In this document: one piece after another, positions 1-64,000 of the stretch | Layout of the letters: each line of letters opens with the position of its first letter | Position numbering within the stretch: position 1 is the stretch's first letter | NCBI RefSeq assembly: GCF_029894425.1 | Contig: NZ_JARXYJ010000001.1 | Location: forward strand, 8,576,501-8,640,500 | Reading direction: 5' to 3' | Source: Streptomyces sp. SAI-127 | GTDB taxonomy: Bacteria; Actinomycetota; Actinomycetes; Streptomycetales; Streptomycetaceae | DNA: 64,000 nucleotides | The notes under the pieces: model-generated | Databases searched by the model: none | Told to the model about the DNA's origin: nothing | Seen by the model: only the letters and a program-made list of their open reading frames with translations | Program-made: the position numbers and the translations under genes

Positions 1-803
1 CGGGGCTGCGCCTGTCGTCGTACCGGCTGCGGCTGACCCTGTACCGCAAGCCCGGCACGAAGACCACGCCGACCGTCTGGCGGCTGGGCGCGATGGGCTC
101 GGACGTCCCCGACCGCTTCACCGTCCCGGCCTCCGCGCCCGGTCTCGCCCGTGAGCTGATCGTCCCGCGCTACTCGCAGGAGATCCACGCGGGTCAGTAC
201 CCGGAGTACGACAACGGCGGCGAGGCCTGGTGCAGCCCCACCTCCTCGCAGATGATCATCGAGTACTGGGGCGGCCGGCTCAGCGAGGAGCAACTGGCCT
301 GGGTCGACCCGTCGTACGCGGACCCGCAGGTCTGCCACGCGGCCCGGTACACCTACGACTACCAGTACGCGGGCTGCGGCAACTGGCCCTTCAACGCGGC
401 CTACGCGGCCACCTTCAAGGACCTGCAGGGCGTGGTGACCCGGCTCGGCTCACTCACCGACCTGGAGACGCTGATCGCTGCCGGCATTCCGGCCATAACG
501 TCCCAGTCGTTCCTCAAGGAGGAGCTCACGGGGGCGGGTTACGGCACCTCCGGCCATCTGATGACCGTGATCGGCTTCACCGCCGAGGGCGATGTGATCG
601 CCAACGACCCGGCCTCGCCCAGTGACGCGGCGGTGCGGCGCGTCTACAAGCGGCGCGAGTGGGAGAACATCTGGCTGCGCACCAAGCGGTACAACGCCAG
701 TGGCAAGGTCGTCTCCGGGACCGGAGGCGTCTGCTATCTGTACTTCCCGGCCCGTCCGACCGCGCGCCAGCGCAAGGCGCTCGCGGCGGTGGGTGTGCGC
801 TGA
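1..803 (+). CDS. C39-like cysteine peptidase, 5' truncated by the window edge
   Basis: The reading frame is open from base 3, so the gene begins before the window; the first internal ATG at 93 is not the real start. The visible part (about 267 aa) is the C-terminal papain-like fold of the peptidase C39_2 group. The nucleophile Cys sits in GGEAWCSPTSSQMI, the His in SGHLMTVIGF and the following Asp in VIANDPASP, in the usual Cys-His-Asp order. Proteins of this kind in Streptomyces are normally secreted, but the N-terminus that would show a signal is missing. The substrate cannot be told. A perfect GC hairpin follows the stop. Confidence 0.8.
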   Translation, partial: GLRLSSYRLRLTLYRKPGTKTTPTVWRLGAMGSDVPDRFTVPASAPGLARELIVPRYSQEIHAGQYPEYDNGGEAWCSPTSSQMIIEYWGGRLSEEQLAWVDPSYADPQVCHAARYTYDYQYAGCGNWPFNAAYAATFKDLQGVVTRLGSLTDLETLIAAGIPAITSQSFLKEELTGAGYGTSGHLMTVIGFTAEGDVIANDPASPSDAAVRRVYKRREWENIWLRTKRYNASGKVVSGTGGVCYLYFPARPTARQRKALAAVGVR

Positions 804-814
804 GCTGCCTCGGC

Positions 815-842
815 ACGGCCCCCGGCACCTGTCGGGGGCCGT
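815..842 (+). terminator. Hairpin terminator after the C39 peptidase
   Basis: Perfect 10-bp arms ACGGCCCCCG (815-824) and CGGGGGCCGT (833-842) with an 8-nt loop lie 12 bases after the stop codon. There is no T-run, as is usual for Streptomyces terminators. Confidence 0.7.
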
Positions 843-943
843 TCGCTGTGACCAAGCTCTCGGCCGCAAAAGCGACCGGAAATGGCAAGGTGGACGAATC
901 GGCGGGGGATTCCGACCAGTACATCCGAGATCAGCGAGACGCC

Positions 944-1084
944 ATGACCGCACACTCAGCCACAGCCGCCCGCGCCCGTACCGGCGGCCCCAAGGACGAC
1001 GGTCCGAAGATCCTCGAGCATGTCGCGGGCTGGACCCTCGTCGCGGTGATCGCGATGCTGGTCACGCAGCTCGGTCTGCTGTGA
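944..1084 (+). CDS. Small single-pass membrane protein, 46 aa
   Basis: ATG at 944 gives a 46-residue product: a polar, basic N-terminus (about 1-24) then one hydrophobic segment, roughly residues 27-45 (VAGWTLVAVIAMLVTQLGLL). The composition fits a tail-anchored membrane peptide. No family is recognised. It lies alone between the peptidase terminator and the TetR gene on the same strand. Reading frame and hydrophobicity support it being real, but there is no strong ribosome binding site. Confidence 0.55.
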   Translation: MTAHSATAARARTGGPKDDGPKILEHVAGWTLVAVIAMLVTQLGLL

Positions 1085-1088
1085 CCGG

Positions 1089-1116
1089 ATCCGCAGTTGA
1101 CTGACATACTGCGGAT
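1089..1116. promoter_or_regulatory. 28-bp inverted repeat, probable TetR operator
   Basis: ATCCGCAGT (1089-1097) and ACTGCGGAT (1108-1116) are perfect 9-bp arms around TGACTGACAT. The repeat ends 33 bp before the TetR start and is the obvious candidate for autoregulation. The spacer contains CTGACAT, also found in the palindrome at 4917. Confidence 0.6.
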
Positions 1117-1149
1117 GTCCCGCCGCCAGCCCGAGACCAGGGTCGAAAT

Positions 1150-1809
1150 TTGAATATCAGTGATCAGCGTGAAGCCCGGCCGCGGGCCCGCGGCACCGAG
1201 CGCTCGGTCGCTCGCCGCGCCGAACTCATCGCCATCGGGCGCAAGTTGTTCGCGGACACGTCCTACGACGCGCTCTCCATGGACGACATCGCCCGCCAGG
1301 CGCATGTCGCCAAGGGGCTGATCTACTACTACTTCCAGTCCAAGCGGGGCTACTACCTGGCGATCATCCAGGACTCCGTCGCCGACCTGGTCACCTATGC
1401 GGCGAGCGGCCTCGAAATGGAGCAGGTGGATCGCGTCCAGCGCACTCTGGACAGCTATCTGCGCTACGCCGAGCACAACCAGGCGGCCTACCGCACCGTC
1501 GTCAGCGGCGGTGTCGGTTTCGACACCGAGGTGCACGCCATCCGGGACGGGGTGCGCGACGCGATCGTCGCGACCATCGCCGACGGGGCGTACGGCCGTA
1601 CCGACATCTCTCCGCTGGCCCGCATGGGCCTGCTCGCCTGGGTGTGCAGCGTCGAGGGCGCCACCCTCGACTGGATCGACGGTCCGCCCCAGCTCTCCCG
1701 CGACACCATGCGCGACCTCCTGGTGAAGACGCTCGGCGCCTCGATGCGCGCCATCGAGGAGATGGATCCGACCCATCCGGCTCCGGCACCGGCTCGCCGC
1801 GACGGCTGA
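1150..1809 (+). CDS. TetR/AcrR-family transcriptional regulator
   Basis: 219 aa with a TTG start at 1150; no in-frame ATG or GTG gives a better N-terminus. The N-terminal helix-turn-helix is clear at about residues 24-70 (LSMDDIARQAHVAKGLIYYYF, then SKRGYYLAII), and the C-terminal two thirds form a typical helical ligand-binding domain. The ligand cannot be inferred. The inverted repeat just upstream suggests autoregulation. It converges on the chitinase gene with a shared hairpin between them; nearby acyl-CoA genes are possible targets. Confidence 0.9.
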   Translation: MNISDQREARPRARGTERSVARRAELIAIGRKLFADTSYDALSMDDIARQAHVAKGLIYYYFQSKRGYYLAIIQDSVADLVTYAASGLEMEQVDRVQRTLDSYLRYAEHNQAAYRTVVSGGVGFDTEVHAIRDGVRDAIVATIADGAYGRTDISPLARMGLLAWVCSVEGATLDWIDGPPQLSRDTMRDLLVKTLGASMRAIEEMDPTHPAPAPARRDG

Positions 1810-1823
1810 CGTCCGACGACCGG

Positions 1824-1855
1824 TTGGGGCGGAGGCTCGTGGTCCCCCGCCCCAA
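1824..1855. terminator. Bidirectional hairpin between TetR and chitinase genes
   Basis: TTGGGGCGG (1824-1832) pairs with CCGCCCCAA (1847-1855), perfect 9-bp arms with a 14-nt loop, between two convergent stop codons. Confidence 0.65.
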
Positions 1856-1872
1856 GTCCTGCACGGATTTGG

Positions 1873-3105
<1,233 letters not shown>

Positions 3106-3172
3106 CGGTGTCTCCTCGTGGGGGAGAGGGGAACGCCAGCCGATTGGCATGAACGCGGAAAGCGTTGCCGGA

Positions 3173-3213
3173 ACAGTAGGAGGACTAGACCACCGCGTCA
3201 ATGGTTCGGACCA
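3173..3213 (-). promoter_or_regulatory. Chitinase promoter with two DasR-type (dre-like) boxes
   Basis: On the minus strand, -35 TTGACG (3201-3196), a 17-bp spacer and -10 TACTGT (3178-3173) make a strong promoter. TGGTCCGAACCA (3213-3202) abuts the -35 and TGGTCTAGTCCT (3192-3181) fills the spacer. Both resemble the GGTCTAGACC core of Streptomyces DasR sites and the 12-bp direct repeats known from chitinase promoters. Their centres are 21 bp apart, two helical turns. Confidence 0.75.
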
Positions 3214-3446
3214 ATTCGGGGCCGATTCCTCGCCGACTGTCGGCGCCCTGGGCTATCTTGAAGTAAGCGGTCGTTAACCAGTGACCGGGTGTCTCCGATC
3301 GGGCATACTCACAGGACGCAGCCGCTGGTCAGCAGCTTCCGTGACCCGGGAGACGCGAGCAGCGACCGGCGTCCAGTGAGACCGGCGGAGCCGCCCCACC
3401 CCACGGCGTGCGTCCGTCAGCGCCCTACAGGGAGGAGAGCGTCGCC
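3214..3446. other. Leader region of the acyl-CoA dehydrogenase gene
   Basis: No gene is seen here. TAAGCGGTCGTTA at 3264-3276 is an imperfect palindrome reminiscent of TetR operators near acyl-CoA genes. GGAGGAGAG at 3431-3439 is the ribosome binding site of the downstream gene. Confidence 0.35.
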
Positions 3447-4619
3447 ATGCCCGACCGCGCCCCGCAGCCGGTGGACCGGCAACTGCCCACGGACGAGGCC
3501 CGGGATCTGATCTCGCTCGTCCGCGACATCGCGCAGCACGAGATCGCCCCGAAGGCGGCCGAGGAGGAAGGCGCCGGGCACTTCCCGCGCGAGGTCTTCA
3601 CCCTGCTCTCCCGGGCCGGCCTGCTCGGTCTGCCCTACGACTCCGAACACGGCGGCGCCGACCAGCCGTACGAGGTCTACCTCCAGGTCCTCGAAGAACT
3701 CGCCGCCGCCCGCCTCACCGTCGGCCTCGGTGTCAGCGTGCACACCCTCGCCTCCTACGCGCTCGCCACCTACGGCACCAAGGAGCAGCAGGTCGAGCAC
3801 CTGCCCGCGATGCTCGGCGGCGGACTGCTCGGCGCCTACTGCCTCTCCGAGCCCTCGTCCGGTTCGGACGCGGCCTCGCTGCGCACCCGAGCGGTCCGGG
3901 ACGGCGAGGACTGGGTGATCACCGGCACCAAGGCGTGGATCACGCACGGCGGCGTCGCCGACTTCTACACCGTCATGGCGCGCACCGGCGAGGAAGGACC
4001 GCGCGGGATCACCGCCTTCCTGGTGCCCGCCGACGCGGAGGGCGTGAGCGCCGCGGCGCCGGAGAAGAAGATGGGCATGAAGGGCTCGCCCACCGCCCAG
4101 GTCCACTTCGACGGTGTGCGCGTCCCGGACGGCCGGCGCATCGGCGACGAGGGGCAGGGCTTCGCGATCGCGCTGTCCGCCCTCGACTCGGGTCGGCTCG
4201 GCATCGCGGCCTGCGCGATCGGAGTGGCTCAGGCGGCCCTCGACGAGGCGGTGGGCTATGCCACCGGGCGTCAGCAGTTCGGGCGGCCGATCGCCGACTT
4301 CCAGGGTCTGCGCTTCATGCTCGCCGACATGGCGACCCAGATCGAGGCGGGCCGGGCGCTGTACCTCGCGGCGGCGCGGCTGCGCGACGCCGGACGGCCC
4401 TTCGCCAAACAGGCCGCCATGGCCAAACTGCACTGCACCGACACCGCGATGAAGGTCACCATCGACGCCGTCCAGGTCCTCGGCGGCTATGGCTACACCG
4501 CGGACTTCCCGGCCGAGCGGTACATGCGCGAGGCCAAGGTCCTGCAGATCGTCGAGGGCACCAACCAGATCCAGCGGATGGTCATCGCCCGTCACCTAGC
4601 GGGTCCGGAGACCCGCTGA
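3447..4619 (+). CDS. Acyl-CoA dehydrogenase
   Basis: 390 aa from the ATG at 3447, which follows GGAGGAGAG. The three-part family layout is intact: N-terminal helical domain; middle beta domain with the FAD/substrate signatures (YCLSEPSSGSDAAS and WITHGG); C-terminal helical domain ending in YMREAKVLQIVEGTNQIQ, whose Glu before Gly-Thr is the catalytic base. It oxidises acyl-CoA to the 2-enoyl-CoA and passes electrons to ETF. Chain length or branching specificity cannot be read. It stands alone, overlapping a small gene on the other strand at its 3' end. Confidence 0.93.
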   Translation: MPDRAPQPVDRQLPTDEARDLISLVRDIAQHEIAPKAAEEEGAGHFPREVFTLLSRAGLLGLPYDSEHGGADQPYEVYLQVLEELAAARLTVGLGVSVHTLASYALATYGTKEQQVEHLPAMLGGGLLGAYCLSEPSSGSDAASLRTRAVRDGEDWVITGTKAWITHGGVADFYTVMARTGEEGPRGITAFLVPADAEGVSAAAPEKKMGMKGSPTAQVHFDGVRVPDGRRIGDEGQGFAIALSALDSGRLGIAACAIGVAQAALDEAVGYATGRQQFGRPIADFQGLRFMLADMATQIEAGRALYLAAARLRDAGRPFAKQAAMAKLHCTDTAMKVTIDAVQVLGGYGYTADFPAERYMREAKVLQIVEGTNQIQRMVIARHLAGPETR

Positions 4620-4818
4620 ACTGACCCGTTCTGACCTGCGGCGCCGCGAGCCGGACCCACTCGGGGTCGTGGCGTCCCGGAAGGGTGCGGCCGCGTTTGG
4701 CCCAGGCGCGGATCAGGTCTCGGTAGATGGGCGGGTCCTGGGGCGGCGGCGGGGCCGGGCGGAAGGCGGACGGAGCCGACGGAACCGATTCTGCGACCGG
4801 TGCATACGTACGGGTCAT
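4582..4818 (-). CDS. Small conserved-looking hypothetical protein, 78 aa
   Basis: ATG at 4818. The N-terminus is Pro/Ala-rich (to about residue 27); the rest (PPIYRDLIRAWAKRGRTLPG and HDPEWVRLAA) looks like a folded helical segment and recalls short proteins annotated elsewhere in Streptomyces. It overlaps the 3' end of the acyl-CoA dehydrogenase by 38 bp in antisense. No function is known. The case rests on codon-like composition and the conserved-looking motif. Confidence 0.5.
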   Translation of the reverse strand: MTRTYAPVAESVPSAPSAFRPAPPPPQDPPIYRDLIRAWAKRGRTLPGRHDPEWVRLAAPQVRTGQFSGSPDPLGDGR

Positions 4819-4916
4819 ACCGGGGCAACGCGGAAGCCGGTGGCAGGGTCACCCCTCCCCGCAATCGAGAGTGAGTTCGCGGACGTCCGGCCGGACATCT
4901 GGCCAGTCACAGCGGT

Positions 4917-4931
4917 CTGACATACCGTCAG
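4917..4931. promoter_or_regulatory. Palindrome CTGACATACCGTCAG, probable operator
   Basis: 5-bp arms CTGAC/GTCAG with a 5-bp centre, 26 bp before the start of the 370-aa gene. It closely matches the palindrome at 52959 upstream of the DUF35/thiolase pair, and CTGACATAC recurs inside the TetR operator at 1101-1109. Confidence 0.55.
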
Positions 4932-4956
4932 CCAACTGCCGACAGGGAGGTTGGCC

Positions 4957-6069
4957 ATGGCCGACGACCGCCCCGTACCGCTGGACGAGTACCCCGTGCA
5001 CCAGGTACCCCTGTCCATGAAGTACGTCGCGACGGGGGACCGCAACGCCTACGACCGCTGCATCTTCCACGTCCTCGACCACGACGGACGCGCCCTGCTG
5101 ATCCTCGGACTCGGTGTGTACCCCAATCTCGGGGTGATCGACGCCTACGCCACCCTGCGCCTCGGCGAGGCCTTGCACGCGGTGCGCGCCTCGGACGCCC
5201 TGCGGGACGACTCGCGGACGGACCTGGCCGTCGGCCCGCTGCGCATCCTCGTCGAACGCCCACTGCGCGACTTCGTGTTGAGCTGCGAGGCGGCCCCCGA
5301 CGACCCGGACGGGCTGTCGTACGAGATCAACTGGAGTGCCGACTTCCCGGCGCTCTGGGAACCGCACCACCTCCAGCGGCGGGGCGGCCGGCTCACTCTG
5401 GAGGGAAGGCGTTTCGTGCAGGCCGGTCACTGCGACGGCTGGATCCGGGTGGGCGGGCGCGAGCTGCGCGTGCGGGGCTGGACCGGGACCCGGGACCGCA
5501 GCTGGGGTGTGCGGCCGGTGCCGGGGGAGGAGGGCGGCCGGTTCGCCGAGGAGCATCCGACCGCGGGCTTTCACTGGATCTGGTGTCCGGTCCGCTTCGA
5601 GGACCGCTTCCTCATGGTGATCGTCCAGGAGGACGCCGACGGCCACCGCTCGCTCAACGACGCGACCCTGGTCCGCCCGGGTCACCGCGACCGCCAACTC
5701 GGCTGGCCCCAGCCCGAGATCACCTACCGCCCCGGCACCCGCCACCCGGAACGCGCCCTGGTCCACCTCGGTGACATCCGCAAACCCATGGAGCTGGAGG
5801 TGGAGGTCCTCACCTCCTCACCGCTCGCGCTCGGCGCCGGCTACCCGCCTGCCGAGGACTGGCAGCACGGCACCTGGCAGGGCCGCGACTGGACCGACCG
5901 CCGCACCTACGACCTCGCCGAGCCGCACCCCCTGGCCGCGTTCGGCGTCACCGACCACGCGGCCCGCTTCCGGCTGGACGGCCGGACCGGCCACGGCATC
6001 TTCGAGCACGGATCATTCGGACGGCACGACCCGAGCGGCTTCACCGGCTTCGACTCGGTGGCTCCGTGA
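4957..6069 (+). CDS. Unknown protein, 370 aa, first gene of a two-gene unit
   Basis: ATG at 4957 follows GGGAGG with good spacing; a TTG two codons earlier is less likely. The product is soluble, with no signal peptide or membrane helices, and rich in Trp and Arg in its second half (WIRVGGRELRVRGWTGTRDRSWGVR, GFHWIWCPVRF), suggesting an all-beta fold. It may belong to the lipocalin-like AttH/hydroxyneurosporene-synthase-type proteins, but I cannot name the family with confidence. The next gene starts 31 bp on and encodes a phosphotransferase-fold protein often found beside acyl-CoA dehydrogenases, so a role in acyl or isoprenoid metabolism is possible. Confidence 0.75.
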   Translation: MADDRPVPLDEYPVHQVPLSMKYVATGDRNAYDRCIFHVLDHDGRALLILGLGVYPNLGVIDAYATLRLGEALHAVRASDALRDDSRTDLAVGPLRILVERPLRDFVLSCEAAPDDPDGLSYEINWSADFPALWEPHHLQRRGGRLTLEGRRFVQAGHCDGWIRVGGRELRVRGWTGTRDRSWGVRPVPGEEGGRFAEEHPTAGFHWIWCPVRFEDRFLMVIVQEDADGHRSLNDATLVRPGHRDRQLGWPQPEITYRPGTRHPERALVHLGDIRKPMELEVEVLTSSPLALGAGYPPAEDWQHGTWQGRDWTDRRTYDLAEPHPLAAFGVTDHAARFRLDGRTGHGIFEHGSFGRHDPSGFTGFDSVAP

Positions 6070-6099
6070 GGCAGTCCCGGACACCAGGGAGTTGACGAC

Positions 6100-7194
6100 G
6101 TGGCCACGGCACCCCGTCCCCGCACCACCACCCGCGATCCGCAGGAGCTCGCCCACCGACTCACCGCCTGGCTCGGCACCCGCCTGCCCGGCGCGAAGGC
6201 CGTCGGCGTGACGGTGCCCGCCTCGAACGGCCTGTCCAGCGAGACCCTGCTCTTCGACATCGAGCACCCCGAAACACCCCTGCGTTCCTGCGCGTTGCGG
6301 CTCGCCGCGGATCCGTCGGCGTACACGGTCTTCCCGGTCTACGACATGGTCCGCCAGTACCGCACGATGGAAGTGGTGGCCCGCTTCTCTGACCTTCCCG
6401 TCCCGAAGGTGCAGTGGCTGGAGGAAGATCCGGGCCCGCTCGGGGCACCGTTCTTCGTCATGGAGCGCGTGCAGGGGCGCGTACCGCCGGATGTCATGCC
6501 CTACACCTACGAGGGCAACTGGCTGCACGTCGCGAGCGACACCGAGCGCGAACACCTCGAGGCCGCCACGGTCGGGCTGTTGGCACGCCTCCACGATCAA
6601 GTCCCCGTGCACGAAGCGGCGTTCCTGGAACTGCCCGGCGAGGGCGACGCACTGCGCCGCCATGTCACCGCCCAACGCGCGTACTACGACTGGGTGGTGG
6701 ACGGACTCGCCCGCTCACCTCTCATCGAGCAGGCCTTCGACCGGCTGGAGCAGCTCTGGCCGCCCGACCCGGGCCCGCCCGTCCTCACCTGGGGCGACGC
6801 ACGCATCGGGAACGTGATCTACGACGGCTTCGACCCCGTCGCCGTCCTGGACTGGGAGATGGCGGCCCTGGCCCCGCGCGAGGTCGACCTCGGCTGGACC
6901 GTCTATCTGCACCGCTTCTTCCAGGACCTGACGGTCGCCTTCGGCCAGCGCGGACTGCCCGGCTTCCTGCGCCGCGACCAGGTCGAGGCCCGCTATGCCC
7001 GACTCACCGGCCACGCACCGCGCGACATGGACTTCTTCACGCTGTACGCCGCGCTGCGGCACGCGATCGTCATGCTGCGCATCGCCCACCGCCAGGTGTT
7101 CTTCGGTGAGGTGGACCTCCCCGCGGACCCGGACACACTGATCCTGCACCACGGCAGCCTGCGAGCCATGGTGCAGGGCAGCTACTGGGACTGA
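6100..7194 (+). CDS. Aminoglycoside phosphotransferase-fold protein (ACAD10-like)
   Basis: 364 aa from GTG at 6100. The kinase-like fold is visible: a nucleotide-binding N-lobe, the catalytic loop LTWGDARIGNVIYD (His of the usual HGD replaced by Trp, catalytic Asp kept), and the metal-binding Asp in AVLDWEMAALAP followed by the conserved REVDLGW. Proteins of this subgroup resemble the kinase domain of human ACAD10 and commonly sit beside acyl-CoA dehydrogenases, as here. The substrate is unknown; antibiotic resistance is unlikely from this context. It probably shares a transcript with the preceding gene. Confidence 0.8.
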   Translation: MATAPRPRTTTRDPQELAHRLTAWLGTRLPGAKAVGVTVPASNGLSSETLLFDIEHPETPLRSCALRLAADPSAYTVFPVYDMVRQYRTMEVVARFSDLPVPKVQWLEEDPGPLGAPFFVMERVQGRVPPDVMPYTYEGNWLHVASDTEREHLEAATVGLLARLHDQVPVHEAAFLELPGEGDALRRHVTAQRAYYDWVVDGLARSPLIEQAFDRLEQLWPPDPGPPVLTWGDARIGNVIYDGFDPVAVLDWEMAALAPREVDLGWTVYLHRFFQDLTVAFGQRGLPGFLRRDQVEARYARLTGHAPRDMDFFTLYAALRHAIVMLRIAHRQVFFGEVDLPADPDTLILHHGSLRAMVQGSYWD

Positions 7195-7204
7195 GCGAGA
7201 GCGC

Positions 7205-7639
7205 TCAGGCGGCCTGACGGCGCATCACCGGCACGCGCATGGGGCGCGAAGCCGGGCCGCCGACGTGCGAGAACGGCTGGGTCCGCCAGTCGAGTCCCTG
7301 AGGGAGCGTCAACAGGAGGGCGGTGTCCTGCTCCTGGGGTTCCGCCGACTCGTCCGCCGACCGGGCCTCGGAGGCCTTGCGGCCCGTACCGGTGCAGACC
7401 GTGAGGCCGAAGGGGTTCCACGGCGAGGCGCAGAGCGCGTGCTCGGGCAGTACCTCCTCGTCCGCCAGCAGGGCGATGGGCTGCGCGCAGTCCGGGCAGA
7501 TCACCCGGTACATCTCGAAGGTGTCGTACGCGTCGAAGTCGTCGTCGAGAGCGTCGGGTTCGACGCCCTCCGGCTCGGACTGGACAACCGCCTGGAGGCG
7601 CTTGGGCGCGGCGCGACCAGGACGCTGAAGACTCTGCAT
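7205..7639 (-). CDS. Conserved Streptomyces-type hypothetical protein, 144 aa
   Basis: ATG at 7639. An acidic segment (DALDDDFDAYDTFEMYRV, residues 28-45) precedes a CPDC motif, and a further Cys lies in ALCASPWNPFG and in VCTGTG, so a small metal site is conceivable. The C-terminus is basic. There is no signal peptide or membrane helix. It converges on the phosphotransferase gene (10-bp gap) and diverges from the AsnC regulator. The function is unknown. Confidence 0.65.
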   Translation of the reverse strand: MQSLQRPGRAAPKRLQAVVQSEPEGVEPDALDDDFDAYDTFEMYRVICPDCAQPIALLADEEVLPEHALCASPWNPFGLTVCTGTGRKASEARSADESAEPQEQDTALLLTLPQGLDWRTQPFSHVGGPASRPMRVPVMRRQAA

Positions 7640-7907
7640 TGGGTTCTCCCCCTCGGACTGGGCCGTGAAGGCACTGCGGCCTCGACCACAGCAAGCACTT
7701 CCCGTCCCGTCATCGCGGTAATCACGAGAACATCACGGAGGCCGTTCGGTGGGTGTGGCCTTCGTCACATGCCGCTCGCAGATGCCCGTGGCGGTCGTTT
7801 TGTCCCTCAGGCGACTCACAGGCGCCCCTCGGTCACATCACGAACCGGGCATGACCTGGGGCGCTCAGGTATCGGAGGAGATCAGGCGCACTGTAGGTTC
7901 TTGCGCC

Positions 7908-8348
7908 ATGGAGGAGCTGGACCGACAAATCGTGCAGCTGCTCGTCAAGGACGGGCGGATGAGTTACACGGACCTGGGCAAGGCCACGGGCCTGTCCACC
8001 TCGGCCGTGCACCAGCGGGTGCGGCGGCTGGAGCAGCGTGGTGTCATCCGCGGGTACGCCGCGGTGGTCGACCCAGAGGCGGTGGGCCTGCCCATGACCG
8101 CCTTCATCTCGGTGAAACCGTTCGACCCCAGCGCCCCCGACGACATCGCGGACCGCCTCGCCGACGTCCCCGAGATCGAGGCGTGCCACAGCGTGGCGGG
8201 CGACGAGAACTACATCCTGAAGGTTCGCGTGGCGACCCCGCACGAACTGGAGGAGCTGCTGGCGAGGCTGAGGAGCCTGGCGGGGGTCTCGACGCGTACG
8301 ACGGTGGTCCTGTCGACCCCGTACGAGGCGCGCCCGCCGCGCATCTGA
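7908..8348 (+). CDS. Lrp/AsnC-family transcriptional regulator
   Basis: 146 aa from ATG at 7908. The N-terminal helix-turn-helix (MSYTDLGKATGLSTSAVHQR, residues 18-37) is followed by the RAM/AsnC ligand domain (residues about 65-140, with the conserved turn HSVAGDENYILKV). These proteins form octamers and respond to amino acids. TAGGTT at 7894-7899 resembles a -10 box 8 bp before the start codon, implying a leaderless or nearly leaderless mRNA. The effector is unknown. Confidence 0.92.
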   Translation: MEELDRQIVQLLVKDGRMSYTDLGKATGLSTSAVHQRVRRLEQRGVIRGYAAVVDPEAVGLPMTAFISVKPFDPSAPDDIADRLADVPEIEACHSVAGDENYILKVRVATPHELEELLARLRSLAGVSTRTTVVLSTPYEARPPRI

Positions 8349-8410
8349 ACGAAGGTGTACCGCGTCCACCCGCACTCCGACGGCGCGCGGCCCCCTGCGA
8401 AACTGTCCCC

Positions 8411-10006
8411 ATGAGTGAACCGAAGACCGTCCTCCTCCGCCGTGGCGAGGTCCACAGCCCCGCCGACCCGTTCGCGACAGCGATGGTCGTGGAGCGGGGG
8501 CAGGTCGCCTGGGTGGGTTCGGAAGGGGCCGCGGACGCCTTCGCGGACGGCGTCGACGAGATCGTCGACCTGGACGGCGCCCTGGTCACCCCCGCGTTCA
8601 CCGACGCCCACGTCCACATCACGGCCACGGGCCTCGCCCTGACCGGCCTCGACCTCACCGGCGCCGCGTCCCTGGACGCGGCCCTGACGCTCGTACGGGA
8701 CTTCGCGGCCGCCCGCCCGAACGACCGCGTCCTGCTCGGTCACGGCTGGGACGCCGCCCGCTGGCCCGGCGGACGCCCGCCCACGCGCGCGGAGCTCGAC
8801 GAGGCGACAGATGGCCGCCCGCTGTATCTGAGCCGCATCGACGTCCACTCGGCGGTCGTGACGACGGCACTCCTCGACATGACGTCCCTGGGGCTCCTGG
8901 ACGGCCCTCTCACGGCCGACGCCCACCACGCCGTGCGCGCCACGGCACTCGGCTCCGTCACGCCCGCCCAGCGCACCGCGGCGCAGCGCGCCGCCCTCGC
9001 CCACGCCGCTTCCCTCGGCATCGGCACGCTTCACGAATGCGCAGGCCCCGAGATCTCCTCCGAGGACGACTTCACCGGGCTGCTGCGGCTCGCGAGCCAG
9101 GAGCCGGGCCCGCGGGTGGTCGGCTACTGGGCCGAGCGGGCCGAGGAAGGCGTTGCCAAGGCACGGCAGCTCGGTGCGCTCGGCGCCGCCGGAGACCTCT
9201 TCGTCGACGGCGCCCTCGGTTCCCACACGGCCTGCCTGCACGAGCCGTACACCGACGCCGACCACACCGGAATCGCCTACCTGGACGCCGCCGCCGTGGC
9301 CGACCATGTCACCGCCTGCACCGAGGCGGGCCTGCAGGCCGGCTTCCACGCGATCGGCGACGCGGCGGTGGGCGCCGTGGTCGAGGGCGTCCGCGCCGTC
9401 GCGGAGAAGCTCGGCCTCGCCCGCGTCCGTGCCGCCCGGCACCGCGTCGAGCACGTCGAGATGCTCACCCCCGAGGCCGTCGCCGCCTTCGCCGAGCTCG
9501 GTCTCACCGCCTCCGTCCAGCCCGCCTTCGACGCCCTGTGGGGCGGCGAGGACGGCATGTACGCCCGACGCCTGGGCCGGGAGCGGGCGAGCCGTCTGAA
9601 CCCCTTCGCGGCCCTCCTGCGCGCCGGTGTCCCGCTCGCCTTCGGCTCCGACAGCCCTGTCACCCCCCTCGACCCGTGGGGCACCCTCCGCGCGGCCGCC
9701 TTCCACCACACCCCCGAGCACCGCGTCTCCGTACGCGCCGCCTTCACCGCGCACACCCGCGGCGGCTGGCGGGCGATCGGCCGGGACGACGCGGGGGTCC
9801 TGGTGCCCGGTGCCCCCGCGGACTACGCCGTGTGGCGCACCGACGAACTGGTCGTGCAGGCCCCCGACGACCGGGTCTCCCGCTGGTCCACCGACCCTCG
9901 CTCCGGCACCCCCGGCCTGCCCGACCTGACGCCGGGCCGTGACCTCCCCGTCTGCCTGCGGACCGTGGTCGGCGGACGGACGGTCTTCGTACGGCCGGGC
10001 GAGTGA
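8411..10006 (+). CDS. Amidohydrolase (YtcJ/Amidohydro_3 family)
   Basis: 531 aa from ATG at 8411; the frame is open further upstream but that part runs antisense to and across other genes. Metal-dependent amidohydrolase signatures are present: TDAHVHITATG near the N-terminus (HxH), the downstream metal-ligand region GFHAIGDAAVGAVVEG, HRVEHVEM, and the catalytic Asp in FGSDSPVTPLDPWGTL. It probably hydrolyses an exocyclic amide or formamide in the cytoplasm; the substrate is not inferable. It follows the AsnC gene by 62 bp on the same strand. Confidence 0.9.
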   Translation: MSEPKTVLLRRGEVHSPADPFATAMVVERGQVAWVGSEGAADAFADGVDEIVDLDGALVTPAFTDAHVHITATGLALTGLDLTGAASLDAALTLVRDFAAARPNDRVLLGHGWDAARWPGGRPPTRAELDEATDGRPLYLSRIDVHSAVVTTALLDMTSLGLLDGPLTADAHHAVRATALGSVTPAQRTAAQRAALAHAASLGIGTLHECAGPEISSEDDFTGLLRLASQEPGPRVVGYWAERAEEGVAKARQLGALGAAGDLFVDGALGSHTACLHEPYTDADHTGIAYLDAAAVADHVTACTEAGLQAGFHAIGDAAVGAVVEGVRAVAEKLGLARVRAARHRVEHVEMLTPEAVAAFAELGLTASVQPAFDALWGGEDGMYARRLGRERASRLNPFAALLRAGVPLAFGSDSPVTPLDPWGTLRAAAFHHTPEHRVSVRAAFTAHTRGGWRAIGRDDAGVLVPGAPADYAVWRTDELVVQAPDDRVSRWSTDPRSGTPGLPDLTPGRDLPVCLRTVVGGRTVFVRPGE

Positions 10007-10557
10007 TCTCCGGGGGTGGCGCGGTACGGATCGCCCGCCGCAGCGCTGTCGCGCGACCTGCGCATCCTCCGCTCTGACCAGGGCGTTGGCGACAGACCTG
10101 CAGGTCAAACGACTGTTGACAGCCGACGGCAGGGGGCCGGTAGGTTCGGCCGGGTCCACCACCGGACGCCCGACCGGGGAATCTCCGCCCAGTCGTCGCA
10201 GCGCCGCTGGGTCAGGGACGGTGTACCGCACCGGAACACCGTCACTGGGAGCCAGGCCCAGCGCTCGCGCCACGGCGAGGGGACGTTCCGTCCGGCCGGG
10301 GAGGTGTGACCCGGGTGGGGCCCGGGCGCTCAGTAGACAACGGCTTTCGGTCGACCCGCAGCCAGCGGGCCCCAGGTCGGCCCGAAGAGCGCCGGGCCCC
10401 CATCCGCAGCGAGGGCTGCGATCCCGCCATAATGGCCGAAACTATTAGCCTTACCCCACTCTTGAGAAAACGACACCAGCATACGAACGCCTTGTCACGT
10501 CATCGCAGGCCGTGCGCACTATGGTGGACGCCTGCGGAATGACTCGAAGGGGCAGCA
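10007..10557. other. 551-bp gene-free region with a palindrome and orphan promoter
   Basis: No convincing coding sequence on either strand. GACCTGCAGGTC (10095-10106) is a perfect 12-bp palindrome. TTGACA (10116-10121) and TAGGTT (10141-10146), 19 bp apart, form a plus-strand promoter-like pair over 400 bp from the next start codon. CCCGGG-TGGGG-CCCGGG near 10310 could terminate a short transcript. TATGGT near 10519 is a possible -10 for ppm1. Confidence 0.5.
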
Positions 10558-11352
10558 GTGAACGACGGCGACGGGACCCTCACGGGCCAGGAGAGGCGAT
10601 TCGGCCCGCTCGGCACGGCGTTGGTGATCATTCCGACCTTCAACGAGGCGGAGAACATCAAGGCCATCGTCGGCCGGGTGCGCAAGGCCGTCCCGGAGGC
10701 GCACGTCCTCGTGGCCGACGACAACAGCCCTGACGGCACCGGCAAGCTCGCCGACGAACTGGCCGTCGAGGACGACCAGGTCCAGGTGCTGCACCGCAAG
10801 GGCAAGGAGGGCCTCGGCGCGGCCTATCTCGCGGGCTTCCACTGGGGCCTGGAGCACGGCTACGGCGTCCTGGTCGAGATGGACGCCGACGGCTCCCACC
10901 AGCCCGAGGAACTGCCCCGCCTGCTGACCGCCCTCAAGAACGCCGACCTGGTCCTCGGCTCCCGCTGGGTGCCCGGCGGCCGGGTCGTGAACTGGCCCAA
11001 GTCCCGCGAGTTCATCTCCCGCGGCGGCAGCCTCTACTCACGCGTGGCCCTCGACCTTCCGCTCCGTGACATCACCGGCGGCTACCGCGCCTTCCGCCGC
11101 GAGACCCTCGAGGGCCTCGGCCTCGACGACGTCGCCTCCCAGGGCTACTGCTTCCAGGTCGACCTCGCCCGCCGCGCGGTCAGGGCCGGTTACCACGTCG
11201 TCGAGGTGCCGATCACCTTCGTGGAGCGCGAACTCGGCGACTCCAAGATGAGCCGCGACATCCTCGTGGAGGCCCTGTGGCGGGTCACCACCTGGGGTGT
11301 GGGGGAGCGGGTCGGCCGGATCACGGCGCGGGGAAAGCGCGCACAGCCGTAG
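10558..11352 (+). CDS. ppm1: Polyprenol monophosphomannose synthase
   Basis: 264 aa from GTG at 10558 with AAGGGG 8 bp upstream. It is a GT2 dolichol-phosphate mannosyltransferase: VIIPTFNEAENI, then VADDNSPDGTGK and the metal-binding EMDADGSHQPEELPRLL, and SRWVPGG further on. It transfers mannose from GDP-mannose to polyprenyl phosphate at the membrane, feeding protein O-mannosylation. Unlike the mycobacterial fusion it has no apolipoprotein N-acyltransferase domain. The gene order ppm1-fxsA-rbpA is as I recall for S. coelicolor, where ppm1 is needed for phiC31 infection. Confidence 0.93.
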   Translation: MNDGDGTLTGQERRFGPLGTALVIIPTFNEAENIKAIVGRVRKAVPEAHVLVADDNSPDGTGKLADELAVEDDQVQVLHRKGKEGLGAAYLAGFHWGLEHGYGVLVEMDADGSHQPEELPRLLTALKNADLVLGSRWVPGGRVVNWPKSREFISRGGSLYSRVALDLPLRDITGGYRAFRRETLEGLGLDDVASQGYCFQVDLARRAVRAGYHVVEVPITFVERELGDSKMSRDILVEALWRVTTWGVGERVGRITARGKRAQP

Positions 11353-11424
11353 TGCCACGGCCTCACAGCCGCGGCTGATCGTCCCCTTATCCCGTGCTGA
11401 GCCGCACCCAGGCACACTGGACGT

Positions 11425-11991
11425 ATGACGACAGGCGCTCCGACTCCCACGTACCCCGCCCGGCCCCGCCGCTCCCGAATGCGCACCTTCCTGCCGCTGG
11501 GCCTCGCCGCCTGGCTGGTGCTGGAGATCTGGCTGCTGACCGTGGTCGCGGGCGCGGCGAGCGGATTCGCGGTGTTCCTGCTGCTGGTCGCGGGCTTCGT
11601 GGTCGGCTCGGTGGTGATCAAGCGGGCCGGCCGCCGCGCCTTCCAGAACCTGAACGAGGCGCTCCAGCGGGGCGGGGCCCCCTCGAGCTCCGGCAGCAGT
11701 GGCAACGGCCTGATGATGCTGGGCGGCCTGCTCCTGATGATCCCCGGCCTGATCTCCGACGCCGTGGGCCTGCTCCTGCTGATCCCGCCGGTCCAGAAGG
11801 CCATCGGCCGGTACGCCGAGCGCACCTTCGACCGCAAGCTGCGCGAGGCCGGTCCGGGCACTCTGGGTGGTGCCTTCCAGCAGGCCCGTATGCAGCGCCC
11901 GGACGGCAAGGTGGTCCAGGGCGAGGTCATCGTCCGGGAGGAGCCGGGCGACGACACCCCGCAGGAGCCACGACCGCCGCTCACGCGCTGA
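11425..11991 (+). CDS. fxsA: FxsA-family membrane protein
   Basis: 188 aa from ATG at 11425. Hydrophobic segments at about residues 25-43 and 48-67, then a re-entrant GLLLMIPGLISDAVGLLLLIPP segment at about 96-120, are the FxsA hallmarks; the tail is polar and probably disordered. In E. coli FxsA overexpression blocks F-plasmid exclusion of T7; its normal job is unclear. It follows ppm1 by 72 bp and is closed by a very strong hairpin. Confidence 0.88.
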   Translation: MTTGAPTPTYPARPRRSRMRTFLPLGLAAWLVLEIWLLTVVAGAASGFAVFLLLVAGFVVGSVVIKRAGRRAFQNLNEALQRGGAPSSSGSSGNGLMMLGGLLLMIPGLISDAVGLLLLIPPVQKAIGRYAERTFDRKLREAGPGTLGGAFQQARMQRPDGKVVQGEVIVREEPGDDTPQEPRPPLTR

Positions 11992-12019
11992 GCGGTCGCG
12001 GGCAGCCGAGGGCAGCACA

Positions 12020-12062
12020 AACCGCGGGCGCGGTACGTGAATCACGTACCGCGCCCGCGGTT
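12020..12062. terminator. Very strong bidirectional hairpin between fxsA and rbpA
   Basis: Perfect 21-bp arms (12020-12040 and 12042-12062) around a single A, GC-rich, between two convergent genes. Confidence 0.85.
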
Positions 12063-12085
12063 ACTTGTATGCGCTGTGTTCCCGC

Positions 12086-12460
12086 TCAGGCCGACTTGCG
12101 GCTGTCCCGGGGATGAACAGCGATGTTCATCGCGCCGGAACGCAGAACCGCCAGACGCTCCTCGAGGACCTCTTCGAGTTCCTCTCGTGTGCGTCGTTCC
12201 ATCAGCATGTCCCAGTGCGTACGCGCGGGCTTGGCCTTCTTCTCTTCAGGGCCGTCGCCGTCCACGAGGAGTGCCTGGGCCCCGCAGACCTTGCACTCCC
12301 ACTCCGGCGGGATCTCCGCCTCGACCGAGAAGGGCATCTCAAACCGATGGCCCTTCTCGCATGCGTACTCCACGGCCTGGCGCGGGGCCAGGTCGATGCC
12401 GCGGTCCGTCTCGTAGCTGGTCACCACGAGGCGCGTGCCGCGAAGAGCTCGCTCACTCAT
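12086..12460 (-). CDS. rbpA: RNA polymerase-binding protein RbpA
   Basis: 124 aa, the length of S. coelicolor RbpA. It binds RNA polymerase with the primary sigma factor and stabilises promoter complexes. The zinc-site residues Cys34, His38, Cys56 and Cys59 are present, followed by the basic linker and the C-terminal sigma-interaction domain (THWDMLMERRTREELEEVLEERL). A perfect SigR-type promoter lies 62 bp upstream, consistent with the known disulphide-stress induction of rbpA. Confidence 0.97.
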   Translation of the reverse strand: MSERALRGTRLVVTSYETDRGIDLAPRQAVEYACEKGHRFEMPFSVEAEIPPEWECKVCGAQALLVDGDGPEEKKAKPARTHWDMLMERRTREELEEVLEERLAVLRSGAMNIAVHPRDSRKSA

Positions 12461-12521
12461 GAATCGTGCCTCCCGGGCTTGTCGCCCACAGGACAGGTGT
12501 CGCTGTCGTCGTCATCCGGTC

Positions 12522-12547
12522 AACGTCCGGTCGGCGGTAAAGATTCC
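12522..12547 (-). promoter_or_regulatory. SigR-type promoter of rbpA
   Basis: Minus strand: GGAAT (12547-12543), 18 bp, then GTT (12524-12522), an exact fit to the SigR consensus GGAAT-N18-GTT. Confidence 0.8.
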
Positions 12548-12620
12548 CGTTCCGGGTCCCGTCCCGGGCAATGCATCGCCGTCGTAGCCGCCCCTTGTTG
12601 TACCCACCAGTGCCCGGTTT

Positions 12621-12644
12621 GTCACATCTGCTGGCAGATGTGAC
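12621..12644. repeat. 24-bp near-perfect palindrome between MFS gene and rbpA
   Basis: GTCACATCTGC and GCAGATGTGAC form 11-bp arms around TG. It lies 84 bp after the MFS stop and 75 bp upstream of the rbpA SigR box, so it may terminate the MFS transcript or be an operator. Confidence 0.6.
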
Positions 12645-12727
12645 CCAGCGTTTCAGCATCTTTGACGCGCAGTAACGGTACGCCTGGCAGGCCAAACGCG
12701 TACACTACAGCGCTTTGGTGTTGAACG

Positions 12728-14083
12728 CTAAATCCTTTCGGGTACGGGATTGCCCGCGTCGCTGATCGCCCGCCGCACCGGAACCCGTGCGAGCAGGGCG
12801 AATCCGATGACGAAGAAGGCCACCAGCGAGATGATCGCGTCCCGATAACTTCCGGTCAGCTGGTAGGTGATCCCGAACAGGAGCGGGCCCAGCCAGCTCA
12901 TGCCGCGGTCGCTCATCTCGTACGCCGAGAAGTATTCGGCCTCTTTGCCGGGCGGGACGAGATGCGAGAACAGCGAGCGGGACAGGGCCTGGCTGCCGCC
13001 GAGGACGAGTCCGATACCGGAAGCCAGGACGAAGAACCACACGGGTGCGCCGGCGGGCAGGAAGTATCCCGCGCCCAGGATCACCGCCCAGGCGACCAGG
13101 GATCCGAGGATCGTGCGCTTGGCCCCGTACACCCGGGCGAGCCGGCCGAGCGCCAGCGCCCCCGCCACGGCGAGCACCTGGACCAGGAGCACGGCCGCGA
13201 TGAGCGTCGACTGCCCGAGACCCAGCTCTTCCGAGCCGTAGATCGACGCCTGGGAGATCACGGTCTGGATGCCGTCGTTGTAGACGAGGTACGCGAGCAG
13301 GAAGGCGAGGGTGAGCGGGTGGCGGCGCATGCCGCGGACGGTGGCCGCCAGCTGCCGGAAGCCGGGTGCGGTCGCTTCCGCCGGTCCTTCTTCGAGGGAG
13401 CGGCGATCCCGCAGCCGTCGTAGCGGGATCAACGCGAAGGCGCCCCACCACAGCCCGGCCGAGGCCAGACAGATGCGGACCGCGGCGCTCTCGGAGAGGC
13501 CGAAGGAGTCGTGGCCCGTGTAGAGAACGAGGTTCGCGACCAGGACCAGGGCGCCCGCCGCGTAGCCGAAGGCCCAGCCCTTGGAGGAGACGGCGTCGCG
13601 TTCCTCGGGCGGGGCGATCTGCGGGAGGTAGGAGTTGTAGAGCATGGTGCCGACCGCCGCCGCGGCGTTCGCGACGACCAGCAGGACCCCGCCGAGGAGA
13701 TACCGGTCGCCGCCGAGGAAGAACATGCCCGTCGTCGCGGCGGCCCCGGTGTAGGCGGCGGCCGCCAGGAGCGGCTTCTTACGGCCGCTGCGGTCGGCGG
13801 CGGCCCCCACCAGGGGCATCACCAGCACGGCCACGATCACCGACAGGGACACCGAGTAGGCGAAGAAGGAGCCGGCCCGCACCGGGACGCCCAGCGGATG
13901 GACGTAGCCGTCCGGATCCGCCGCGTTCTTGGCGACCGACGTCAGATAGGGGCCGAGGAACACGGTGAGTACGCTCGTCGAGTAGACGGAGCACGCCCAG
14001 TCGTAGAAGTACCAGCCGCGCTGCTCGCGCCGCCGGTCGGCGGCCTCGTCCGCCGAGCCCGCCCGCACGGTGTCGGTGCCCAC
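12728..14083 (-). CDS. MFS transporter, Atg22/UMF1 type
   Basis: 451 aa from GTG at 14083. Around twelve hydrophobic segments; WYFYDWACSVYSTSVLTVFLGPYL at the N-terminus is the signature of the UMF1/Atg22-like branch, and GAAADRSGRKKPLLA is the MFS loop 2-3 motif. Fungal relatives export amino acids from vacuoles; bacterial substrates are not known. It lies 54 bp upstream of the GDPD gene's stop and on the same strand, so the two and the yczE gene may be cotranscribed. Confidence 0.88.
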   Translation of the reverse strand: MGTDTVRAGSADEAADRRREQRGWYFYDWACSVYSTSVLTVFLGPYLTSVAKNAADPDGYVHPLGVPVRAGSFFAYSVSLSVIVAVLVMPLVGAAADRSGRKKPLLAAAAYTGAAATTGMFFLGGDRYLLGGVLLVVANAAAAVGTMLYNSYLPQIAPPEERDAVSSKGWAFGYAAGALVLVANLVLYTGHDSFGLSESAAVRICLASAGLWWGAFALIPLRRLRDRRSLEEGPAEATAPGFRQLAATVRGMRRHPLTLAFLLAYLVYNDGIQTVISQASIYGSEELGLGQSTLIAAVLLVQVLAVAGALALGRLARVYGAKRTILGSLVAWAVILGAGYFLPAGAPVWFFVLASGIGLVLGGSQALSRSLFSHLVPPGKEAEYFSAYEMSDRGMSWLGPLLFGITYQLTGSYRDAIISLVAFFVIGFALLARVPVRRAISDAGNPVPERI

Positions 14084-14137
14084 CCGTGCCCTCGCTTCCC
14101 CGTGAAGGTGCCGTACGCGGCCCGGGGACGGGACGGG

Positions 14138-14905
14138 TCAGACCCAGACGCCCCGCTCCTCCATGACCTTGCGCAGTGTGTCGATGTGATCGGTCATGAT
14201 GCCATCGACGCCCAGGTCCAGAAGCCGGTGCATGCGATCCGGTTCGTTGATGGTCCACACGTGCACCTGCAGCCCGCGCGCGTGGGCGGCGCGCACGAAG
14301 CGGTGGTCGACCACCTGGATGCCGGACTGGGTCTCGGGCACCTGCGCGGCGACGGCCGAGCGGCGCAGTGCCGCCGGAACTCCCCACGAGCGCAGCCGCA
14401 GGTTCAGCACACCCCGGGTGCCGTACGACGTCGCCAGGCGCGGTCCGGCCAGCCGCTGGGCGCGCATCACCCGCGCCTCGGAGAAGGAGCCGACGCAGAC
14501 GCGGTCCCAGGTGCCGGTGCGCTCGATGAGGTCCAGAAGCGGCTGGAGGGCGGGCCCGGCCTTGATGTCGATGTTCCAGCGGGCCTCGGGGAAGGTCTCC
14601 AGGAGCTCCTCGAACAGCGGCACCGGTTCCTTGCCCGCCACACGCGCGTGCCGTACGTCCGCCCAGGGCAGGTCGGCTATCCGGCCCGCCCCGTCGGTCA
14701 CCCGGTCCAGGGTCGCGTCGTGGAAGGCGACCAGCTTGCCGTCCGCGGTGGAGTGGACGTCGGTCTCCAGATACCGGTAGCCCGCCTCGACCGCCCGCCG
14801 GAACTGGAACGCGGTGTTCTCCAGACCGTCCGCCGCCCCGCCCCGGTGGGCGAAGGGGATGGGGCCGGGATGGTCGAGGTAGGGGTGCCGTATCCGCGAG
14901 GTCAC
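14138..14905 (-). CDS. Glycerophosphodiester phosphodiesterase
   Basis: 255 aa from GTG at 14905, which overlaps the stop of the upstream yczE-like gene as GTGA. GDPD hallmarks are in order: FAHRGGAADGLENT (catalytic His and metal Glu), LETDVHSTADGKLVAFHD, and the C-terminal VHVWTINEPDRMHRLLDLGVDGIMTD. It cleaves glycerophosphodiesters to glycerol-3-phosphate and an alcohol. There is no signal peptide, so it acts in the cytoplasm. Confidence 0.92.
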   Translation of the reverse strand: MTSRIRHPYLDHPGPIPFAHRGGAADGLENTAFQFRRAVEAGYRYLETDVHSTADGKLVAFHDATLDRVTDGAGRIADLPWADVRHARVAGKEPVPLFEELLETFPEARWNIDIKAGPALQPLLDLIERTGTWDRVCVGSFSEARVMRAQRLAGPRLATSYGTRGVLNLRLRSWGVPAALRRSAVAAQVPETQSGIQVVDHRFVRAAHARGLQVHVWTINEPDRMHRLLDLGVDGIMTDHIDTLRKVMEERGVWV

Positions 14906-15591
14906 GGACGCAGTATCGCTCCCCGCGGTTGCCCTGTGGCAACGACCGTGCTGCCGTCGGATGCCGGGGGGACGGCGAATATGCGGAGGAAGAGCTGGGC
15001 GAGTGGGCCGATGGACACCGCGTAGAGGACGGTCCCGATGCCGATGGTGCCGCCGAGGACGAATCCCGTGACCACGACAGCCACTTCGATCGCGGTCCGC
15101 ATCAGCCGGATCGAGCGTCCCGTCCGCCGGTGCAGCCCGGTCATGAGACCGTCCCTGGGGCCCGGACCGAAGCGGGCGGCGATATAGAGGCCGGTGGCCA
15201 CGCCGTTGAGGACGATGCCGGCCAGCAGGAGAGGAATCCGTACGGCGAGACCGTGCGCCTCGGGGACCGCGGCGAGGGTGGCGTCCATGGCGATGCCGAC
15301 CACGAAGACGTTGGAGACCGTGCCGAGGCCCGGCCGCTGACGCAGCGGGATCCACAGGAGCAGTACCGCCGCGCCCACGATGATCGAGACGACACCGATG
15401 GACAGGCCCGTCAGCTCGGCGAGGCCCTGGTGCAGCACGCCCCAGGGCTCCAGGCCCAGGCCCGCCTCGACGAGCAGCGCCGAGCTGGCCCCGTAGAGGG
15501 CGAGTCCGACGTACAGCTGGATCAACCGTCGTCCGAGACGGCTCTGCGTGGACAAGGCGGGTCCCCCTGTGGTGGTAGTGGCCTGATGCAT
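14902..15591 (-). CDS. YczE-like integral membrane protein
   Basis: About 229 aa with five or more hydrophobic segments (ALYGASSALLVEAGLGLEPW, VVSIIVGAAVLLLW, LAGIVLNGVATGLYIAARFG and TAIEVAVVVTGFVLGG). The ATG at 15591 is used here; a TTG at 15555 behind AGGGGGA is an equally good start and would remove 12 residues. The family is commonly encoded divergently from a MocR regulator (YczR), exactly as here. The transported compound is unknown. Its stop overlaps the GDPD start by 4 bp. Confidence 0.8.
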   Translation of the reverse strand: MHQATTTTGGPALSTQSRLGRRLIQLYVGLALYGASSALLVEAGLGLEPWGVLHQGLAELTGLSIGVVSIIVGAAVLLLWIPLRQRPGLGTVSNVFVVGIAMDATLAAVPEAHGLAVRIPLLLAGIVLNGVATGLYIAARFGPGPRDGLMTGLHRRTGRSIRLMRTAIEVAVVVTGFVLGGTIGIGTVLYAVSIGPLAQLFLRIFAVPPASDGSTVVATGQPRGAILRP

Positions 15592-15655
15592 GACACCCTG
15601 TGGCTTGGGATGACACACCATCCATGGCCAATTCGGGGAAGGTGGACTGATTTCA

Positions 15656-17155
15656 GTGGCGCAGTGGACCTCGGCGGTGGGTGCGGCGCAGCTCGCCCGG
15701 CTGCTCAACTCCCAGCAGGACCGTCCGGCGGGCCCCGGCACGCGCCGCCCGCCGGCCTACCGCGCGCTCGCCGACGGCATCCGCCTGCTGGTCCTGGAGG
15801 GCCGTGTCCCGGTGGCCGCCCGCCTGCCCGCGGAACGCGAACTGGCCCTCTCCCTGTCCGTCAGCCGTACGACCGTGGCGGCGGCCTACGAGGCGCTGCG
15901 GGCCGAGGGTTTCCTGGAGTCCCGGCGCGGCGCGGGCAGCTGGACGGCGGTCCCGGCCGGCAATCCCCTCCCGGCGCGCGGCCTCGAGCCCCTCCCGCCC
16001 GAGGCCCTCGGCTCGATGATCGACCTTGGCTGCGCGGCACTGCCCGCGCCGGAGCCGTGGCTGACGCGGGCGGTGCAGGGTGCCCTGGAGGAACTGCCGC
16101 CGTACGCCCATACGCACGGCGACTACCCGGCGGGCCTTCCGGCCCTGCGGACGATGATCGCCGAGCGGTACACCGCGCGCGGAATCCCGACGATGCCCGA
16201 GCAGATCATGGTCACGACCGGGGCGATGGGCGCGATCGACGCCATCTGCCATCTGTTCGGCGGCCGGGGTGAGCGCATCGCGGTGGAGTCCCCCTCCTAC
16301 GCGAACATCCTTCAGCTGATGCGGGAGGCGGGCGCCCGGCTCGTGCCCGTCGCGATGGCGGAGGGGCTGACCGGCTGGGACGTGGACCGCTGGCGGCAGG
16401 TGCTGCGGGACGCGGCGCCGCGGATCGCCTACGTCGTCGCCGACTTCCACAATCCGACCGGTGCGCTGGCCGACGAGGACCAGCGGCGGCGGCTGGTGGA
16501 GGCGGCAAGGTCCGCCGGGACCGTGCTGGTGGCCGACGAGACGATGACCGAGCTGTGGCTGGACGAGGACGTCTCGATGCCGCGGCAGGTGTGCGCGTTC
16601 GACCCGGCCGGCTCGACCGTGGTCACCGTCGGCTCGGCCAGCAAGGCGTTCTGGGCGGGGATGCGGATCGGGTGGGTGCGGGCGGCGCCGGACGTGATCC
16701 GCAGCCTGGTCGCCGCGCGCGCCTATGCCGACCTGGGCACGCCGGTGCTGGAGCAGCTGGCCGTGAACTGGCTGTTCAGCACCGGGGGGTGGGAGCAGGC
16801 CGTGGAACTGCGGCGCGGACAGGCCCGGGAGAACCGGGACGCGCTGGTGGCGGCGATGCGCAGGGAGCTGCCGTCATGGGAGTTCGAGGTGCCGCAGGGT
16901 GGCCTGACGCTGTGGGTGCGGGCCGGGGGGCTGTCCGGCTCGCGCCTGGCGGAGGTGGGCGAGCGGGTGGGCGTAAGGGTGCCGTCAGGACCGCGGTTCG
17001 GGGTCGACGGGGCCTTCGAGGGCTATGTGCGGCTGCCGTTCACCGTCGGGGGAGCGGTGGCCGACGAGGCCGCGGCGCGGCTGGCTGCGGCGGCGCGGGT
17101 CGTGGAGAGCGGCGGGTCCGGGGGCGGGGAGGCGCCGCGTACGTTCGTTGCGTGA
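15656..17155 (+). CDS. MocR-type GntR regulator (YczR-like), PLP-binding
   Basis: 499 aa from GTG at 15656. The N-terminal winged helix (LPAERELALSLSVSRTTVAAAY, about residues 56-77) is joined to a full aminotransferase-like domain. DFHNPTGALADEDQRRRLV and the PLP-lysine region VTVGSASKAFWAGMRIGWVR are evident. MocR proteins sense PLP-linked or amino metabolites and typically control the divergent gene, here yczE. GGGATGACACACCATCC around 15607-15623, between the two, is a possible operator. Confidence 0.92.
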   Translation: MAQWTSAVGAAQLARLLNSQQDRPAGPGTRRPPAYRALADGIRLLVLEGRVPVAARLPAERELALSLSVSRTTVAAAYEALRAEGFLESRRGAGSWTAVPAGNPLPARGLEPLPPEALGSMIDLGCAALPAPEPWLTRAVQGALEELPPYAHTHGDYPAGLPALRTMIAERYTARGIPTMPEQIMVTTGAMGAIDAICHLFGGRGERIAVESPSYANILQLMREAGARLVPVAMAEGLTGWDVDRWRQVLRDAAPRIAYVVADFHNPTGALADEDQRRRLVEAARSAGTVLVADETMTELWLDEDVSMPRQVCAFDPAGSTVVTVGSASKAFWAGMRIGWVRAAPDVIRSLVAARAYADLGTPVLEQLAVNWLFSTGGWEQAVELRRGQARENRDALVAAMRRELPSWEFEVPQGGLTLWVRAGGLSGSRLAEVGERVGVRVPSGPRFGVDGAFEGYVRLPFTVGGAVADEAAARLAAAARVVESGGSGGGEAPRTFVA

Positions 17156-17222
17156 ACGGAGCGGGCGGCTGGTCGCGGTGGTCGCAGCCTCGGCACTGTG
17201 CGAGTGACGGTAACCGCACCTG

Positions 17223-17274
17223 CCCAGGGGCGCGGGGAACTGCGCGATCAGCCCCCACGCACCCGCAGCCGCCC
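17223..17274 (+). repeat. Dispersed Streptomyces intergenic repeat, copy 1
   Basis: Contains CCAGGGGCGCGGGGAACTGC followed by CGCGATCAGCCCCCACGCAC. This matches a short repeat I know from the 3' regions of many Streptomyces genes. It lies between two convergent genes. Confidence 0.6.
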
Positions 17275-17308
17275 GACAACCGCTGAGAGCCAGGGCAACC
17301 GCTGAGGG

Positions 17309-18952
17309 TCACGGTGCTTCCGCGGCCACCGCTTCCGGCTCAGCTTTCGAGAGGACCGGCGCTGCTTCCGATGGGGCGACTTCAGGCTCCGCTTCCGAGG
17401 GGACCGGCTCGCCTTCCAAGGGGACCGTCTCCGCATCGGCCGGAGTCGTCCGCGCCGGCAACAACGCCAGCACCGCCTGCCGGTCCGCCTCGCTCGTCGC
17501 GTCGTCGTACGGGTCCGGAGTCGCCGGCACCTGGAGACGATGGACCGGTCCCGTCCCCAGCCGGGCGTACCCGCGGCCGGGCGGGACCTGCGCCGCCGGG
17601 GTCGTGTGCGGGGGCGCCCCCAGGAACGCCTCCAACTGGTCCGGCGTCGCCGGGCCCAGCACGACACGCGCGCGCGTGTGCTGCCGTACCGGATCGCTCA
17701 ACGCCTCCGCGCCGTCGAACTGATCGGCCACCACCACCGTGACATTCGCCGCACGGCCGTGCCGAAGGGGGACCTGGAGCAGGGACTGCGGATCCTTGCG
17801 GCCGTCCGCGGCGGCCAGGTGGGCGAAGGCGCTCGGGCGGTCGAGGAGGATCCACAGCGGGCGCTTGGTGTCGTCCGGCGACGGCCGGCCGGCCTGACGG
17901 GCTCGGTTGGTCGCGATGAGACGGCGCTCCGTCTCGGTCGCCGCCCACTCCAGGCTCGCCAGTGCTCCCGCCAGTCCGCACTCGACCGCGAGGACCCCGT
18001 CCCGCCCGGTCAGGCACGCGTACTCGCCGGTGGCGCCGCCGTCGACGATGACGACATCGCCGTACTGAAGGGCCTGGAGCGCGATCGAGCGCAGCAGGGT
18101 CGAGGTGCCGCTGCCCGGCTGGCCCATGACCAGCAGGTGCGGCTCGGTGGAGCGGATGCCGGTGCGCCAGACGACGGGCGGGACGTCGCGCTGTCCGTCG
18201 CCGTAGCCGAGCGGCAGGGTGCGCTGGACCTGGGTGGGGTCGGTGAAGCCGAGGACCGTCTCACCCGGGGCGGTGACGAAACGCTGGGCGGCGATGTCGG
18301 TGGGCAGCGGGGCGAGGACGTTGACCGTGAGCTGGTTGCCCTCCTCGTCCCAGGTGAAGTGGTACTCGCGGCCGCGGCCCGACTTGGCGTGCAGCAGCTG
18401 CTCGACGCGGGCCCGGGCCTCGGCCTCGCCGTCGGCGAAGTACGCCGGGTAGCTGATCAGCAGGTGGGTGATGCGACCGGTGCCGTCGAAGTCGTACGCG
18501 GGAAAGGCCTTCTCCCACTCGCCGCCGTGCGCGTACAGCGGGGCCGGGTCCTCGGCCGCCGAGAAGTACGGGACGAGCGCTTCGTACAGCGACTGCAGGC
18601 GCTGTGTCTGCGACTCGTCGGGTCCTTCCGGTTCCCGCGGCTCGCGGTCCCGGCCCTGCCAGGCCGCCGCCGCCATCAGGCTGATGACGGCGAGCAGCGG
18701 ACCGTACGGAACGAGCGCCACCACCAGGACCACCGAGGCCACCAGGAAAAGCAGCGGCCCGCGCTTGTCCTTGGGGGCTTCGGCCCACTTGCGCCGCCCG
18801 GCGGAGGCCAGCCGGCGCAGACCGCGTGTCATCGTGATCAGTGGGTGGAGGACATCGGTGGCGCTGTCGGCCGCCGTCCGGGCCAGCTCCCGGCTCCGGG
18901 CGATCTGCGCGCTGCCTGTGCTCAGGATGCGGGGGAGGGGGCGGCGGGCCAC
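17309..18952 (-). CDS. sffA: SpoIIIE/FtsK-family protein SffA
   Basis: 547 aa from GTG at 18952 with AGGAG upstream. Two hydrophobic stretches (about residues 66-100) precede an FtsK-like motor fold. In S. coelicolor SffA is recruited to sporulation septa by SmeA and acts in chromosome segregation. Here the Walker A is GQPGSGTSTLL (residues 277-287): Thr283 replaces the essential Lys. The Walker B is LWILLDRPSA, with Arg in place of Glu. The C-terminus is a Glu/Pro-rich tail of imperfect repeats. It follows smeA by 40 bp and is surely cotranscribed. The motif losses suggest a non-hydrolysing ATPase relative. Confidence 0.9.
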   Translation of the reverse strand: MARRPLPRILSTGSAQIARSRELARTAADSATDVLHPLITMTRGLRRLASAGRRKWAEAPKDKRGPLLFLVASVVLVVALVPYGPLLAVISLMAAAAWQGRDREPREPEGPDESQTQRLQSLYEALVPYFSAAEDPAPLYAHGGEWEKAFPAYDFDGTGRITHLLISYPAYFADGEAEARARVEQLLHAKSGRGREYHFTWDEEGNQLTVNVLAPLPTDIAAQRFVTAPGETVLGFTDPTQVQRTLPLGYGDGQRDVPPVVWRTGIRSTEPHLLVMGQPGSGTSTLLRSIALQALQYGDVVIVDGGATGEYACLTGRDGVLAVECGLAGALASLEWAATETERRLIATNRARQAGRPSPDDTKRPLWILLDRPSAFAHLAAADGRKDPQSLLQVPLRHGRAANVTVVVADQFDGAEALSDPVRQHTRARVVLGPATPDQLEAFLGAPPHTTPAAQVPPGRGYARLGTGPVHRLQVPATPDPYDDATSEADRQAVLALLPARTTPADAETVPLEGEPVPSEAEPEVAPSEAAPVLSKAEPEAVAAEAP

Positions 18953-18992
18953 TGCTGTCTCCTGGAGGTGCGTACGGACGGGAGGGGCGGCG

Positions 18993-19187
18993 TCAGAACT
19001 TGATGCCGCCGAGGAGGCTCGCCAGGCTCTCGCCGCCGGCCTTGATGCTCGGGGCGATGGCGGTGCTGGCCAGGTAGAAGCCGAACAACGCCGAGATCAG
19101 GGCGTGCGAGGCCTTGAGCCCGTCCTTGCGGAAGAAGATGAAGACGACGATGCCGAGCAGTACGACGCCCGAGATGGAGAGGATCAT
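18993..19187 (-). CDS. smeA: Small sporulation membrane protein SmeA
   Basis: 64 aa from ATG at 19187, with AGGAG 7 bp upstream; longer in-frame versions lack a ribosome site. Two hydrophobic helices (residues 2-19 and about 28-46) are joined by RKDGLKASH. SmeA targets SffA to sporulation septa. Size, order and spacing to sffA match S. coelicolor. The 215-bp upstream region is unusually AT-rich for this window. Confidence 0.93.
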   Translation of the reverse strand: MILSISGVVLLGIVVFIFFRKDGLKASHALISALFGFYLASTAIAPSIKAGGESLASLLGGIKF

Positions 19188-19402
19188 TTGGTGCTCCTGG
19201 TTCGTGGGGACAGTCACCATGAGTACTTCCAGGATCACAGCATGTATCCATACGACAAAAGGTGCAAACGGATGAATTTCCTGAGATTTCACTTGGTTGG
19301 CAGAGTCGTGTGATCCTTACCTCCGGCACTTCGGGTCATGTGCCCCGCGAGCCAGTACCCTTGCGATTCACCTGAACGGTTGCATGAGAGGCGGATCGGC
19401 CG

Positions 19403-19796
19403 ATGACTGAAGCCCCCGACCCCGAGGTCGTGGAGCTGGCGACCAAGATCTTCGATCTGGCCCGGCAGGGACAGACCGAGGCTCTCGTGGCCGTATGTCG
19501 ACGCGGGTGTTCCGGCAGGCCTCACCAACGACCGCGGGGACTCACTCGTGATGCTCGCCGCCTACCACGGTCACGCGGACGCGGTGCGTGCGCTAGTCGC
19601 CCGGGGGGCGGCGGCCGGCGGCGTCAACGACCGGGGGCAGACGCCCCTCGCCGGGGCTGTCTTCAAGGGCTCCACGGACGTCATCAAGGCCCTGTTGGAG
19701 GGCGGCGCCGATCCGGCCGAGGGCACCCCCTCGGCCCTGGACACGGCCCGGATGTTCGGCAGGGCGGAACTGCTCGAATTGTTCGGCGCACACTGA
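19403..19796 (+). pseudogene. Ankyrin-repeat protein gene with a +1 frameshift
   Basis: Reading from ATG at 19403 gives MTEAPDPEVVELATKIFDLA and continues to ALVA, then loses sense. From base 19494 the next frame continues YVDAGVPAGLTNDRGDSLVM and on through two ankyrin repeats to the stop at 19796. One extra base, most simply the G at 19493, explains this; without it the product is an intact protein of about 130 aa. Such small ankyrin proteins act as protein-binding scaffolds. Either a sequencing error or a recent inactivation would look like this. Confidence 0.8.
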
Positions 19797-20098
19797 TCCG
19801 TATGTTCTGACCAGCGAAAACACTAATAACGGGGGAGGCGGTACAGGGCCGCCGAAATTTCGGTCGCGGCAGATGGAAGTGCCGAGTCATCATGACGTCG
19901 TGGTTCACGGACGTGATGGCAGGGCAGGTGATGCCGCACCGCGCGGACCGTGATGCGGGTCCGCATGGGCCACCGACGAGAGGCAGAGGAAGATGGCTTA
20001 CAGCAAGCAGGAAACGGCGGGCGCCCCGACGTGTTGTCACGCGGCCAGGTAATGCACGTCCCCCGGTTGCGTCGACGCTTGATGTGAGGCTGTTTCCC
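19797..20098. other. 302-bp leader region of the HEAT-repeat gene
   Basis: No large gene. GCGGACC (19943-19949) and GGTCCGC (19958-19964) form a small hairpin. A 19-codon open frame at 19993-20052 (MAYSKQETAGAPTCCHAAR) follows a purine-rich stretch and ends 46 bp before the next start; it could be an upstream ORF. Confidence 0.35.
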
Positions 20099-21517
20099 AT
20101 GTTCGATCCGGTCATAGCGCCCAGCGGTACGCTGCTCGGCCTGCTCCAGCGGGGCCGCGGCGACGGCACACTGCACGCGCTCACCGCCCCGCGCGCCGAG
20201 GCGCTCGCGGCCCTGAACCACTGCGTGCTGCGCGATCCCCGCCACGACTGGCAGGTGGAGAACCGCTCGCTGTACTACGCCCGTCTTTTCCTCGACCTCA
20301 ATGGCGAGCTGGACGAGATCGAGGCACACCTCTTCGAGGTGGACGACGTCTTCGACACCGAGGAGTCACGCACCGGCCTCGCCCTGGCCGTCCTCGGCCA
20401 CCTCGCCTCCTACGGCAGGCGCGACGCGCTCGAACTGCTGCGCAGGTACGCCGCCTCGGGCTCCAACTGGGCCTGGGCACTGGACGAACTGGCGCTGCGG
20501 GACGACGACGCCGGTCTGCGTGCCCTCGCCGCGCCCGTGCTCGCGCGCTTCGCCACCGATCCCGAGGGCGAGGCCGAGCTGGCCGCCGTCGTCCGCGACG
20601 CCTTCGAGCCGAGGCCGTGGCGGCTGTGGGCCGACGATCCCCGCGAATCCGTCTCCACGCGTGTGCGTGCCGCTCAGGAGGCCGGCTGTTTCGACCGCTG
20701 GCAACGCCAGATGCGACCCGCCGGGCCCCGCCCGGGGTGGAGCGTGCAGGCCGTCTTCGAGTGGGCCCAGCAGGGCGTCGAGCGGGGCGCCGCGCTGCAT
20801 GTGCCCGCCGCCCGCTGTCTGTCCGCCGTCGCGGGCCCCGAGGACCGGCCCGAGATCCTCGCGGCAGCCAAGGACGGCAGCGACGGCGCCCGGTCCACCG
20901 CTCTGCGCCATCTCGCCGACAGCAATGATCCCGACGCCTTCGATCTGATCGAGTTGGCCGTCGTCACCGGCTCACCGGTCGTCGTGGAGGCCGCCCTCGA
21001 CTCGTTCGAACGCATGCGCAGCATCGCCGCCGTCGACCGCGCCCGTGGCTGGGCCCGACGGCCCGATCCGCTGGGCGCCGCCGCCGGACGCATGCTCGCC
21101 TGCCTGGGCGGCGCCCAGGACCGGGACCTGGTGCTCGCGGCCCTCCGGGAGGCCGTACGGGGCGAGGGCCCCGACGCCCCCACCCTGTGGACCCTCGTCG
21201 ACGGCACCGGACGCCTCGGCATCGCCTGCGCCGCGCCCGTGCTGCGCCACATCTACCGGGAGACGGCCTCCTCCCATCTCCGTGGCCGCGCCGCGCGCGC
21301 GCTCGCAGCCACCGACCCCTCCTTCGCCACCGGCTTCGCCGTCGAATGCCTCTGGGACTGCGAGGAGACCACCCGCGAGATCGCCGCCCGGCACGCCGAG
21401 ACCGGAGACGCCCGGGTCGTCGAGCGGCTGCGCCGGCTGGCCGCCGACCCGGCCGAGGAGGCCGAGGTCCAGACGGCCGTCCGCAGCCGTATCGGACCGG
21501 ACACCGCGGCCATGTGA
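20099..21517 (+). CDS. HEAT-repeat protein
   Basis: 472 aa using ATG at 20099; longer frames upstream do not look coding. The product is almost entirely Ala/Leu/Arg-rich helical repeats (for example SYGRRDALELLRRYAASGSN and RAARALAATDPSFATGFAVE) of the HEAT/PBS-lyase kind. Such alpha-solenoids are scaffolds for protein contacts. No catalytic motif is seen. A frameshifted ankyrin gene precedes it and a glycosyltransferase operon follows, with no obvious functional link. Confidence 0.8.
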   Translation: MFDPVIAPSGTLLGLLQRGRGDGTLHALTAPRAEALAALNHCVLRDPRHDWQVENRSLYYARLFLDLNGELDEIEAHLFEVDDVFDTEESRTGLALAVLGHLASYGRRDALELLRRYAASGSNWAWALDELALRDDDAGLRALAAPVLARFATDPEGEAELAAVVRDAFEPRPWRLWADDPRESVSTRVRAAQEAGCFDRWQRQMRPAGPRPGWSVQAVFEWAQQGVERGAALHVPAARCLSAVAGPEDRPEILAAAKDGSDGARSTALRHLADSNDPDAFDLIELAVVTGSPVVVEAALDSFERMRSIAAVDRARGWARRPDPLGAAAGRMLACLGGAQDRDLVLAALREAVRGEGPDAPTLWTLVDGTGRLGIACAAPVLRHIYRETASSHLRGRAARALAATDPSFATGFAVECLWDCEETTREIAARHAETGDARVVERLRRLAADPAEEAEVQTAVRSRIGPDTAAM

Positions 21518-21705
21518 AACCACCCTCGGGTGTGCACCTCCGGGCCCTGTCACACCCGCATGGTGAACTCGGGGTGGCCCGCGGGTCAGGTCGGCATGGA
21601 CGCCGCCTGACCTGCTCGGGTGTGCAGCGGAACGCTCACGGGACGTTCATCGCTCGCAAAGATCCACGTTGACGCGGCCACGTCCAGTGCGGCGAGAACA
21701 CCCGT

Positions 21706-22839
21706 ATGCGTGTCGTCATAGTGACCGAATCCTTTCCCCCCGATGTGAACGGCGTGGCCCACTGCGCGCTCCAGACCGCCCGGCACCTCGTAGATCGCGG
21801 TCACCTTCCGCTCGTCGTCGCGCCGGCCACCGCGTCCGGCCCCGGGAACGGCGGGGACGCCCTCGCGCCGTGCCCCGTCGTCCGTGTCCCCTCCCTCCCC
21901 CTCCCGGGCTATCCCCAGGTCCGCGTCGCCCTCCCCAGCCGGCGCGTGGCCGCGGCGATCGTCGAGCACCGTGCCGATGTCGTCCACCTGGCCAGCCCCT
22001 TCGTCCTCGGCGTCCGCGGCATGGCCGCCGCCGCCCGGCTCAGCATCCCCGCCGTGGCCGTCTACCAGACCGACCTCGCCGGATACGCCCGCACTTACGT
22101 GCACGCGGGAGAAGCCGCCGCCTGGCGCCGTATCCGCTCCGTCCACGCCGCCGCCGACCTCACCCTCGCCCCGTCCAGCGCGTCCCTGCACGACCTCGAG
22201 GCGCACGGCGTGCCCCGGGTCAAGCTGTGGCCGCGGGGCGTGGACACCGTCCGCTTCCGCCCCGACCTGCGTGACGAGGCGCTGCGTCGGCAGCTTGCCC
22301 CGAACGGCGAGATGATCGTCGGCTACGTCGGACGGCTGGCGCCCGAGAAACACATCGAGCTGCTGGCCGACGCGTGCCGTCTCGAGGGCGTCAAGGTCGT
22401 CGTGGTCGGCGACGGGCCGACCCGGCCGAACCTGGAGCACGCCCTGCCCGGCGCGGTCTTCCTGGGCCGCCGTATGGGTGACGAACTGGCCCGGATCTTC
22501 GCCTCCTTCGACGTCTTCGCACACACCGGCCCCTTCGAGACCTTCTGCCAGACCGTGCAGGAGGCCATGGCGAGCGGTGTGCCCGTCGTCGCGCCCGCCG
22601 CCGGCGGCCCGCTGGACCTGGTCGCCCACGGGCGCACCGGGTTCCTCGTCCCGCCGCGCGACCCGGCCGCCGTACGGGACGCGGTGTGCTCCCTGGCCGC
22701 CGACCCCGAGATGCGCGCCTCGTTCGGAGTCGCCGCGCGGGCCATGGTCGAGGGGCGCACCTGGGCGGCCGTCGGCGACCAGCTGATCGGCCACTACGCC
22801 GCCGTGCTCACCGGCCGGAAGACGGCGGTGGCGGCATGA
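21706..22839 (+). CDS. GT4 glycosyltransferase, MgtA-like mannosyltransferase
   Basis: 377 aa from ATG at 21706. GT-B fold: N-terminal TESFPPDVNGVA loop, central VGYVGRLAPEKHIELL and VVVGDGPTRPNLE, and the donor-binding FAHTGPFETFCQTVQEAMASG with the E-x7-E pattern. It resembles GDP-mannose-dependent alpha-mannosyltransferases that act on glucuronosyl-diacylglycerol and phosphatidylinositol. Its stop overlaps the next gene's ATG, so the two are translationally coupled. Confidence 0.88.
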   Translation: MRVVIVTESFPPDVNGVAHCALQTARHLVDRGHLPLVVAPATASGPGNGGDALAPCPVVRVPSLPLPGYPQVRVALPSRRVAAAIVEHRADVVHLASPFVLGVRGMAAAARLSIPAVAVYQTDLAGYARTYVHAGEAAAWRRIRSVHAAADLTLAPSSASLHDLEAHGVPRVKLWPRGVDTVRFRPDLRDEALRRQLAPNGEMIVGYVGRLAPEKHIELLADACRLEGVKVVVVGDGPTRPNLEHALPGAVFLGRRMGDELARIFASFDVFAHTGPFETFCQTVQEAMASGVPVVAPAAGGPLDLVAHGRTGFLVPPRDPAAVRDAVCSLAADPEMRASFGVAARAMVEGRTWAAVGDQLIGHYAAVLTGRKTAVAA

Positions 22840-23999
22840 GCGGACAGTCGCTGCGGATCGTCCGCCTCGCCAACTTCGTCGCTCCCGCCTCGGGCGGTCT
22901 GCGCACCGCCCTGCGCGAGCTCGGCAAGGGCTACCGGGCGGCGGGACATGAGTCCGTGCTCATCGTGCCGGGCGACCGCGCGAGCGACCGCCGTACCGAG
23001 CAGGGACGGATCATCACCCTGCCCGGCCCGCTGCTGCCCGGTACCGGCGGTTACCGCGTCCTCGCCGACAAGCGGCGCGTGGCCCGGCTCCTGGAGGAGC
23101 TCGCCCCCGACCGCCTGGAGGTCTGCGACCGTACGACCCTCAGGTGGACCGGCAAATGGGCCAGGCGCGCCCGGGTCCCCGCCGTGATGGTCTCCCACGA
23201 GACCGCCGACGGCGTGCTCCGTACCTGGGGCCTGTCGGAGGGAGCGGCCCGGCGTGCCGCCGACGCCCTCAATGTCCGTACGGCGCACACGTACGCGCGC
23301 GTGGTGTGCACCACGGAGTTCGCCGAGCGGGAGTTCGTGCGGATCGGCGCGCGCAATGTCGTACGGGCCCCCCTGGGCGTCGATCTGGTCGAGCGGCGCC
23401 CGGCGCTGCACGACGCGGGACTGCGGGCCCGCTACGCGCGCGTGGACGAGACGCTCCTGGTGACCTGCACCCGGCTGTCCGTGGAGAAGCGGCCCGGCAC
23501 CGCGCTGGACGCCGTGGAGGCGCTCGTACGGCGCGGTCGGCGGGCGGTGCTCGTGGTGGCCGGGGACGGGCCGCTGCGGTCGCGCCTGGAGCAGCGGGCC
23601 CGGGAGCGCGGGCTGCCGGTCACCTTCCTCGGGCACGTCTCCGACCCCGGACTGCTCGGCGCGCTCCAGGCCTCCGCCGACGTGTGCCTGGCCCCCGGAC
23701 CGGCCGAGACCTTCGGGCTCGCCGCGCTGGAGGCCATGGCGTGCGGTACGCCGGTGGTGGTGAGCGCCTCCTCCGCGTTGCCGGAGGTCGTCGGATCGGC
23801 CGGGGCCGTCGCCGCCGACCGCGGGGAGGCCTTCGCGGACGCCGTGGACATGCTGCTCGAACGTTCCGAGGCCGAACGCCGCGGGGTCGCACGCGCGCGT
23901 GCGGAGTGCTTCAGCTGGGACACGGCGGTGCGGGCGTTCCTCGCCGCGCACGACGCGGAGGTCCTCGTACGGCGCTCCGTGCCCGGAGGCGTGGCATGA
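22836..23999 (+). CDS. GT4 glycosyltransferase
   Basis: 387 aa, ATG at 22836 overlapping the preceding stop (ATGA). GT-B signatures: FVAPASGGLRTALRELGKGY, CTRLSVEKRPGTALDAV, VVAGDGPLRSRLE, and APGPAETFGLAALEAMACG. It differs enough from its neighbour to use another donor or acceptor. Together with the first enzyme and the downstream SGNH hydrolase it probably builds a mannosylated lipid or envelope glycan. Confidence 0.88.
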   Translation: MSGQSLRIVRLANFVAPASGGLRTALRELGKGYRAAGHESVLIVPGDRASDRRTEQGRIITLPGPLLPGTGGYRVLADKRRVARLLEELAPDRLEVCDRTTLRWTGKWARRARVPAVMVSHETADGVLRTWGLSEGAARRAADALNVRTAHTYARVVCTTEFAEREFVRIGARNVVRAPLGVDLVERRPALHDAGLRARYARVDETLLVTCTRLSVEKRPGTALDAVEALVRRGRRAVLVVAGDGPLRSRLEQRARERGLPVTFLGHVSDPGLLGALQASADVCLAPGPAETFGLAALEAMACGTPVVVSASSALPEVVGSAGAVAADRGEAFADAVDMLLERSEAERRGVARARAECFSWDTAVRAFLAAHDAEVLVRRSVPGGVA

Positions 24000-24012
24000 A
24001 CGGGGGCGCGTC

Positions 24013-24870
24013 ATGAGAGGCCTGCGCTTCGTCGCCCTCGGTGACTCGCTCACCGAGGGCGTGGGGGACCCGGTCGGGGAGGCGTGGCGCGGCTGGGCCG
24101 CGCTGCTCGCCGACGGGCTCTCCCAGGCGGACGTGGACTTCACCAACCTCGCGGTGAGCGGAGCGCAGACCCGGGACGTGCTGGAACGGCAACTGCCCGC
24201 GGGGCTCGCCCTGCGGCCGGACGTCGTGTCCGTGGTCGTCGGCGTCAACGACACGCTGCGCTGCACCTTCGACATCCACGCGGTGGCCGCCCGGCTCGAC
24301 ACGATCTACGCGGCCTTTCGCGCACAGGGTGCGGTGCTGCTCACGGCGTGTCTGCCGGACCCGGGCACGATGCTGGGTCTGCCCGGGGCGTTGGCGCGGC
24401 CGCTGGCGCGGCGCCAGCGGGCGGTGAACGCCGTGGTCCACGCCCTGTCCGAGCGGTACGGAGCCCTGCACCTGCACGCCGCTGAGGGGGCCTGGACCAC
24501 CGAGCGTGCGATGTGGAGCGCGGACCGGTTGCACCCCAGCGAGCGAGGGCACCGGCAACTGGCCGTGCGGTTCCATGAATTGCTGGTGGAGCGGGCGGTC
24601 GCGTCCGGAGTGGCGCCCTCGGCCGAGCAGGAGTTTCCCGTGCCCACCAAGTCGGCGAGTCTGTGGTGGCTGGCCACGGCGGGGACCGGGTGGGTGGTGC
24701 GGCGGTGCACGGATCTGCTGCCGCAGTTGGTGACGTTGGCCGCGGACGAGCTGCGGCACCGCGCGCGGGGGACGAGCGGGCGGCTCGACCTGCGGGCCGC
24801 GCACGCGGTCTCCATGGCGTTGGCCGCGTTGTCGGTGGCGTCGGGCGAGCAGCAGGTGGAGGCGGCTTGA
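24013..24870 (+). CDS. SGNH/GDSL hydrolase
   Basis: 285 aa from ATG at 24013, 13 bp after the second glycosyltransferase. The four SGNH blocks are visible: FVALGDSLTEGVG (nucleophile Ser), the Gly block near NLAVSGAQT, VVVGVNDTL (Asn) and DRLHPSERGH (Asp-x-x-His). No signal peptide, so it acts in the cytoplasm or at the inner membrane face, on acyl or acetyl esters. It is probably an editing or acyl-handling enzyme for the glycolipid made by the two preceding enzymes. Confidence 0.88.
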   Translation: MRGLRFVALGDSLTEGVGDPVGEAWRGWAALLADGLSQADVDFTNLAVSGAQTRDVLERQLPAGLALRPDVVSVVVGVNDTLRCTFDIHAVAARLDTIYAAFRAQGAVLLTACLPDPGTMLGLPGALARPLARRQRAVNAVVHALSERYGALHLHAAEGAWTTERAMWSADRLHPSERGHRQLAVRFHELLVERAVASGVAPSAEQEFPVPTKSASLWWLATAGTGWVVRRCTDLLPQLVTLAADELRHRARGTSGRLDLRAAHAVSMALAALSVASGEQQVEAA

Positions 24871-24880
24871 GCGGTCCGGT

Positions 24881-24920
24881 GGGTGCGCGCGCGTCGTGGC
24901 CGGTCGCGCAGCTTCCCTCC
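24881..24920 (-). repeat. Dispersed Streptomyces intergenic repeat, diverged copy 2
   Basis: GGGTGCGCGCGCGTCGTGG then CCGGTCGCGCAGCTTCCC is the reverse complement, with changes, of the repeat core at 17223. It lies between convergent stops. Confidence 0.45.
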
Positions 24921-24926
24921 TGAGGG

Positions 24927-25805
24927 TCAATACATCTGGCGCCTACGTACCTCTATGAAGCGCACCGGAGTCCCCGGTACCGCCTGAGCCACCGCCGGCA
25001 GGTCTGTCTCGCGGACCACTCCGATCACCGGGTAGCCGCCGGTGGTCGGGTGGTCGGCCAGGAAGACCACCGGTCTGCCGTCGGGTGGGACCTGGACAGC
25101 GCCCAGGACCATGCCCTCGCTGGGGAGTTCGCCATTGAGCCTCCGCTCCAGGGCGGGCCCCTCCGTGCGCAGGCCGATGCGGTTGCTCGCCGAGGACACC
25201 TGGAACGTGCGGGAGGTGAAGGCCCGTACCGCTTCCGGGGGGAACCAGTCGTCCCGCGGGCCCAGCGTGACGCGCAGGACCAGTTCCGCGGGGGGTGCAG
25301 GCTGCGGCGCCGTGTCCACGCGCGCGTGGAGGGAGTTCGGGGTGCCCAGGGGCAGTACCGCGCCGTCCGTGAGGGGGGCCGGGCCCAGGCCCGACAGGAG
25401 GTCCGTGGAGCGGCTGCCCAGGACCGGCTCCACGGTGATTCCACCGGAGACGGCCACATAGCTGCGCAGCCCCGAGACGGCCGTTCCGACGGTCAGCAGC
25501 GCTCCGGCCGGCACGCGTATGGCTGCGCCCCAGGCTGCCGGGCGGCCGTCCACCGATACCCGGCACGGGGCGCCCGTGACGGCCACGGTGACCGTCGAAC
25601 GGGGGCGTACCGCACAGCCGTTGAGGGTGGTCTCCAGGACGGCTGCCTCAGGGCGGTTGCCGACCAGACGGTTGGCGAGCGCCGCGGCGGGGCCGTCGAG
25701 GGCGCCCGAGCGGGGCACGCCGAGGTGGGCGTGGCCCGGGCGGCCCCGGTCCTGGACCGTGGTCAGGGCTCCGGACCGGACGACGGAGAGGGCGCGGTCC
25801 GTCAT
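24927..25805 (-). CDS. pxpC: 5-oxoprolinase subunit PxpC
   Basis: 292 aa from ATG at 25805, overlapping the pxpB stop by 4 bp. It is the biotin-dependent-carboxyltransferase-like (KipA) subunit: SGALTTVQDRGRPGHAHLGVPRSGALD near the N-terminus, VAVSGGI in the middle, and FLADHPTTGGYPVIGVV near the end. With PxpA and PxpB it hydrolyses 5-oxoproline to glutamate with ATP. The order pxpA-pxpB-pxpC reads on the minus strand. Confidence 0.93.
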   Translation of the reverse strand: MTDRALSVVRSGALTTVQDRGRPGHAHLGVPRSGALDGPAAALANRLVGNRPEAAVLETTLNGCAVRPRSTVTVAVTGAPCRVSVDGRPAAWGAAIRVPAGALLTVGTAVSGLRSYVAVSGGITVEPVLGSRSTDLLSGLGPAPLTDGAVLPLGTPNSLHARVDTAPQPAPPAELVLRVTLGPRDDWFPPEAVRAFTSRTFQVSSASNRIGLRTEGPALERRLNGELPSEGMVLGAVQVPPDGRPVVFLADHPTTGGYPVIGVVRETDLPAVAQAVPGTPVRFIEVRRRQMY

Positions 25806-26413
25806 GCCGCACCCACGAAGCGCACCCGCGTACCCGGCGACAGCAGCGCGGCCGGCACGCGCGCGTGGTCCCACAGCACGGCGTCCGTGGTCCCGATGAG
25901 CTGCCAGCCACCCGGCGACGACCGCGGGTAGACGCCGGTGTACGGGCCCGCGAGCGCCACCGAGCCCGCCGGGACGGCCGTACGAGGGGTGGCCCGGCGT
26001 GGGACGTCGTAGCGGGCGGGCAGGCCGGTCAGGTAGCCGAAACCGGGAGCGAATCCGCAGAAGGCGACGGTGAATTCGGTGCCGGCGTGGATGCGGGCCA
26101 CCTCCTCGGGGGACACACCCCAGTGCGCGGCCACGTCGGCCAGGTCGGGGCCGTCGTAGCGCACGGGGAGTTCGACGACTTCACGCGCGCGCGGGGGAGC
26201 GGGCGGTACCTCGGAGGCGGTGAGTTCGGCGGCCAGGCGGGCCGGGTCGGTGAGGCCGTCGAGGAGGACCGTGCGGGCCGCGGGGACGATCTCGCGGACG
26301 GACAGCGAGCCCTCCGCGCGGCGCCGCACCAGCTCCGCGTGCAGCGCCTGGGCCTCGTCGCCCGAGGACACCTCGACGAGCAGGGCGGCGTCTCCGACTG
26401 GGAGTGCCCTCAT
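25802..26413 (-). CDS. pxpB: 5-oxoprolinase subunit PxpB
   Basis: 203 aa from ATG at 26413, which overlaps the pxpA stop (ATGA). It is the KipI-like subunit: LPVGDAALLVEV, then FTVAFCGFAPGFGYLTGLP and SVALAGPYTGVYPRSSPGGWQLIG. It pairs with PxpC to phosphorylate 5-oxoproline in the ATP-dependent ring-opening reaction. Confidence 0.93.
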   Translation of the reverse strand: MRALPVGDAALLVEVSSGDEAQALHAELVRRRAEGSLSVREIVPAARTVLLDGLTDPARLAAELTASEVPPAPPRAREVVELPVRYDGPDLADVAAHWGVSPEEVARIHAGTEFTVAFCGFAPGFGYLTGLPARYDVPRRATPRTAVPAGSVALAGPYTGVYPRSSPGGWQLIGTTDAVLWDHARVPAALLSPGTRVRFVGAA

Positions 26414-27168
26414 ACGAAGGCCTCCACCCGCACGCCCGACGTCTCCAGCCGCTCCCGGACCCGGCGGGCCAGCTCCACCGCGCCCGGCGTGTCCCCGTGC
26501 AGGCACAGGGAACGGGCTTCGACCTCGATGCGGGCGCCGGAGCGGGTGGTGACCATGCGATCCCGGGCCAGGCCGAGCGAGCGTGCCACGACCGTCTCCG
26601 GATCGGTGACCACCGCGCCCTCCTGGCCGCGCGGGACCAGCGTGCCCTCCTCGGTGTACGCGCGGTCCGCGAAGGCCTCCGTGACGCCCTCCAGGCCCGC
26701 CTTGGCGGCTGCCTCCAACAGGCGCGAGCCGGGCAGGCCGAGCACGGGCAGCGTGGCGTCCGCGAGGAGCACGCCGTCGACGACCGCGGCGGCCTGCTCC
26801 TCGTCGTGGACGACCCGGTTGTAGAGCGCGCCGTGCGGCTTGACGTACGACACGCGCGTGCCCGCCGCCCGGGCGAAGACCTCCAGGGCGCCGATCTGGT
26901 AGGCCACTTCGGCCGTCAGTTCGGCGGACGGCACGTCCATCGCGCGCCGCCCGAACCCTGCCAGGTCCCGGTAGGAGACCTGGGCGCCGATCCGGACCCC
27001 CCGCGCGGCCGCCAGCTCGCACACCCGTCGCATGGTGACCGCGTCCCCGGCGTGGAACCCGCAGGCCACGTTGGCGCTGGTGACGACGGACAGCAGTTGC
27101 TCGTCGTCGGTCAGCCGCCAGCGGCCGAAGCCCTCGCCGAGGTCGGCGTTGAGATCGATCGTCGTCAT
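26410..27168 (-). CDS. pxpA: 5-oxoprolinase subunit PxpA (LamB/YcsF family)
   Basis: 252 aa from ATG at 27168. LamB/YcsF signature: DLNADLGEGFGRWRL, then SANVACGFHAGDAVTMRRVC, SYVKPHGALYNRV and SLCLHGDTPGAVELARRVR at the C-terminus. It completes hydrolysis of 5-oxoproline in the Pxp complex. First of the three overlapping pxp genes; the DUF1445 gene ends 20 bp upstream, so it likely belongs to the same operon. Confidence 0.94.
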   Translation of the reverse strand: MTTIDLNADLGEGFGRWRLTDDEQLLSVVTSANVACGFHAGDAVTMRRVCELAAARGVRIGAQVSYRDLAGFGRRAMDVPSAELTAEVAYQIGALEVFARAAGTRVSYVKPHGALYNRVVHDEEQAAAVVDGVLLADATLPVLGLPGSRLLEAAAKAGLEGVTEAFADRAYTEEGTLVPRGQEGAVVTDPETVVARSLGLARDRMVTTRSGARIEVEARSLCLHGDTPGAVELARRVRERLETSGVRVEAFV

Positions 27169-27188
27169 GGAAGCTTCGCGTCTCCTAC

Positions 27189-28010
27189 TCAGGCCACTCG
27201 GTACTGCTCGTCGCGGGCGTCCGTCAGGAACATCTGCCCGGGTGCGTGGGTGAGGGCGAACGGCGGGCGCGAGGCCATCACCGCGGCCTGCGGGGTCACT
27301 CCGCAGGCCCAGAACACCGGGATGTCGTCCGGTTCGGCCTCCACCGGATCGCCGAAGTCGGGGCGGTCGAGGTCGTCGATGCCGAGCGCCGAGGGATCGC
27401 CGCAGTGCACGGGGCTTCCGTGCACCGCCGGGAGCAGACTGCTCTCCCTCAGCGCGGCCGCCAGGTGCTGCGGCGGCACCGGACGCATGGACACCACCAT
27501 GGGTCCGTGCAGCCGCCCCGCGGGACGGCACTGTCGACTGGTCACGTACATGGGAACGTTCCGGCCCTGCTCGATGTGCCGGATCGGGACGCCCGCCTCG
27601 GAAAGTGCCCACTCGAAGGTGAAACTGCACCCGATCAGGAACGAGACCAGGTCGTCGCGCCAGTGCGCGCGCACGTCCGTCGGCTCGTCCACCAACTCGC
27701 CGTTCTCCCACACCCGGTAGCGCGGGAGATCGGTGCGCAGATCGGCGCCGTCCGCGAGGACGGTGGTCCAGTCGCCGGCGTCCGTGACGTCGAGGACCGG
27801 GCACGGCTTGGGGTTGCGCTGGCAGAACAGCAGCATGTCGTACGCCCAGTCGGCGGGTACCGAGATCAGGTTGACCTGGGTGTGTCCGGCCGCGACTCCG
27901 GCGGTGGGGCCCGTCAGGCCCGCACGGAAGCGGGTCCGCGCCTGGGCCGGGCTCCACGCGTGCGCGTGCTCGTCCACGAGGGTCAGGGGGCGGTCTTCCG
28001 TACGGTTCAC
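27189..28010 (-). CDS. DUF1445/YcsI family protein, putative D-glutamate cyclase-like hydro-lyase
   Basis: 273 aa. GTG at 28010 is chosen because it overlaps the MFS stop as GTGA. Family features: [30 protein letters not shown] near the N-terminus, [13 protein letters not shown], and [18 protein letters not shown]. The same domain occurs in mammalian D-glutamate cyclase (DGLUCY), which interconverts D-glutamate and 5-oxo-D-proline. Position directly before pxpABC fits a feeder step to 5-oxoproline hydrolysis; this is inference. Confidence 0.88.
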
Positions 28011-29302
28011 GCGAGTTCCTTTCCACGGGTCTCCGGCAGCCCGAGCAGGGCCAGTGCCGCGATGCCGTAGCCGATGGCGCCGAAGACCAGCGCCCCGCCC
28101 ACGCCCCAGCTGTCGGCGAGGAAGCCGACGGTGGTGGGGAAGACCGCGCCGACCGCGCGGCCCGCGTTGTACGTGAAGCCCTGTCCCGAACCGCGCACCG
28201 CCGTCGGGTACAGCTCGCTCAGATAGGACCCGAAGCCGCTGAAGATCGCCGACATGCAGAACCCGAGGGGGAACCCGAGGACCAGGAGCCAGGTGTCGGC
28301 TCCGCTGGGGATGTTGCCGTACGCCACGATGCAGACGGCCGACAGCAGGGCGAAGAGCCAGATGTTGCGCCGCCGGCCCAGGCGGTCGGTGAGGTAGCCG
28401 CCGGTCAGATAGCCGAGGAAGGCGCCGGAGATCAGGAACGTGAGATAGCCGCCGGTGCCGACGACCGACAGTCCGCGGTCGCTCTTGAGGTACGTCGGTA
28501 CCCAGGTGGCGAGCGTGTAGTAGCCGCCCTGGACTCCGGTGGACAGCAGCCCCGCGAAGATCGTCGTACGCAGCAGGTCCGGTTTGAAGATCGCTGCGAA
28601 CGAGCCCTTCCCGGCGCTCTTCTCGCGCACCGCGATCGCCTCGGGGGCGTCCTGGACCTGGCGCCGCATCCAGACGACCAGCAGCGCGGGCAGCGCGCCG
28701 GTCCAGAACATCACGCGCCAGGCCGTGTCGGCGTCGAAGACCGAGAAGACCAGCGTGTACACGATCGCGGCCAGTGCCCAGCCCACGGCCCAGGAGCTCT
28801 GGATCGCGCCCAGGGTGCGGCCCCGGTGCTTGGCGCTCGCGTACTCGGCGACCAGGATCGCCCCTACCGCCCATTCGCCGCCGAACCCGAGGCCCTGGAG
28901 GGCGCGGAAGACCAGCAGTGACTCGAAGTTGGGCGCGAAACCGCAGGCCACGGTGAAGATCGCGTACGTGATCACCGTGATCATCAGTGCCCGGACCCGG
29001 CCGGCCCGGTCGGCAAGCACCCCTGCCAGGGCTCCGCCGATGCCGGAGGCCAGCAGGGTGACGGTGGTGAACAGACCGGTCTGGCCGCTGTCCAGGCCGA
29101 AGTAGGCGGCCAGCGCGACCATGCTCAGCGGGAGCGTGAAGTAGTCGTAGGAGTCGAGGGCGTAGCCGCCGAACGCGCCGGCGAAGGCGCGGCGGCCGCG
29201 CGGACCGAGAGCGCGGAACCAGCCCAACGCCCCGTCTTCCGCGGGGCGTTCGGTCGCTGTGGGGTCATCGGTCAGGGTCTGTGGGGGCGGGGTCGTGCTC
29301 AT
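28007..29302 (-). CDS. MFS transporter, probable organic acid/5-oxoproline uptake
   Basis: 431 aa from ATG at 29302, with GAGG just upstream; a GTG two codons earlier also occurs. Twelve hydrophobic segments; [14 protein letters not shown] and [22 protein letters not shown] are the metabolite:H+ symporter (sialate/aromatic acid type) signatures. It is the first gene of the operon with the DUF1445 and pxp genes, so it likely imports 5-oxoproline, glutamate or a related acid. A strong palindrome upstream is shared with the divergent GntR gene. Confidence 0.85.
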
Positions 29303-29366
29303 GGGCACCTCGCAGGAGGGGGGACGGAGGATGCGGAGCTGAGCCGTGCGGTGTAGAGCACCGTAG

Positions 29367-29385
29367 AGGATCGTTCAACGATCCT
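29367..29385. promoter_or_regulatory. Palindromic operator between MFS/pxp operon and GntR gene
   Basis: AGGATCGTT-C-AACGATCCT, perfect 9-bp arms around one base, 64 bp before the MFS start and 48 bp before the GntR start. It is a fitting binding site for the FCD-type regulator. Confidence 0.7.
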
Positions 29386-29433
29386 TCAATACCCGTGTTG
29401 TTTCGTTCTCGTGACTGCGATTGAATTCCGGGC

Positions 29434-30126
29434 ATGGCAGAACAGCTGAGCGGACTGGCCGACGACCGTGCCCTCCTGGGCCGCACCAGCACGGCCGAGC
29501 GGGTCTCGGACATCCTCAGAAGTCGCATCGCCGAGGGGTATTTCCCGCCAGGGACCCGGCTGTCGGAGGACAGCATCGGAGGGGCTCTGGGTGTGTCCCG
29601 CAACACACTGCGCGAGGCGTTCCGCCTGCTCACCCATGAGCGCCTGCTCGTCCACGAGTTGAACCGAGGCGTGTTCGTCCGGGTCCTGGCCGTCGAGGAC
29701 GTGGAGGACATCTACCGGACCCGCGCCCTCGTGGAGTGCGCCGTCGTCCGCGGGCTGGGCGAGCCTCCGTATGCCCTGGACGCGCTCGCCGAGGCTGTCG
29801 TGGAGGGGCAGCGAGCGGTACGCGAAGGTGACTGGAAAGCGCTGGGCACGGCCAACATCCACTTCCACCGGGAACTCGTCGCCCTCGCGGGCAGCGACCG
29901 CACCGACGAACTGATGCGCAGTGTCTTCGCCGAACTGCGGCTCGCCTTCCACGTCGCGGACGACCCCAAGGCCCTCCACGAGCCGTACCTGGCCCGCAAC
30001 CAGCAGATCCTCGGGGCACTTCAGACGGGCGACAAGGGTGAGGCCGAAAAGCTGCTGGCGGTGTATCTGCGCGACTCGCTGGAACGAGTGGTCGATGTCT
30101 ACCTGCGCAGAGTGAGCGCCCCGTAG
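29434..30126 (+). CDS. GntR-family regulator, FCD (FadR C-terminal) type
   Basis: 230 aa from ATG at 29434. The winged helix (GTRLSEDSIGGALGVSRNTLREAFRLL, about residues 41-67) is followed by the FCD effector domain with NIHFHRELVALAGSDRTDELM and KLLAVYLRDS. Divergent from, and probably controlling, the MFS-DUF1445-pxpABC operon through the palindrome in between; a small acid such as 5-oxoproline is a plausible effector. Confidence 0.92.
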   Translation: MAEQLSGLADDRALLGRTSTAERVSDILRSRIAEGYFPPGTRLSEDSIGGALGVSRNTLREAFRLLTHERLLVHELNRGVFVRVLAVEDVEDIYRTRALVECAVVRGLGEPPYALDALAEAVVEGQRAVREGDWKALGTANIHFHRELVALAGSDRTDELMRSVFAELRLAFHVADDPKALHEPYLARNQQILGALQTGDKGEAEKLLAVYLRDSLERVVDVYLRRVSAP

Positions 30127-30190
30127 GGGCGCGGGGCTGTATCGATATGCGGCTCCGCCGCGCGGGCGCGACAAGCCCCCATCGGCCTGC
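30124..30190 (+). repeat. Dispersed Streptomyces intergenic repeat, copy 3 (longer variant)
   Basis: AGGGGCGCGGGGCTGTATCG, then ATATGCGGCTCCGCCGCGCG and GCGCGACAAGCCCCCATCGG. It shares the GGGGCGCGGGG core with copy 1 and begins at the GntR stop codon. Confidence 0.6.
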
Positions 30191-30283
30191 CGACGCAACA
30201 CAACCGGTAGTCCCCCGTCCAACCGCCGGAGGCGATCCGCACGGTTTGGGGAGTTGTCAGACCGAGGACCTAGTCTGTGCACC

Positions 30284-31813
30284 GTGACTTCGCCTGCGAC
30301 GACGGACAGCGTTCCGCCCCAGTTCAGCGCGGGGCCGCGCCCCGCACCGGGCCCGGCCGCCGACGAGGGACTGGCGCGACGGCTGCGCGCGCTCGCCTGC
30401 ACCGCGCCGCTCCACGACCTCGACACCCGCAAGGCCAATCTCGCGGGGGAGTACTCGGTGTACGGCATGGCGGAGGTGGCCCTCTCCGCCATCGACCTGG
30501 TCACCCTGAACATGGACTTCGACACCGGCGCCGACCACGACCAGATAGTCGCCCGCCTCATCCCTCGCATCGCCGCCCAGGCCCCGCAGCGTCCCGTCGC
30601 CGAGCATGAGCGCGTGGCCCGCTGGGTCCTGGAGAACCTGATCAACGTCGGCAGCGTCGACCGCGGTTTTCGCGCGGTCTACGGCACTTTCGCACCGGAC
30701 GGGACCTATGTCCGGCGTGACTACGACTTCAAGCTGATCGAGGAGGTGCCGGGGCCCGGCGGCTCGGTGTACCTCCGGACCACGGACGAAGCGGTCAACG
30801 TCCTCGTCGGTGCCCTCGACACCGACGTCACCAGCGCCCAGATCGCCGCCGAGGTCAAGCTGGAGGTGCTGATCAGCCGCGGCCGCCTCGCCGACGCCCA
30901 GCTCGCCGCCGAGCAGGCCCGGTACCGGACCGTGCAGTACTCCGAGACCCTGCGCAGGGCACTGGACGCCACCCGCCGCAATGTCCGGGCCGTCGACTGG
31001 CTCAACTCCGTGCCCGACATGATCGCCGAGGCCCTCGACCACGTCGCCGACCGGTACCGCCACGAGAACGCGATCCTGACCAACATCCGCAAGGCGCGGG
31101 ACGAGTCCGAGGACGCCGAGCAGAAGCGGCGGGCCGCCGAGCTCGTGGACATCGTCAAGGACTGCATCCGGCGCCACACCCAGCTCCAGTCCCGGCTCCT
31201 CGAAGCGGGGCCACTGTTCCGTGCCGAACAGGACCGGCAGGCCTTCGCCACGCCGATGACGACGGCGGGGATCGATCTGTACGGCCATCTCGTCGCGCCG
31301 GTGCTGCCGCTGCCGTTGGAGCAGGCCACCCGGGTCACCGACGCGTTCTTCGCGCGCGGGACCGGCCTGCGCACGCCGGTGTCGGTCCGGGTGGGTGATC
31401 TCGTCGACATACTGCTGACGCCGCCGATGGAGCGGGAGCACCTGGGCGCGGAGATGCCGGAGCCGGACCTCATCGCCACGCCGGACGACAGCCGGTTCAG
31501 CGAGGAGCAACTGGCGTCCGCGAAGGAGCTGCTGGACCTGCCGGCCGACGCCCCGCGACGCCTCTCGGGACTACTCGCGGAGGCCCGCCGGACCGGCGGC
31601 TTCGATCTGGCCTACCTGGTGGCCCTGTTGGCGGTCCACGCGGCGAGCCCCGCCGTCGGCACCGCCTACCGCCAGGGCGAGGAGAAGCTGCTCTTCGCGG
31701 TGGACGACGGGACGGAACTGGACGATCCGGACTTCGGTGGCGCCGACCTCATCGTCGGCACAGCCCTGCTGGACGCCGTGGGGATGGCGGCGGACCGGAC
31801 GGAGGCAGCATGA
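30284..31813 (+). CDS. Kleisin-like subunit (JetA/MksF-like) of an SMC-type operon
   Basis: 509 aa from GTG at 30284, with TAGTCT 7 bp upstream as a possible -10 for a leaderless start. Pattern: N-terminal helical region, then a winged-helix-like WVLENLINVGSVDRGFRAVY, then YVRRDYDFKLIEEV followed by YLRTTDEAVNVLVGALDTDV and a long helical RGRLADAQLAAEQARYRTVQ segment. This recalls JetA of Wadjet and MksF/MukF in layout. The C-terminal part (about 330-509) is again globular. No enzyme motif. The next two genes encode a kite-like protein and an SMC-like ATPase, which makes the assignment plausible. Overall homology is inferred, not verified. Confidence 0.7.
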   Translation: MTSPATTDSVPPQFSAGPRPAPGPAADEGLARRLRALACTAPLHDLDTRKANLAGEYSVYGMAEVALSAIDLVTLNMDFDTGADHDQIVARLIPRIAAQAPQRPVAEHERVARWVLENLINVGSVDRGFRAVYGTFAPDGTYVRRDYDFKLIEEVPGPGGSVYLRTTDEAVNVLVGALDTDVTSAQIAAEVKLEVLISRGRLADAQLAAEQARYRTVQYSETLRRALDATRRNVRAVDWLNSVPDMIAEALDHVADRYRHENAILTNIRKARDESEDAEQKRRAAELVDIVKDCIRRHTQLQSRLLEAGPLFRAEQDRQAFATPMTTAGIDLYGHLVAPVLPLPLEQATRVTDAFFARGTGLRTPVSVRVGDLVDILLTPPMEREHLGAEMPEPDLIATPDDSRFSEEQLASAKELLDLPADAPRRLSGLLAEARRTGGFDLAYLVALLAVHAASPAVGTAYRQGEEKLLFAVDDGTELDDPDFGGADLIVGTALLDAVGMAADRTEAA

Positions 31814-31844
31814 GTGAGCAAGAGCGTGACAAGGAGCCCAAGTC

Positions 31845-32723
31845 GTGAGTGAGCATGTCGAGTGGAGCGACACGGAGGCCCCGATCCCGTCGGCGCCCGC
31901 CGCCGTCACCCCCGCCGACGCCGCCGACGCCGCTCGGCTCGTCGCCTTCGGCCTGCAGCCCAAACTGCAGCCCGCGCGGGATCAGGAGTACGCCGAACTG
32001 CTGCGTCGCTACCGGGAGGACCCCCCGTTCGCACGGCTCGCCGACGCCGTCGCCGCCGGACTCGGGCTGGTCGTCCTCGAGGTGTCCCCACGCGCGGGCA
32101 TGGCCGTGACCGCCGCCGAGGACTCCGTGTTCGCCGTCCGGATGGGGGACTACGCGCGTCGTACGTCCGCCGACGGCGGGGACCGGTTCCTGCACGGCCT
32201 CGCCCATCTCGCCGTGGCCGCCATGGCGTTCCCCCGGCCCGAGGACCTCGCCGACGACGGATACATCGGGCGCGTCTCGGTCAACGGCGTCGACGCCTTC
32301 GTACGGCAGGCCTGCCGTCGGCTGGAGGAGCGGGCCGAGGAGATCGGCGAGAACACCGACCCGGCCACGGACGCGCCGGGCCTCGAGGCGGCCTGGCGGA
32401 TCTGGGCCAGACGCAGCGCTGCCGGCGCGACCAAGGACGCGCGCCGGCTCGCCGGGTCCACGACCGGCATCGTGGGCAAGGCCGCCGCCTTCCTCACCGA
32501 CTCCGGGTTCCTGCAGCGCACCGGGGACGACAACGGCGGTACCTACCGGACCACGGCTCGTTACCAGCTCCAGGTGCGGGACATGGCCGGAAGCGCCGCC
32601 ATGGCCGAGCTCCTGGAGCTGGGTGTCGTCCCGGTCACCGACGGCACGCCGACCCTGCTGCCCGCCGAGGACCGCGACGACCTGGAGCTGGTGGCCGATG
32701 CCGGGCTGCCGTTCCACTCCTGA
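31845..32723 (+). CDS. Kite-like winged-helix subunit (JetB/MksE-like)
   Basis: 292 aa from ATG at 31845, 31 bp after the preceding stop. Residues about 25-80 are helical (ARDQEYAELLRRYREDPPFA); the middle carries a beta-rich GLVVLEVSPRAGMAVTAAE, and near residue 200 a second winged helix appears: GIVGKAAAFLTDSGFLQRTG then GGTYRTTARYQLQV. Size and tandem winged helices fit the MukE/MksE/JetB (kite) subunit that binds the kleisin. It lies between the other two subunits, as expected of a jet/mks operon. Confidence 0.68.
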   Translation: MSEHVEWSDTEAPIPSAPAAVTPADAADAARLVAFGLQPKLQPARDQEYAELLRRYREDPPFARLADAVAAGLGLVVLEVSPRAGMAVTAAEDSVFAVRMGDYARRTSADGGDRFLHGLAHLAVAAMAFPRPEDLADDGYIGRVSVNGVDAFVRQACRRLEERAEEIGENTDPATDAPGLEAAWRIWARRSAAGATKDARRLAGSTTGIVGKAAAFLTDSGFLQRTGDDNGGTYRTTARYQLQVRDMAGSAAMAELLELGVVPVTDGTPTLLPAEDRDDLELVADAGLPFHS

Positions 32724-32760
32724 ACGTCCCTGACCTGCCGAAGACTTACGAGAGTCCGCC

Positions 32761-35700
32761 ATGTACGAGCTGTCCCGGGTCCGCCTCTACTCCATCGGTC
32801 CTGCCGGTGCGCGCTACGCCGACACCGTGCTTGACCTGCGCGGCGTCGGCGCGGAAGTGCCCGACCCCGCGCCCACCCAGGCGGAGTTCTTCGAGGAGGA
32901 GCCCGTCGGCCCGCCCCGCCGGCCCGCCCCGGCCGGGGTGCTCTTCCTGGAGAACGGCGGCGGTAAGTCGGTGCTGCTCAAGCTGATCTTCTCGGTGATG
33001 CTGCCGGGCCACCGGAACACGCTCGGCGGTGCCAGCTCCGGTGTCCTGCGGAAGTTCCTGCTGGCGGACGACTGCGGGCATGTGGCCCTGGAGTGGCAGC
33101 ACACCCTCACCGGCGAGTGTGTCGTCGTCGGCAAGGTGAGCGAGTGGCGGGGGCGCCAGGTCTCCAACGACCCGCGGAAGTTCGCCGAGGCCTGGTACTC
33201 GTTCCGGCCCGGACCGGGGCTCAGCCTCGACAACCTGCCCGTCGCCGAGTCCACCGCCGTACGGCCGCCCGCCGAGGGCCAGTCGGCCGCACAGGGCCGT
33301 CGCCGGACCATGAAGGGCTTCCGGGACGCCATCACCGAGGCGGGCAAGGCGTATCCGCATCTGGAGGTGCACTGGGAGGAGATCCACGACCGGTGGATCG
33401 AGCACCTGGGAGACCTCGGCCTGGACCCCGAACTCTTCCGGTACCAGCGGGAGATGAACGCCGACGAGGGCGAGGCCGCCGGCCTCTTCGCCGTGAAGAA
33501 GGACTCCGACTTCACCGACCTGCTGCTGCGTGCCGTGACCGACACCCGCGACACCGACGGGCTCGCCGACCTGGTCGGCGGATTCGGCAACAAGCTCGGG
33601 CGACGCGCCGAACTGATCGCCGAACGGGACTTCACCGCAGGGTCCGTGGACCTGCTGGGCCGGATCGTCGAGGCCGCCGAGGCGCGCTCACGCGCGCGCG
33701 ACATCCACGCGGGCGCCGAACGCCGCACCCGGACACTGGCCCGACGGCTGTCCGCACGAGGCGTCCAGGAGCGGGTGCGGGCCGCCGACCTCGCCCAGCG
33801 GGTCACCGCCGCCGCGTACGCCGTCACACACGCCGAGGCGGGCCGGGAGCGCAGTGCGCTGATCGCCGCCGAACTCGCCTACCGGCACGCCTCCCTGGCG
33901 CTCGCCGCCGCCGAGAAGTCGGCCGCCGCCCAGAAGCGCGAACTCGCCGAAGCGCGCACGCTGCACTCCGCCTGGCAGGCCGCGGAAGCCGTCCTGCGCC
34001 ACCGTGCCGCAGCCGACCGGATCGCGCGCGTGGCCGCCGCCATCCAGGAGGCCGAGCGGGACGCGGCCCCCGCGCTCGCCGCCCGGGCCAAGGCCGCAGT
34101 CGATCTCGTCCGGGCCCTGCACGCGGCCGCCGAGAGTGCCGAGGCCCTCGCCAACGAGGAGGAGGAGCGGTCCGCCGCCCTCCAGGAGGTCGGCGAGTCC
34201 GCGTACCGGGACTCCACCTCGGCCGCGACCGAGGCGCAGCGTGCCCGCAGCGAGATCGGGCATCTGCGCCAGCGGCTGAGCGAGGTCGAGCAGGAGACCG
34301 CCGAGGCGGTCCGCGCGGGCTGGCTCGACGACAGCGCGCCCGACGCCGACCCCGCGCGCGCGGCCCTCGCCGCGAGCGACGCCGAGAAGACCGCGGTCGC
34401 CGCCTGGGACACCGCCCGCGAGGCCTCACACCGAGCCGCCGAGCACGCGCGCGAGGCAGCCTCCGCCGAATCCCGCGCGGAGCTCACGGCCGCCCGCGCG
34501 GAGGACGCGGCCACCGCGGCCGCGCGGTCCTACGAGGCCGAGCGGCGGCTCGCCGAGGGGCTGGCCGGCGAGGAGCGGCTGGCGGAGATCCTGAGCCTGA
34601 CCGGAGCCTTCGGGAGAGTGCCCGGCCCGCGGACGGCGGCCGAGGGCACGAAGGCCAACGGAGCGGCCGGGCGCGAGGGTGCCGGTGCCGGACAGAGCAC
34701 CGACCCGCACGCCGGCTCCCCGGGTGCTTTCGCCGACGACGGTCTGAACCCCGAGGACCTCGACCGTTTCGCCGACGAACTGCGTGAACTGCTCGACGAC
34801 TCCGTCTCCTCCGCCGAACGCCAGCTCTTCGAGCTGCGTACGGCCGCCGCCGACGATGCACGGATCCTCGGCGCGCTCGGTGACGGCGGGCTGCTGCCGC
34901 CGGGACCGGACGTGCTGGCCACGGTCGAGTTCCTCGGTGAGAACGGCATCCCCGCCCTGCCCGGCTGGCGCTATCTCGCCCAGGCCGTCGACCCCGCCGA
35001 CCACGCGCGCGTGCTGGCCGCCAGGCCCGAACTGGTCGACGGCGTGATCATCACCGACCCCGAAACGCACGCACGCGCCCGCGAGGTCCTGAACGACGCG
35101 GCACTGCTTCCCCGGTCCGCCGTCGCCGTGGGTACGGCGGCTGCCCTCCTCGCACCCACTCCGGCCCCCGAGTCGGACAGCGGGAACGTCTTCCTCGTAC
35201 CGCCGAACCCGGCCATGCACGACGAGCACGCCGCCGACGAGGAGCGCCAGACGCTGCGCGCGCGGGCCGGCGAGCGGGACGAGGAGATCCGCTCGCTCGC
35301 GGCCCGCCTCGCCAAGGACCGCGAGCTGTCCGCCCGGCTCGCCTCCTGGCGTACCGGCTGTCCGGCCGGCCGCCTCGTCGAGCTGGCGCAGGCCGCCCGG
35401 GACACACGCGCGTTCGCCGAGGAGTCGGAGGCCGAACTCGCCGAGGCGCGCACCGTGCGGGCCGAGGCCGACGAAGCCGCCGCCGAGGCCGCGCAGACGC
35501 GCGACGAGCGGCAGGAGGCCGCACAGAAGGCGCGGCGCGCCGCCGACGCCCTCGCCGGGCTGGCCTACCGCCTGCGCGAGCGGGCCGGCTGGCAGGTCAA
35601 GCTGCGCGAACTGGCCGACGAGGCCACCGAGTCGGAGGCCCGCGCCCAGACCTGTCTGGAGCGCGCCCGCGCCGCCGACGAGGACCGGCGCGGCGCCCAG

Positions 35701-37455
35701 CGGGCCGCCGACGACGCCCGTCGCACCGCCCGTGCGCTGCGCGCCGAGCGCGCCGAGATCGCGGGTGCCCCCGACGACGTACCGGACAGTGACCCGGACG
35801 CCGCCAAGGCGTCCCTGCCCGCGCTCCGCGAGGCCTATCGGGCCGCCTCCCAGCTGTACGAGAAGGTGGGTGTGGGTGCCGACCTGCGGGCCGAACAGGC
35901 GCGGGCGGAGAGCGACGAGAGCGCGGCCCTGGCCGAACTGGACCGGCTGAGCAACAAGGTCCGCACGCGCGCGGCGCAGTTGCTCCAGTCGCCCGACGGA
36001 TCCGACGGGCCCTCCCGGCAGGCCGCCGCCGCCCGTGCGGAGGAGCTGGTGCAGCTCCTGGAGACCCGTGTGTCGACCGCGAGCGAGCAACTCGGGCGGC
36101 TGCGCGGCGAGGCCGAGCGGCACGCTCCCGAGGACGGTGAAGCGCACACCGGGCTGTCGCCGGAGCTGGAGCCGCGCGACGCCGAGCACGCTCAGGCGCT
36201 GTTGCGCACGGCCACCGCCGAACTCGCCTCCCGCACCGAGGCGTTGGCGCAGGCCCGGGAGGCACACGCGGAACTGCTCGGCTCCCACCGGGCCGCCGAG
36301 GACGCGGCGGGCGGCTTCGACGAGATCGCCGCGATGCTCCGTGACCTGCTGCGCGAGCACCCCATGGAGGACGAGCAGGAGGAGCCGGAGGCGTACCCGG
36401 GCAGCCCCGAGGAGGCCCGTCAGGCCGCCGCCGAGGCCCGCCGGTCGCTGCGTGGCTGCGCCGCCGACCTCTCCGCGGCCGAGGCCGCCGTGCGCGAGGC
36501 AAGCGACGTACTCGTCCGGCACGCCAACTCCACGCGCTACGAGCAGGTCCGCACCCCCGCGCGGCAGCAGATCCGCGAGCTGCCCGCGTCCGCGCTGCCC
36601 GAGCACGCACAGAAGTGGGCGGACGCCTTCGCGCCCCGACTCCGGGTATTGACCGACGAGTTGGCCCAGCTGGAGCGGAACCGGGACTCGATCGTGGACC
36701 GGTTGCGCGGTCTCGTGGAGTCCGCCCTGGCCACCCTCAGGTCGGCCCAGCGGCTGTCCCGGCTGCCCGAGGGGCTCGGCGAGTGGTCCGGGCAGGAGTT
36801 CCTGCGGATCCGCTTCGAGGAGCCCGACCAGGCGACACTGACCGAGCGGCTCGGCGAGGTCATCGACGAGGCGACCCGGGCCGCGGTGAAGAAGAACTCC
36901 GACCTGCGGCGGGACGGAATGTCCCTGCTGCTGCGGGGAGTTGCCGCGGCGTTGCAGCCCAAGGGCGTGGCCGTGGAGATCCTCAAGCCGGACGCCGTGC
37001 TGCGCGCCGAGCGCGTGCCCGTCGGGCAGATGGGCGACGTGTTCTCCGGCGGGCAGCTCCTCACCGCGGCCATCGCGCTGTACTGCACAATGGCGGCCCT
37101 GCGCTCCAACGACCGGGGCCGGGACAAGCACCGGCACGCCGGCACGCTGTTCCTGGACAACCCGATCGGTCGCGCCAACGCGACGTATCTGCTGGAGCTC
37201 CAGCGGGCGGTGTCGGACGCGCTGGGTGTCCAACTCCTGTACACCACAGGCCTGTTCGACACGACGGCACTCGCAGAGTTCCCGCTGGTCATCCGCTTGC
37301 GCAACGACGCGGACCTCAGGGCCGGCCTGAAGTACATCAGCGTCGAGGAACACCTCCGTCCGGGCCTGCCTCAGCAGCCTCAGGCGGGCGAGGCGGTACG
37401 CAGCGAGATCACGGCGACCCGGATGTTCAAGCGTCCGGCGCCGGTCACTCCGTGA
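32761..37455 (+). CDS. SMC/MukB-like coiled-coil ATPase (JetC/MksB-like), 1564 aa
   Basis: ATG at 32761. The N-terminal head has a Walker A LENGGGKSVLLK (Lys69). Long Ala/Glu/Arg-rich coiled coils run about 250-610 and 840-1330, around a globular hinge-like segment at about 690-820 (IPALPGWRYLAQAVDPADHA). The C-terminal head has the ABC signature FSGGQ (1428-1432) and a Walker B TLFLDNPIG, where Asp1466 is followed by Asn1467 instead of the catalytic Glu. Usual MukB is near 1490 aa and JetC near 1100. It presumably forms an SMC complex acting on DNA. No JetD-type nuclease gene is adjacent; the downstream gene is unrelated and on the other strand. Confidence 0.8.
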   Translation: MYELSRVRLYSIGPAGARYADTVLDLRGVGAEVPDPAPTQAEFFEEEPVGPPRRPAPAGVLFLENGGGKSVLLKLIFSVMLPGHRNTLGGASSGVLRKFLLADDCGHVALEWQHTLTGECVVVGKVSEWRGRQVSNDPRKFAEAWYSFRPGPGLSLDNLPVAESTAVRPPAEGQSAAQGRRRTMKGFRDAITEAGKAYPHLEVHWEEIHDRWIEHLGDLGLDPELFRYQREMNADEGEAAGLFAVKKDSDFTDLLLRAVTDTRDTDGLADLVGGFGNKLGRRAELIAERDFTAGSVDLLGRIVEAAEARSRARDIHAGAERRTRTLARRLSARGVQERVRAADLAQRVTAAAYAVTHAEAGRERSALIAAELAYRHASLALAAAEKSAAAQKRELAEARTLHSAWQAAEAVLRHRAAADRIARVAAAIQEAERDAAPALAARAKAAVDLVRALHAAAESAEALANEEEERSAALQEVGESAYRDSTSAATEAQRARSEIGHLRQRLSEVEQETAEAVRAGWLDDSAPDADPARAALAASDAEKTAVAAWDTAREASHRAAEHAREAASAESRAELTAARAEDAATAAARSYEAERRLAEGLAGEERLAEILSLTGAFGRVPGPRTAAEGTKANGAAGREGAGAGQSTDPHAGSPGAFADDGLNPEDLDRFADELRELLDDSVSSAERQLFELRTAAADDARILGALGDGGLLPPGPDVLATVEFLGENGIPALPGWRYLAQAVDPADHARVLAARPELVDGVIITDPETHARAREVLNDAALLPRSAVAVGTAAALLAPTPAPESDSGNVFLVPPNPAMHDEHAADEERQTLRARAGERDEEIRSLAARLAKDRELSARLASWRTGCPAGRLVELAQAARDTRAFAEESEAELAEARTVRAEADEAAAEAAQTRDERQEAAQKARRAADALAGLAYRLRERAGWQVKLRELADEATESEARAQTCLERARAADEDRRGAQRAADDARRTARALRAERAEIAGAPDDVPDSDPDAAKASLPALREAYRAASQLYEKVGVGADLRAEQARAESDESAALAELDRLSNKVRTRAAQLLQSPDGSDGPSRQAAAARAEELVQLLETRVSTASEQLGRLRGEAERHAPEDGEAHTGLSPELEPRDAEHAQALLRTATAELASRTEALAQAREAHAELLGSHRAAEDAAGGFDEIAAMLRDLLREHPMEDEQEEPEAYPGSPEEARQAAAEARRSLRGCAADLSAAEAAVREASDVLVRHANSTRYEQVRTPARQQIRELPASALPEHAQKWADAFAPRLRVLTDELAQLERNRDSIVDRLRGLVESALATLRSAQRLSRLPEGLGEWSGQEFLRIRFEEPDQATLTERLGEVIDEATRAAVKKNSDLRRDGMSLLLRGVAAALQPKGVAVEILKPDAVLRAERVPVGQMGDVFSGGQLLTAAIALYCTMAALRSNDRGRDKHRHAGTLFLDNPIGRANATYLLELQRAVSDALGVQLLYTTGLFDTTALAEFPLVIRLRNDADLRAGLKYISVEEHLRPGLPQQPQAGEAVRSEITATRMFKRPAPVTP

Positions 37456-37467
37456 GGAGGCAACCGC

Positions 37468-38004
37468 TCAGGGGTGGGACAGCCGCCCTGTGCCGCCTTG
37501 TCGCCGTATCCGCTCCTGCGCCCGCTCGGCAAGGCGCGCCTGCCGGCGGGCCTTGCGCCGCTCACGCCGCAGTGCGCGCGCCGTGCTGCTCGGGGTCGAC
37601 ACCACGCCGTTGCGCTGGCTCCACACCTGGCGCGTCACCCAGACGTCCAGGGCGCCCCAGGTGGCCACCACGGTGCTGGCCACACTGCTGAGCACCATCG
37701 GGAACGCCAGCCAGGAACCGGCCAGGGTGCACAGGAAGGCCACCATCGCCTGAAGCAGGGTCACGGCGATGATGAGCACCGCCCGCACCGCGGAGGTCCG
37801 CACCGGATCCGGCAGCCGACGCCTGCGCGCGGGTTCCTCGACCCACAATGGCTGGTACGGCTCCTCCCGGGCGGCGCCGCGCCCGCTCGGCATGTCCGAC
37901 CCCGCCGGTATGTCGTGAAGCCGCGCATCCCGGCGCCGGGGCGCCGTCGGACCCGCCGTCTCCACGCCGCTTCCCGGCGCCTCCTGCCGTTCCGCCGTGC
38001 CCAT
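37468..38004 (-). CDS. Small two-helix membrane protein, 178 aa
   Basis: Start taken as ATG at 38004, behind GGGGAG; the frame stays open upstream but through non-coding-looking sequence. Two hydrophobic segments (AVLIIAVTLLQAMVAFLCTLAG and LAFPMVLSSVASTVVATWGALD) lie at about residues 82-126. N-terminus is polar, C-terminus strongly basic (RALRRERRKARRQARLAERA). No family recognised. It converges on the SMC-like gene, 12 bp apart, so it is not part of that operon. Confidence 0.65.
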   Translation of the reverse strand: MGTAERQEAPGSGVETAGPTAPRRRDARLHDIPAGSDMPSGRGAAREEPYQPLWVEEPARRRRLPDPVRTSAVRAVLIIAVTLLQAMVAFLCTLAGSWLAFPMVLSSVASTVVATWGALDVWVTRQVWSQRNGVVSTPSSTARALRRERRKARRQARLAERAQERIRRQGGTGRLSHP

Positions 38005-38434
38005 CACCGTGTCACTCCCCACCGCCGGCAGACCTCTCGTCCCGGTGTCTGTGGACCGGGCTTCAAGGTGGCTGCCCGGCTTGCGCTGCTTTACGCCGCC
38101 CAGTTGCAGATGCGGCTCCTGTGGCCGAATCCACCGCCATTTCCCGAAGAGAATGACGAACAAGACCTCTTCAAGATTCCCGCACCACGTCAAAGAAACG
38201 AAAAAATCCAGCCAACCACCCGTCCTGGCCGATCGGTTCCGGTCGGACGTGTACCACCTGAACGCAGGAGGCAATCTCCCGCAATGGGAGGACAACTCCA
38301 CATGTCGCCATACCGGAGCGGAAGTTCGGGTTCCGGATGCAACTTCGAGTTACGTGTGCGTCGGTAGTAGGCTCGCGCCGTTTGTTGACGTACATATGTA
38401 CCCCCGGCCGGCGGGGGTCGAGCTGGGGGAGGCC
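38005..38434. other. 430-bp divergent intergenic region before cvnA, with a perfect palindrome
   Basis: No gene seen; several stretches are AT-richer than average. GTACATATGTAC (38390-38401) is a perfect 12-bp palindrome, overlapped on its left by TTGACG, 33 bp before the cvnA start. CCCCC-GGCCGGC-GGGGG (38401-38417) could fold near the ribosome binding site GGGGGAGG. Confidence 0.45.
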
Positions 38435-41400
38435 ATGCGCTTTCGCGGGAAGTCGATCCGCCGGAAGATCGTGGCACTGCTTCTCGTGCCGCTGGTGTCC
38501 CTGATCGCGGTGTGGGGCTTCGCCACGGTGCTGACGGGACGTGAGGTCGCCCAGCTCTTCCAGGTGTCGACCGTCACGGAGAAGCTCGGTTATCCCATCG
38601 AGGACACCGTGCGCGTGCTCCAGCAGGAACGCCGCCAGACGCTTGTCTATCTGGCTGATCCGCGCGCGTCGGACGCCCTGTCCGCGCTGCGCAGCACGAG
38701 GAACGCCTCCGATGACGCCATCGCCAAGTTCCGGCAGAACTCGCGCGACCCCGATGTCCGCGACGGACTGGACCAGGACGACGACGAACGCCTCACCGCT
38801 GTCCTGGACGAGTTCGACGGCATCGACTCACTGCGCCGCAGCGTCGAGGAGGGCACGGTCACCCGTCTCCAGGCCTTCTACCAGTACAACCGCCTCGTCG
38901 ACCCCGCCTACGACCTGCTCGCCACCCTCGACGGCGTCGACAGCGTCGAGTTGGACAAGCAGGCACGGGCTCTGGTCAACATCACCCGGGCCCGCGAACT
39001 GCTCTCCCGCGAGGACGCCCTGCTCGGCTCCGCCCTGGTGGTGGGCAAGCTCACTCACGACGAGATCCGTGACGTCTCCGACCTCGTCGCCCAGCGGACC
39101 CTGCTGTACGAGATCAACCTGGGAGTGCTGCCGACGTCGGAACGCGAGCGGTACGAGCGTTTCTGGAAGAACGCCGGCACCGCCCCGCTGCGCTCCGCCG
39201 AGCAGTCCGTCGCCGGTGCCGATCCCGGCAGCGACGGCAACGTCAGCGCCAAGAGCTGGGACGCCGCCGCGGGCAGTGTGCTCGACGAACTCGCCAAGCT
39301 CGACGACCAGGCGGGCGACCGCCTCCAGGACCGCGTCCGGCCGGACGCGATGGGCGTGATCATCAAGGCGGCCGTCGTCGGCGTCCTCGGCCTGGTCGCC
39401 CTGCTCTTCTCGCTCGTGCTGTCCGTGCGCGTCGGCCGCACACTCATCCGCGACCTGAGGCAACTGCGCCTGGAGGCCCACGAGGCCTCCGGCGTACGGC
39501 TGCCCAGCGTGATGCGCCGTCTCTCCGTGGGCGAACAGGTCGACGTCGAGACCGAGGTCCCGCGCCTGGAGTACGACAAGAACGAGATGGGTGAGGTCGG
39601 CCAGGCCCTCAACACCCTGCAGCGCGCAGCCGTCGAAGCCGCCGTCAAGCAGGCGGAGTTGCGCGCCGGGGTCTCCGAGGTCTTCGTCAACCTCGCCCGC
39701 CGCAGCCAGGTCCTGCTGCACAAGCAGCTCACGCTGCTCGACACCATGGAGCGCCGCACCGAGGACACCGACGAACTCGCCGACCTCTTCCGCCTCGACC
39801 ACCTGACCACCCGTATGCGCCGGCACGCCGAGGGCCTGGTGATCCTCTCCGGCGCGGCGCCCTCCCGGCAGTGGCGCAAACCCGTCCAGCTCATGGACGT
39901 CGTCCGCGCCGCCGTCGCAGAGGTCGAGGACTACGAGCGCATCGAGGTCCGCAGGCTGCCCCGGGTGGCCGTGACCGGCCCGGCCGTCGCGGACCTCACG
40001 CATCTCGTGGCCGAACTCCTGGAGAACGCCACGGTGTTCTCCCCGCCGCACACCGCCGTCCAGGTCCTGGGCGAGCGCGTCGCCAACGGCTTCACCCTGG
40101 AGATCCACGACCGCGGACTCGGCATGGCCGCCGACGCACTGCTCGACGCCAACCTCCGGCTCGCCGAGACACCGGAGTTCGAGCTCTCCGACACCGACCG
40201 GCTCGGTCTGTTCGTGGTCAGCCGGCTCGCCCAGCGGCAGAACGTCAGGGTCTCGCTGCAGCCTTCGCCGTACGGCGGCACGACGGCCGTCGTCTTCATT
40301 CCCGACGCGCTGCTGACCGACGACGTCCCGGACACCAACGGCATCGGCTTCCGTCTCGACCGCCCCCGGCCGTCGAAGGAGGCCGAACTGGAGGAGGCCC
40401 AGCGCGTCTCGCTCACCCGGGGACCGGCCCAACTGGAGGGCAGGCCGCCCGCGATCCTGGACGGCCCGGTCGAACTGGAAGCCCCTGTCGACCTGGACGC
40501 CCTGAACGACTTCCCGGGTGTGCTCGACTCCGAGGACAGCGAGCGTGGCGGACTGTTCCGCCCGCGCCGCTCCCTGGCCCAGGTCGACGACGAAGCCCCG
40601 GGAACCGACGGGGCGGACATCGGCGACGGCGGCCCGGACGCCCCGGTGTCACTGTCCCGCCGCCGCACTCCCAAGCTGGTCACCTCCCACGGACGCCCGG
40701 TCACCGGCGAGCGGACGGGACGCGAGGAGACGGACGAGCCACCGGCGATCGGCCCGGGCGCGTCCCGGCCGGCGACCCCCGCGGCGGGGCAGGGGCCCGC
40801 GCGCTCCGAACCTCCCACGCTGCCGAGCCGCCGCCGCGCCGCGGCCCTGCGCCGGGGCACCGGCGTGGCCGACCGCCTCGACGAGCTGACGGAAACACCG
40901 ACCTCCTCCGCATCCCCGAGCCGCGAACCCGGCGGACCGTCCGGCGCTCCGGTCCTGCCCCGACGCACCCGGCGTGCCGAGATCGCGTCCAGCGGCACGG
41001 GCCCGGACTCGGGTGACTCCGCCACCGGTGCCACCGGCAGGCCGGACGCACCCGCTCTCGGCCCCGTCGCACCCGCTCCGGGCGCCCTCGGCAGGGGCGG
41101 CCCGGCCGACTCCGCCCCGGACGGCGTCGTACGTCCCGGCTGGGGTGAGTCCGCCCGCGGCGCCTCCGGAGCATCCGGCGCGGGCAGACCACCCCTCGGC
41201 GCCGCACGCGGGTCCCAGGACGGTGCCCCCGGCACCGCCCCGCTGCCCCGCCGGGTACGTCAGGCCAATCTGGCCCCGCAGCTCAAACAGGCCCCGGAGC
41301 GGCGCCCCCAGAACCAGGCGGAGCCCGCCGAACGGGACGCCGACGAGGTACGCAGCCGAATGGCCTCGCTCCAGCGCGGCTGGCAGCGTGGCCGTGAGGA

Positions 41401-41470
41401 GAACGCCGTGGGCGACGACCTGCCAGGCGGCACAGCACCACAACGAACGACTAAGGGGGACGGTCGATGA
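38435..41470 (+). CDS. cvnA: Conservon sensor CvnA (histidine-kinase-like ATPase)
   Basis: 1011 aa from ATG at 38435 behind GGGGGAGG. A membrane helix (about 11-33), an extracytoplasmic nitrate/TMAO-type sensor region, a second helix (about 308-331) and HAMP-like segment lead to a HATPase_c domain: N box LVAELLENATVFS (Glu527-Asn531) and G box IHDRGLGMAADAL. There is no standard phospho-acceptor His in a HisKA. From about residue 640 the chain is a long Pro/Gly/Ala-rich disordered tail. CvnA forms a membrane complex with CvnB, C and D. Confidence 0.93.
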   Translation: MRFRGKSIRRKIVALLLVPLVSLIAVWGFATVLTGREVAQLFQVSTVTEKLGYPIEDTVRVLQQERRQTLVYLADPRASDALSALRSTRNASDDAIAKFRQNSRDPDVRDGLDQDDDERLTAVLDEFDGIDSLRRSVEEGTVTRLQAFYQYNRLVDPAYDLLATLDGVDSVELDKQARALVNITRARELLSREDALLGSALVVGKLTHDEIRDVSDLVAQRTLLYEINLGVLPTSERERYERFWKNAGTAPLRSAEQSVAGADPGSDGNVSAKSWDAAAGSVLDELAKLDDQAGDRLQDRVRPDAMGVIIKAAVVGVLGLVALLFSLVLSVRVGRTLIRDLRQLRLEAHEASGVRLPSVMRRLSVGEQVDVETEVPRLEYDKNEMGEVGQALNTLQRAAVEAAVKQAELRAGVSEVFVNLARRSQVLLHKQLTLLDTMERRTEDTDELADLFRLDHLTTRMRRHAEGLVILSGAAPSRQWRKPVQLMDVVRAAVAEVEDYERIEVRRLPRVAVTGPAVADLTHLVAELLENATVFSPPHTAVQVLGERVANGFTLEIHDRGLGMAADALLDANLRLAETPEFELSDTDRLGLFVVSRLAQRQNVRVSLQPSPYGGTTAVVFIPDALLTDDVPDTNGIGFRLDRPRPSKEAELEEAQRVSLTRGPAQLEGRPPAILDGPVELEAPVDLDALNDFPGVLDSEDSERGGLFRPRRSLAQVDDEAPGTDGADIGDGGPDAPVSLSRRRTPKLVTSHGRPVTGERTGREETDEPPAIGPGASRPATPAAGQGPARSEPPTLPSRRRAAALRRGTGVADRLDELTETPTSSASPSREPGGPSGAPVLPRRTRRAEIASSGTGPDSGDSATGATGRPDAPALGPVAPAPGALGRGGPADSAPDGVVRPGWGESARGASGASGAGRPPLGAARGSQDGAPGTAPLPRRVRQANLAPQLKQAPERRPQNQAEPAERDADEVRSRMASLQRGWQRGREENAVGDDLPGGTAPQRTTKGDGR

Positions 41471-41889
41471 CCGCACCAAAGGCGACCGACAAGTCCGGCG
41501 AGCTGAACTGGCTCCTCGACGACCTGGTGGACCGCGTCGCGAGCATCCGCAAGGCCCTGGTGCTCTCCAGCGACGGCCTCCCGACCGGCGTGTCCCAGGA
41601 CCTGACCCGCGAGGACAGCGAGCATCTCGCGGCCGTGGCGTCCGGGTTCCACAGCCTTGCCAAGGGCGTGGGCCGGCACTTCGAGGCGGGCAACGTCCGG
41701 CAGACGGTCGTGGAACTGGACGACGCCTTCCTGTTCGTGACGGCCGCCGGCGACGGCAGCTGCCTCGCCGTCCTCTCGGACGCCGACTCGGACGTGGGCC
41801 TCGTCGCGTACGAGATGACGCTCCTGGTCAAGCGGGTCGGTGTGCATCTCGGGGCCGCCCCACGCACCGATCTGCCTCAGAGCGGGTAG
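41467..41889 (+). CDS. cvnB: Conservon protein CvnB (Roadblock/LC7 domain)
   Basis: 140 aa; ATG overlaps the cvnA stop (ATGA). Roadblock/LC7 fold: LVDRVASIRKALVLSSDGLPTG, then SLAKGVGRHFEAGNVRQTVV and LVKRVGVHLGAAP. It is probably the GTPase-regulating partner of CvnD, as MglB is for MglA. Confidence 0.95.
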   Translation: MTAPKATDKSGELNWLLDDLVDRVASIRKALVLSSDGLPTGVSQDLTREDSEHLAAVASGFHSLAKGVGRHFEAGNVRQTVVELDDAFLFVTAAGDGSCLAVLSDADSDVGLVAYEMTLLVKRVGVHLGAAPRTDLPQSG

Positions 41890-41898
41890 TGAGATGGC

Positions 41899-42294
41899 AT
41901 GAGCACAGACGGTCAGGGAAGAAGCCACTGGTTCGACGACGAGGCCGGACCGGTGGTCCGTCCGTATGCCATGACACGCGGCCGCACCACGAGTGCCGGG
42001 CAGCACCGTCTCGACCTCATCGCGGTCGTCGTGGCCGAATCCCATACGGTCGATCCCGAAGGGGACCACTCGCTGTCCCCCGAGCACGTGGACATCGTCG
42101 ACCTGTGTCGGGACACCCCCCAGTCGGTCGCCGAGCTGTCCTCCGAACTCGACCTGCCGATCGGGGTCGTACGGGTCCTCATAGGCGACCTCGTGGCCTC
42201 GGAGTGGGTCCACGTGAACCGGCCGGTGCCGCCCGCCGAGCTCCCGGACGAGAGCATCCTGCGCGACGTGATCAACGGCCTCAGAGCCCTGTGA
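41899..42294 (+). CDS. cvnC: Conservon protein CvnC (DUF742)
   Basis: 131 aa from ATG at 41899, nine bases after cvnB. DUF742 winged-helix-like protein: RPYAMTRGRT near the N-terminus, VAELSSELDLPIGVVRVLIGDL in the helix-turn-helix region and ESILRDVINGLRAL at the end. A strong composite hairpin follows, so the conservon transcript probably ends here instead of entering cvnD. Confidence 0.94.
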   Translation: MSTDGQGRSHWFDDEAGPVVRPYAMTRGRTTSAGQHRLDLIAVVVAESHTVDPEGDHSLSPEHVDIVDLCRDTPQSVAELSSELDLPIGVVRVLIGDLVASEWVHVNRPVPPAELPDESILRDVINGLRAL

Positions 42295-42315
42295 CCGACT
42301 GGCCGGCCCTCCCTG

Positions 42316-42374
42316 GGGCCGCGCCGTCAGTGCCGGGAGACGTGCCCGGACGGTGTCCGGGCACGGCGCGGCCC
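42316..42374 (+). terminator. Composite hairpin after cvnC
   Basis: Inner stem GTGCCCGGAC/GTCCGGGCAC (42342-42351 and 42355-42364) with a 3-nt loop; outer stem GGGCCGCGCC (42316-42325) with GGCGCGGCCC (42365-42374). Both perfect 10-bp stems, stacked with an asymmetric bulge. Confidence 0.75.
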
Positions 42375-42482
42375 GGCGCGCCCACCGCGCGCGCCTGACC
42401 TCGGGGAACACCGAGGACGTGGCACGGACCCGCGCCGGGAGCCCCCACCGGTCCGTGGCGGGCGCCGGAACACCCCTGCCGA

Positions 42483-42488
42483 TATGAT
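42483..42488 (+). promoter_or_regulatory. Possible -10 box (TATGAT) for the oxoprolinase gene
   Basis: TATGAT lies 85 bp before the start codon and after the cvnC terminator. No good -35 is seen at the proper distance. Confidence 0.35.
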
Positions 42489-42573
42489 CTGACTGATCGT
42501 CGACGACCATCCGCGGACGGCCGCCCACCAGCCCGCGGACACGGTTGCGAGCAGTGCGATCGGGGAGACGGAC

Positions 42574-46193
<3,620 letters not shown>

Positions 46194-46197
<4 letters not shown>

Positions 46198-46799
46198 TCT
46201 TCGGGCGTTCTGAGCGCGGCAAGCCCCCGGTCGAGCCCGTCACGCTCAAGATCCTGGTGGCCGGCGGCTTCGGCGTGGGCAAGACCACGTTCGTGGGCGC
46301 GGTCAGCGAGATCAGGCCGCTGCGCACCGAGGAACTGCTGACCGAGGCAGGACGCCCGGTCGACGACACGAGCGGCGTCGAGGGCAAGCGCACCACGACC
46401 GTCGCCATGGACTTCGGGCGCATCACCCTGCGCGAAGACCTGGTGCTGTACCTGTTCGGTACACCCGGGCAGGAACGGTTCTGGTTCATGTGGGACGAAC
46501 TCTCCGAAGGTGCCCTCGGAGCCGTCGTGCTTGCCGACACCCGCCGCCTGGAGGACTGCTTCGCGGCCGTCGACTACTTCGAGCGGCGTTCCATACCCTT
46601 CCTCGTCGGCGTCAACTGCTTCGAGGGAGCGATCCGTTACCCGGAGGAGGACGTACGCCAGGCCCTCGACCTCGACGAGGACGTCCCGATCGTGCTGTGC
46701 GACGCCCGGCACAAGCAGTCGGTCAAGGACGTCTTGGTAGGCGTCGTCCAGCACGCCATGGCGTACTCGGCGCGGCGCCGCCAGACCGTCACCACCTGA
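46194..46799 (+). CDS. cvnD: Conservon GTPase CvnD
   Basis: 201 aa; ATG overlaps the oxoprolinase stop (ATGA). Ras/Rab-like small GTPase: Walker [10 protein letters not shown] (residues 22-30), [11 protein letters not shown] switch I region, [16 protein letters not shown] (G3), [10 protein letters not shown] (G4, with Cys in place of Lys in the NKxD motif), and [13 protein letters not shown] (G5). Partner of CvnA-C. It is separated from cvnC by 3.9 kb of oxoprolinase gene. Confidence 0.95.
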
Positions 46800-46808
46800 G
46801 ACACGGGT

Positions 46809-46844
46809 GCGGCCCGTACCCCCGCCGACAGGGGTACGGGCCGC
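46809..46844. terminator. Bidirectional hairpin between cvnD and glpK
   Basis: GCGGCCCGTACCCC (46809-46822) and GGGGTACGGGCCGC (46831-46844): perfect 14-bp arms with an 8-nt loop. Confidence 0.85.
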
Positions 46845-46870
46845 GGCTTCTCGGCACCACGCGCGCGTGC

Positions 46871-48382
46871 CTAGTTCTCGCCGTCGTCCTCCCAGCCGAA
46901 GCTCTTCTCCACGGCCTTGCGCCAGTTGTGGTATTGACGGTCCCGGACGGACGCCTCCATGTTCGGCGTCCACTCGACGTCCTTCTGCCAGTGGGACTTC
47001 AGCTCGTCGAGGTCGTTCCACACGCCTGTGGCGAGCCCGGCCGCGTACGCGGCACCCAGGCACGTGGTCTCGGAGACCTTCGGCCGGACCACCGGCACGT
47101 CGAGCACATCGGCCTGGTGCTGCATGAGCAGGTTGTTCTTGGTCATGCCGCCATCCACCTTCAGGGTGGTGATCTGCACCCCGGAGTCCTGGTACATGGC
47201 GTCCACGACCTCGCGCGTCTGCCAGCTCGTCGCTTCGAGCACCGCGCGCGCGAGGTGCGCCTTGGTGACGTACCGCGTGAGACCCGTGACGACACCGCGC
47301 GCGTCGGAGCGCCAGTAGGGCGCGAACAGGCCGGAGAAGGCGGGCACGATGTACGCGCCGCCGTTGTCCTCGACGCTCGCCGCCAGGGGTTCGATCTCGT
47401 CGGCGGTACGGATGATGCCGAGCTGATCGCGGAACCACTGAACCAGGGCGCCCGTTATGGCGATCGACCCCTCCAGGCAGTACACCGGCGCCTCACTGCC
47501 GATCTTGTAGCCCATCGTCGTCAGCAGCCCGTTCTTCGAAGGGACCGGCCGATTGCCCGTGTTGAGCAGCAGGAAGGAGCCCGTGCCGTAGGTGTTCTTG
47601 GCCGTGCCCACGTCGTAGCAGGCCTGCCCGAACACGGCGGCCTGCTGGTCGCCCAGCGCGGACGCCACGGGCACGCCCGCCAGTTGGCCGACCGCGGTGC
47701 CGTAGACCTCGGCGGACGACCTGATCTCGGGCAGCACGGCGTCGGGCACGTTCATCGCGGACAGGATGGACTGATCCCACTGGAGGGTCTCCAGGTTCAT
47801 CAGCATGGTCCGTCCGGCGTTCGTCACGTCGGTGACGTGCTGCCCGCCGTCCGTGCCGCCGGTGAGGTTCCAGATCAGCCAGGAGTCGATGGTGCCGAAG
47901 GCGATCTCACCGTTCTCGGCGCGTGCGCGCAGCCCCGGCACGTTGTCCAGCAGCCAGGCCGCCTTCGGTCCCGAGAAGTAGGTGGCCAGCGGCAGTCCGG
48001 TCTGCTCGCGGAAACGGTCCTGCCCGTCGGGGCCGCCGAGCTGCCTGGTCAGCGCCGCGGTGCGGGTGTCCTGCCACACGATCGCGTTGTGCACGGGCTT
48101 GCCCGTCGCGCGGTCCCACAGGAGCGTCGTCTCGCGCTGGTTGGTGATGCCGAGCGCGCTGAGCTGGTCGGCCCGCAGCCCGGCCTTGGCGATCGCCCCG
48201 GCGACGACGGCCTGCACCTTGGACCAGATCTCGGTGGCGTCGTGCTCCACCCAGCCGGGCTTGGGGAAGATCTGGCGGTGCTCGCGCTGGTCGACGGCCA
48301 CGATCGCGCCGTCCTGGTTGAAGATGATGCAGCGGCTGGAGGTGGTGCCCTGGTCGATAGCGGCGACGAACTTGTCCGTCAT
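46871..48382 (-). CDS. glpK: Glycerol kinase
   Basis: 503 aa from ATG at 48382 with AAGGGGAC upstream. FGGY kinase: [19 protein letters not shown] (phosphate-1), [23 protein letters not shown], and C-terminal [19 protein letters not shown]. It phosphorylates glycerol to sn-glycerol-3-phosphate. The aquaglyceroporin gene glpF is 67 bp upstream on the same strand. The gylR regulator and glpD dehydrogenase of the classical gyl locus are not next to it. Confidence 0.97.
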
Positions 48383-48411
48383 GACGTCCCCTTCGTCGGT
48401 TCCTGCACAAG

Positions 48412-48464
48412 GCTGCGTTTCACGAGGGCTGTGTTCACACGAGCTGTGTTCAGAAGGCTGCGTT
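48412..48464 (+). repeat. Four degenerate tandem repeats in the glpF-glpK junction
   Basis: GCTG(C/T)GTT occurs at 48412, 48428, 48443 and 48457, spaced 16, 15 and 14 bp. The last two copies overlap the end of glpF and the first two lie in the intergenic gap. Confidence 0.55.
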
Positions 48465-49175
48465 GAAGATCACCCCGGACAGCGCCCCGCCGATCAGCGG
48501 TCCCACCACCGGGATCCACGCGTAACTCCAGTCCGAGGTGCCCTTGTGGGGAATCGGCAGCAGGGCGTGGACGATGCGCGGGCCCAGGTCACGGGCCGGG
48601 TTGATGGCGTATCCGGTGGGCCCGCCGAGCGACAGACCGATGCCGACGACCAGGAAGGCGACGACGAGGACCGCGGTACCGGACTCGCCGAGTCCCTTGG
48701 TGAGGCCGAAGGCCAGGATCGGCAGGACCAGGCCGATCGTCGCGATGATCTCGGTGACCAGGTTCGCCACGGGATTGCGGATCGCGGGCGCGGTGGAGAA
48801 GATCCCGAGCGTCGGCTGGGCGATCTCCTCCTCGGCGTTGGCCTGGAACTGCGCGTAGTAGACCAGCCAGCACAGGACCGCCCCGAGCATCGCGCCGACC
48901 ATCTGACCGGCGATGTAGAGGGGAACCTGGTCCCAGTCCCCGGTGTCGATGGCGATCCCGAGGGTCACGGCGGGGTTGAGATGTCCGCCGGACAGCGGTG
49001 CGGCGGTGTACGCCCCGGCGAGCACGCCGAAGCCCCAGCCGAACGCGATGACGACCCAGCCGGAGTCCTTCGCCTTGGAATAGTTGAGTACGACGGCAGC
49101 GACCACGCCGGCGCCGAAGAGAATCAGAATCGCCGTACCGATGACCTCACCGAGAAATACGTCTCCGTTGCTCAT
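48450..49175 (-). CDS. glpF: Aquaglyceroporin GlpF
   Basis: 241 aa from ATG at 49175 with AGGAG upstream. MIP family with six helices; the two NPA loops are [11 protein letters not shown] and [12 protein letters not shown], and Asp after the second NPAR is typical of glycerol facilitators. It lets glycerol enter for phosphorylation by the next gene product, GlpK. Confidence 0.96.
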
Positions 49176-49545
49176 GGCGGCTCCTAGGCCCTGGCCCGGG
49201 ACGTTCCCGCCCCGGTCCTCCGTGCAGGGTTGCGGTTCCCTTGGCGAACTGCCGAAGGCAGGGAGAATCCCGCGCCCCGCCCGGCGTCCGCGACGAGCGT
49301 GCCGTCGCAGCCGAATCGCCCGTGGGGGAATGGGCCTGAGCTCGTGGGGGCCCGCGCGGCGTGGTGCCTGGATACGCCGAGAATGTACGGCGATGTCGAC
49401 TGACACCGGAAGTGTTCACCGGGCCCCGGGGGGCGTCAAGGTCGCCGACGGCAACGGTTGGGACGGGCTGTCGAACCGCCCCGAGCAACGGGCGCTGGGC
49501 CGCTGAGACGGGCACGAGCCGAAAGGGGCCTTCCCGGTTGTGCCC
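49176..49545. other. 370-bp leader region of glpF-glpK
   Basis: No gene is seen. On the minus strand TTGACG (49439-49434), a 17-bp spacer and AACACT (49416-49411) make a possible promoter with a poor -10. If used, it leaves a leader of about 230 nt. No clear operator for a GylR-type regulator was found. Confidence 0.35.
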
Positions 49546-51198
49546 TCAGCCCCTCCCCGGCTCCGCCACCGCATACCCCGTCGAAGCGGCCTCCGCGCCC
49601 GCTGCGCGCCGGATCTCGTGCCCGGGCAGCCCTGCCCGCCCCACGACCCAACTGGCCCCGCTGAGCGCCTTCGCGGCCTTCTTCAGCGGCGCCAGACACG
49701 CGGCCGCCTCCCTGTGGTCCGCCACACTGCCGGGCAGGCATTCCACGGTGGCCAGGGAGAGTGTCACGGGCCGCCCGCCCGCCGCCCAGGGAGCGTCCAG
49801 CACGGCGGCGGCCAGCGGAGCCAGCTCCTCCGGGGCCGCCAGCACCAGGAAGTCGTCCCCGCCGATGTGCCCCACGCGCGCGGTGCCGGTCGCCGCGTGC
49901 TGCAGCAACCGTCCCACCGCGCGGATGAGCTCGTCGCCCGCTGCGAACCCGGCCCCGTCGTTGACCTGCTTGAAGTGGTCGACGTCCAGCCAGCTCAGCG
50001 CGAACGTCCGCCCGGCCGCGATACGCCGGTCCACCTCGCCCGTGATCGCGTCCGAACCCGGCAGCCGCGTCAGCGGATTGAGCCCGGCCGCCTCCTCCAC
50101 ACGGGTCTCGCTCAGCGCCCGTACGAGATCCGCGAGCCGTACGACACCCACGCAGCGGCCGTGCCGGTCGACCACGGCCACGTCGTCCGACGTGCGGTCC
50201 CGGTCGCCCACGGCGACCACGTCCAGGACCTCCCACGCGGTGGCGTCGATCCCCACCGTCCGTGGTGGATCGCCGAGCTTCGCCGCGGGGCGTTCGGCGT
50301 ACAGGGCGTGTCCGTAGCGGCCCGACATCGACAGCAGGAAACGCGACCGGTGCACCGAGCGGAACGGCACCCCGTTCCTGTCCACGAGCAGTACCCCCGA
50401 CACGTCGGGTGCCCCGGTCAGCAGCGCCCGCACCTGACCCGCGGAGGCGGTGGCCGGCAACAGCGCGGCGGGGCGCACGAACTCCCGTACCGAAGGACCG
50501 GACCGCGGTGGCGACGCGTCAGTGGGGGAGCGGGGCGGAACGTACACCTCCGCCGCGGGAAGCCGGGACGGCGGCGCGAACAGCGTGCCCTGCGCCAGCT
50601 GCGCGCCGGCCGACAGCGCGGCCCCGTACTGCAGTTCCGTCTCCACTCCCTCGACACACAGGAGCGCCCCGAGTTCGTCGCACAGGGTCCGCATCGCCCG
50701 TACTGCCGAGGGCCGGACCAGCAGCGACGCGTCGAGCTTCACGAGATCGGGCGACATGTCGACAAGCAGTCTCAGCGGTACGTCCCCGTCCCCCACACCG
50801 TCCGCGCTGATCCGGAAGCCCTGTCCCCGCAGTTCGGAGAGTGCCTCCAGCAGCCCCTGATGCGGCACATGCGTGTACGGCGGACCCACGTCGATCGTGA
50901 CCTCCCACGGCAGCCGCCCCGCCTCACGTACGGCATGGTGCAGCGGGGTGAGGCCGCCGAGGTCGGCGAGCGTGCCCGCGAACACGTTGACGTGCAGCGG
51001 CAGCAGGGTTTCCCTGCGCACTGCCGCCCGTAGCGCCAACACGGCGAGCCGACCGTCGAGTTCGGGGTCGCGGCGGGCCTCCGCCAGGATGTCGCCGGTC
51101 TCCGGACGGGCGAGTATCTCCAGCCCTGCGACTCCGCCGGTGGCCAGATTGACCACCGGTTGGAAGGCGAAGCGGAGAGTGTCCGTCCAGGAGCGCAC
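49546..51198 (-). CDS. EAL-CBS-GGDEF protein, degenerate motifs
   Basis: 550 aa from ATG at 51198. Order is unusual: EAL-like domain first (about 1-230), then paired CBS domains (about 250-385), then GGDEF (about 395-530). The EAL motif is EIL (27-29) and the usual metal-binding DDFG is ADGVG; KLD, HVN and CVEGVE motifs remain. GGDEF reads GGDDF (446-450). It probably binds or senses c-di-GMP or an adenine nucleotide and is unlikely to be a strong phosphodiesterase. No membrane helix. Confidence 0.88.
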   Translation of the reverse strand: MRSWTDTLRFAFQPVVNLATGGVAGLEILARPETGDILAEARRDPELDGRLAVLALRAAVRRETLLPLHVNVFAGTLADLGGLTPLHHAVREAGRLPWEVTIDVGPPYTHVPHQGLLEALSELRGQGFRISADGVGDGDVPLRLLVDMSPDLVKLDASLLVRPSAVRAMRTLCDELGALLCVEGVETELQYGAALSAGAQLAQGTLFAPPSRLPAAEVYVPPRSPTDASPPRSGPSVREFVRPAALLPATASAGQVRALLTGAPDVSGVLLVDRNGVPFRSVHRSRFLLSMSGRYGHALYAERPAAKLGDPPRTVGIDATAWEVLDVVAVGDRDRTSDDVAVVDRHGRCVGVVRLADLVRALSETRVEEAAGLNPLTRLPGSDAITGEVDRRIAAGRTFALSWLDVDHFKQVNDGAGFAAGDELIRAVGRLLQHAATGTARVGHIGGDDFLVLAAPEELAPLAAAVLDAPWAAGGRPVTLSLATVECLPGSVADHREAAACLAPLKKAAKALSGASWVVGRAGLPGHEIRRAAGAEAASTGYAVAEPGRG

Positions 51199-51304
51199 GG
51201 GAGCATGATGGCGTCATTCGTGCACGCTTAAGCGCAGTTCATGAGACGTTCACGCAGGATTCCGGGGCGCTCACACAGCGCATGAGAAACCCCTTTCCCT
51301 CCGA

Positions 51305-52495
51305 TCACCTCATGGCGATCACCGCCGACCCGTGTCCGAACAGGCCCTGGTTGGCGGTGATCCCCACGTGCGCGTGCTCGACCTGCCGGGCACCCCCGTC
51401 GCCCCGCAACTGCCAGGTGAGTTCGCACACCTGGGCGATCGCCTGGGCCGGGACCGCCTCGCCGAATGAGGCGAGTCCGCCGCTCGTGTTGACGGGTATG
51501 CGTCCGCCCGGCGCCGTCGCCCCCTCGCGCAAAAGCTTCGCGCCCTCGCCCTCCCCGCACAGTCCGAGATCCTCGTACCACTGCAACTCCAGGGCCGTCG
51601 ACAGGTCGTAGACCTCGGCGAGGGAGAGATCCTCCGGCCCGACACCGGCCTCCTCGTAGGCCGCGCGCGCGATCGACGCACGGAACGTCCCGGCGGCGGG
51701 CTCGACCGCGGCGGCGGAGTCCGTCGCGATGTCCGGCAGGTCCAGCACGGTGTTCGGATACGTCGGCGTCACCGTCGACACCGCCCTGATCCGCACGGGC
51801 TCGGCCACACCCCTACGACGCGCGAACTCCATGCTGGAGAGCACGAGCGCCGCACCGCCGTCCGAGGTGGCGCATATGTCGAGCAGCCGCAGCGGATCTG
51901 CCACGACGGCGGAGGCCGCCACCTCTTCCGCGCTCACCCGCTTGCGGTACCGCGCATACGGATTCAGCGCCCCCAGGGCCGCGTTCTTCACCTTGACCTG
52001 AGCGAAGTCCTCCACCGTGTCCCCGTGCACGGCCATGCGCCGCCGCGCGTACAGCCCGAAGTAGGTCGGATTGGTCGCGCCGAGGACCCGGAACCGCAGC
52101 CAGTCCGGATCGTCGGGCCGGTCGCCGCCCGCGGGGCGGAAGAACCCCTTCGGTGCGGCATCGGCACCCACCACGAGCACCACGTCGGCCAGTCCCGCGA
52201 GGATCTGTGCCCGCGCGGCGGCCACCGCCTGCGCCCCGGACGCGCACGCCGCGTACACGCTGGCGACACGGGCCCCCTGCCAGCCGAGCGCCTTGGCGAA
52301 GGTCGCCCCTGCCACATAACCCGGGTAACCGCCCCGCACGGTGTCCGCGCCGACGATCGAGCCGACGTCCCGCCACTCGAGGCCCGCGTCGGCCAGTGCC
52401 GCGCGGGCGGCCGCCACGCCGTACTCGACGAACCCGCGCCCCCATTTGCCCCACGGGTGCATGCCCGCGCCGAGCACCGCCACCTCTTCCGTCAT
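51305..52495 (-). CDS. Thiolase/lipid-transfer-type (SCP-x-like) protein
   Basis: 396 aa from ATG at 52495, overlapping the stop of the upstream DUF35 gene. Thiolase fold: VYAACASGAQAVAAARAQIL holds the likely active Cys; NTSGGLASFGEAVPAQAIAQ and VGITANQGLFGHGSAVIAMR are C-terminal thiolase regions, although the usual CxG is absent. This class, paired with a DUF35 partner, acts on steroid or long side-chain CoA thioesters, often in retro-aldol or thiolytic cleavage. The substrate here is unknown. Confidence 0.88.
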   Translation of the reverse strand: MTEEVAVLGAGMHPWGKWGRGFVEYGVAAARAALADAGLEWRDVGSIVGADTVRGGYPGYVAGATFAKALGWQGARVASVYAACASGAQAVAAARAQILAGLADVVLVVGADAAPKGFFRPAGGDRPDDPDWLRFRVLGATNPTYFGLYARRRMAVHGDTVEDFAQVKVKNAALGALNPYARYRKRVSAEEVAASAVVADPLRLLDICATSDGGAALVLSSMEFARRRGVAEPVRIRAVSTVTPTYPNTVLDLPDIATDSAAAVEPAAGTFRASIARAAYEEAGVGPEDLSLAEVYDLSTALELQWYEDLGLCGEGEGAKLLREGATAPGGRIPVNTSGGLASFGEAVPAQAIAQVCELTWQLRGDGGARQVEHAHVGITANQGLFGHGSAVIAMR

Positions 52496-52938
52496 GCCGT
52501 CACCCCCGTCGGCCGCCAGTGCCACGTCGTCCAGACCGTCTCGCCGTCCTCATGGAGCACACCGGGGACGACCTCCACCTCCGCGCCCACCGCCAGGTCG
52601 GCGACGGTGACCCCGGGAACCGCCTGCCCCAGTACCACGATCCGCTCAGCGGCCAGCTCCACAGCGATCAACGTGTACGGCTCCCACGGAAGTTCCGGAT
52701 CGGTCACATACGGTGACGGAGGCCGGTACCGGCTGTCCGTGTACGACCAGACGCGACCGCGCCGCGACAGGGGAATCTCCGCCAGATCGCCACTGTCGCA
52801 TCCGGGGTTGCGGCAGTGGCTGTCCTCGCGCGGGAAGAAGACCGACGCGCAGGCGGAGCAGCGGGTTCCGAGAAGTGTGAAGTCGTCCCCCTCACCGGCG
52901 AACCACCCGGTGACCACAGGTGTGCGTGTGCGCGGCAA
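52492..52938 (-). CDS. DUF35 OB-fold/Zn-ribbon protein, thiolase partner
   Basis: 148 aa using TTG at 52938, which follows GGGGAGG; the frame is open to 53013, but that part carries a palindrome and lacks a ribosome site. A zinc ribbon CSACASVFFPREDSHCRNPGC precedes an OB-fold (RGRVWSYTDSRYRPP to VPGVLHEDG). Such proteins bind SCP-x-like thiolases and are needed for their activity. It is coupled to the thiolase by ATGA. Confidence 0.82.
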   Translation of the reverse strand: MPRTRTPVVTGWFAGEGDDFTLLGTRCSACASVFFPREDSHCRNPGCDSGDLAEIPLSRRGRVWSYTDSRYRPPSPYVTDPELPWEPYTLIAVELAAERIVVLGQAVPGVTVADLAVGAEVEVVPGVLHEDGETVWTTWHWRPTGVTA

Positions 52939-52957
52939 GACCCCTCCCCGGGCCGGA

Positions 52958-52974
52958 TCTGACGGAACGTCAGA
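52958..52974. promoter_or_regulatory. Palindrome TCTGACGGAACGTCAGA, probable operator
   Basis: Perfect 7-bp arms around GAA, between the divergent DUF35/thiolase and NUDIX genes. Shares CTGACNNANCGTCAG with 4917-4931. Confidence 0.7.
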
Positions 52975-53052
52975 AGTGTCGCACGGGCGGCCGCAAAGAG
53001 GCAGAGGGCCCAACGGAACCGGAGCATGCGATGATCAGATACAGTCCGCCGC

Positions 53053-53589
53053 GTGTCCGAAACTCAGCACTCCACCCCCAACTTCGCGCCCGACTCCCAC
53101 TGTTCGAGCTGCGGAGCGCCCTACGGAGAGGGCGTCACGGGCTGGCCCCGCACCTGTCCGGCCTGCAACACGGTGGCCTACCGCAACCCCTTGCCGGTCG
53201 CCGTCGCACTCCAGCCCGTGTACGACACACAGGGCACCGCCCTGGTCGTCATCACTCGCACCATCGCCCCCGCGCGCGGCGGTATAGCCCTGCCCGGCGG
53301 TTACCTCGACGACCGTGAGGACTGGCGGCACGCCCTGGTCCGCGAACTCAAGGAAGAGACCGGCATCGACGCGGCCAGCCGCGACGTACGGCTCGTCGAC
53401 GCGCTGAGCTCGCCCGACGGGCACCTGCTGCTGTTCGGGGTGTTGCCGGAGCGTCCCGCCGACGGCCTCCCGCAGCCCGCCGCCACGGACGAGACGGAGG
53501 GCTGGCACCTCCTGCGCAGGCCGGAGGAGCTCGCTTTCCCGCTGCACACACTGGTCGTTCGGGCCTGGTTCGAGGGCCGTTACGTCTGA
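53053..53589 (+). CDS. NUDIX hydrolase with zinc ribbon
   Basis: 178 aa from GTG at 53053. An N-terminal zinc ribbon (CSSCGAPYGEG and CPACNTV, residues about 17-38) is followed by a full NUDIX box, GYLDDREDWRHALVRELKEE (residues 83-102) ending TGI. This layout occurs in NUDIX enzymes acting on NADH or related dinucleotides, but the substrate is not certain. It is divergent from the DUF35 gene and 3 bp from the convergent GH31 gene. Confidence 0.92.
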   Translation: MSETQHSTPNFAPDSHCSSCGAPYGEGVTGWPRTCPACNTVAYRNPLPVAVALQPVYDTQGTALVVITRTIAPARGGIALPGGYLDDREDWRHALVRELKEETGIDAASRDVRLVDALSSPDGHLLLFGVLPERPADGLPQPAATDETEGWHLLRRPEELAFPLHTLVVRAWFEGRYV

Positions 53590-53592
53590 TCC

Positions 53593-55959
53593 TCAGCGCG
53601 CGCCCAGCCCGCGCAGCCGCACGGGGTGGGGCGGCTCGCTCACGCCGTCCTCGCCCTCCCGCTGAACGACCACCTTCCGGCCCTCCCAGCGGGCGACGTA
53701 GCGTTCGATCTCCGGTTCGTCCCAACCGTCGCCCGCATCCGCAACGACCAGCCCGCCCCCGCTCCGCCCCCGGGCGGGCGCCCACACCTCCAGTTCGAGA
53801 CCGCCGTCGTCCCCCCGCACCGGAATGACGGCGCCCGCGCGCGCGAGTACCGGGATCCGCGACAGCGGGGCGTCGACGAGCACCTGTCCCGGCCCCTCGT
53901 AGACCTGTTCCGTAGCCGTGTCGTACCAGCGCCCCCGCGGCAGCTGAACCGCACGCCGGTCGCTGCCCGGATCGAGCACCGGTGCCACGAGCAGGCAGTC
54001 ACCCAGCAGAAAGACGTCCTCGCAGTCCCGCAGGACACGGTCCTCGGGCGCGGACCACCACACGGGCCGGACGTAAGGCGCACCGGTACGCCGGGCCAAC
54101 TGCGCGAGCGTCATGAAGTACGGCAGCAGCCTCCGGCGTTCCACGAGCGCCACGCGCGCGTGCTCCAGCACGTCGGCCCCGAACTCCCACGGCTCCCTGC
54201 GCCCTGCCCGCAGACTCGCGTGTGTACGGAACAACGGCAGGTAGGCGCCGAGTTGGAACCAGCGCAGATACAGCTCGGGCGAGGGGTGCCCGTCGTAGCC
54301 GCCCACGTCGGGCCCCGAGTACGGCACCCCGCACAGCCCGAGTCCCATCACGAGCGACAGCGAAGCCCGCAGGCCCGGCCAGCCGGTGGCCACGTCACCG
54401 GACCAGGTGCCGCCGTATCGCTGTATGCCGGCCCATCCGGAACGCGACAACAGGAAGGGCCGCTCGTCCGGCACCAGGTCGCGCAGACCCTCGTATCCGG
54501 CCTGGGCCATGCACAGCGCGTAGACGTTGTGAGCCTCCTGGTGGTCACCGCCGCGGCCCTCCAGGGAGTGCCTGGCCGATCGCGGCAGGGTGGTCTCACC
54601 GAACGCGTTGAAGGACGTGGGCTCGTTCATGTCGTGCCAGAAGCCCGTGAACCCCGCCGTGAGCCTCTCCTGGTAGAGGCGACCCCACCAGGCACGCACG
54701 CGTGCGTGCGTGAAGTCCGGATAGACCGCCTCACCGGGCCACACGACCCCTTCCACGAGCCGCCCCGACGCGTCCCGCACGAAGGCGTCCTCGGCCGTTC
54801 CGCCGTCATGGACGGCGTTGCCGGGCGCGGCCTTGACCGCCGGGTTGACGATCGACACCAGCCGGATCCCGTCCCGCAGCAGTTCCTCGGCCAGTTGGGG
54901 CAGCTTGGGAAACCGCTCCTGGTCGACCGTGAACACCTGGTGCTCGTCGTAGTGGTCGATGTCCAGATGGACGGCATCGAGCGGCAGCGCCCGCTCCTGG
55001 TACCCGGCGACGATCCGCCGCACCTCCTGCTCACTGCCGAAGCCCCAGCGGGCGTGATGATGGCCGAGCGCCCAGGACGGCGGCAGCGCGGGCGCACCGC
55101 TCAGCGAGGCCCAGGCGAGCAGCACGCGCGCGGGAGTGCCCACCATCACCCAGCAGCGCAGCGGACCGCCGGCCATCCGCAGCTCGGACATCCCCACCTG
55201 GTCGTGCCCGGAACCGGCGCCCTCCTCGCCCTCCCGCAGGGTCACGGTGCCGTCCCACGAGGTGTCGTGGAACACGAGATGGGTGGCGGCATCGGCCACC
55301 ACCAGCTGCACCGGCATCGTGACGTACAGCGGATCGTCTCCCGGCCCGAACGCCCGGCCCGGGTCGGTGTTCCACAGCCGATACGTCCCGTCCCGCAACC
55401 GAGGCCCCGACGCCCGTCCCCCCAGCCCGAAGAACCGAGCGTCGGCGGCCACCTCCGACCGCTGCATCCAGCGCGCCTCGCCGCCGCCCACCGGCTCCCA
55501 CCAGCGGGGCGGCAGATCCCGGCGCAGGATCACCCCGCCGGGCGTACGCACTTCGACCGCTCCGTGCCGCGACACCACGACCGTCGCCCGCTCGGCCACG
55601 ACCCGCCAGCCGCCGTCCTTGTCCGGCTCCAGCACCGCCCGGGGATCCGGCTCCGGGCAGCGGCCCGCGAGCGCGTACGACGGCTCCGGCTCGGCCCCGT
55701 CCCACCCCCAGAAGACCACCCCGTTCACCGCGACGACGATCCGCAGCTCGGAGCGGCTGAACCGTATGACACCCCCACCGGGGCCCGGCTCGACGTCCCG
55801 CATCGGCCCCGGCACCCGCGCCCGCTCGGCCCCCCGCGCCGGCAGCCCGAGGGCGTCGGTGCGCCTCCTGCGCCACGCGGCGCGCACGGTGCGCAACCCC
55901 TGGGGCGCCCCCGCCGAACCAACCGCCTTCACCGAACGCACCAGGTCACGACCGTTCAT
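53593..55959 (-). CDS. GH31 family alpha-glucosidase
   Basis: 788 aa with ATG at 55959 chosen; a GTG seven codons upstream is possible. GH31 hallmarks: GFWHDMNEPTSFNAFGE (nucleophile Asp in the W-x-D-M-N-E region), GVPYSGPDVGGYDGHPSPE with the downstream acid region, plus the N-terminal beta-sandwich and C-terminal beta domains. It hydrolyses terminal alpha-glucosidic bonds, likely maltose-type or xylosyl substrates. No signal peptide is visible, so it is probably cytoplasmic. It converges on the NUDIX gene. Confidence 0.92.
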   Translation of the reverse strand: MNGRDLVRSVKAVGSAGAPQGLRTVRAAWRRRRTDALGLPARGAERARVPGPMRDVEPGPGGGVIRFSRSELRIVVAVNGVVFWGWDGAEPEPSYALAGRCPEPDPRAVLEPDKDGGWRVVAERATVVVSRHGAVEVRTPGGVILRRDLPPRWWEPVGGGEARWMQRSEVAADARFFGLGGRASGPRLRDGTYRLWNTDPGRAFGPGDDPLYVTMPVQLVVADAATHLVFHDTSWDGTVTLREGEEGAGSGHDQVGMSELRMAGGPLRCWVMVGTPARVLLAWASLSGAPALPPSWALGHHHARWGFGSEQEVRRIVAGYQERALPLDAVHLDIDHYDEHQVFTVDQERFPKLPQLAEELLRDGIRLVSIVNPAVKAAPGNAVHDGGTAEDAFVRDASGRLVEGVVWPGEAVYPDFTHARVRAWWGRLYQERLTAGFTGFWHDMNEPTSFNAFGETTLPRSARHSLEGRGGDHQEAHNVYALCMAQAGYEGLRDLVPDERPFLLSRSGWAGIQRYGGTWSGDVATGWPGLRASLSLVMGLGLCGVPYSGPDVGGYDGHPSPELYLRWFQLGAYLPLFRTHASLRAGRREPWEFGADVLEHARVALVERRRLLPYFMTLAQLARRTGAPYVRPVWWSAPEDRVLRDCEDVFLLGDCLLVAPVLDPGSDRRAVQLPRGRWYDTATEQVYEGPGQVLVDAPLSRIPVLARAGAVIPVRGDDGGLELEVWAPARGRSGGGLVVADAGDGWDEPEIERYVARWEGRKVVVQREGEDGVSEPPHPVRLRGLGAR

Positions 55960-56171
55960 GCTGCTCACCCTGCCACTCACTGACTCACCTGCGCGTGCCG
56001 TTCAACTGGCGTTCACCCGTGCCGGGGCCACATCTTCACGACACGGACTATGTGGGGCGCACCCTGGCGTAGAAGTTGATCACATGGCATCGTCCCTGTC
56101 AGCCGCGTCACGCGCACACCCCTGGCCCGTGCGCGGGAGACGCACACGACGCGCACAGTCCGGGAGCCCCC

Positions 56172-58139
56172 ATGTCGACCGTGAATCCCCAGCCGCTCTG
56201 GCAGCCAGATCCGCAGCGCATCGCCAGGTCCCAGGTCACCAGGTTCCAGGCATGGGCGGCCGAACGCCACGGCGCCCCGGCCGACGGAGGCTACGAGGCC
56301 CTCCACCGCTGGTCGGTGGACGAGCTGGAGCCGTTCTGGGAAGCAGTCACCCAATGGTTCGACGTACGGTTCTCGACGCCGTACGCGCGCGTGCTGGGCG
56401 ACCGCTCGATGCCCGGCGCCGAGTGGTTTCCCGGCGCCACCCTCAACTACGCCGAGCACGCCCTGCGCGCGGCCGAGCCCCGCGCGGACGAACCCGCCCT
56501 CCTGTACGTCGACGAGACCCATGAGCCGCGCCCGGTGACCTGGTCCGAGCTGCGCCGCCAGGTCGGCTCCCTGGCCGCGGAGCTGCGCGCCCTCGGCCTC
56601 CGGCCCGGAGATCGCGTCAGCGGCTACCTCCCGAACATTCCGCAGGCCGTCGTCGCCCTGCTCGCCACGGCCGCGGTGGGCGCCGTCTGGACGTCCTGCG
56701 CCCCCGACTTCGGCGCCCGCAGCGTCCTGGACCGCTTCCAACAGGTCGAACCGGTCGTCCTGTTCACCGTCGACGGCTACCGCTACGGCGGCAAGGAGCA
56801 CGACCGCCGTGAGACGGTCGCCGAACTCCGCCGCGAACTGCCTTCCCTGCGCGCCGTCGTCCACATCCCGCTCCTCGGCACCGAGGCTCCCGAAGGCGCC
56901 CTGGAGTGGGATGCCCTCACGAGCGCGGACACGGAGCCGGTCTTCGAACAGGTGCCCTTCGCGCACCCCCTGTGGGTGCTCTACTCCTCGGGCACGACAG
57001 GCCTGCCGAAGGCGATCGTCCAGTCCCAGGGCGGCATCCTCGTCGAGCACCTCAAGCAGCTCGGCCTGCACTGCGACCTCGGCCCTGAGGACCGTTTCTT
57101 CTGGTACACCTCCACGGGCTGGATGATGTGGAACTTCCTCGTCTCCGGCCTCCTCACGGGCACGACCGTCGTGCTGTACGACGGAAGCCCCGGCTACCCC
57201 GACACAGGAGCCCAGTGGCGGGTCGCCGAACGCACCGGCGCCACCCTCTACGGCACCTCGGCCGCGTACGTCATGGCCTGCCGCAAGGCCGACGTGCACC
57301 CAGGCCGCGACTTCGACCTCTCCAAGGTGCAGTGCGTGGCCACCACCGGCTCACCGCTTCCGCCCGACGGCTTCCGCTGGCTGCACGACGAGGTCCGTGA
57401 GGACCTGTGGATCGCCTCCGTCAGCGGAGGCACGGACGTGTGCTCGTGCTTCGCGGGCGCCGTACCGACCCTGCCCGTGTACATCGGCGAGCTCCAGGCA
57501 CCGAGCCTGGGCACCGACCTGCAGTCCTGGGACCCGAGCGGCAAGCCCGTGATCGACGAGGTGGGCGAACTCGTCGTCACCAATCCCATGCCGTCGATGC
57601 CGATCCACTTCTGGAACGACCCCGACGGAAGCCGCTATCACGACAGCTACTTCGACACCTATCCCGGAGTGTGGCGACACGGCGACTGGATCACCGTCAC
57701 CTCCCGCGGCTCGGTCGTCATCCACGGCCGCTCCGACTCGACGCTCAACCGCCAGGGCGTCCGCATGGGTTCGGCCGACATCTACGAGGCCGTGGAACGA
57801 CTCCCCGAGATCAAGGAGTCCCTGGTCATCGGTATCGAGCAGCCCGACGGCGGCTACTGGATGCCGCTGTTCGTGCAACTGGCTCCGGGAGCAGCCCTCG
57901 ACCAGGCACTCCTCGACCGCATCAAGGCGACGATCCGCGAAAACCTCTCACCTCGCCACATCCCGGACGAGGTCATCGAGGTCCCCGGCATCCCGCACAC
58001 CCTGACCGGGAAGCGCATCGAGGTCCCCGTCAAGCGCCTCCTCCAAGGCACCCCTCTGGAGAAGGCGGTCAACCCGGGCTCCATCGACAACCTCGAACTG
58101 CTCCACTTCTACGAGGACCTGGCCCGCAAACGCGCCTGA
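56172..58139 (+). CDS. Acetoacetyl-CoA synthetase
   Basis: 655 aa from ATG at 56172. ANL adenylating enzyme: LYSSGTTGLPKAIVQSQGG (P-loop), GGTDVCSCFAG, HGRSDSTLNRQGVRMGSADI, and the C-terminal catalytic Lys in TGKRIEVPVKRLLQG. The N-terminal region FQAWAAERHGAP and the overall length match acetoacetate-CoA ligase rather than acetyl-CoA synthetase. It activates acetoacetate to acetoacetyl-CoA with ATP. It converges on the MocR-like gene. Confidence 0.93.
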   Translation: MSTVNPQPLWQPDPQRIARSQVTRFQAWAAERHGAPADGGYEALHRWSVDELEPFWEAVTQWFDVRFSTPYARVLGDRSMPGAEWFPGATLNYAEHALRAAEPRADEPALLYVDETHEPRPVTWSELRRQVGSLAAELRALGLRPGDRVSGYLPNIPQAVVALLATAAVGAVWTSCAPDFGARSVLDRFQQVEPVVLFTVDGYRYGGKEHDRRETVAELRRELPSLRAVVHIPLLGTEAPEGALEWDALTSADTEPVFEQVPFAHPLWVLYSSGTTGLPKAIVQSQGGILVEHLKQLGLHCDLGPEDRFFWYTSTGWMMWNFLVSGLLTGTTVVLYDGSPGYPDTGAQWRVAERTGATLYGTSAAYVMACRKADVHPGRDFDLSKVQCVATTGSPLPPDGFRWLHDEVREDLWIASVSGGTDVCSCFAGAVPTLPVYIGELQAPSLGTDLQSWDPSGKPVIDEVGELVVTNPMPSMPIHFWNDPDGSRYHDSYFDTYPGVWRHGDWITVTSRGSVVIHGRSDSTLNRQGVRMGSADIYEAVERLPEIKESLVIGIEQPDGGYWMPLFVQLAPGAALDQALLDRIKATIRENLSPRHIPDEVIEVPGIPHTLTGKRIEVPVKRLLQGTPLEKAVNPGSIDNLELLHFYEDLARKRA

Positions 58140-58148
58140 CGGAGCGGG

Positions 58149-59468
58149 TCACCCACCGTAGGTGGCCTCGGACTCACCCAGCACGCCGGCGAAGTCCGAG
58201 GCCAGCCGCGCCGCATCGGCCGGCTCCAGCTCAGCGGCCGTGATCCGCACACCCGGACCGGACGACAGCCGGAACCGGGCCCCGGCCGCGACCCACCAGC
58301 CGTACGACCTCAGCCCGTTCACCACGGCCGACTCGTCCCGGACGGGCACCCACACATTCATCCCGCTCGACCCGTGCGCCTCGATGCCCCGGTCACCGAG
58401 CTCCCGTACAAGAGCGTTCCGGCGCAGCGCATAGGTCTCCCGGGCACGAGAGACCAACGCGCGCGTGCTTTCGTCGGTGAGAAGCCCGTACACCGTCTCC
58501 TGGAGCAGATGACTGACCCAGCCGGACGTCAGCAACAGCCGCCCGTCGTGCCGACCCAGTGTGGTCGGATCACACGCGGCGGCCGCCCACCTCAGGTCCG
58601 TCCCCAGGAACTTGCTCACCGTCCGCACATGCACCCAGCGCGGCAGCCCCGCGCCGGTCAGCGTCCGCAGGGGGGCGTCGGCGACGGCGGAAGCGTGATC
58701 GTTCTCCACGACCAGCACCTCAGGGTGTGCCCGGAGCACACCCAGCAGTGCCTCCTGACGCTCGGCGGAGAAGCGACCGCCGTACGGATTCTGCGCCCGC
58801 GGACTGCACACGAGCGCCCGCGCCCCGGCCCGCAGCGCTTCACGTACGGCCTCGGGCAACACTCCCTCGTCGTCGACGGCAACAGGGACCATGCGCATCC
58901 CCAGCGCCGTGACCAGATCCAGCAGGTGGTGATACCCGGGATCCTCCATGGCCACGGCATCACCGGGCCGTAGCTCCACGGAGAGAAGCCGTCCGACCAG
59001 ATCCAGCGCCCCATGTGCGAAGGTCACGTGCTCCACGGGTACGCCCTCGGGCCGCAGCCACGCGCGTACGGCGTCCTCGAGCCGTGCCAGCCGGGGCGTC
59101 GAACGGTGCGAGCGAGCGCCGGGGGACAGCCGGGAGGGGGGCACCAGCCCGGGGAGCAGCCGCGGATCGGGGTGACCACCCGCCAAGTCCCGCAGGCCAT
59201 CGGGCACTTTGGGCGGCCGACGGGACGCCACCGCCGGGGCCGGTGCCACCACGGTCCCACCCCGCCCCCGGGTGACCACGATCCCGCGCTGCCGCAGTTC
59301 CTTGTACGCCGTGGCGACCGTCCCCGGGCTCACGCCGAGGTCGTCCGCGAGGCGCCGCACCGGCGGCAGTGCGGCTCCGGGGGCCAAGGAGCCCTCAGCC
59401 ACGGCTCGTTCGGCGGACGCCGCAATTCCCTTGGCCGTCGTCCCGCTGATCCCATATTGTGTTGCCAC
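58149..59468 (-). CDS. MocR-type GntR regulator with aminotransferase-like domain
   Basis: 439 aa from GTG at 59468. The winged helix (LPPVRRLADDLGVSPGTVATAY, about residues 39-60) is followed by a PLP-aminotransferase fold; SPRAQNPYGGRFSAERQEAL and HVRTVSKFLGTDLRW (PLP Lys in SKF) are clear. It is divergent from an MFS gene 56 bp away, with an inverted repeat between. It is probably the repressor or activator of that transporter; the effector is unknown. Confidence 0.92.
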   Translation of the reverse strand: MATQYGISGTTAKGIAASAERAVAEGSLAPGAALPPVRRLADDLGVSPGTVATAYKELRQRGIVVTRGRGGTVVAPAPAVASRRPPKVPDGLRDLAGGHPDPRLLPGLVPPSRLSPGARSHRSTPRLARLEDAVRAWLRPEGVPVEHVTFAHGALDLVGRLLSVELRPGDAVAMEDPGYHHLLDLVTALGMRMVPVAVDDEGVLPEAVREALRAGARALVCSPRAQNPYGGRFSAERQEALLGVLRAHPEVLVVENDHASAVADAPLRTLTGAGLPRWVHVRTVSKFLGTDLRWAAAACDPTTLGRHDGRLLLTSGWVSHLLQETVYGLLTDESTRALVSRARETYALRRNALVRELGDRGIEAHGSSGMNVWVPVRDESAVVNGLRSYGWWVAAGARFRLSSGPGVRITAAELEPADAARLASDFAGVLGESEATYGG

Positions 59469-59477
59469 GATGCAGAG

Positions 59478-59493
59478 TATGTATCAGTACGTA
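59478..59493. promoter_or_regulatory. Inverted repeat TATGTA-TCAG-TACGTA, candidate MocR operator
   Basis: 6-bp arms with one mismatch around TCAG, 10 bp before the GTG of the MocR gene and 31 bp before the MFS start, in an AT-rich stretch. Confidence 0.55.
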
Positions 59494-59523
59494 AATGAAA
59501 AGCAAGCGGGCAAGGGGGGAGCA

Positions 59524-60798
59524 GTGCATCGGGTACGGCGCGCGACAGCATGGTCGAAAAGCGTTCCCGGAGGTCGCGACGGGCGCAGAATGCTCGCCAT
59601 CGCGCTCGTCGACCGCATCGGCAGCGGACTGTGGGCTTCCGTATCCGTCCTCTACTTCACGTACGTCTCCGAGCTCTCCCTGGCCCAGGTCGGCACGCTC
59701 GCCGCCGCCGCGGGTGCCATCGGCATCGCAGGGGCACCGATGGGCGGCAAGCTCGCCGACCGATTCCCGATCACCCGGGTCCTGCTGACCGTCCAGCTCA
59801 TACGTGCCGCGGCCTCCTGCGCACTGCTCACCACCGACAACTACGCCCTGCTCATCGCCTTCTCTGCGGTGGGCGGCCTCGGCGACCGCGCCGCGAGCAT
59901 CCTCACCAAGCTCTACGCCACCCGAGTCGCCGGCCCGGACCGCGTCCGCTACCAGGCGTTCCACCGAACCGTGGCCAACGCGGGCTGGGCGCTGGGCGGC
60001 CTCGCCGCCGCCGCAGCACTGGCGCTCGGCACCACGGCCGCCTACCAATGGCTCCTCGCCGGAGACGCCCTGTCCTTCGTCGCCTCAGCACTCCTCACCC
60101 TGCGCTGCGGCGAGCCCCCGTCCTCCTCCCGCACCGTCACCACCTCGAAGCACCCGGCCCCCACGACCAGGCCGGCCACCCCCTGGCGGGACCGCACCTA
60201 TCTCGCCTACGTCGCCACCGAGACCGTCCTCTTCCTCGACGACGCGGTGTTCAAGGTCGGCCTGCCCCTGTGGATCGCACACGAGAGCAACGCACCGAAC
60301 GGACTGGCACCGCTCCTGATGGTCCTCAACAACGTCATGGTCGTGGCACTCCAGGTGCCCCTCGCCCGATTCGGCACCACCACGGCAACTGCCCGGAACC
60401 TCCTCCTGCCGCTCTCCGCCACCTTCGCCCTGGGCGGCATCGCCATGGCACTCGCGGCCACGGGCGGAGCCGTCACCGCCACAGCGCTCCTCACTGCCGC
60501 GGCAGCGGCTTTCACCATGGCCGAGATGCTGCACGCCACCATCTCCTGGGAACTTTCCGTCGCCCTCGCCCCCGAGACCGCCCAGGGCACCTACCTCGGC
60601 GTCCACGGCCTGGCCCAGGCCGTGCAGCGCACCTTCGGGCCACTCGCAGTCACCGCGGCCATCGCCACCGGCCCGGCAGGATGGGCCGCCTTCGGCACAT
60701 TCATAGCCCTGACCTGCACAATCCAGCACCGGCTGGTCCGGGTGCGCCTCGCCCCGGCCTCATTGTCAGTGCCGCCGGTTACTGTGAGTGAGAATTGA
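59524..60798 (+). CDS. MFS transporter
   Basis: 424 aa from GTG at 59524 behind GGGGGGA. About twelve hydrophobic segments (SGLWASVSVLYFTYVSELSL, VGTLAAAAGAIGIAGAPMG, and others). The loop GGKLADRFPITRVLL is the MFS motif A region. The substrate is unknown; it is divergent from and probably controlled by the MocR gene. The next gene starts 22 bp later on the same strand. Confidence 0.88.
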   Translation: MHRVRRATAWSKSVPGGRDGRRMLAIALVDRIGSGLWASVSVLYFTYVSELSLAQVGTLAAAAGAIGIAGAPMGGKLADRFPITRVLLTVQLIRAAASCALLTTDNYALLIAFSAVGGLGDRAASILTKLYATRVAGPDRVRYQAFHRTVANAGWALGGLAAAAALALGTTAAYQWLLAGDALSFVASALLTLRCGEPPSSSRTVTTSKHPAPTTRPATPWRDRTYLAYVATETVLFLDDAVFKVGLPLWIAHESNAPNGLAPLLMVLNNVMVVALQVPLARFGTTTATARNLLLPLSATFALGGIAMALAATGGAVTATALLTAAAAAFTMAEMLHATISWELSVALAPETAQGTYLGVHGLAQAVQRTFGPLAVTAAIATGPAGWAAFGTFIALTCTIQHRLVRVRLAPASLSVPPVTVSEN

Positions 60799-60820
60799 TC
60801 GACTGCGCACAGGGGGAAAC

Positions 60821-61714
60821 ATGGCGCACACCGACCACCAGACAATGCGACGCGTCCTGCGCCGCGAAATCGCCGGAACCATCGGCCTGCTCACCGACGA
60901 ACACGACTTCCGCGCCATGCGGCGCTACCGCAGCTTCACCTTCGACGACCACGCGACCTACCTGGAACAGGTCGAAGACCTTCTGAGGACCCGCGCCTCA
61001 CAGGGCAGCCACACCACCGTCGCCCTCTTCGACCCCCAGGAGTACGCCGAGTTCTGCGAGGAGACCGGCCTCAACCCGGACATCCCGTCGAGCCGAACAC
61101 GCTTCACGGCAGAACTCGCCAACACCGGACCGACGCTCCCGTACGAGGGCCAGCCCCTCACCGACCTCGTGCCCGCCCTCGTGGACGAAGCCGTCCGCCA
61201 GGCCACCTGGGAGTACGCGACCACCCTCCTCGCCCGCCTCGGCGCCTGCGGTTCCTGCGGGGAGGACATCGGTCGCGCGGCCTTCACCCGCGCCTCCCAC
61301 CTCCTCGTCCGGATCCTCGACACAGCCCTGCCGGGCGAACACCACCTCGTCTGCAGCGTCACCGCCACCCCGGAAACCCTCGTCGCCGTCCTCCACTCCG
61401 ACGAGAACACCGAGGGGGCCGTCCAACTCGACGAGGCCGAAGCCCTCGAATTCACCACGGTCCTCGCACTCGGCATCGCCACCCAGAGCCCCGGCGGACT
61501 CGTCATGCGCACCAGCGCCCCCGGGACAACCGACCGCATCTACGGCTGGCGTCTGTGCGGCGACGGACTCGAACCCCTCACCGCCGGAGAAGTCTTCGAC
61601 GCCTACTGCACTGATGTCGACTCCGGCGACCTGATCTCCCCGGAATCGGACGTCGACTACTGCGTGCCCCCCGACCTCGGACCGGAAGGACAGACGTCGC
61701 GCCACAGTCACTGA
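60821..61714 (+). CDS. Unknown protein, 297 aa, downstream of the MFS gene
   Basis: ATG at 60821 with AGGGGGA 5 bp upstream. Acidic soluble protein with no signal peptide or membrane helix. N-terminal half helical (LRREIAGTIGLLTDEHDFRA, DHATYLEQVEDLLRTRASQ); a CGSCGEDIG motif at about 142-150 may bind metal; the C-terminal half has alternating hydrophobic strands (LVMRTSAP, RIYGWRLCGDGLEP). No family recognised. Tight spacing after the MFS gene suggests one transcript. A perfect hairpin follows. Confidence 0.75.
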   Translation: MAHTDHQTMRRVLRREIAGTIGLLTDEHDFRAMRRYRSFTFDDHATYLEQVEDLLRTRASQGSHTTVALFDPQEYAEFCEETGLNPDIPSSRTRFTAELANTGPTLPYEGQPLTDLVPALVDEAVRQATWEYATTLLARLGACGSCGEDIGRAAFTRASHLLVRILDTALPGEHHLVCSVTATPETLVAVLHSDENTEGAVQLDEAEALEFTTVLALGIATQSPGGLVMRTSAPGTTDRIYGWRLCGDGLEPLTAGEVFDAYCTDVDSGDLISPESDVDYCVPPDLGPEGQTSRHSH

Positions 61715-61721
61715 ACACAAA

Positions 61722-61753
61722 GAGGGCGCTCCCCCCACGGGTGGAGCGCCCTC
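61722..61753. terminator. Bidirectional hairpin between the 297-aa gene and ptsI
   Basis: GAGGGCGCTCC (61722-61732) and GGAGCGCCCTC (61743-61753), perfect 11-bp arms with a 10-nt loop, between two convergent stops. Confidence 0.85.
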
Positions 61754-61783
61754 CAGGAACCATCAGCCGACATCTCGGTCCGG

Positions 61784-63454
61784 CTACTCGCCCGACAGCA
61801 CCGCCTGAGCCGCGGCACGCGCGTCCTCGGCACTGTCGGCGGCCCGTGCGGCTGCGGCAGCACGCTCGCACTGCGCCAGCGTGTACTTCGCCAGCGTCGT
61901 CCGGACATAAGGAATGGACGCCGCACCCATGGAAAGCGAGGTGACCCCCAGACCGGTCAGCACACAGGCGAGCAGCGGGTCGGACGCGGCCTCACCACAG
62001 ACGCCACAGCTCTTGCCCTCGGCCTTCGCCCCTTCGGCGGAAAGCGCGACCAGGTCGAGCAGCGCAGGCTGCCACGGATCCTGCAGACGCGACACCGCAC
62101 CCACCTGACGGTCGGCGGCGAAGGTGTACTGCGCGAGATCGTTGGTCCCCAGCGAAAGGAACTCGACCTCCTGCAGAATCGACCGCGCCCGCAGAGCGGC
62201 CGAGGGAATCTCCACCATCGCGCCGAACTTCGCCTGCAGCCCTGCCGCACGGCACGCGTCGGCGAACGCCCTGGCATCGGCGCGATCCGCCACCATCGGG
62301 GCCATGACCTCGAGGTAGACGGGCAGGCCCTCGGCGGCTTTCGCAAGCGCCGTCAGCTGAGTCCGCAGCACGTCAGGGTGATCGAGCAGCGTCCGCAGTC
62401 CACGCACACCCAGCGCCGGGTTCGGCTCGTCGGACGGCGTCAGAAAGTCCAGCGGCTTGTCCGCGCCCGCATCCAGCACACGGACGACCACACGCCCCTC
62501 GGGGAACGCCTCGAGGACCTGGCGATACGCGTCGACCTGCTTCTCCTCGGACGGAGCGTTCTTGCTGTCGTCGAGGAAGAGGAACTCAGTACGGAAGAGA
62601 CCGACGCCCTCGGCTCCCGCTTCGAGCGCGGCGGGCACGTCCGCCGGACCACCGACGTTGGCCAGCAGCGGCACCTTGTGGCCGTCGGCTGTGGCACCCG
62701 GACCCGTCGACGCGGCGAGCGCGGCCTTCCGCTCGGCGGCAGCGGACTCCAACTCGGCCTTCTTCTCCTCGCTCGGGTTCACGAAGATGTCACCGGTGCT
62801 GCCGTCGACAGCGATGACCGTGCCCTCGCCCAGCTCACCGGCACCCGGCAGAGCCACAACGGCCGGCACACCGAGCGCCCGCGCCAGAATCGCGCTGTGG
62901 CTGGTCGGCCCGCCCTCCTCGGTGACGAAACCCAGAACGAGCGTCGGGTCCAGCAGAGCGGTGTCGGCAGGCGCGAGATCACGCGCCACCAGGACATACG
63001 GCTCGTCGCTGTCCGGGACGCCCGGCATGGGCACCCCGAGCAGACGGGCGACGATACGATTCCGCACGTCGTCGAGGTCGGCGACGCGACCGGCCAGGTA
63101 CTCACCCGCGCCCGCCAGCAGCTCGCGGTACGCGGCGAACGCGTCGTACACGGCGCGCTCGGCCGTGCTGCCGACGGCGATACGCCGGTCCACGTCTGCC
63201 ATCAGCTCGGGGTCCTGGGCCATCATGGCCTGCGCTTCGAGCACCGCCTGGGCTTCGCCCCCCGCCAGATTGCCGCGCGCCATCAGGTCGGCGGCCACAG
63301 CCTCCACGGCCTTGCGGGCGCGCCCCTGTTCACGCTCCGCGTCCTCCGCCGGAATCTGCTTGGCAGGCGGCTCCAGCACCGCCGTTCCCATGTGCCGAAC
63401 CTCGCCGATCGCCACACCGTGGCTCACACCGACGCCTCGCAGCGTTGTCTCCAT
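61784..63454 (-). CDS. ptsI: PTS enzyme I (phosphoenolpyruvate-protein phosphotransferase)
   Basis: 556 aa from ATG at 63454. Active site GGPTSHSAILARALG with His186, the PEP-binding region LFRTEFLFLDDSKNAPSEEK and the C-terminal catalytic Cys in SCGVCGEAASDP. It takes phosphate from PEP and passes it to HPr for all PTS sugars. crr ends 82 bp upstream on the same strand, so crr-ptsI form an operon. Confidence 0.97.
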   Translation of the reverse strand: METTLRGVGVSHGVAIGEVRHMGTAVLEPPAKQIPAEDAEREQGRARKAVEAVAADLMARGNLAGGEAQAVLEAQAMMAQDPELMADVDRRIAVGSTAERAVYDAFAAYRELLAGAGEYLAGRVADLDDVRNRIVARLLGVPMPGVPDSDEPYVLVARDLAPADTALLDPTLVLGFVTEEGGPTSHSAILARALGVPAVVALPGAGELGEGTVIAVDGSTGDIFVNPSEEKKAELESAAAERKAALAASTGPGATADGHKVPLLANVGGPADVPAALEAGAEGVGLFRTEFLFLDDSKNAPSEEKQVDAYRQVLEAFPEGRVVVRVLDAGADKPLDFLTPSDEPNPALGVRGLRTLLDHPDVLRTQLTALAKAAEGLPVYLEVMAPMVADRADARAFADACRAAGLQAKFGAMVEIPSAALRARSILQEVEFLSLGTNDLAQYTFAADRQVGAVSRLQDPWQPALLDLVALSAEGAKAEGKSCGVCGEAASDPLLACVLTGLGVTSLSMGAASIPYVRTTLAKYTLAQCERAAAAARAADSAEDARAAAQAVLSGE

Positions 63455-63536
63455 CTCACCCGTCTCCGATAGTGCGGCGGGTCCCGCCGCCGCGGTGGTT
63501 GTCGTCTCTACTTGCCGTCGCGGGACGGCACTGACG

Positions 63537-63986
63537 TCACTTCCAGCCGAAGAGACTGTCGCCGGCCTTCACGTCGCCGTCCTCACGGAGTTCGGAGAGG
63601 GCCTCGGCCGTGGCCTCCAGAGCCACCACCGGGCAGACCGCGGACTTGCCGGCGGCCTCGACGGCGGCCGGGTTCCAGCGCACGATCGCCTGACCGCGCG
63701 TGACGGTGTCGCCCTTGTTCACCAGCAGCTCGAAACCCTCACCGTTGAGCTGCACGGTGTCGATGCCGAGGTGGACGAGCACGCCGTGCCCCTGTTCGTC
63801 CACGACGACGAACGCGTGGGGGTGGAGAGAGACGATCACACCGTCAACGGGCGCGACGGCCTCGGACGGTTCGCGCACGGGATCGATCGCCGTACCCGGG
63901 CCGACCATGGCCCCGGAGAAGACCGGATCGGGCACGGCGGCCAATCCGATGGTGCGTCCAGCAAGAGGGGACGTCACGGTGGTCAT
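63537..63986 (-). CDS. crr: PTS glucose-type EIIA component
   Basis: 149 aa from ATG at 63986; complete. EIIA-Glc fold: SPLAGRTIGLAAVPDPVFSG, HPHAFVVVDEQGHGVLVHLG with the phosphorylated His72 and its partner His57, and GIDTVQLNGEGFELLV. It relays phosphate from HPr to membrane EIIBC proteins, and in S. coelicolor EIIA-Crr is also linked to development. The upstream promoter lies beyond the window. Confidence 0.97.
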   Translation of the reverse strand: MTTVTSPLAGRTIGLAAVPDPVFSGAMVGPGTAIDPVREPSEAVAPVDGVIVSLHPHAFVVVDEQGHGVLVHLGIDTVQLNGEGFELLVNKGDTVTRGQAIVRWNPAAVEAAGKSAVCPVVALEATAEALSELREDGDVKAGDSLFGWK

Positions 63987-64000
63987 GGGAAGCCTCCCAG

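Follow-up and report, generated by a model that had tools for sequence, protein, structure and literature searches.

What can a Wadjet motor be doing in a genome in which its nuclease JetD is not found? In Wadjet systems, JetD cuts and JetABC senses shape and size, as described in work that has mostly dealt with type I (PMC10586767). The question is raised by an operon in a stretch of 64,000 nucleotides from Streptomyces sp. SAI-127 (hereafter the window), for which an earlier note had proposed a JetABC- or MksFEB-like set of three genes without JetD that might be a housekeeping condensin, a defense system using a distant nuclease, or an uncharacterized SMC branch. Streptomyces chromosomes are large and usually linear, and studies of their organization have dealt with Smc, ParB, and HupS. 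Wadjet systems are enriched in Actinobacteria and towards the ends of Streptomyces chromosomes (PMC10482375). The excerpts of PMC8410768 and PMC13121528 make no mention of a second Streptomyces SMC complex, and the sole mention of MksB in the latter is the title of a reference on mycobacteria. In the titles, abstracts, and text excerpts of mostly open-access journal papers, no description of such a complex lacking JetD in Streptomyces turned up.

The three genes (Table 1) encode kleisin-, probable KITE-, and SMC-type subunits in that order, as had been supposed from their layout and motifs and as now indicated by PADLOC and by structural models of modest score. JetA of the window is JetA3 of Wadjet type III (PDLC00567, E 2.5e-185), and the large protein, whose family had been left to be checked, is JetC3 of the same type (PDLC00588, E 0, 1403 bits). 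JetB itself has no PADLOC match; weak JetB3 matches appear in some of 47 homologues, and its identity to JetB of most JetD-bearing operons is 33-58%. The predicted structure of JetA is closest to MukF, a modest resemblance that supports a kleisin fold, and the JetB model is closest to JetB and MukE, again with modest scores. None of the three proteins matches a MukB, MukE, or MukF family in Pfam or NCBIfam, and the resemblance to MukBEF and MksBEF is structural only. JetC differs from canonical Smc-ScpAB in that SMC_N (PF02463) was not found, nor does it match any other Pfam family; Pfam searches over 25 JetC and 45 JetA gave one marginal match per set. Sequence searches of the PDB returned 0 matches for JetC alone and insignificant matches only for JetA alone, the JetA profile, and the JetB profile, and the JetC profile retrieved coiled-coil proteins only, including an Smc coiled coil (E 0.0078).

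Table 1. Genes and motifs of the window operon (positions refer to the window).
Feature	Position	Strand	Basis
jetA3-like gene for a 509-aa kleisin of MukF/JetA type, start codon GTG	30284..31813	+	PADLOC, predicted structure
Alternative start of the jetA3-like gene (TTG)	30254		
jetB3-like gene for a probable KITE subunit of 292 aa, start codon GTG	31845..32723	+	model
jetC3-like gene, SMC/MukB-type ATPase, 1564 aa	32761..37455	+	PADLOC JetC3
AGLPFH motif, JetB C-terminus, residues 286-291	32700..32717	+	core-clade comparison
Walker A ENGGGKS, JetC residues 64-70	32950..32970	+	motif; alignment
ABC signature FSGGQ, JetC residues 1428-1432	37042..37056	+	motif; alignment
Walker B TLFLDNP, JetC residues 1462-1468	37144..37164	+	motif; alignment

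JetC has the head motifs of an SMC ATPase, i.e., Walker A, signature, and Walker B. Their completeness, read earlier from the single sequence (Lys69, FSGGQ, DNP), is borne out by an alignment of 25 JetC, in which N65, G66, G68, and K69 of Walker A, S1429 and G1431 of the signature, and D1466, N1467, and P1468 of Walker B are invariant, the last three also in JetD-linked copies. The Walker B sequence D-N-P is therefore ruled out as a sign of decay, since JetD-linked copies have it as well. SMC proteins have a catalytic Glu at the position after the Walker B Asp; in all 25 type III JetC this residue is Asn (D-N-P is at 1466-1468 in the window protein, at 37156-37164).

No JetD was found beside the window operon. 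To look further afield we used PF09983 (JetD_C) and A1, in which 11 JetD of type III operons are aligned, each of them a match to PADLOC JetD3; both searches reach JetD-type proteins only. Neither had a match in the own genome (PF09983 with a control that matched in C. glutamicum, A1 with 34 of 106 first-look candidates scored), and a DUF2399 search gave 0 matches there, as it also did in every control, so that this zero carries no information. The description of a JetABC-like operon without its JetD nuclease thus stands, and the genome-wide search that the earlier note had called for revealed no JetD-type gene elsewhere. Among 150 Streptomyces genomes, A1 matches in 11, PF09983 in 18, either query in 22, and neither in 128. 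More than one JetA match occurs in 13 of the 150, and all 11 genomes with an A1 match are among these 13; G128 and G140 are two-copy genomes without a JetD-III match. Where type III JetD did turn up, it always adjoined a second, diverged copy of JetABC (accessory copies), and none of the 125 fetched loci of the lineage to which the window copy belongs (core loci) has JetD, with 8 of the 125 ending at a contig end within or before JetC so that their downstream side is unseen.

In fetched accessory or outgroup loci, JetD lies at the far end of JetC in 23 of 29. Where it is missing, the operon is cut by a contig end (L078, L084, L085), only pieces of JetA are present (L081), or JetA stands without JetB or JetC: this last locus (L083:4120-5703, minus strand) has a diverged JetA (31%) from another family of the order, with JetB, JetC, and JetD not detected alongside. 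The outgroup locus L086 (6735-10311, plus strand) has JetA and JetB, a JetC frame of just 598 aa, and no JetD match; it could be a disrupted operon or represent another lineage without JetD, so the core is perhaps not alone in lacking it. JetD genes were also seen near both ends of chromosome contigs in G090 (C1, at 15693 and 9222521 of 9239126), G049 (C1), and G129 (C1), as if within terminal inverted repeats, and one of the two JetD matches of G090 has an internal stop.

Conservation across Streptomyces, another check proposed at the outset, proved nearly complete: JetA3 is present in 147 of 150 genomes, which means that the absence of JetD is no local deletion. It was missed in G050 (completeness 82%), G073, and G079 (78%) and is weak in G121. 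With the window JetA as query, all 61 Streptomycetaceae genomes match, and 60 of them hold a core copy; these cover 16 of 17 genera at 73-100% identity, one copy being cut by a contig end. The exception in the family (G552) has a sole, diverged copy (26%) with JetD adjoining. Outside Streptomycetaceae, JetA matches were found in 4 of 287 genomes of the phylum and in 2 of 15 of the order, the latter at 32% and 45%. Plasmid records gave five matches, all below 60% identity; of two that we inspected, one from Rhodococcus (51.7%) is annotated with JetD and the other has a JetD-profile match. Phage records gave no match.

In the JetA tree (58 rows), a single branch (support 100/99) sets off all 31 core rows, which adjoin 15 accessory rows (group support 89/83), 13 of which have JetD beside them while the remaining two are cut by contig ends. 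Quick trees agree on one core clade (SH-aLRT 100 for JetC, 99 for JetB), and long branches are seen in several accessory rows and in none of the core. The root is a midpoint root, so that loss of JetD as opposed to its ancestral absence is something we infer, not something proven. The idea of an uncharacterized SMC branch holds in part, the branch being placed within Wadjet type III.

The core operon is under purifying selection, with median dN/dS between the window and 19 of 80 named loci of 0.067 for JetA, 0.107 for JetB, and 0.117 for JetC (the named-genome scan kept 80 of 551 loci, all Streptomyces); five accessory pairs gave 0.10-0.32. At least 90% of full length is reached in the 125 core loci by 123 JetB, 113 JetC, and all 125 JetA, the JetA count being biased because the loci were fetched via JetA. 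Contig ends account for 8 of the 12 short JetC; in the other 4 (L103, L106, L214, L218) the frame is interrupted within the contig, by assembly error or real loss. At sites invariant in the sister group, fixed core differences number 0 in JetA, 0 in JetB, and 3 in JetC (22, 123, and 1290).

A feature that distinguishes the core is the AGLPFH motif at the end of JetB, which all 124 of 124 core loci have, 122 of them exactly and the other two as the near variants AGLPFF and AVLPYH, and which is absent from 26/26 accessory or outgroup JetB; GLPFH occurs in 120/120 JetB homologues among the matches listed. It forms an island in a variable tail, with each residue shared by at least 26 of the 27 diverse rows compared, and its 32 distinct codings among 125 rows indicate that it is kept as protein. 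The motif falls within a stretch of pLDDT <50, and the N-terminus of core JetB is longer and variable. A reading of the tail as QxxLxF, a clamp-binding motif, was dropped as the Gln is not conserved.

Set against Wadjet type III, the core complex thus has the same JetA3 and JetC3 profiles, A-B-C order, and ATPase motifs including the Walker B DNP, but differs in lacking JetD and in its JetB tail; it is also fixed in one bacterial family and its proteins change more slowly, whereas type III is sporadic. We consider it fairly likely that a type III JetABC lost JetD in or before the last common ancestor of Streptomycetaceae and has persisted as an additional SMC-kleisin-KITE complex alongside canonical Smc, which in the own genome is a separate gene (C1:3356362-3359904). 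The anatomy and evolution of this complex are well supported, and its cellular role is what we infer from sequence. JetD would have been lost rather than never present, and the remaining complex would still load on DNA and extrude or compact loops by ATP hydrolysis. Its substrate is probably DNA resident in the cell (most likely the chromosome), and the JetB tail may bind a partner that replaced JetD. Such a resident, condensin-like role is favored over defense with a distant nuclease by conservation throughout the family, by the single clade with its low dN/dS, and by the failure to find JetD in most carrier genomes.

P. aeruginosa MksBEF coexists with Smc. It is a chromosome organizer likely derived from JetABCD via JetD loss (PMC10586767) and would by analogy be a precedent for a JetD-less chromosome-organizing complex, although the core complex differs from it in its descent from type III and in having no MukB/E/F family match. 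One may go further, tentatively, and imagine that Streptomycetaceae domesticated the Wadjet-III motor as a second, nuclease-free condensin for their chromosomes with a new partner attached via the AGLPFH tail, and that this possibly helps to explain why smc deletion is mild in Streptomyces. An S. venezuelae smc hupS double mutant is rather mild (PMC8410768). If the domestication is real, a JetABC deletion experiment could address how a DNA-cutting immune motor turns housekeeping, the complex would offer a natural JetD-free JetABC for loop-extrusion work, and the tail motif would be a handle for finding its partner.

A rather unlikely alternative is that the complex still serves defense without cutting, as a motor for compacting or silencing plasmids or conjugative elements that enter the cell; its resident function would then be immunity or copy control. 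That the family it descends from is an anti-plasmid one would fit this, and so would MksBEFG of C. glutamicum, which acts on plasmids with no contribution to chromosome folding (PMC7083940) and illustrates, though with MksG at hand, that such an SMC complex need not be a condensin. However, the plasmid effect in C. glutamicum also requires MksG (PMC10123090), and the JetD-bearing copies are sporadic and change faster, unlike a complex that nearly all genomes of the family have and whose dN/dS is low. Corynebacterium and Mycobacterium, which are actinobacteria too, likewise have a second SMC complex in MksBEFG/EptABCD (PMC7083940, PMC10123090, PMC10586767), but it is Wadjet type I and restricts plasmids with its MksG/JetD nuclease, whereas no JetD was found with the core complex. 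Less probable still is defense with a nuclease in trans, i.e., an unrecognized effector encoded elsewhere that perhaps docks on the AGLPFH tail: the motif does suggest a conserved partner and the motor parts seem unchanged, yet JetD_C and JetD-III both failed to match in the own genome and in most genomes of the genus, as far as JetD-type queries reach. That we are looking at a decaying remnant of a defense operon is scarcely credible, since the loss of JetD and the four broken JetC frames stand against a median dN/dS of about 0.1, invariant ATPase motifs, presence in nearly all genomes, and a newly fixed tail motif. Profile-based defense surveys may score JetA3/JetC3 in nearly all Streptomyces despite the absent nuclease.

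Around the operon, JetABC is the only constant unit among the loci compared. A GntR homologue lies nearby in 93 of 100 Streptomyces loci and in 3 of the 21 from other genera, there at 3-7 kb distance (L203, L206, L209), while a convergent 277-aa ORF is present in 29 of 45 loci, some of which end 2-4 kb past JetC. A neighbor as fourth subunit is therefore unsupported, GntR being rare beyond Streptomyces and the 277-aa ORF limited to those 29 loci. In nearer Streptomyces, GntR and an MFS gene hold their position, and the 277-aa ORF and a histidine kinase persist at the locus across several genera; such shared flanking genes speak for inheritance at a single ancestral site. Contig C1 (9,971,768 bases) continues for about 1.36 Mb past the end of the window copy, and no second JetC match was found in the own genome.

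Downstream, at 37997-46799 on the plus strand of the window, lie genes for a NIT-sensor histidine kinase, a roadblock protein, and an ATP_bind_1 GTPase-like protein, a set that we take to be conservon-like, with a hydantoinase/oxoprolinase gene preceding the GTPase-like gene. Elsewhere, in accessory type III loci, a second large ATPase is encoded beside JetA at L071:14123-18748 (minus strand), L072:4768-8061 (plus), L079:12671-17620 (minus), and L084:2638-5943 (minus); with its Walker A GDTGAGKSSL and signature SGGEKF, there are two SMC-like motors per island.
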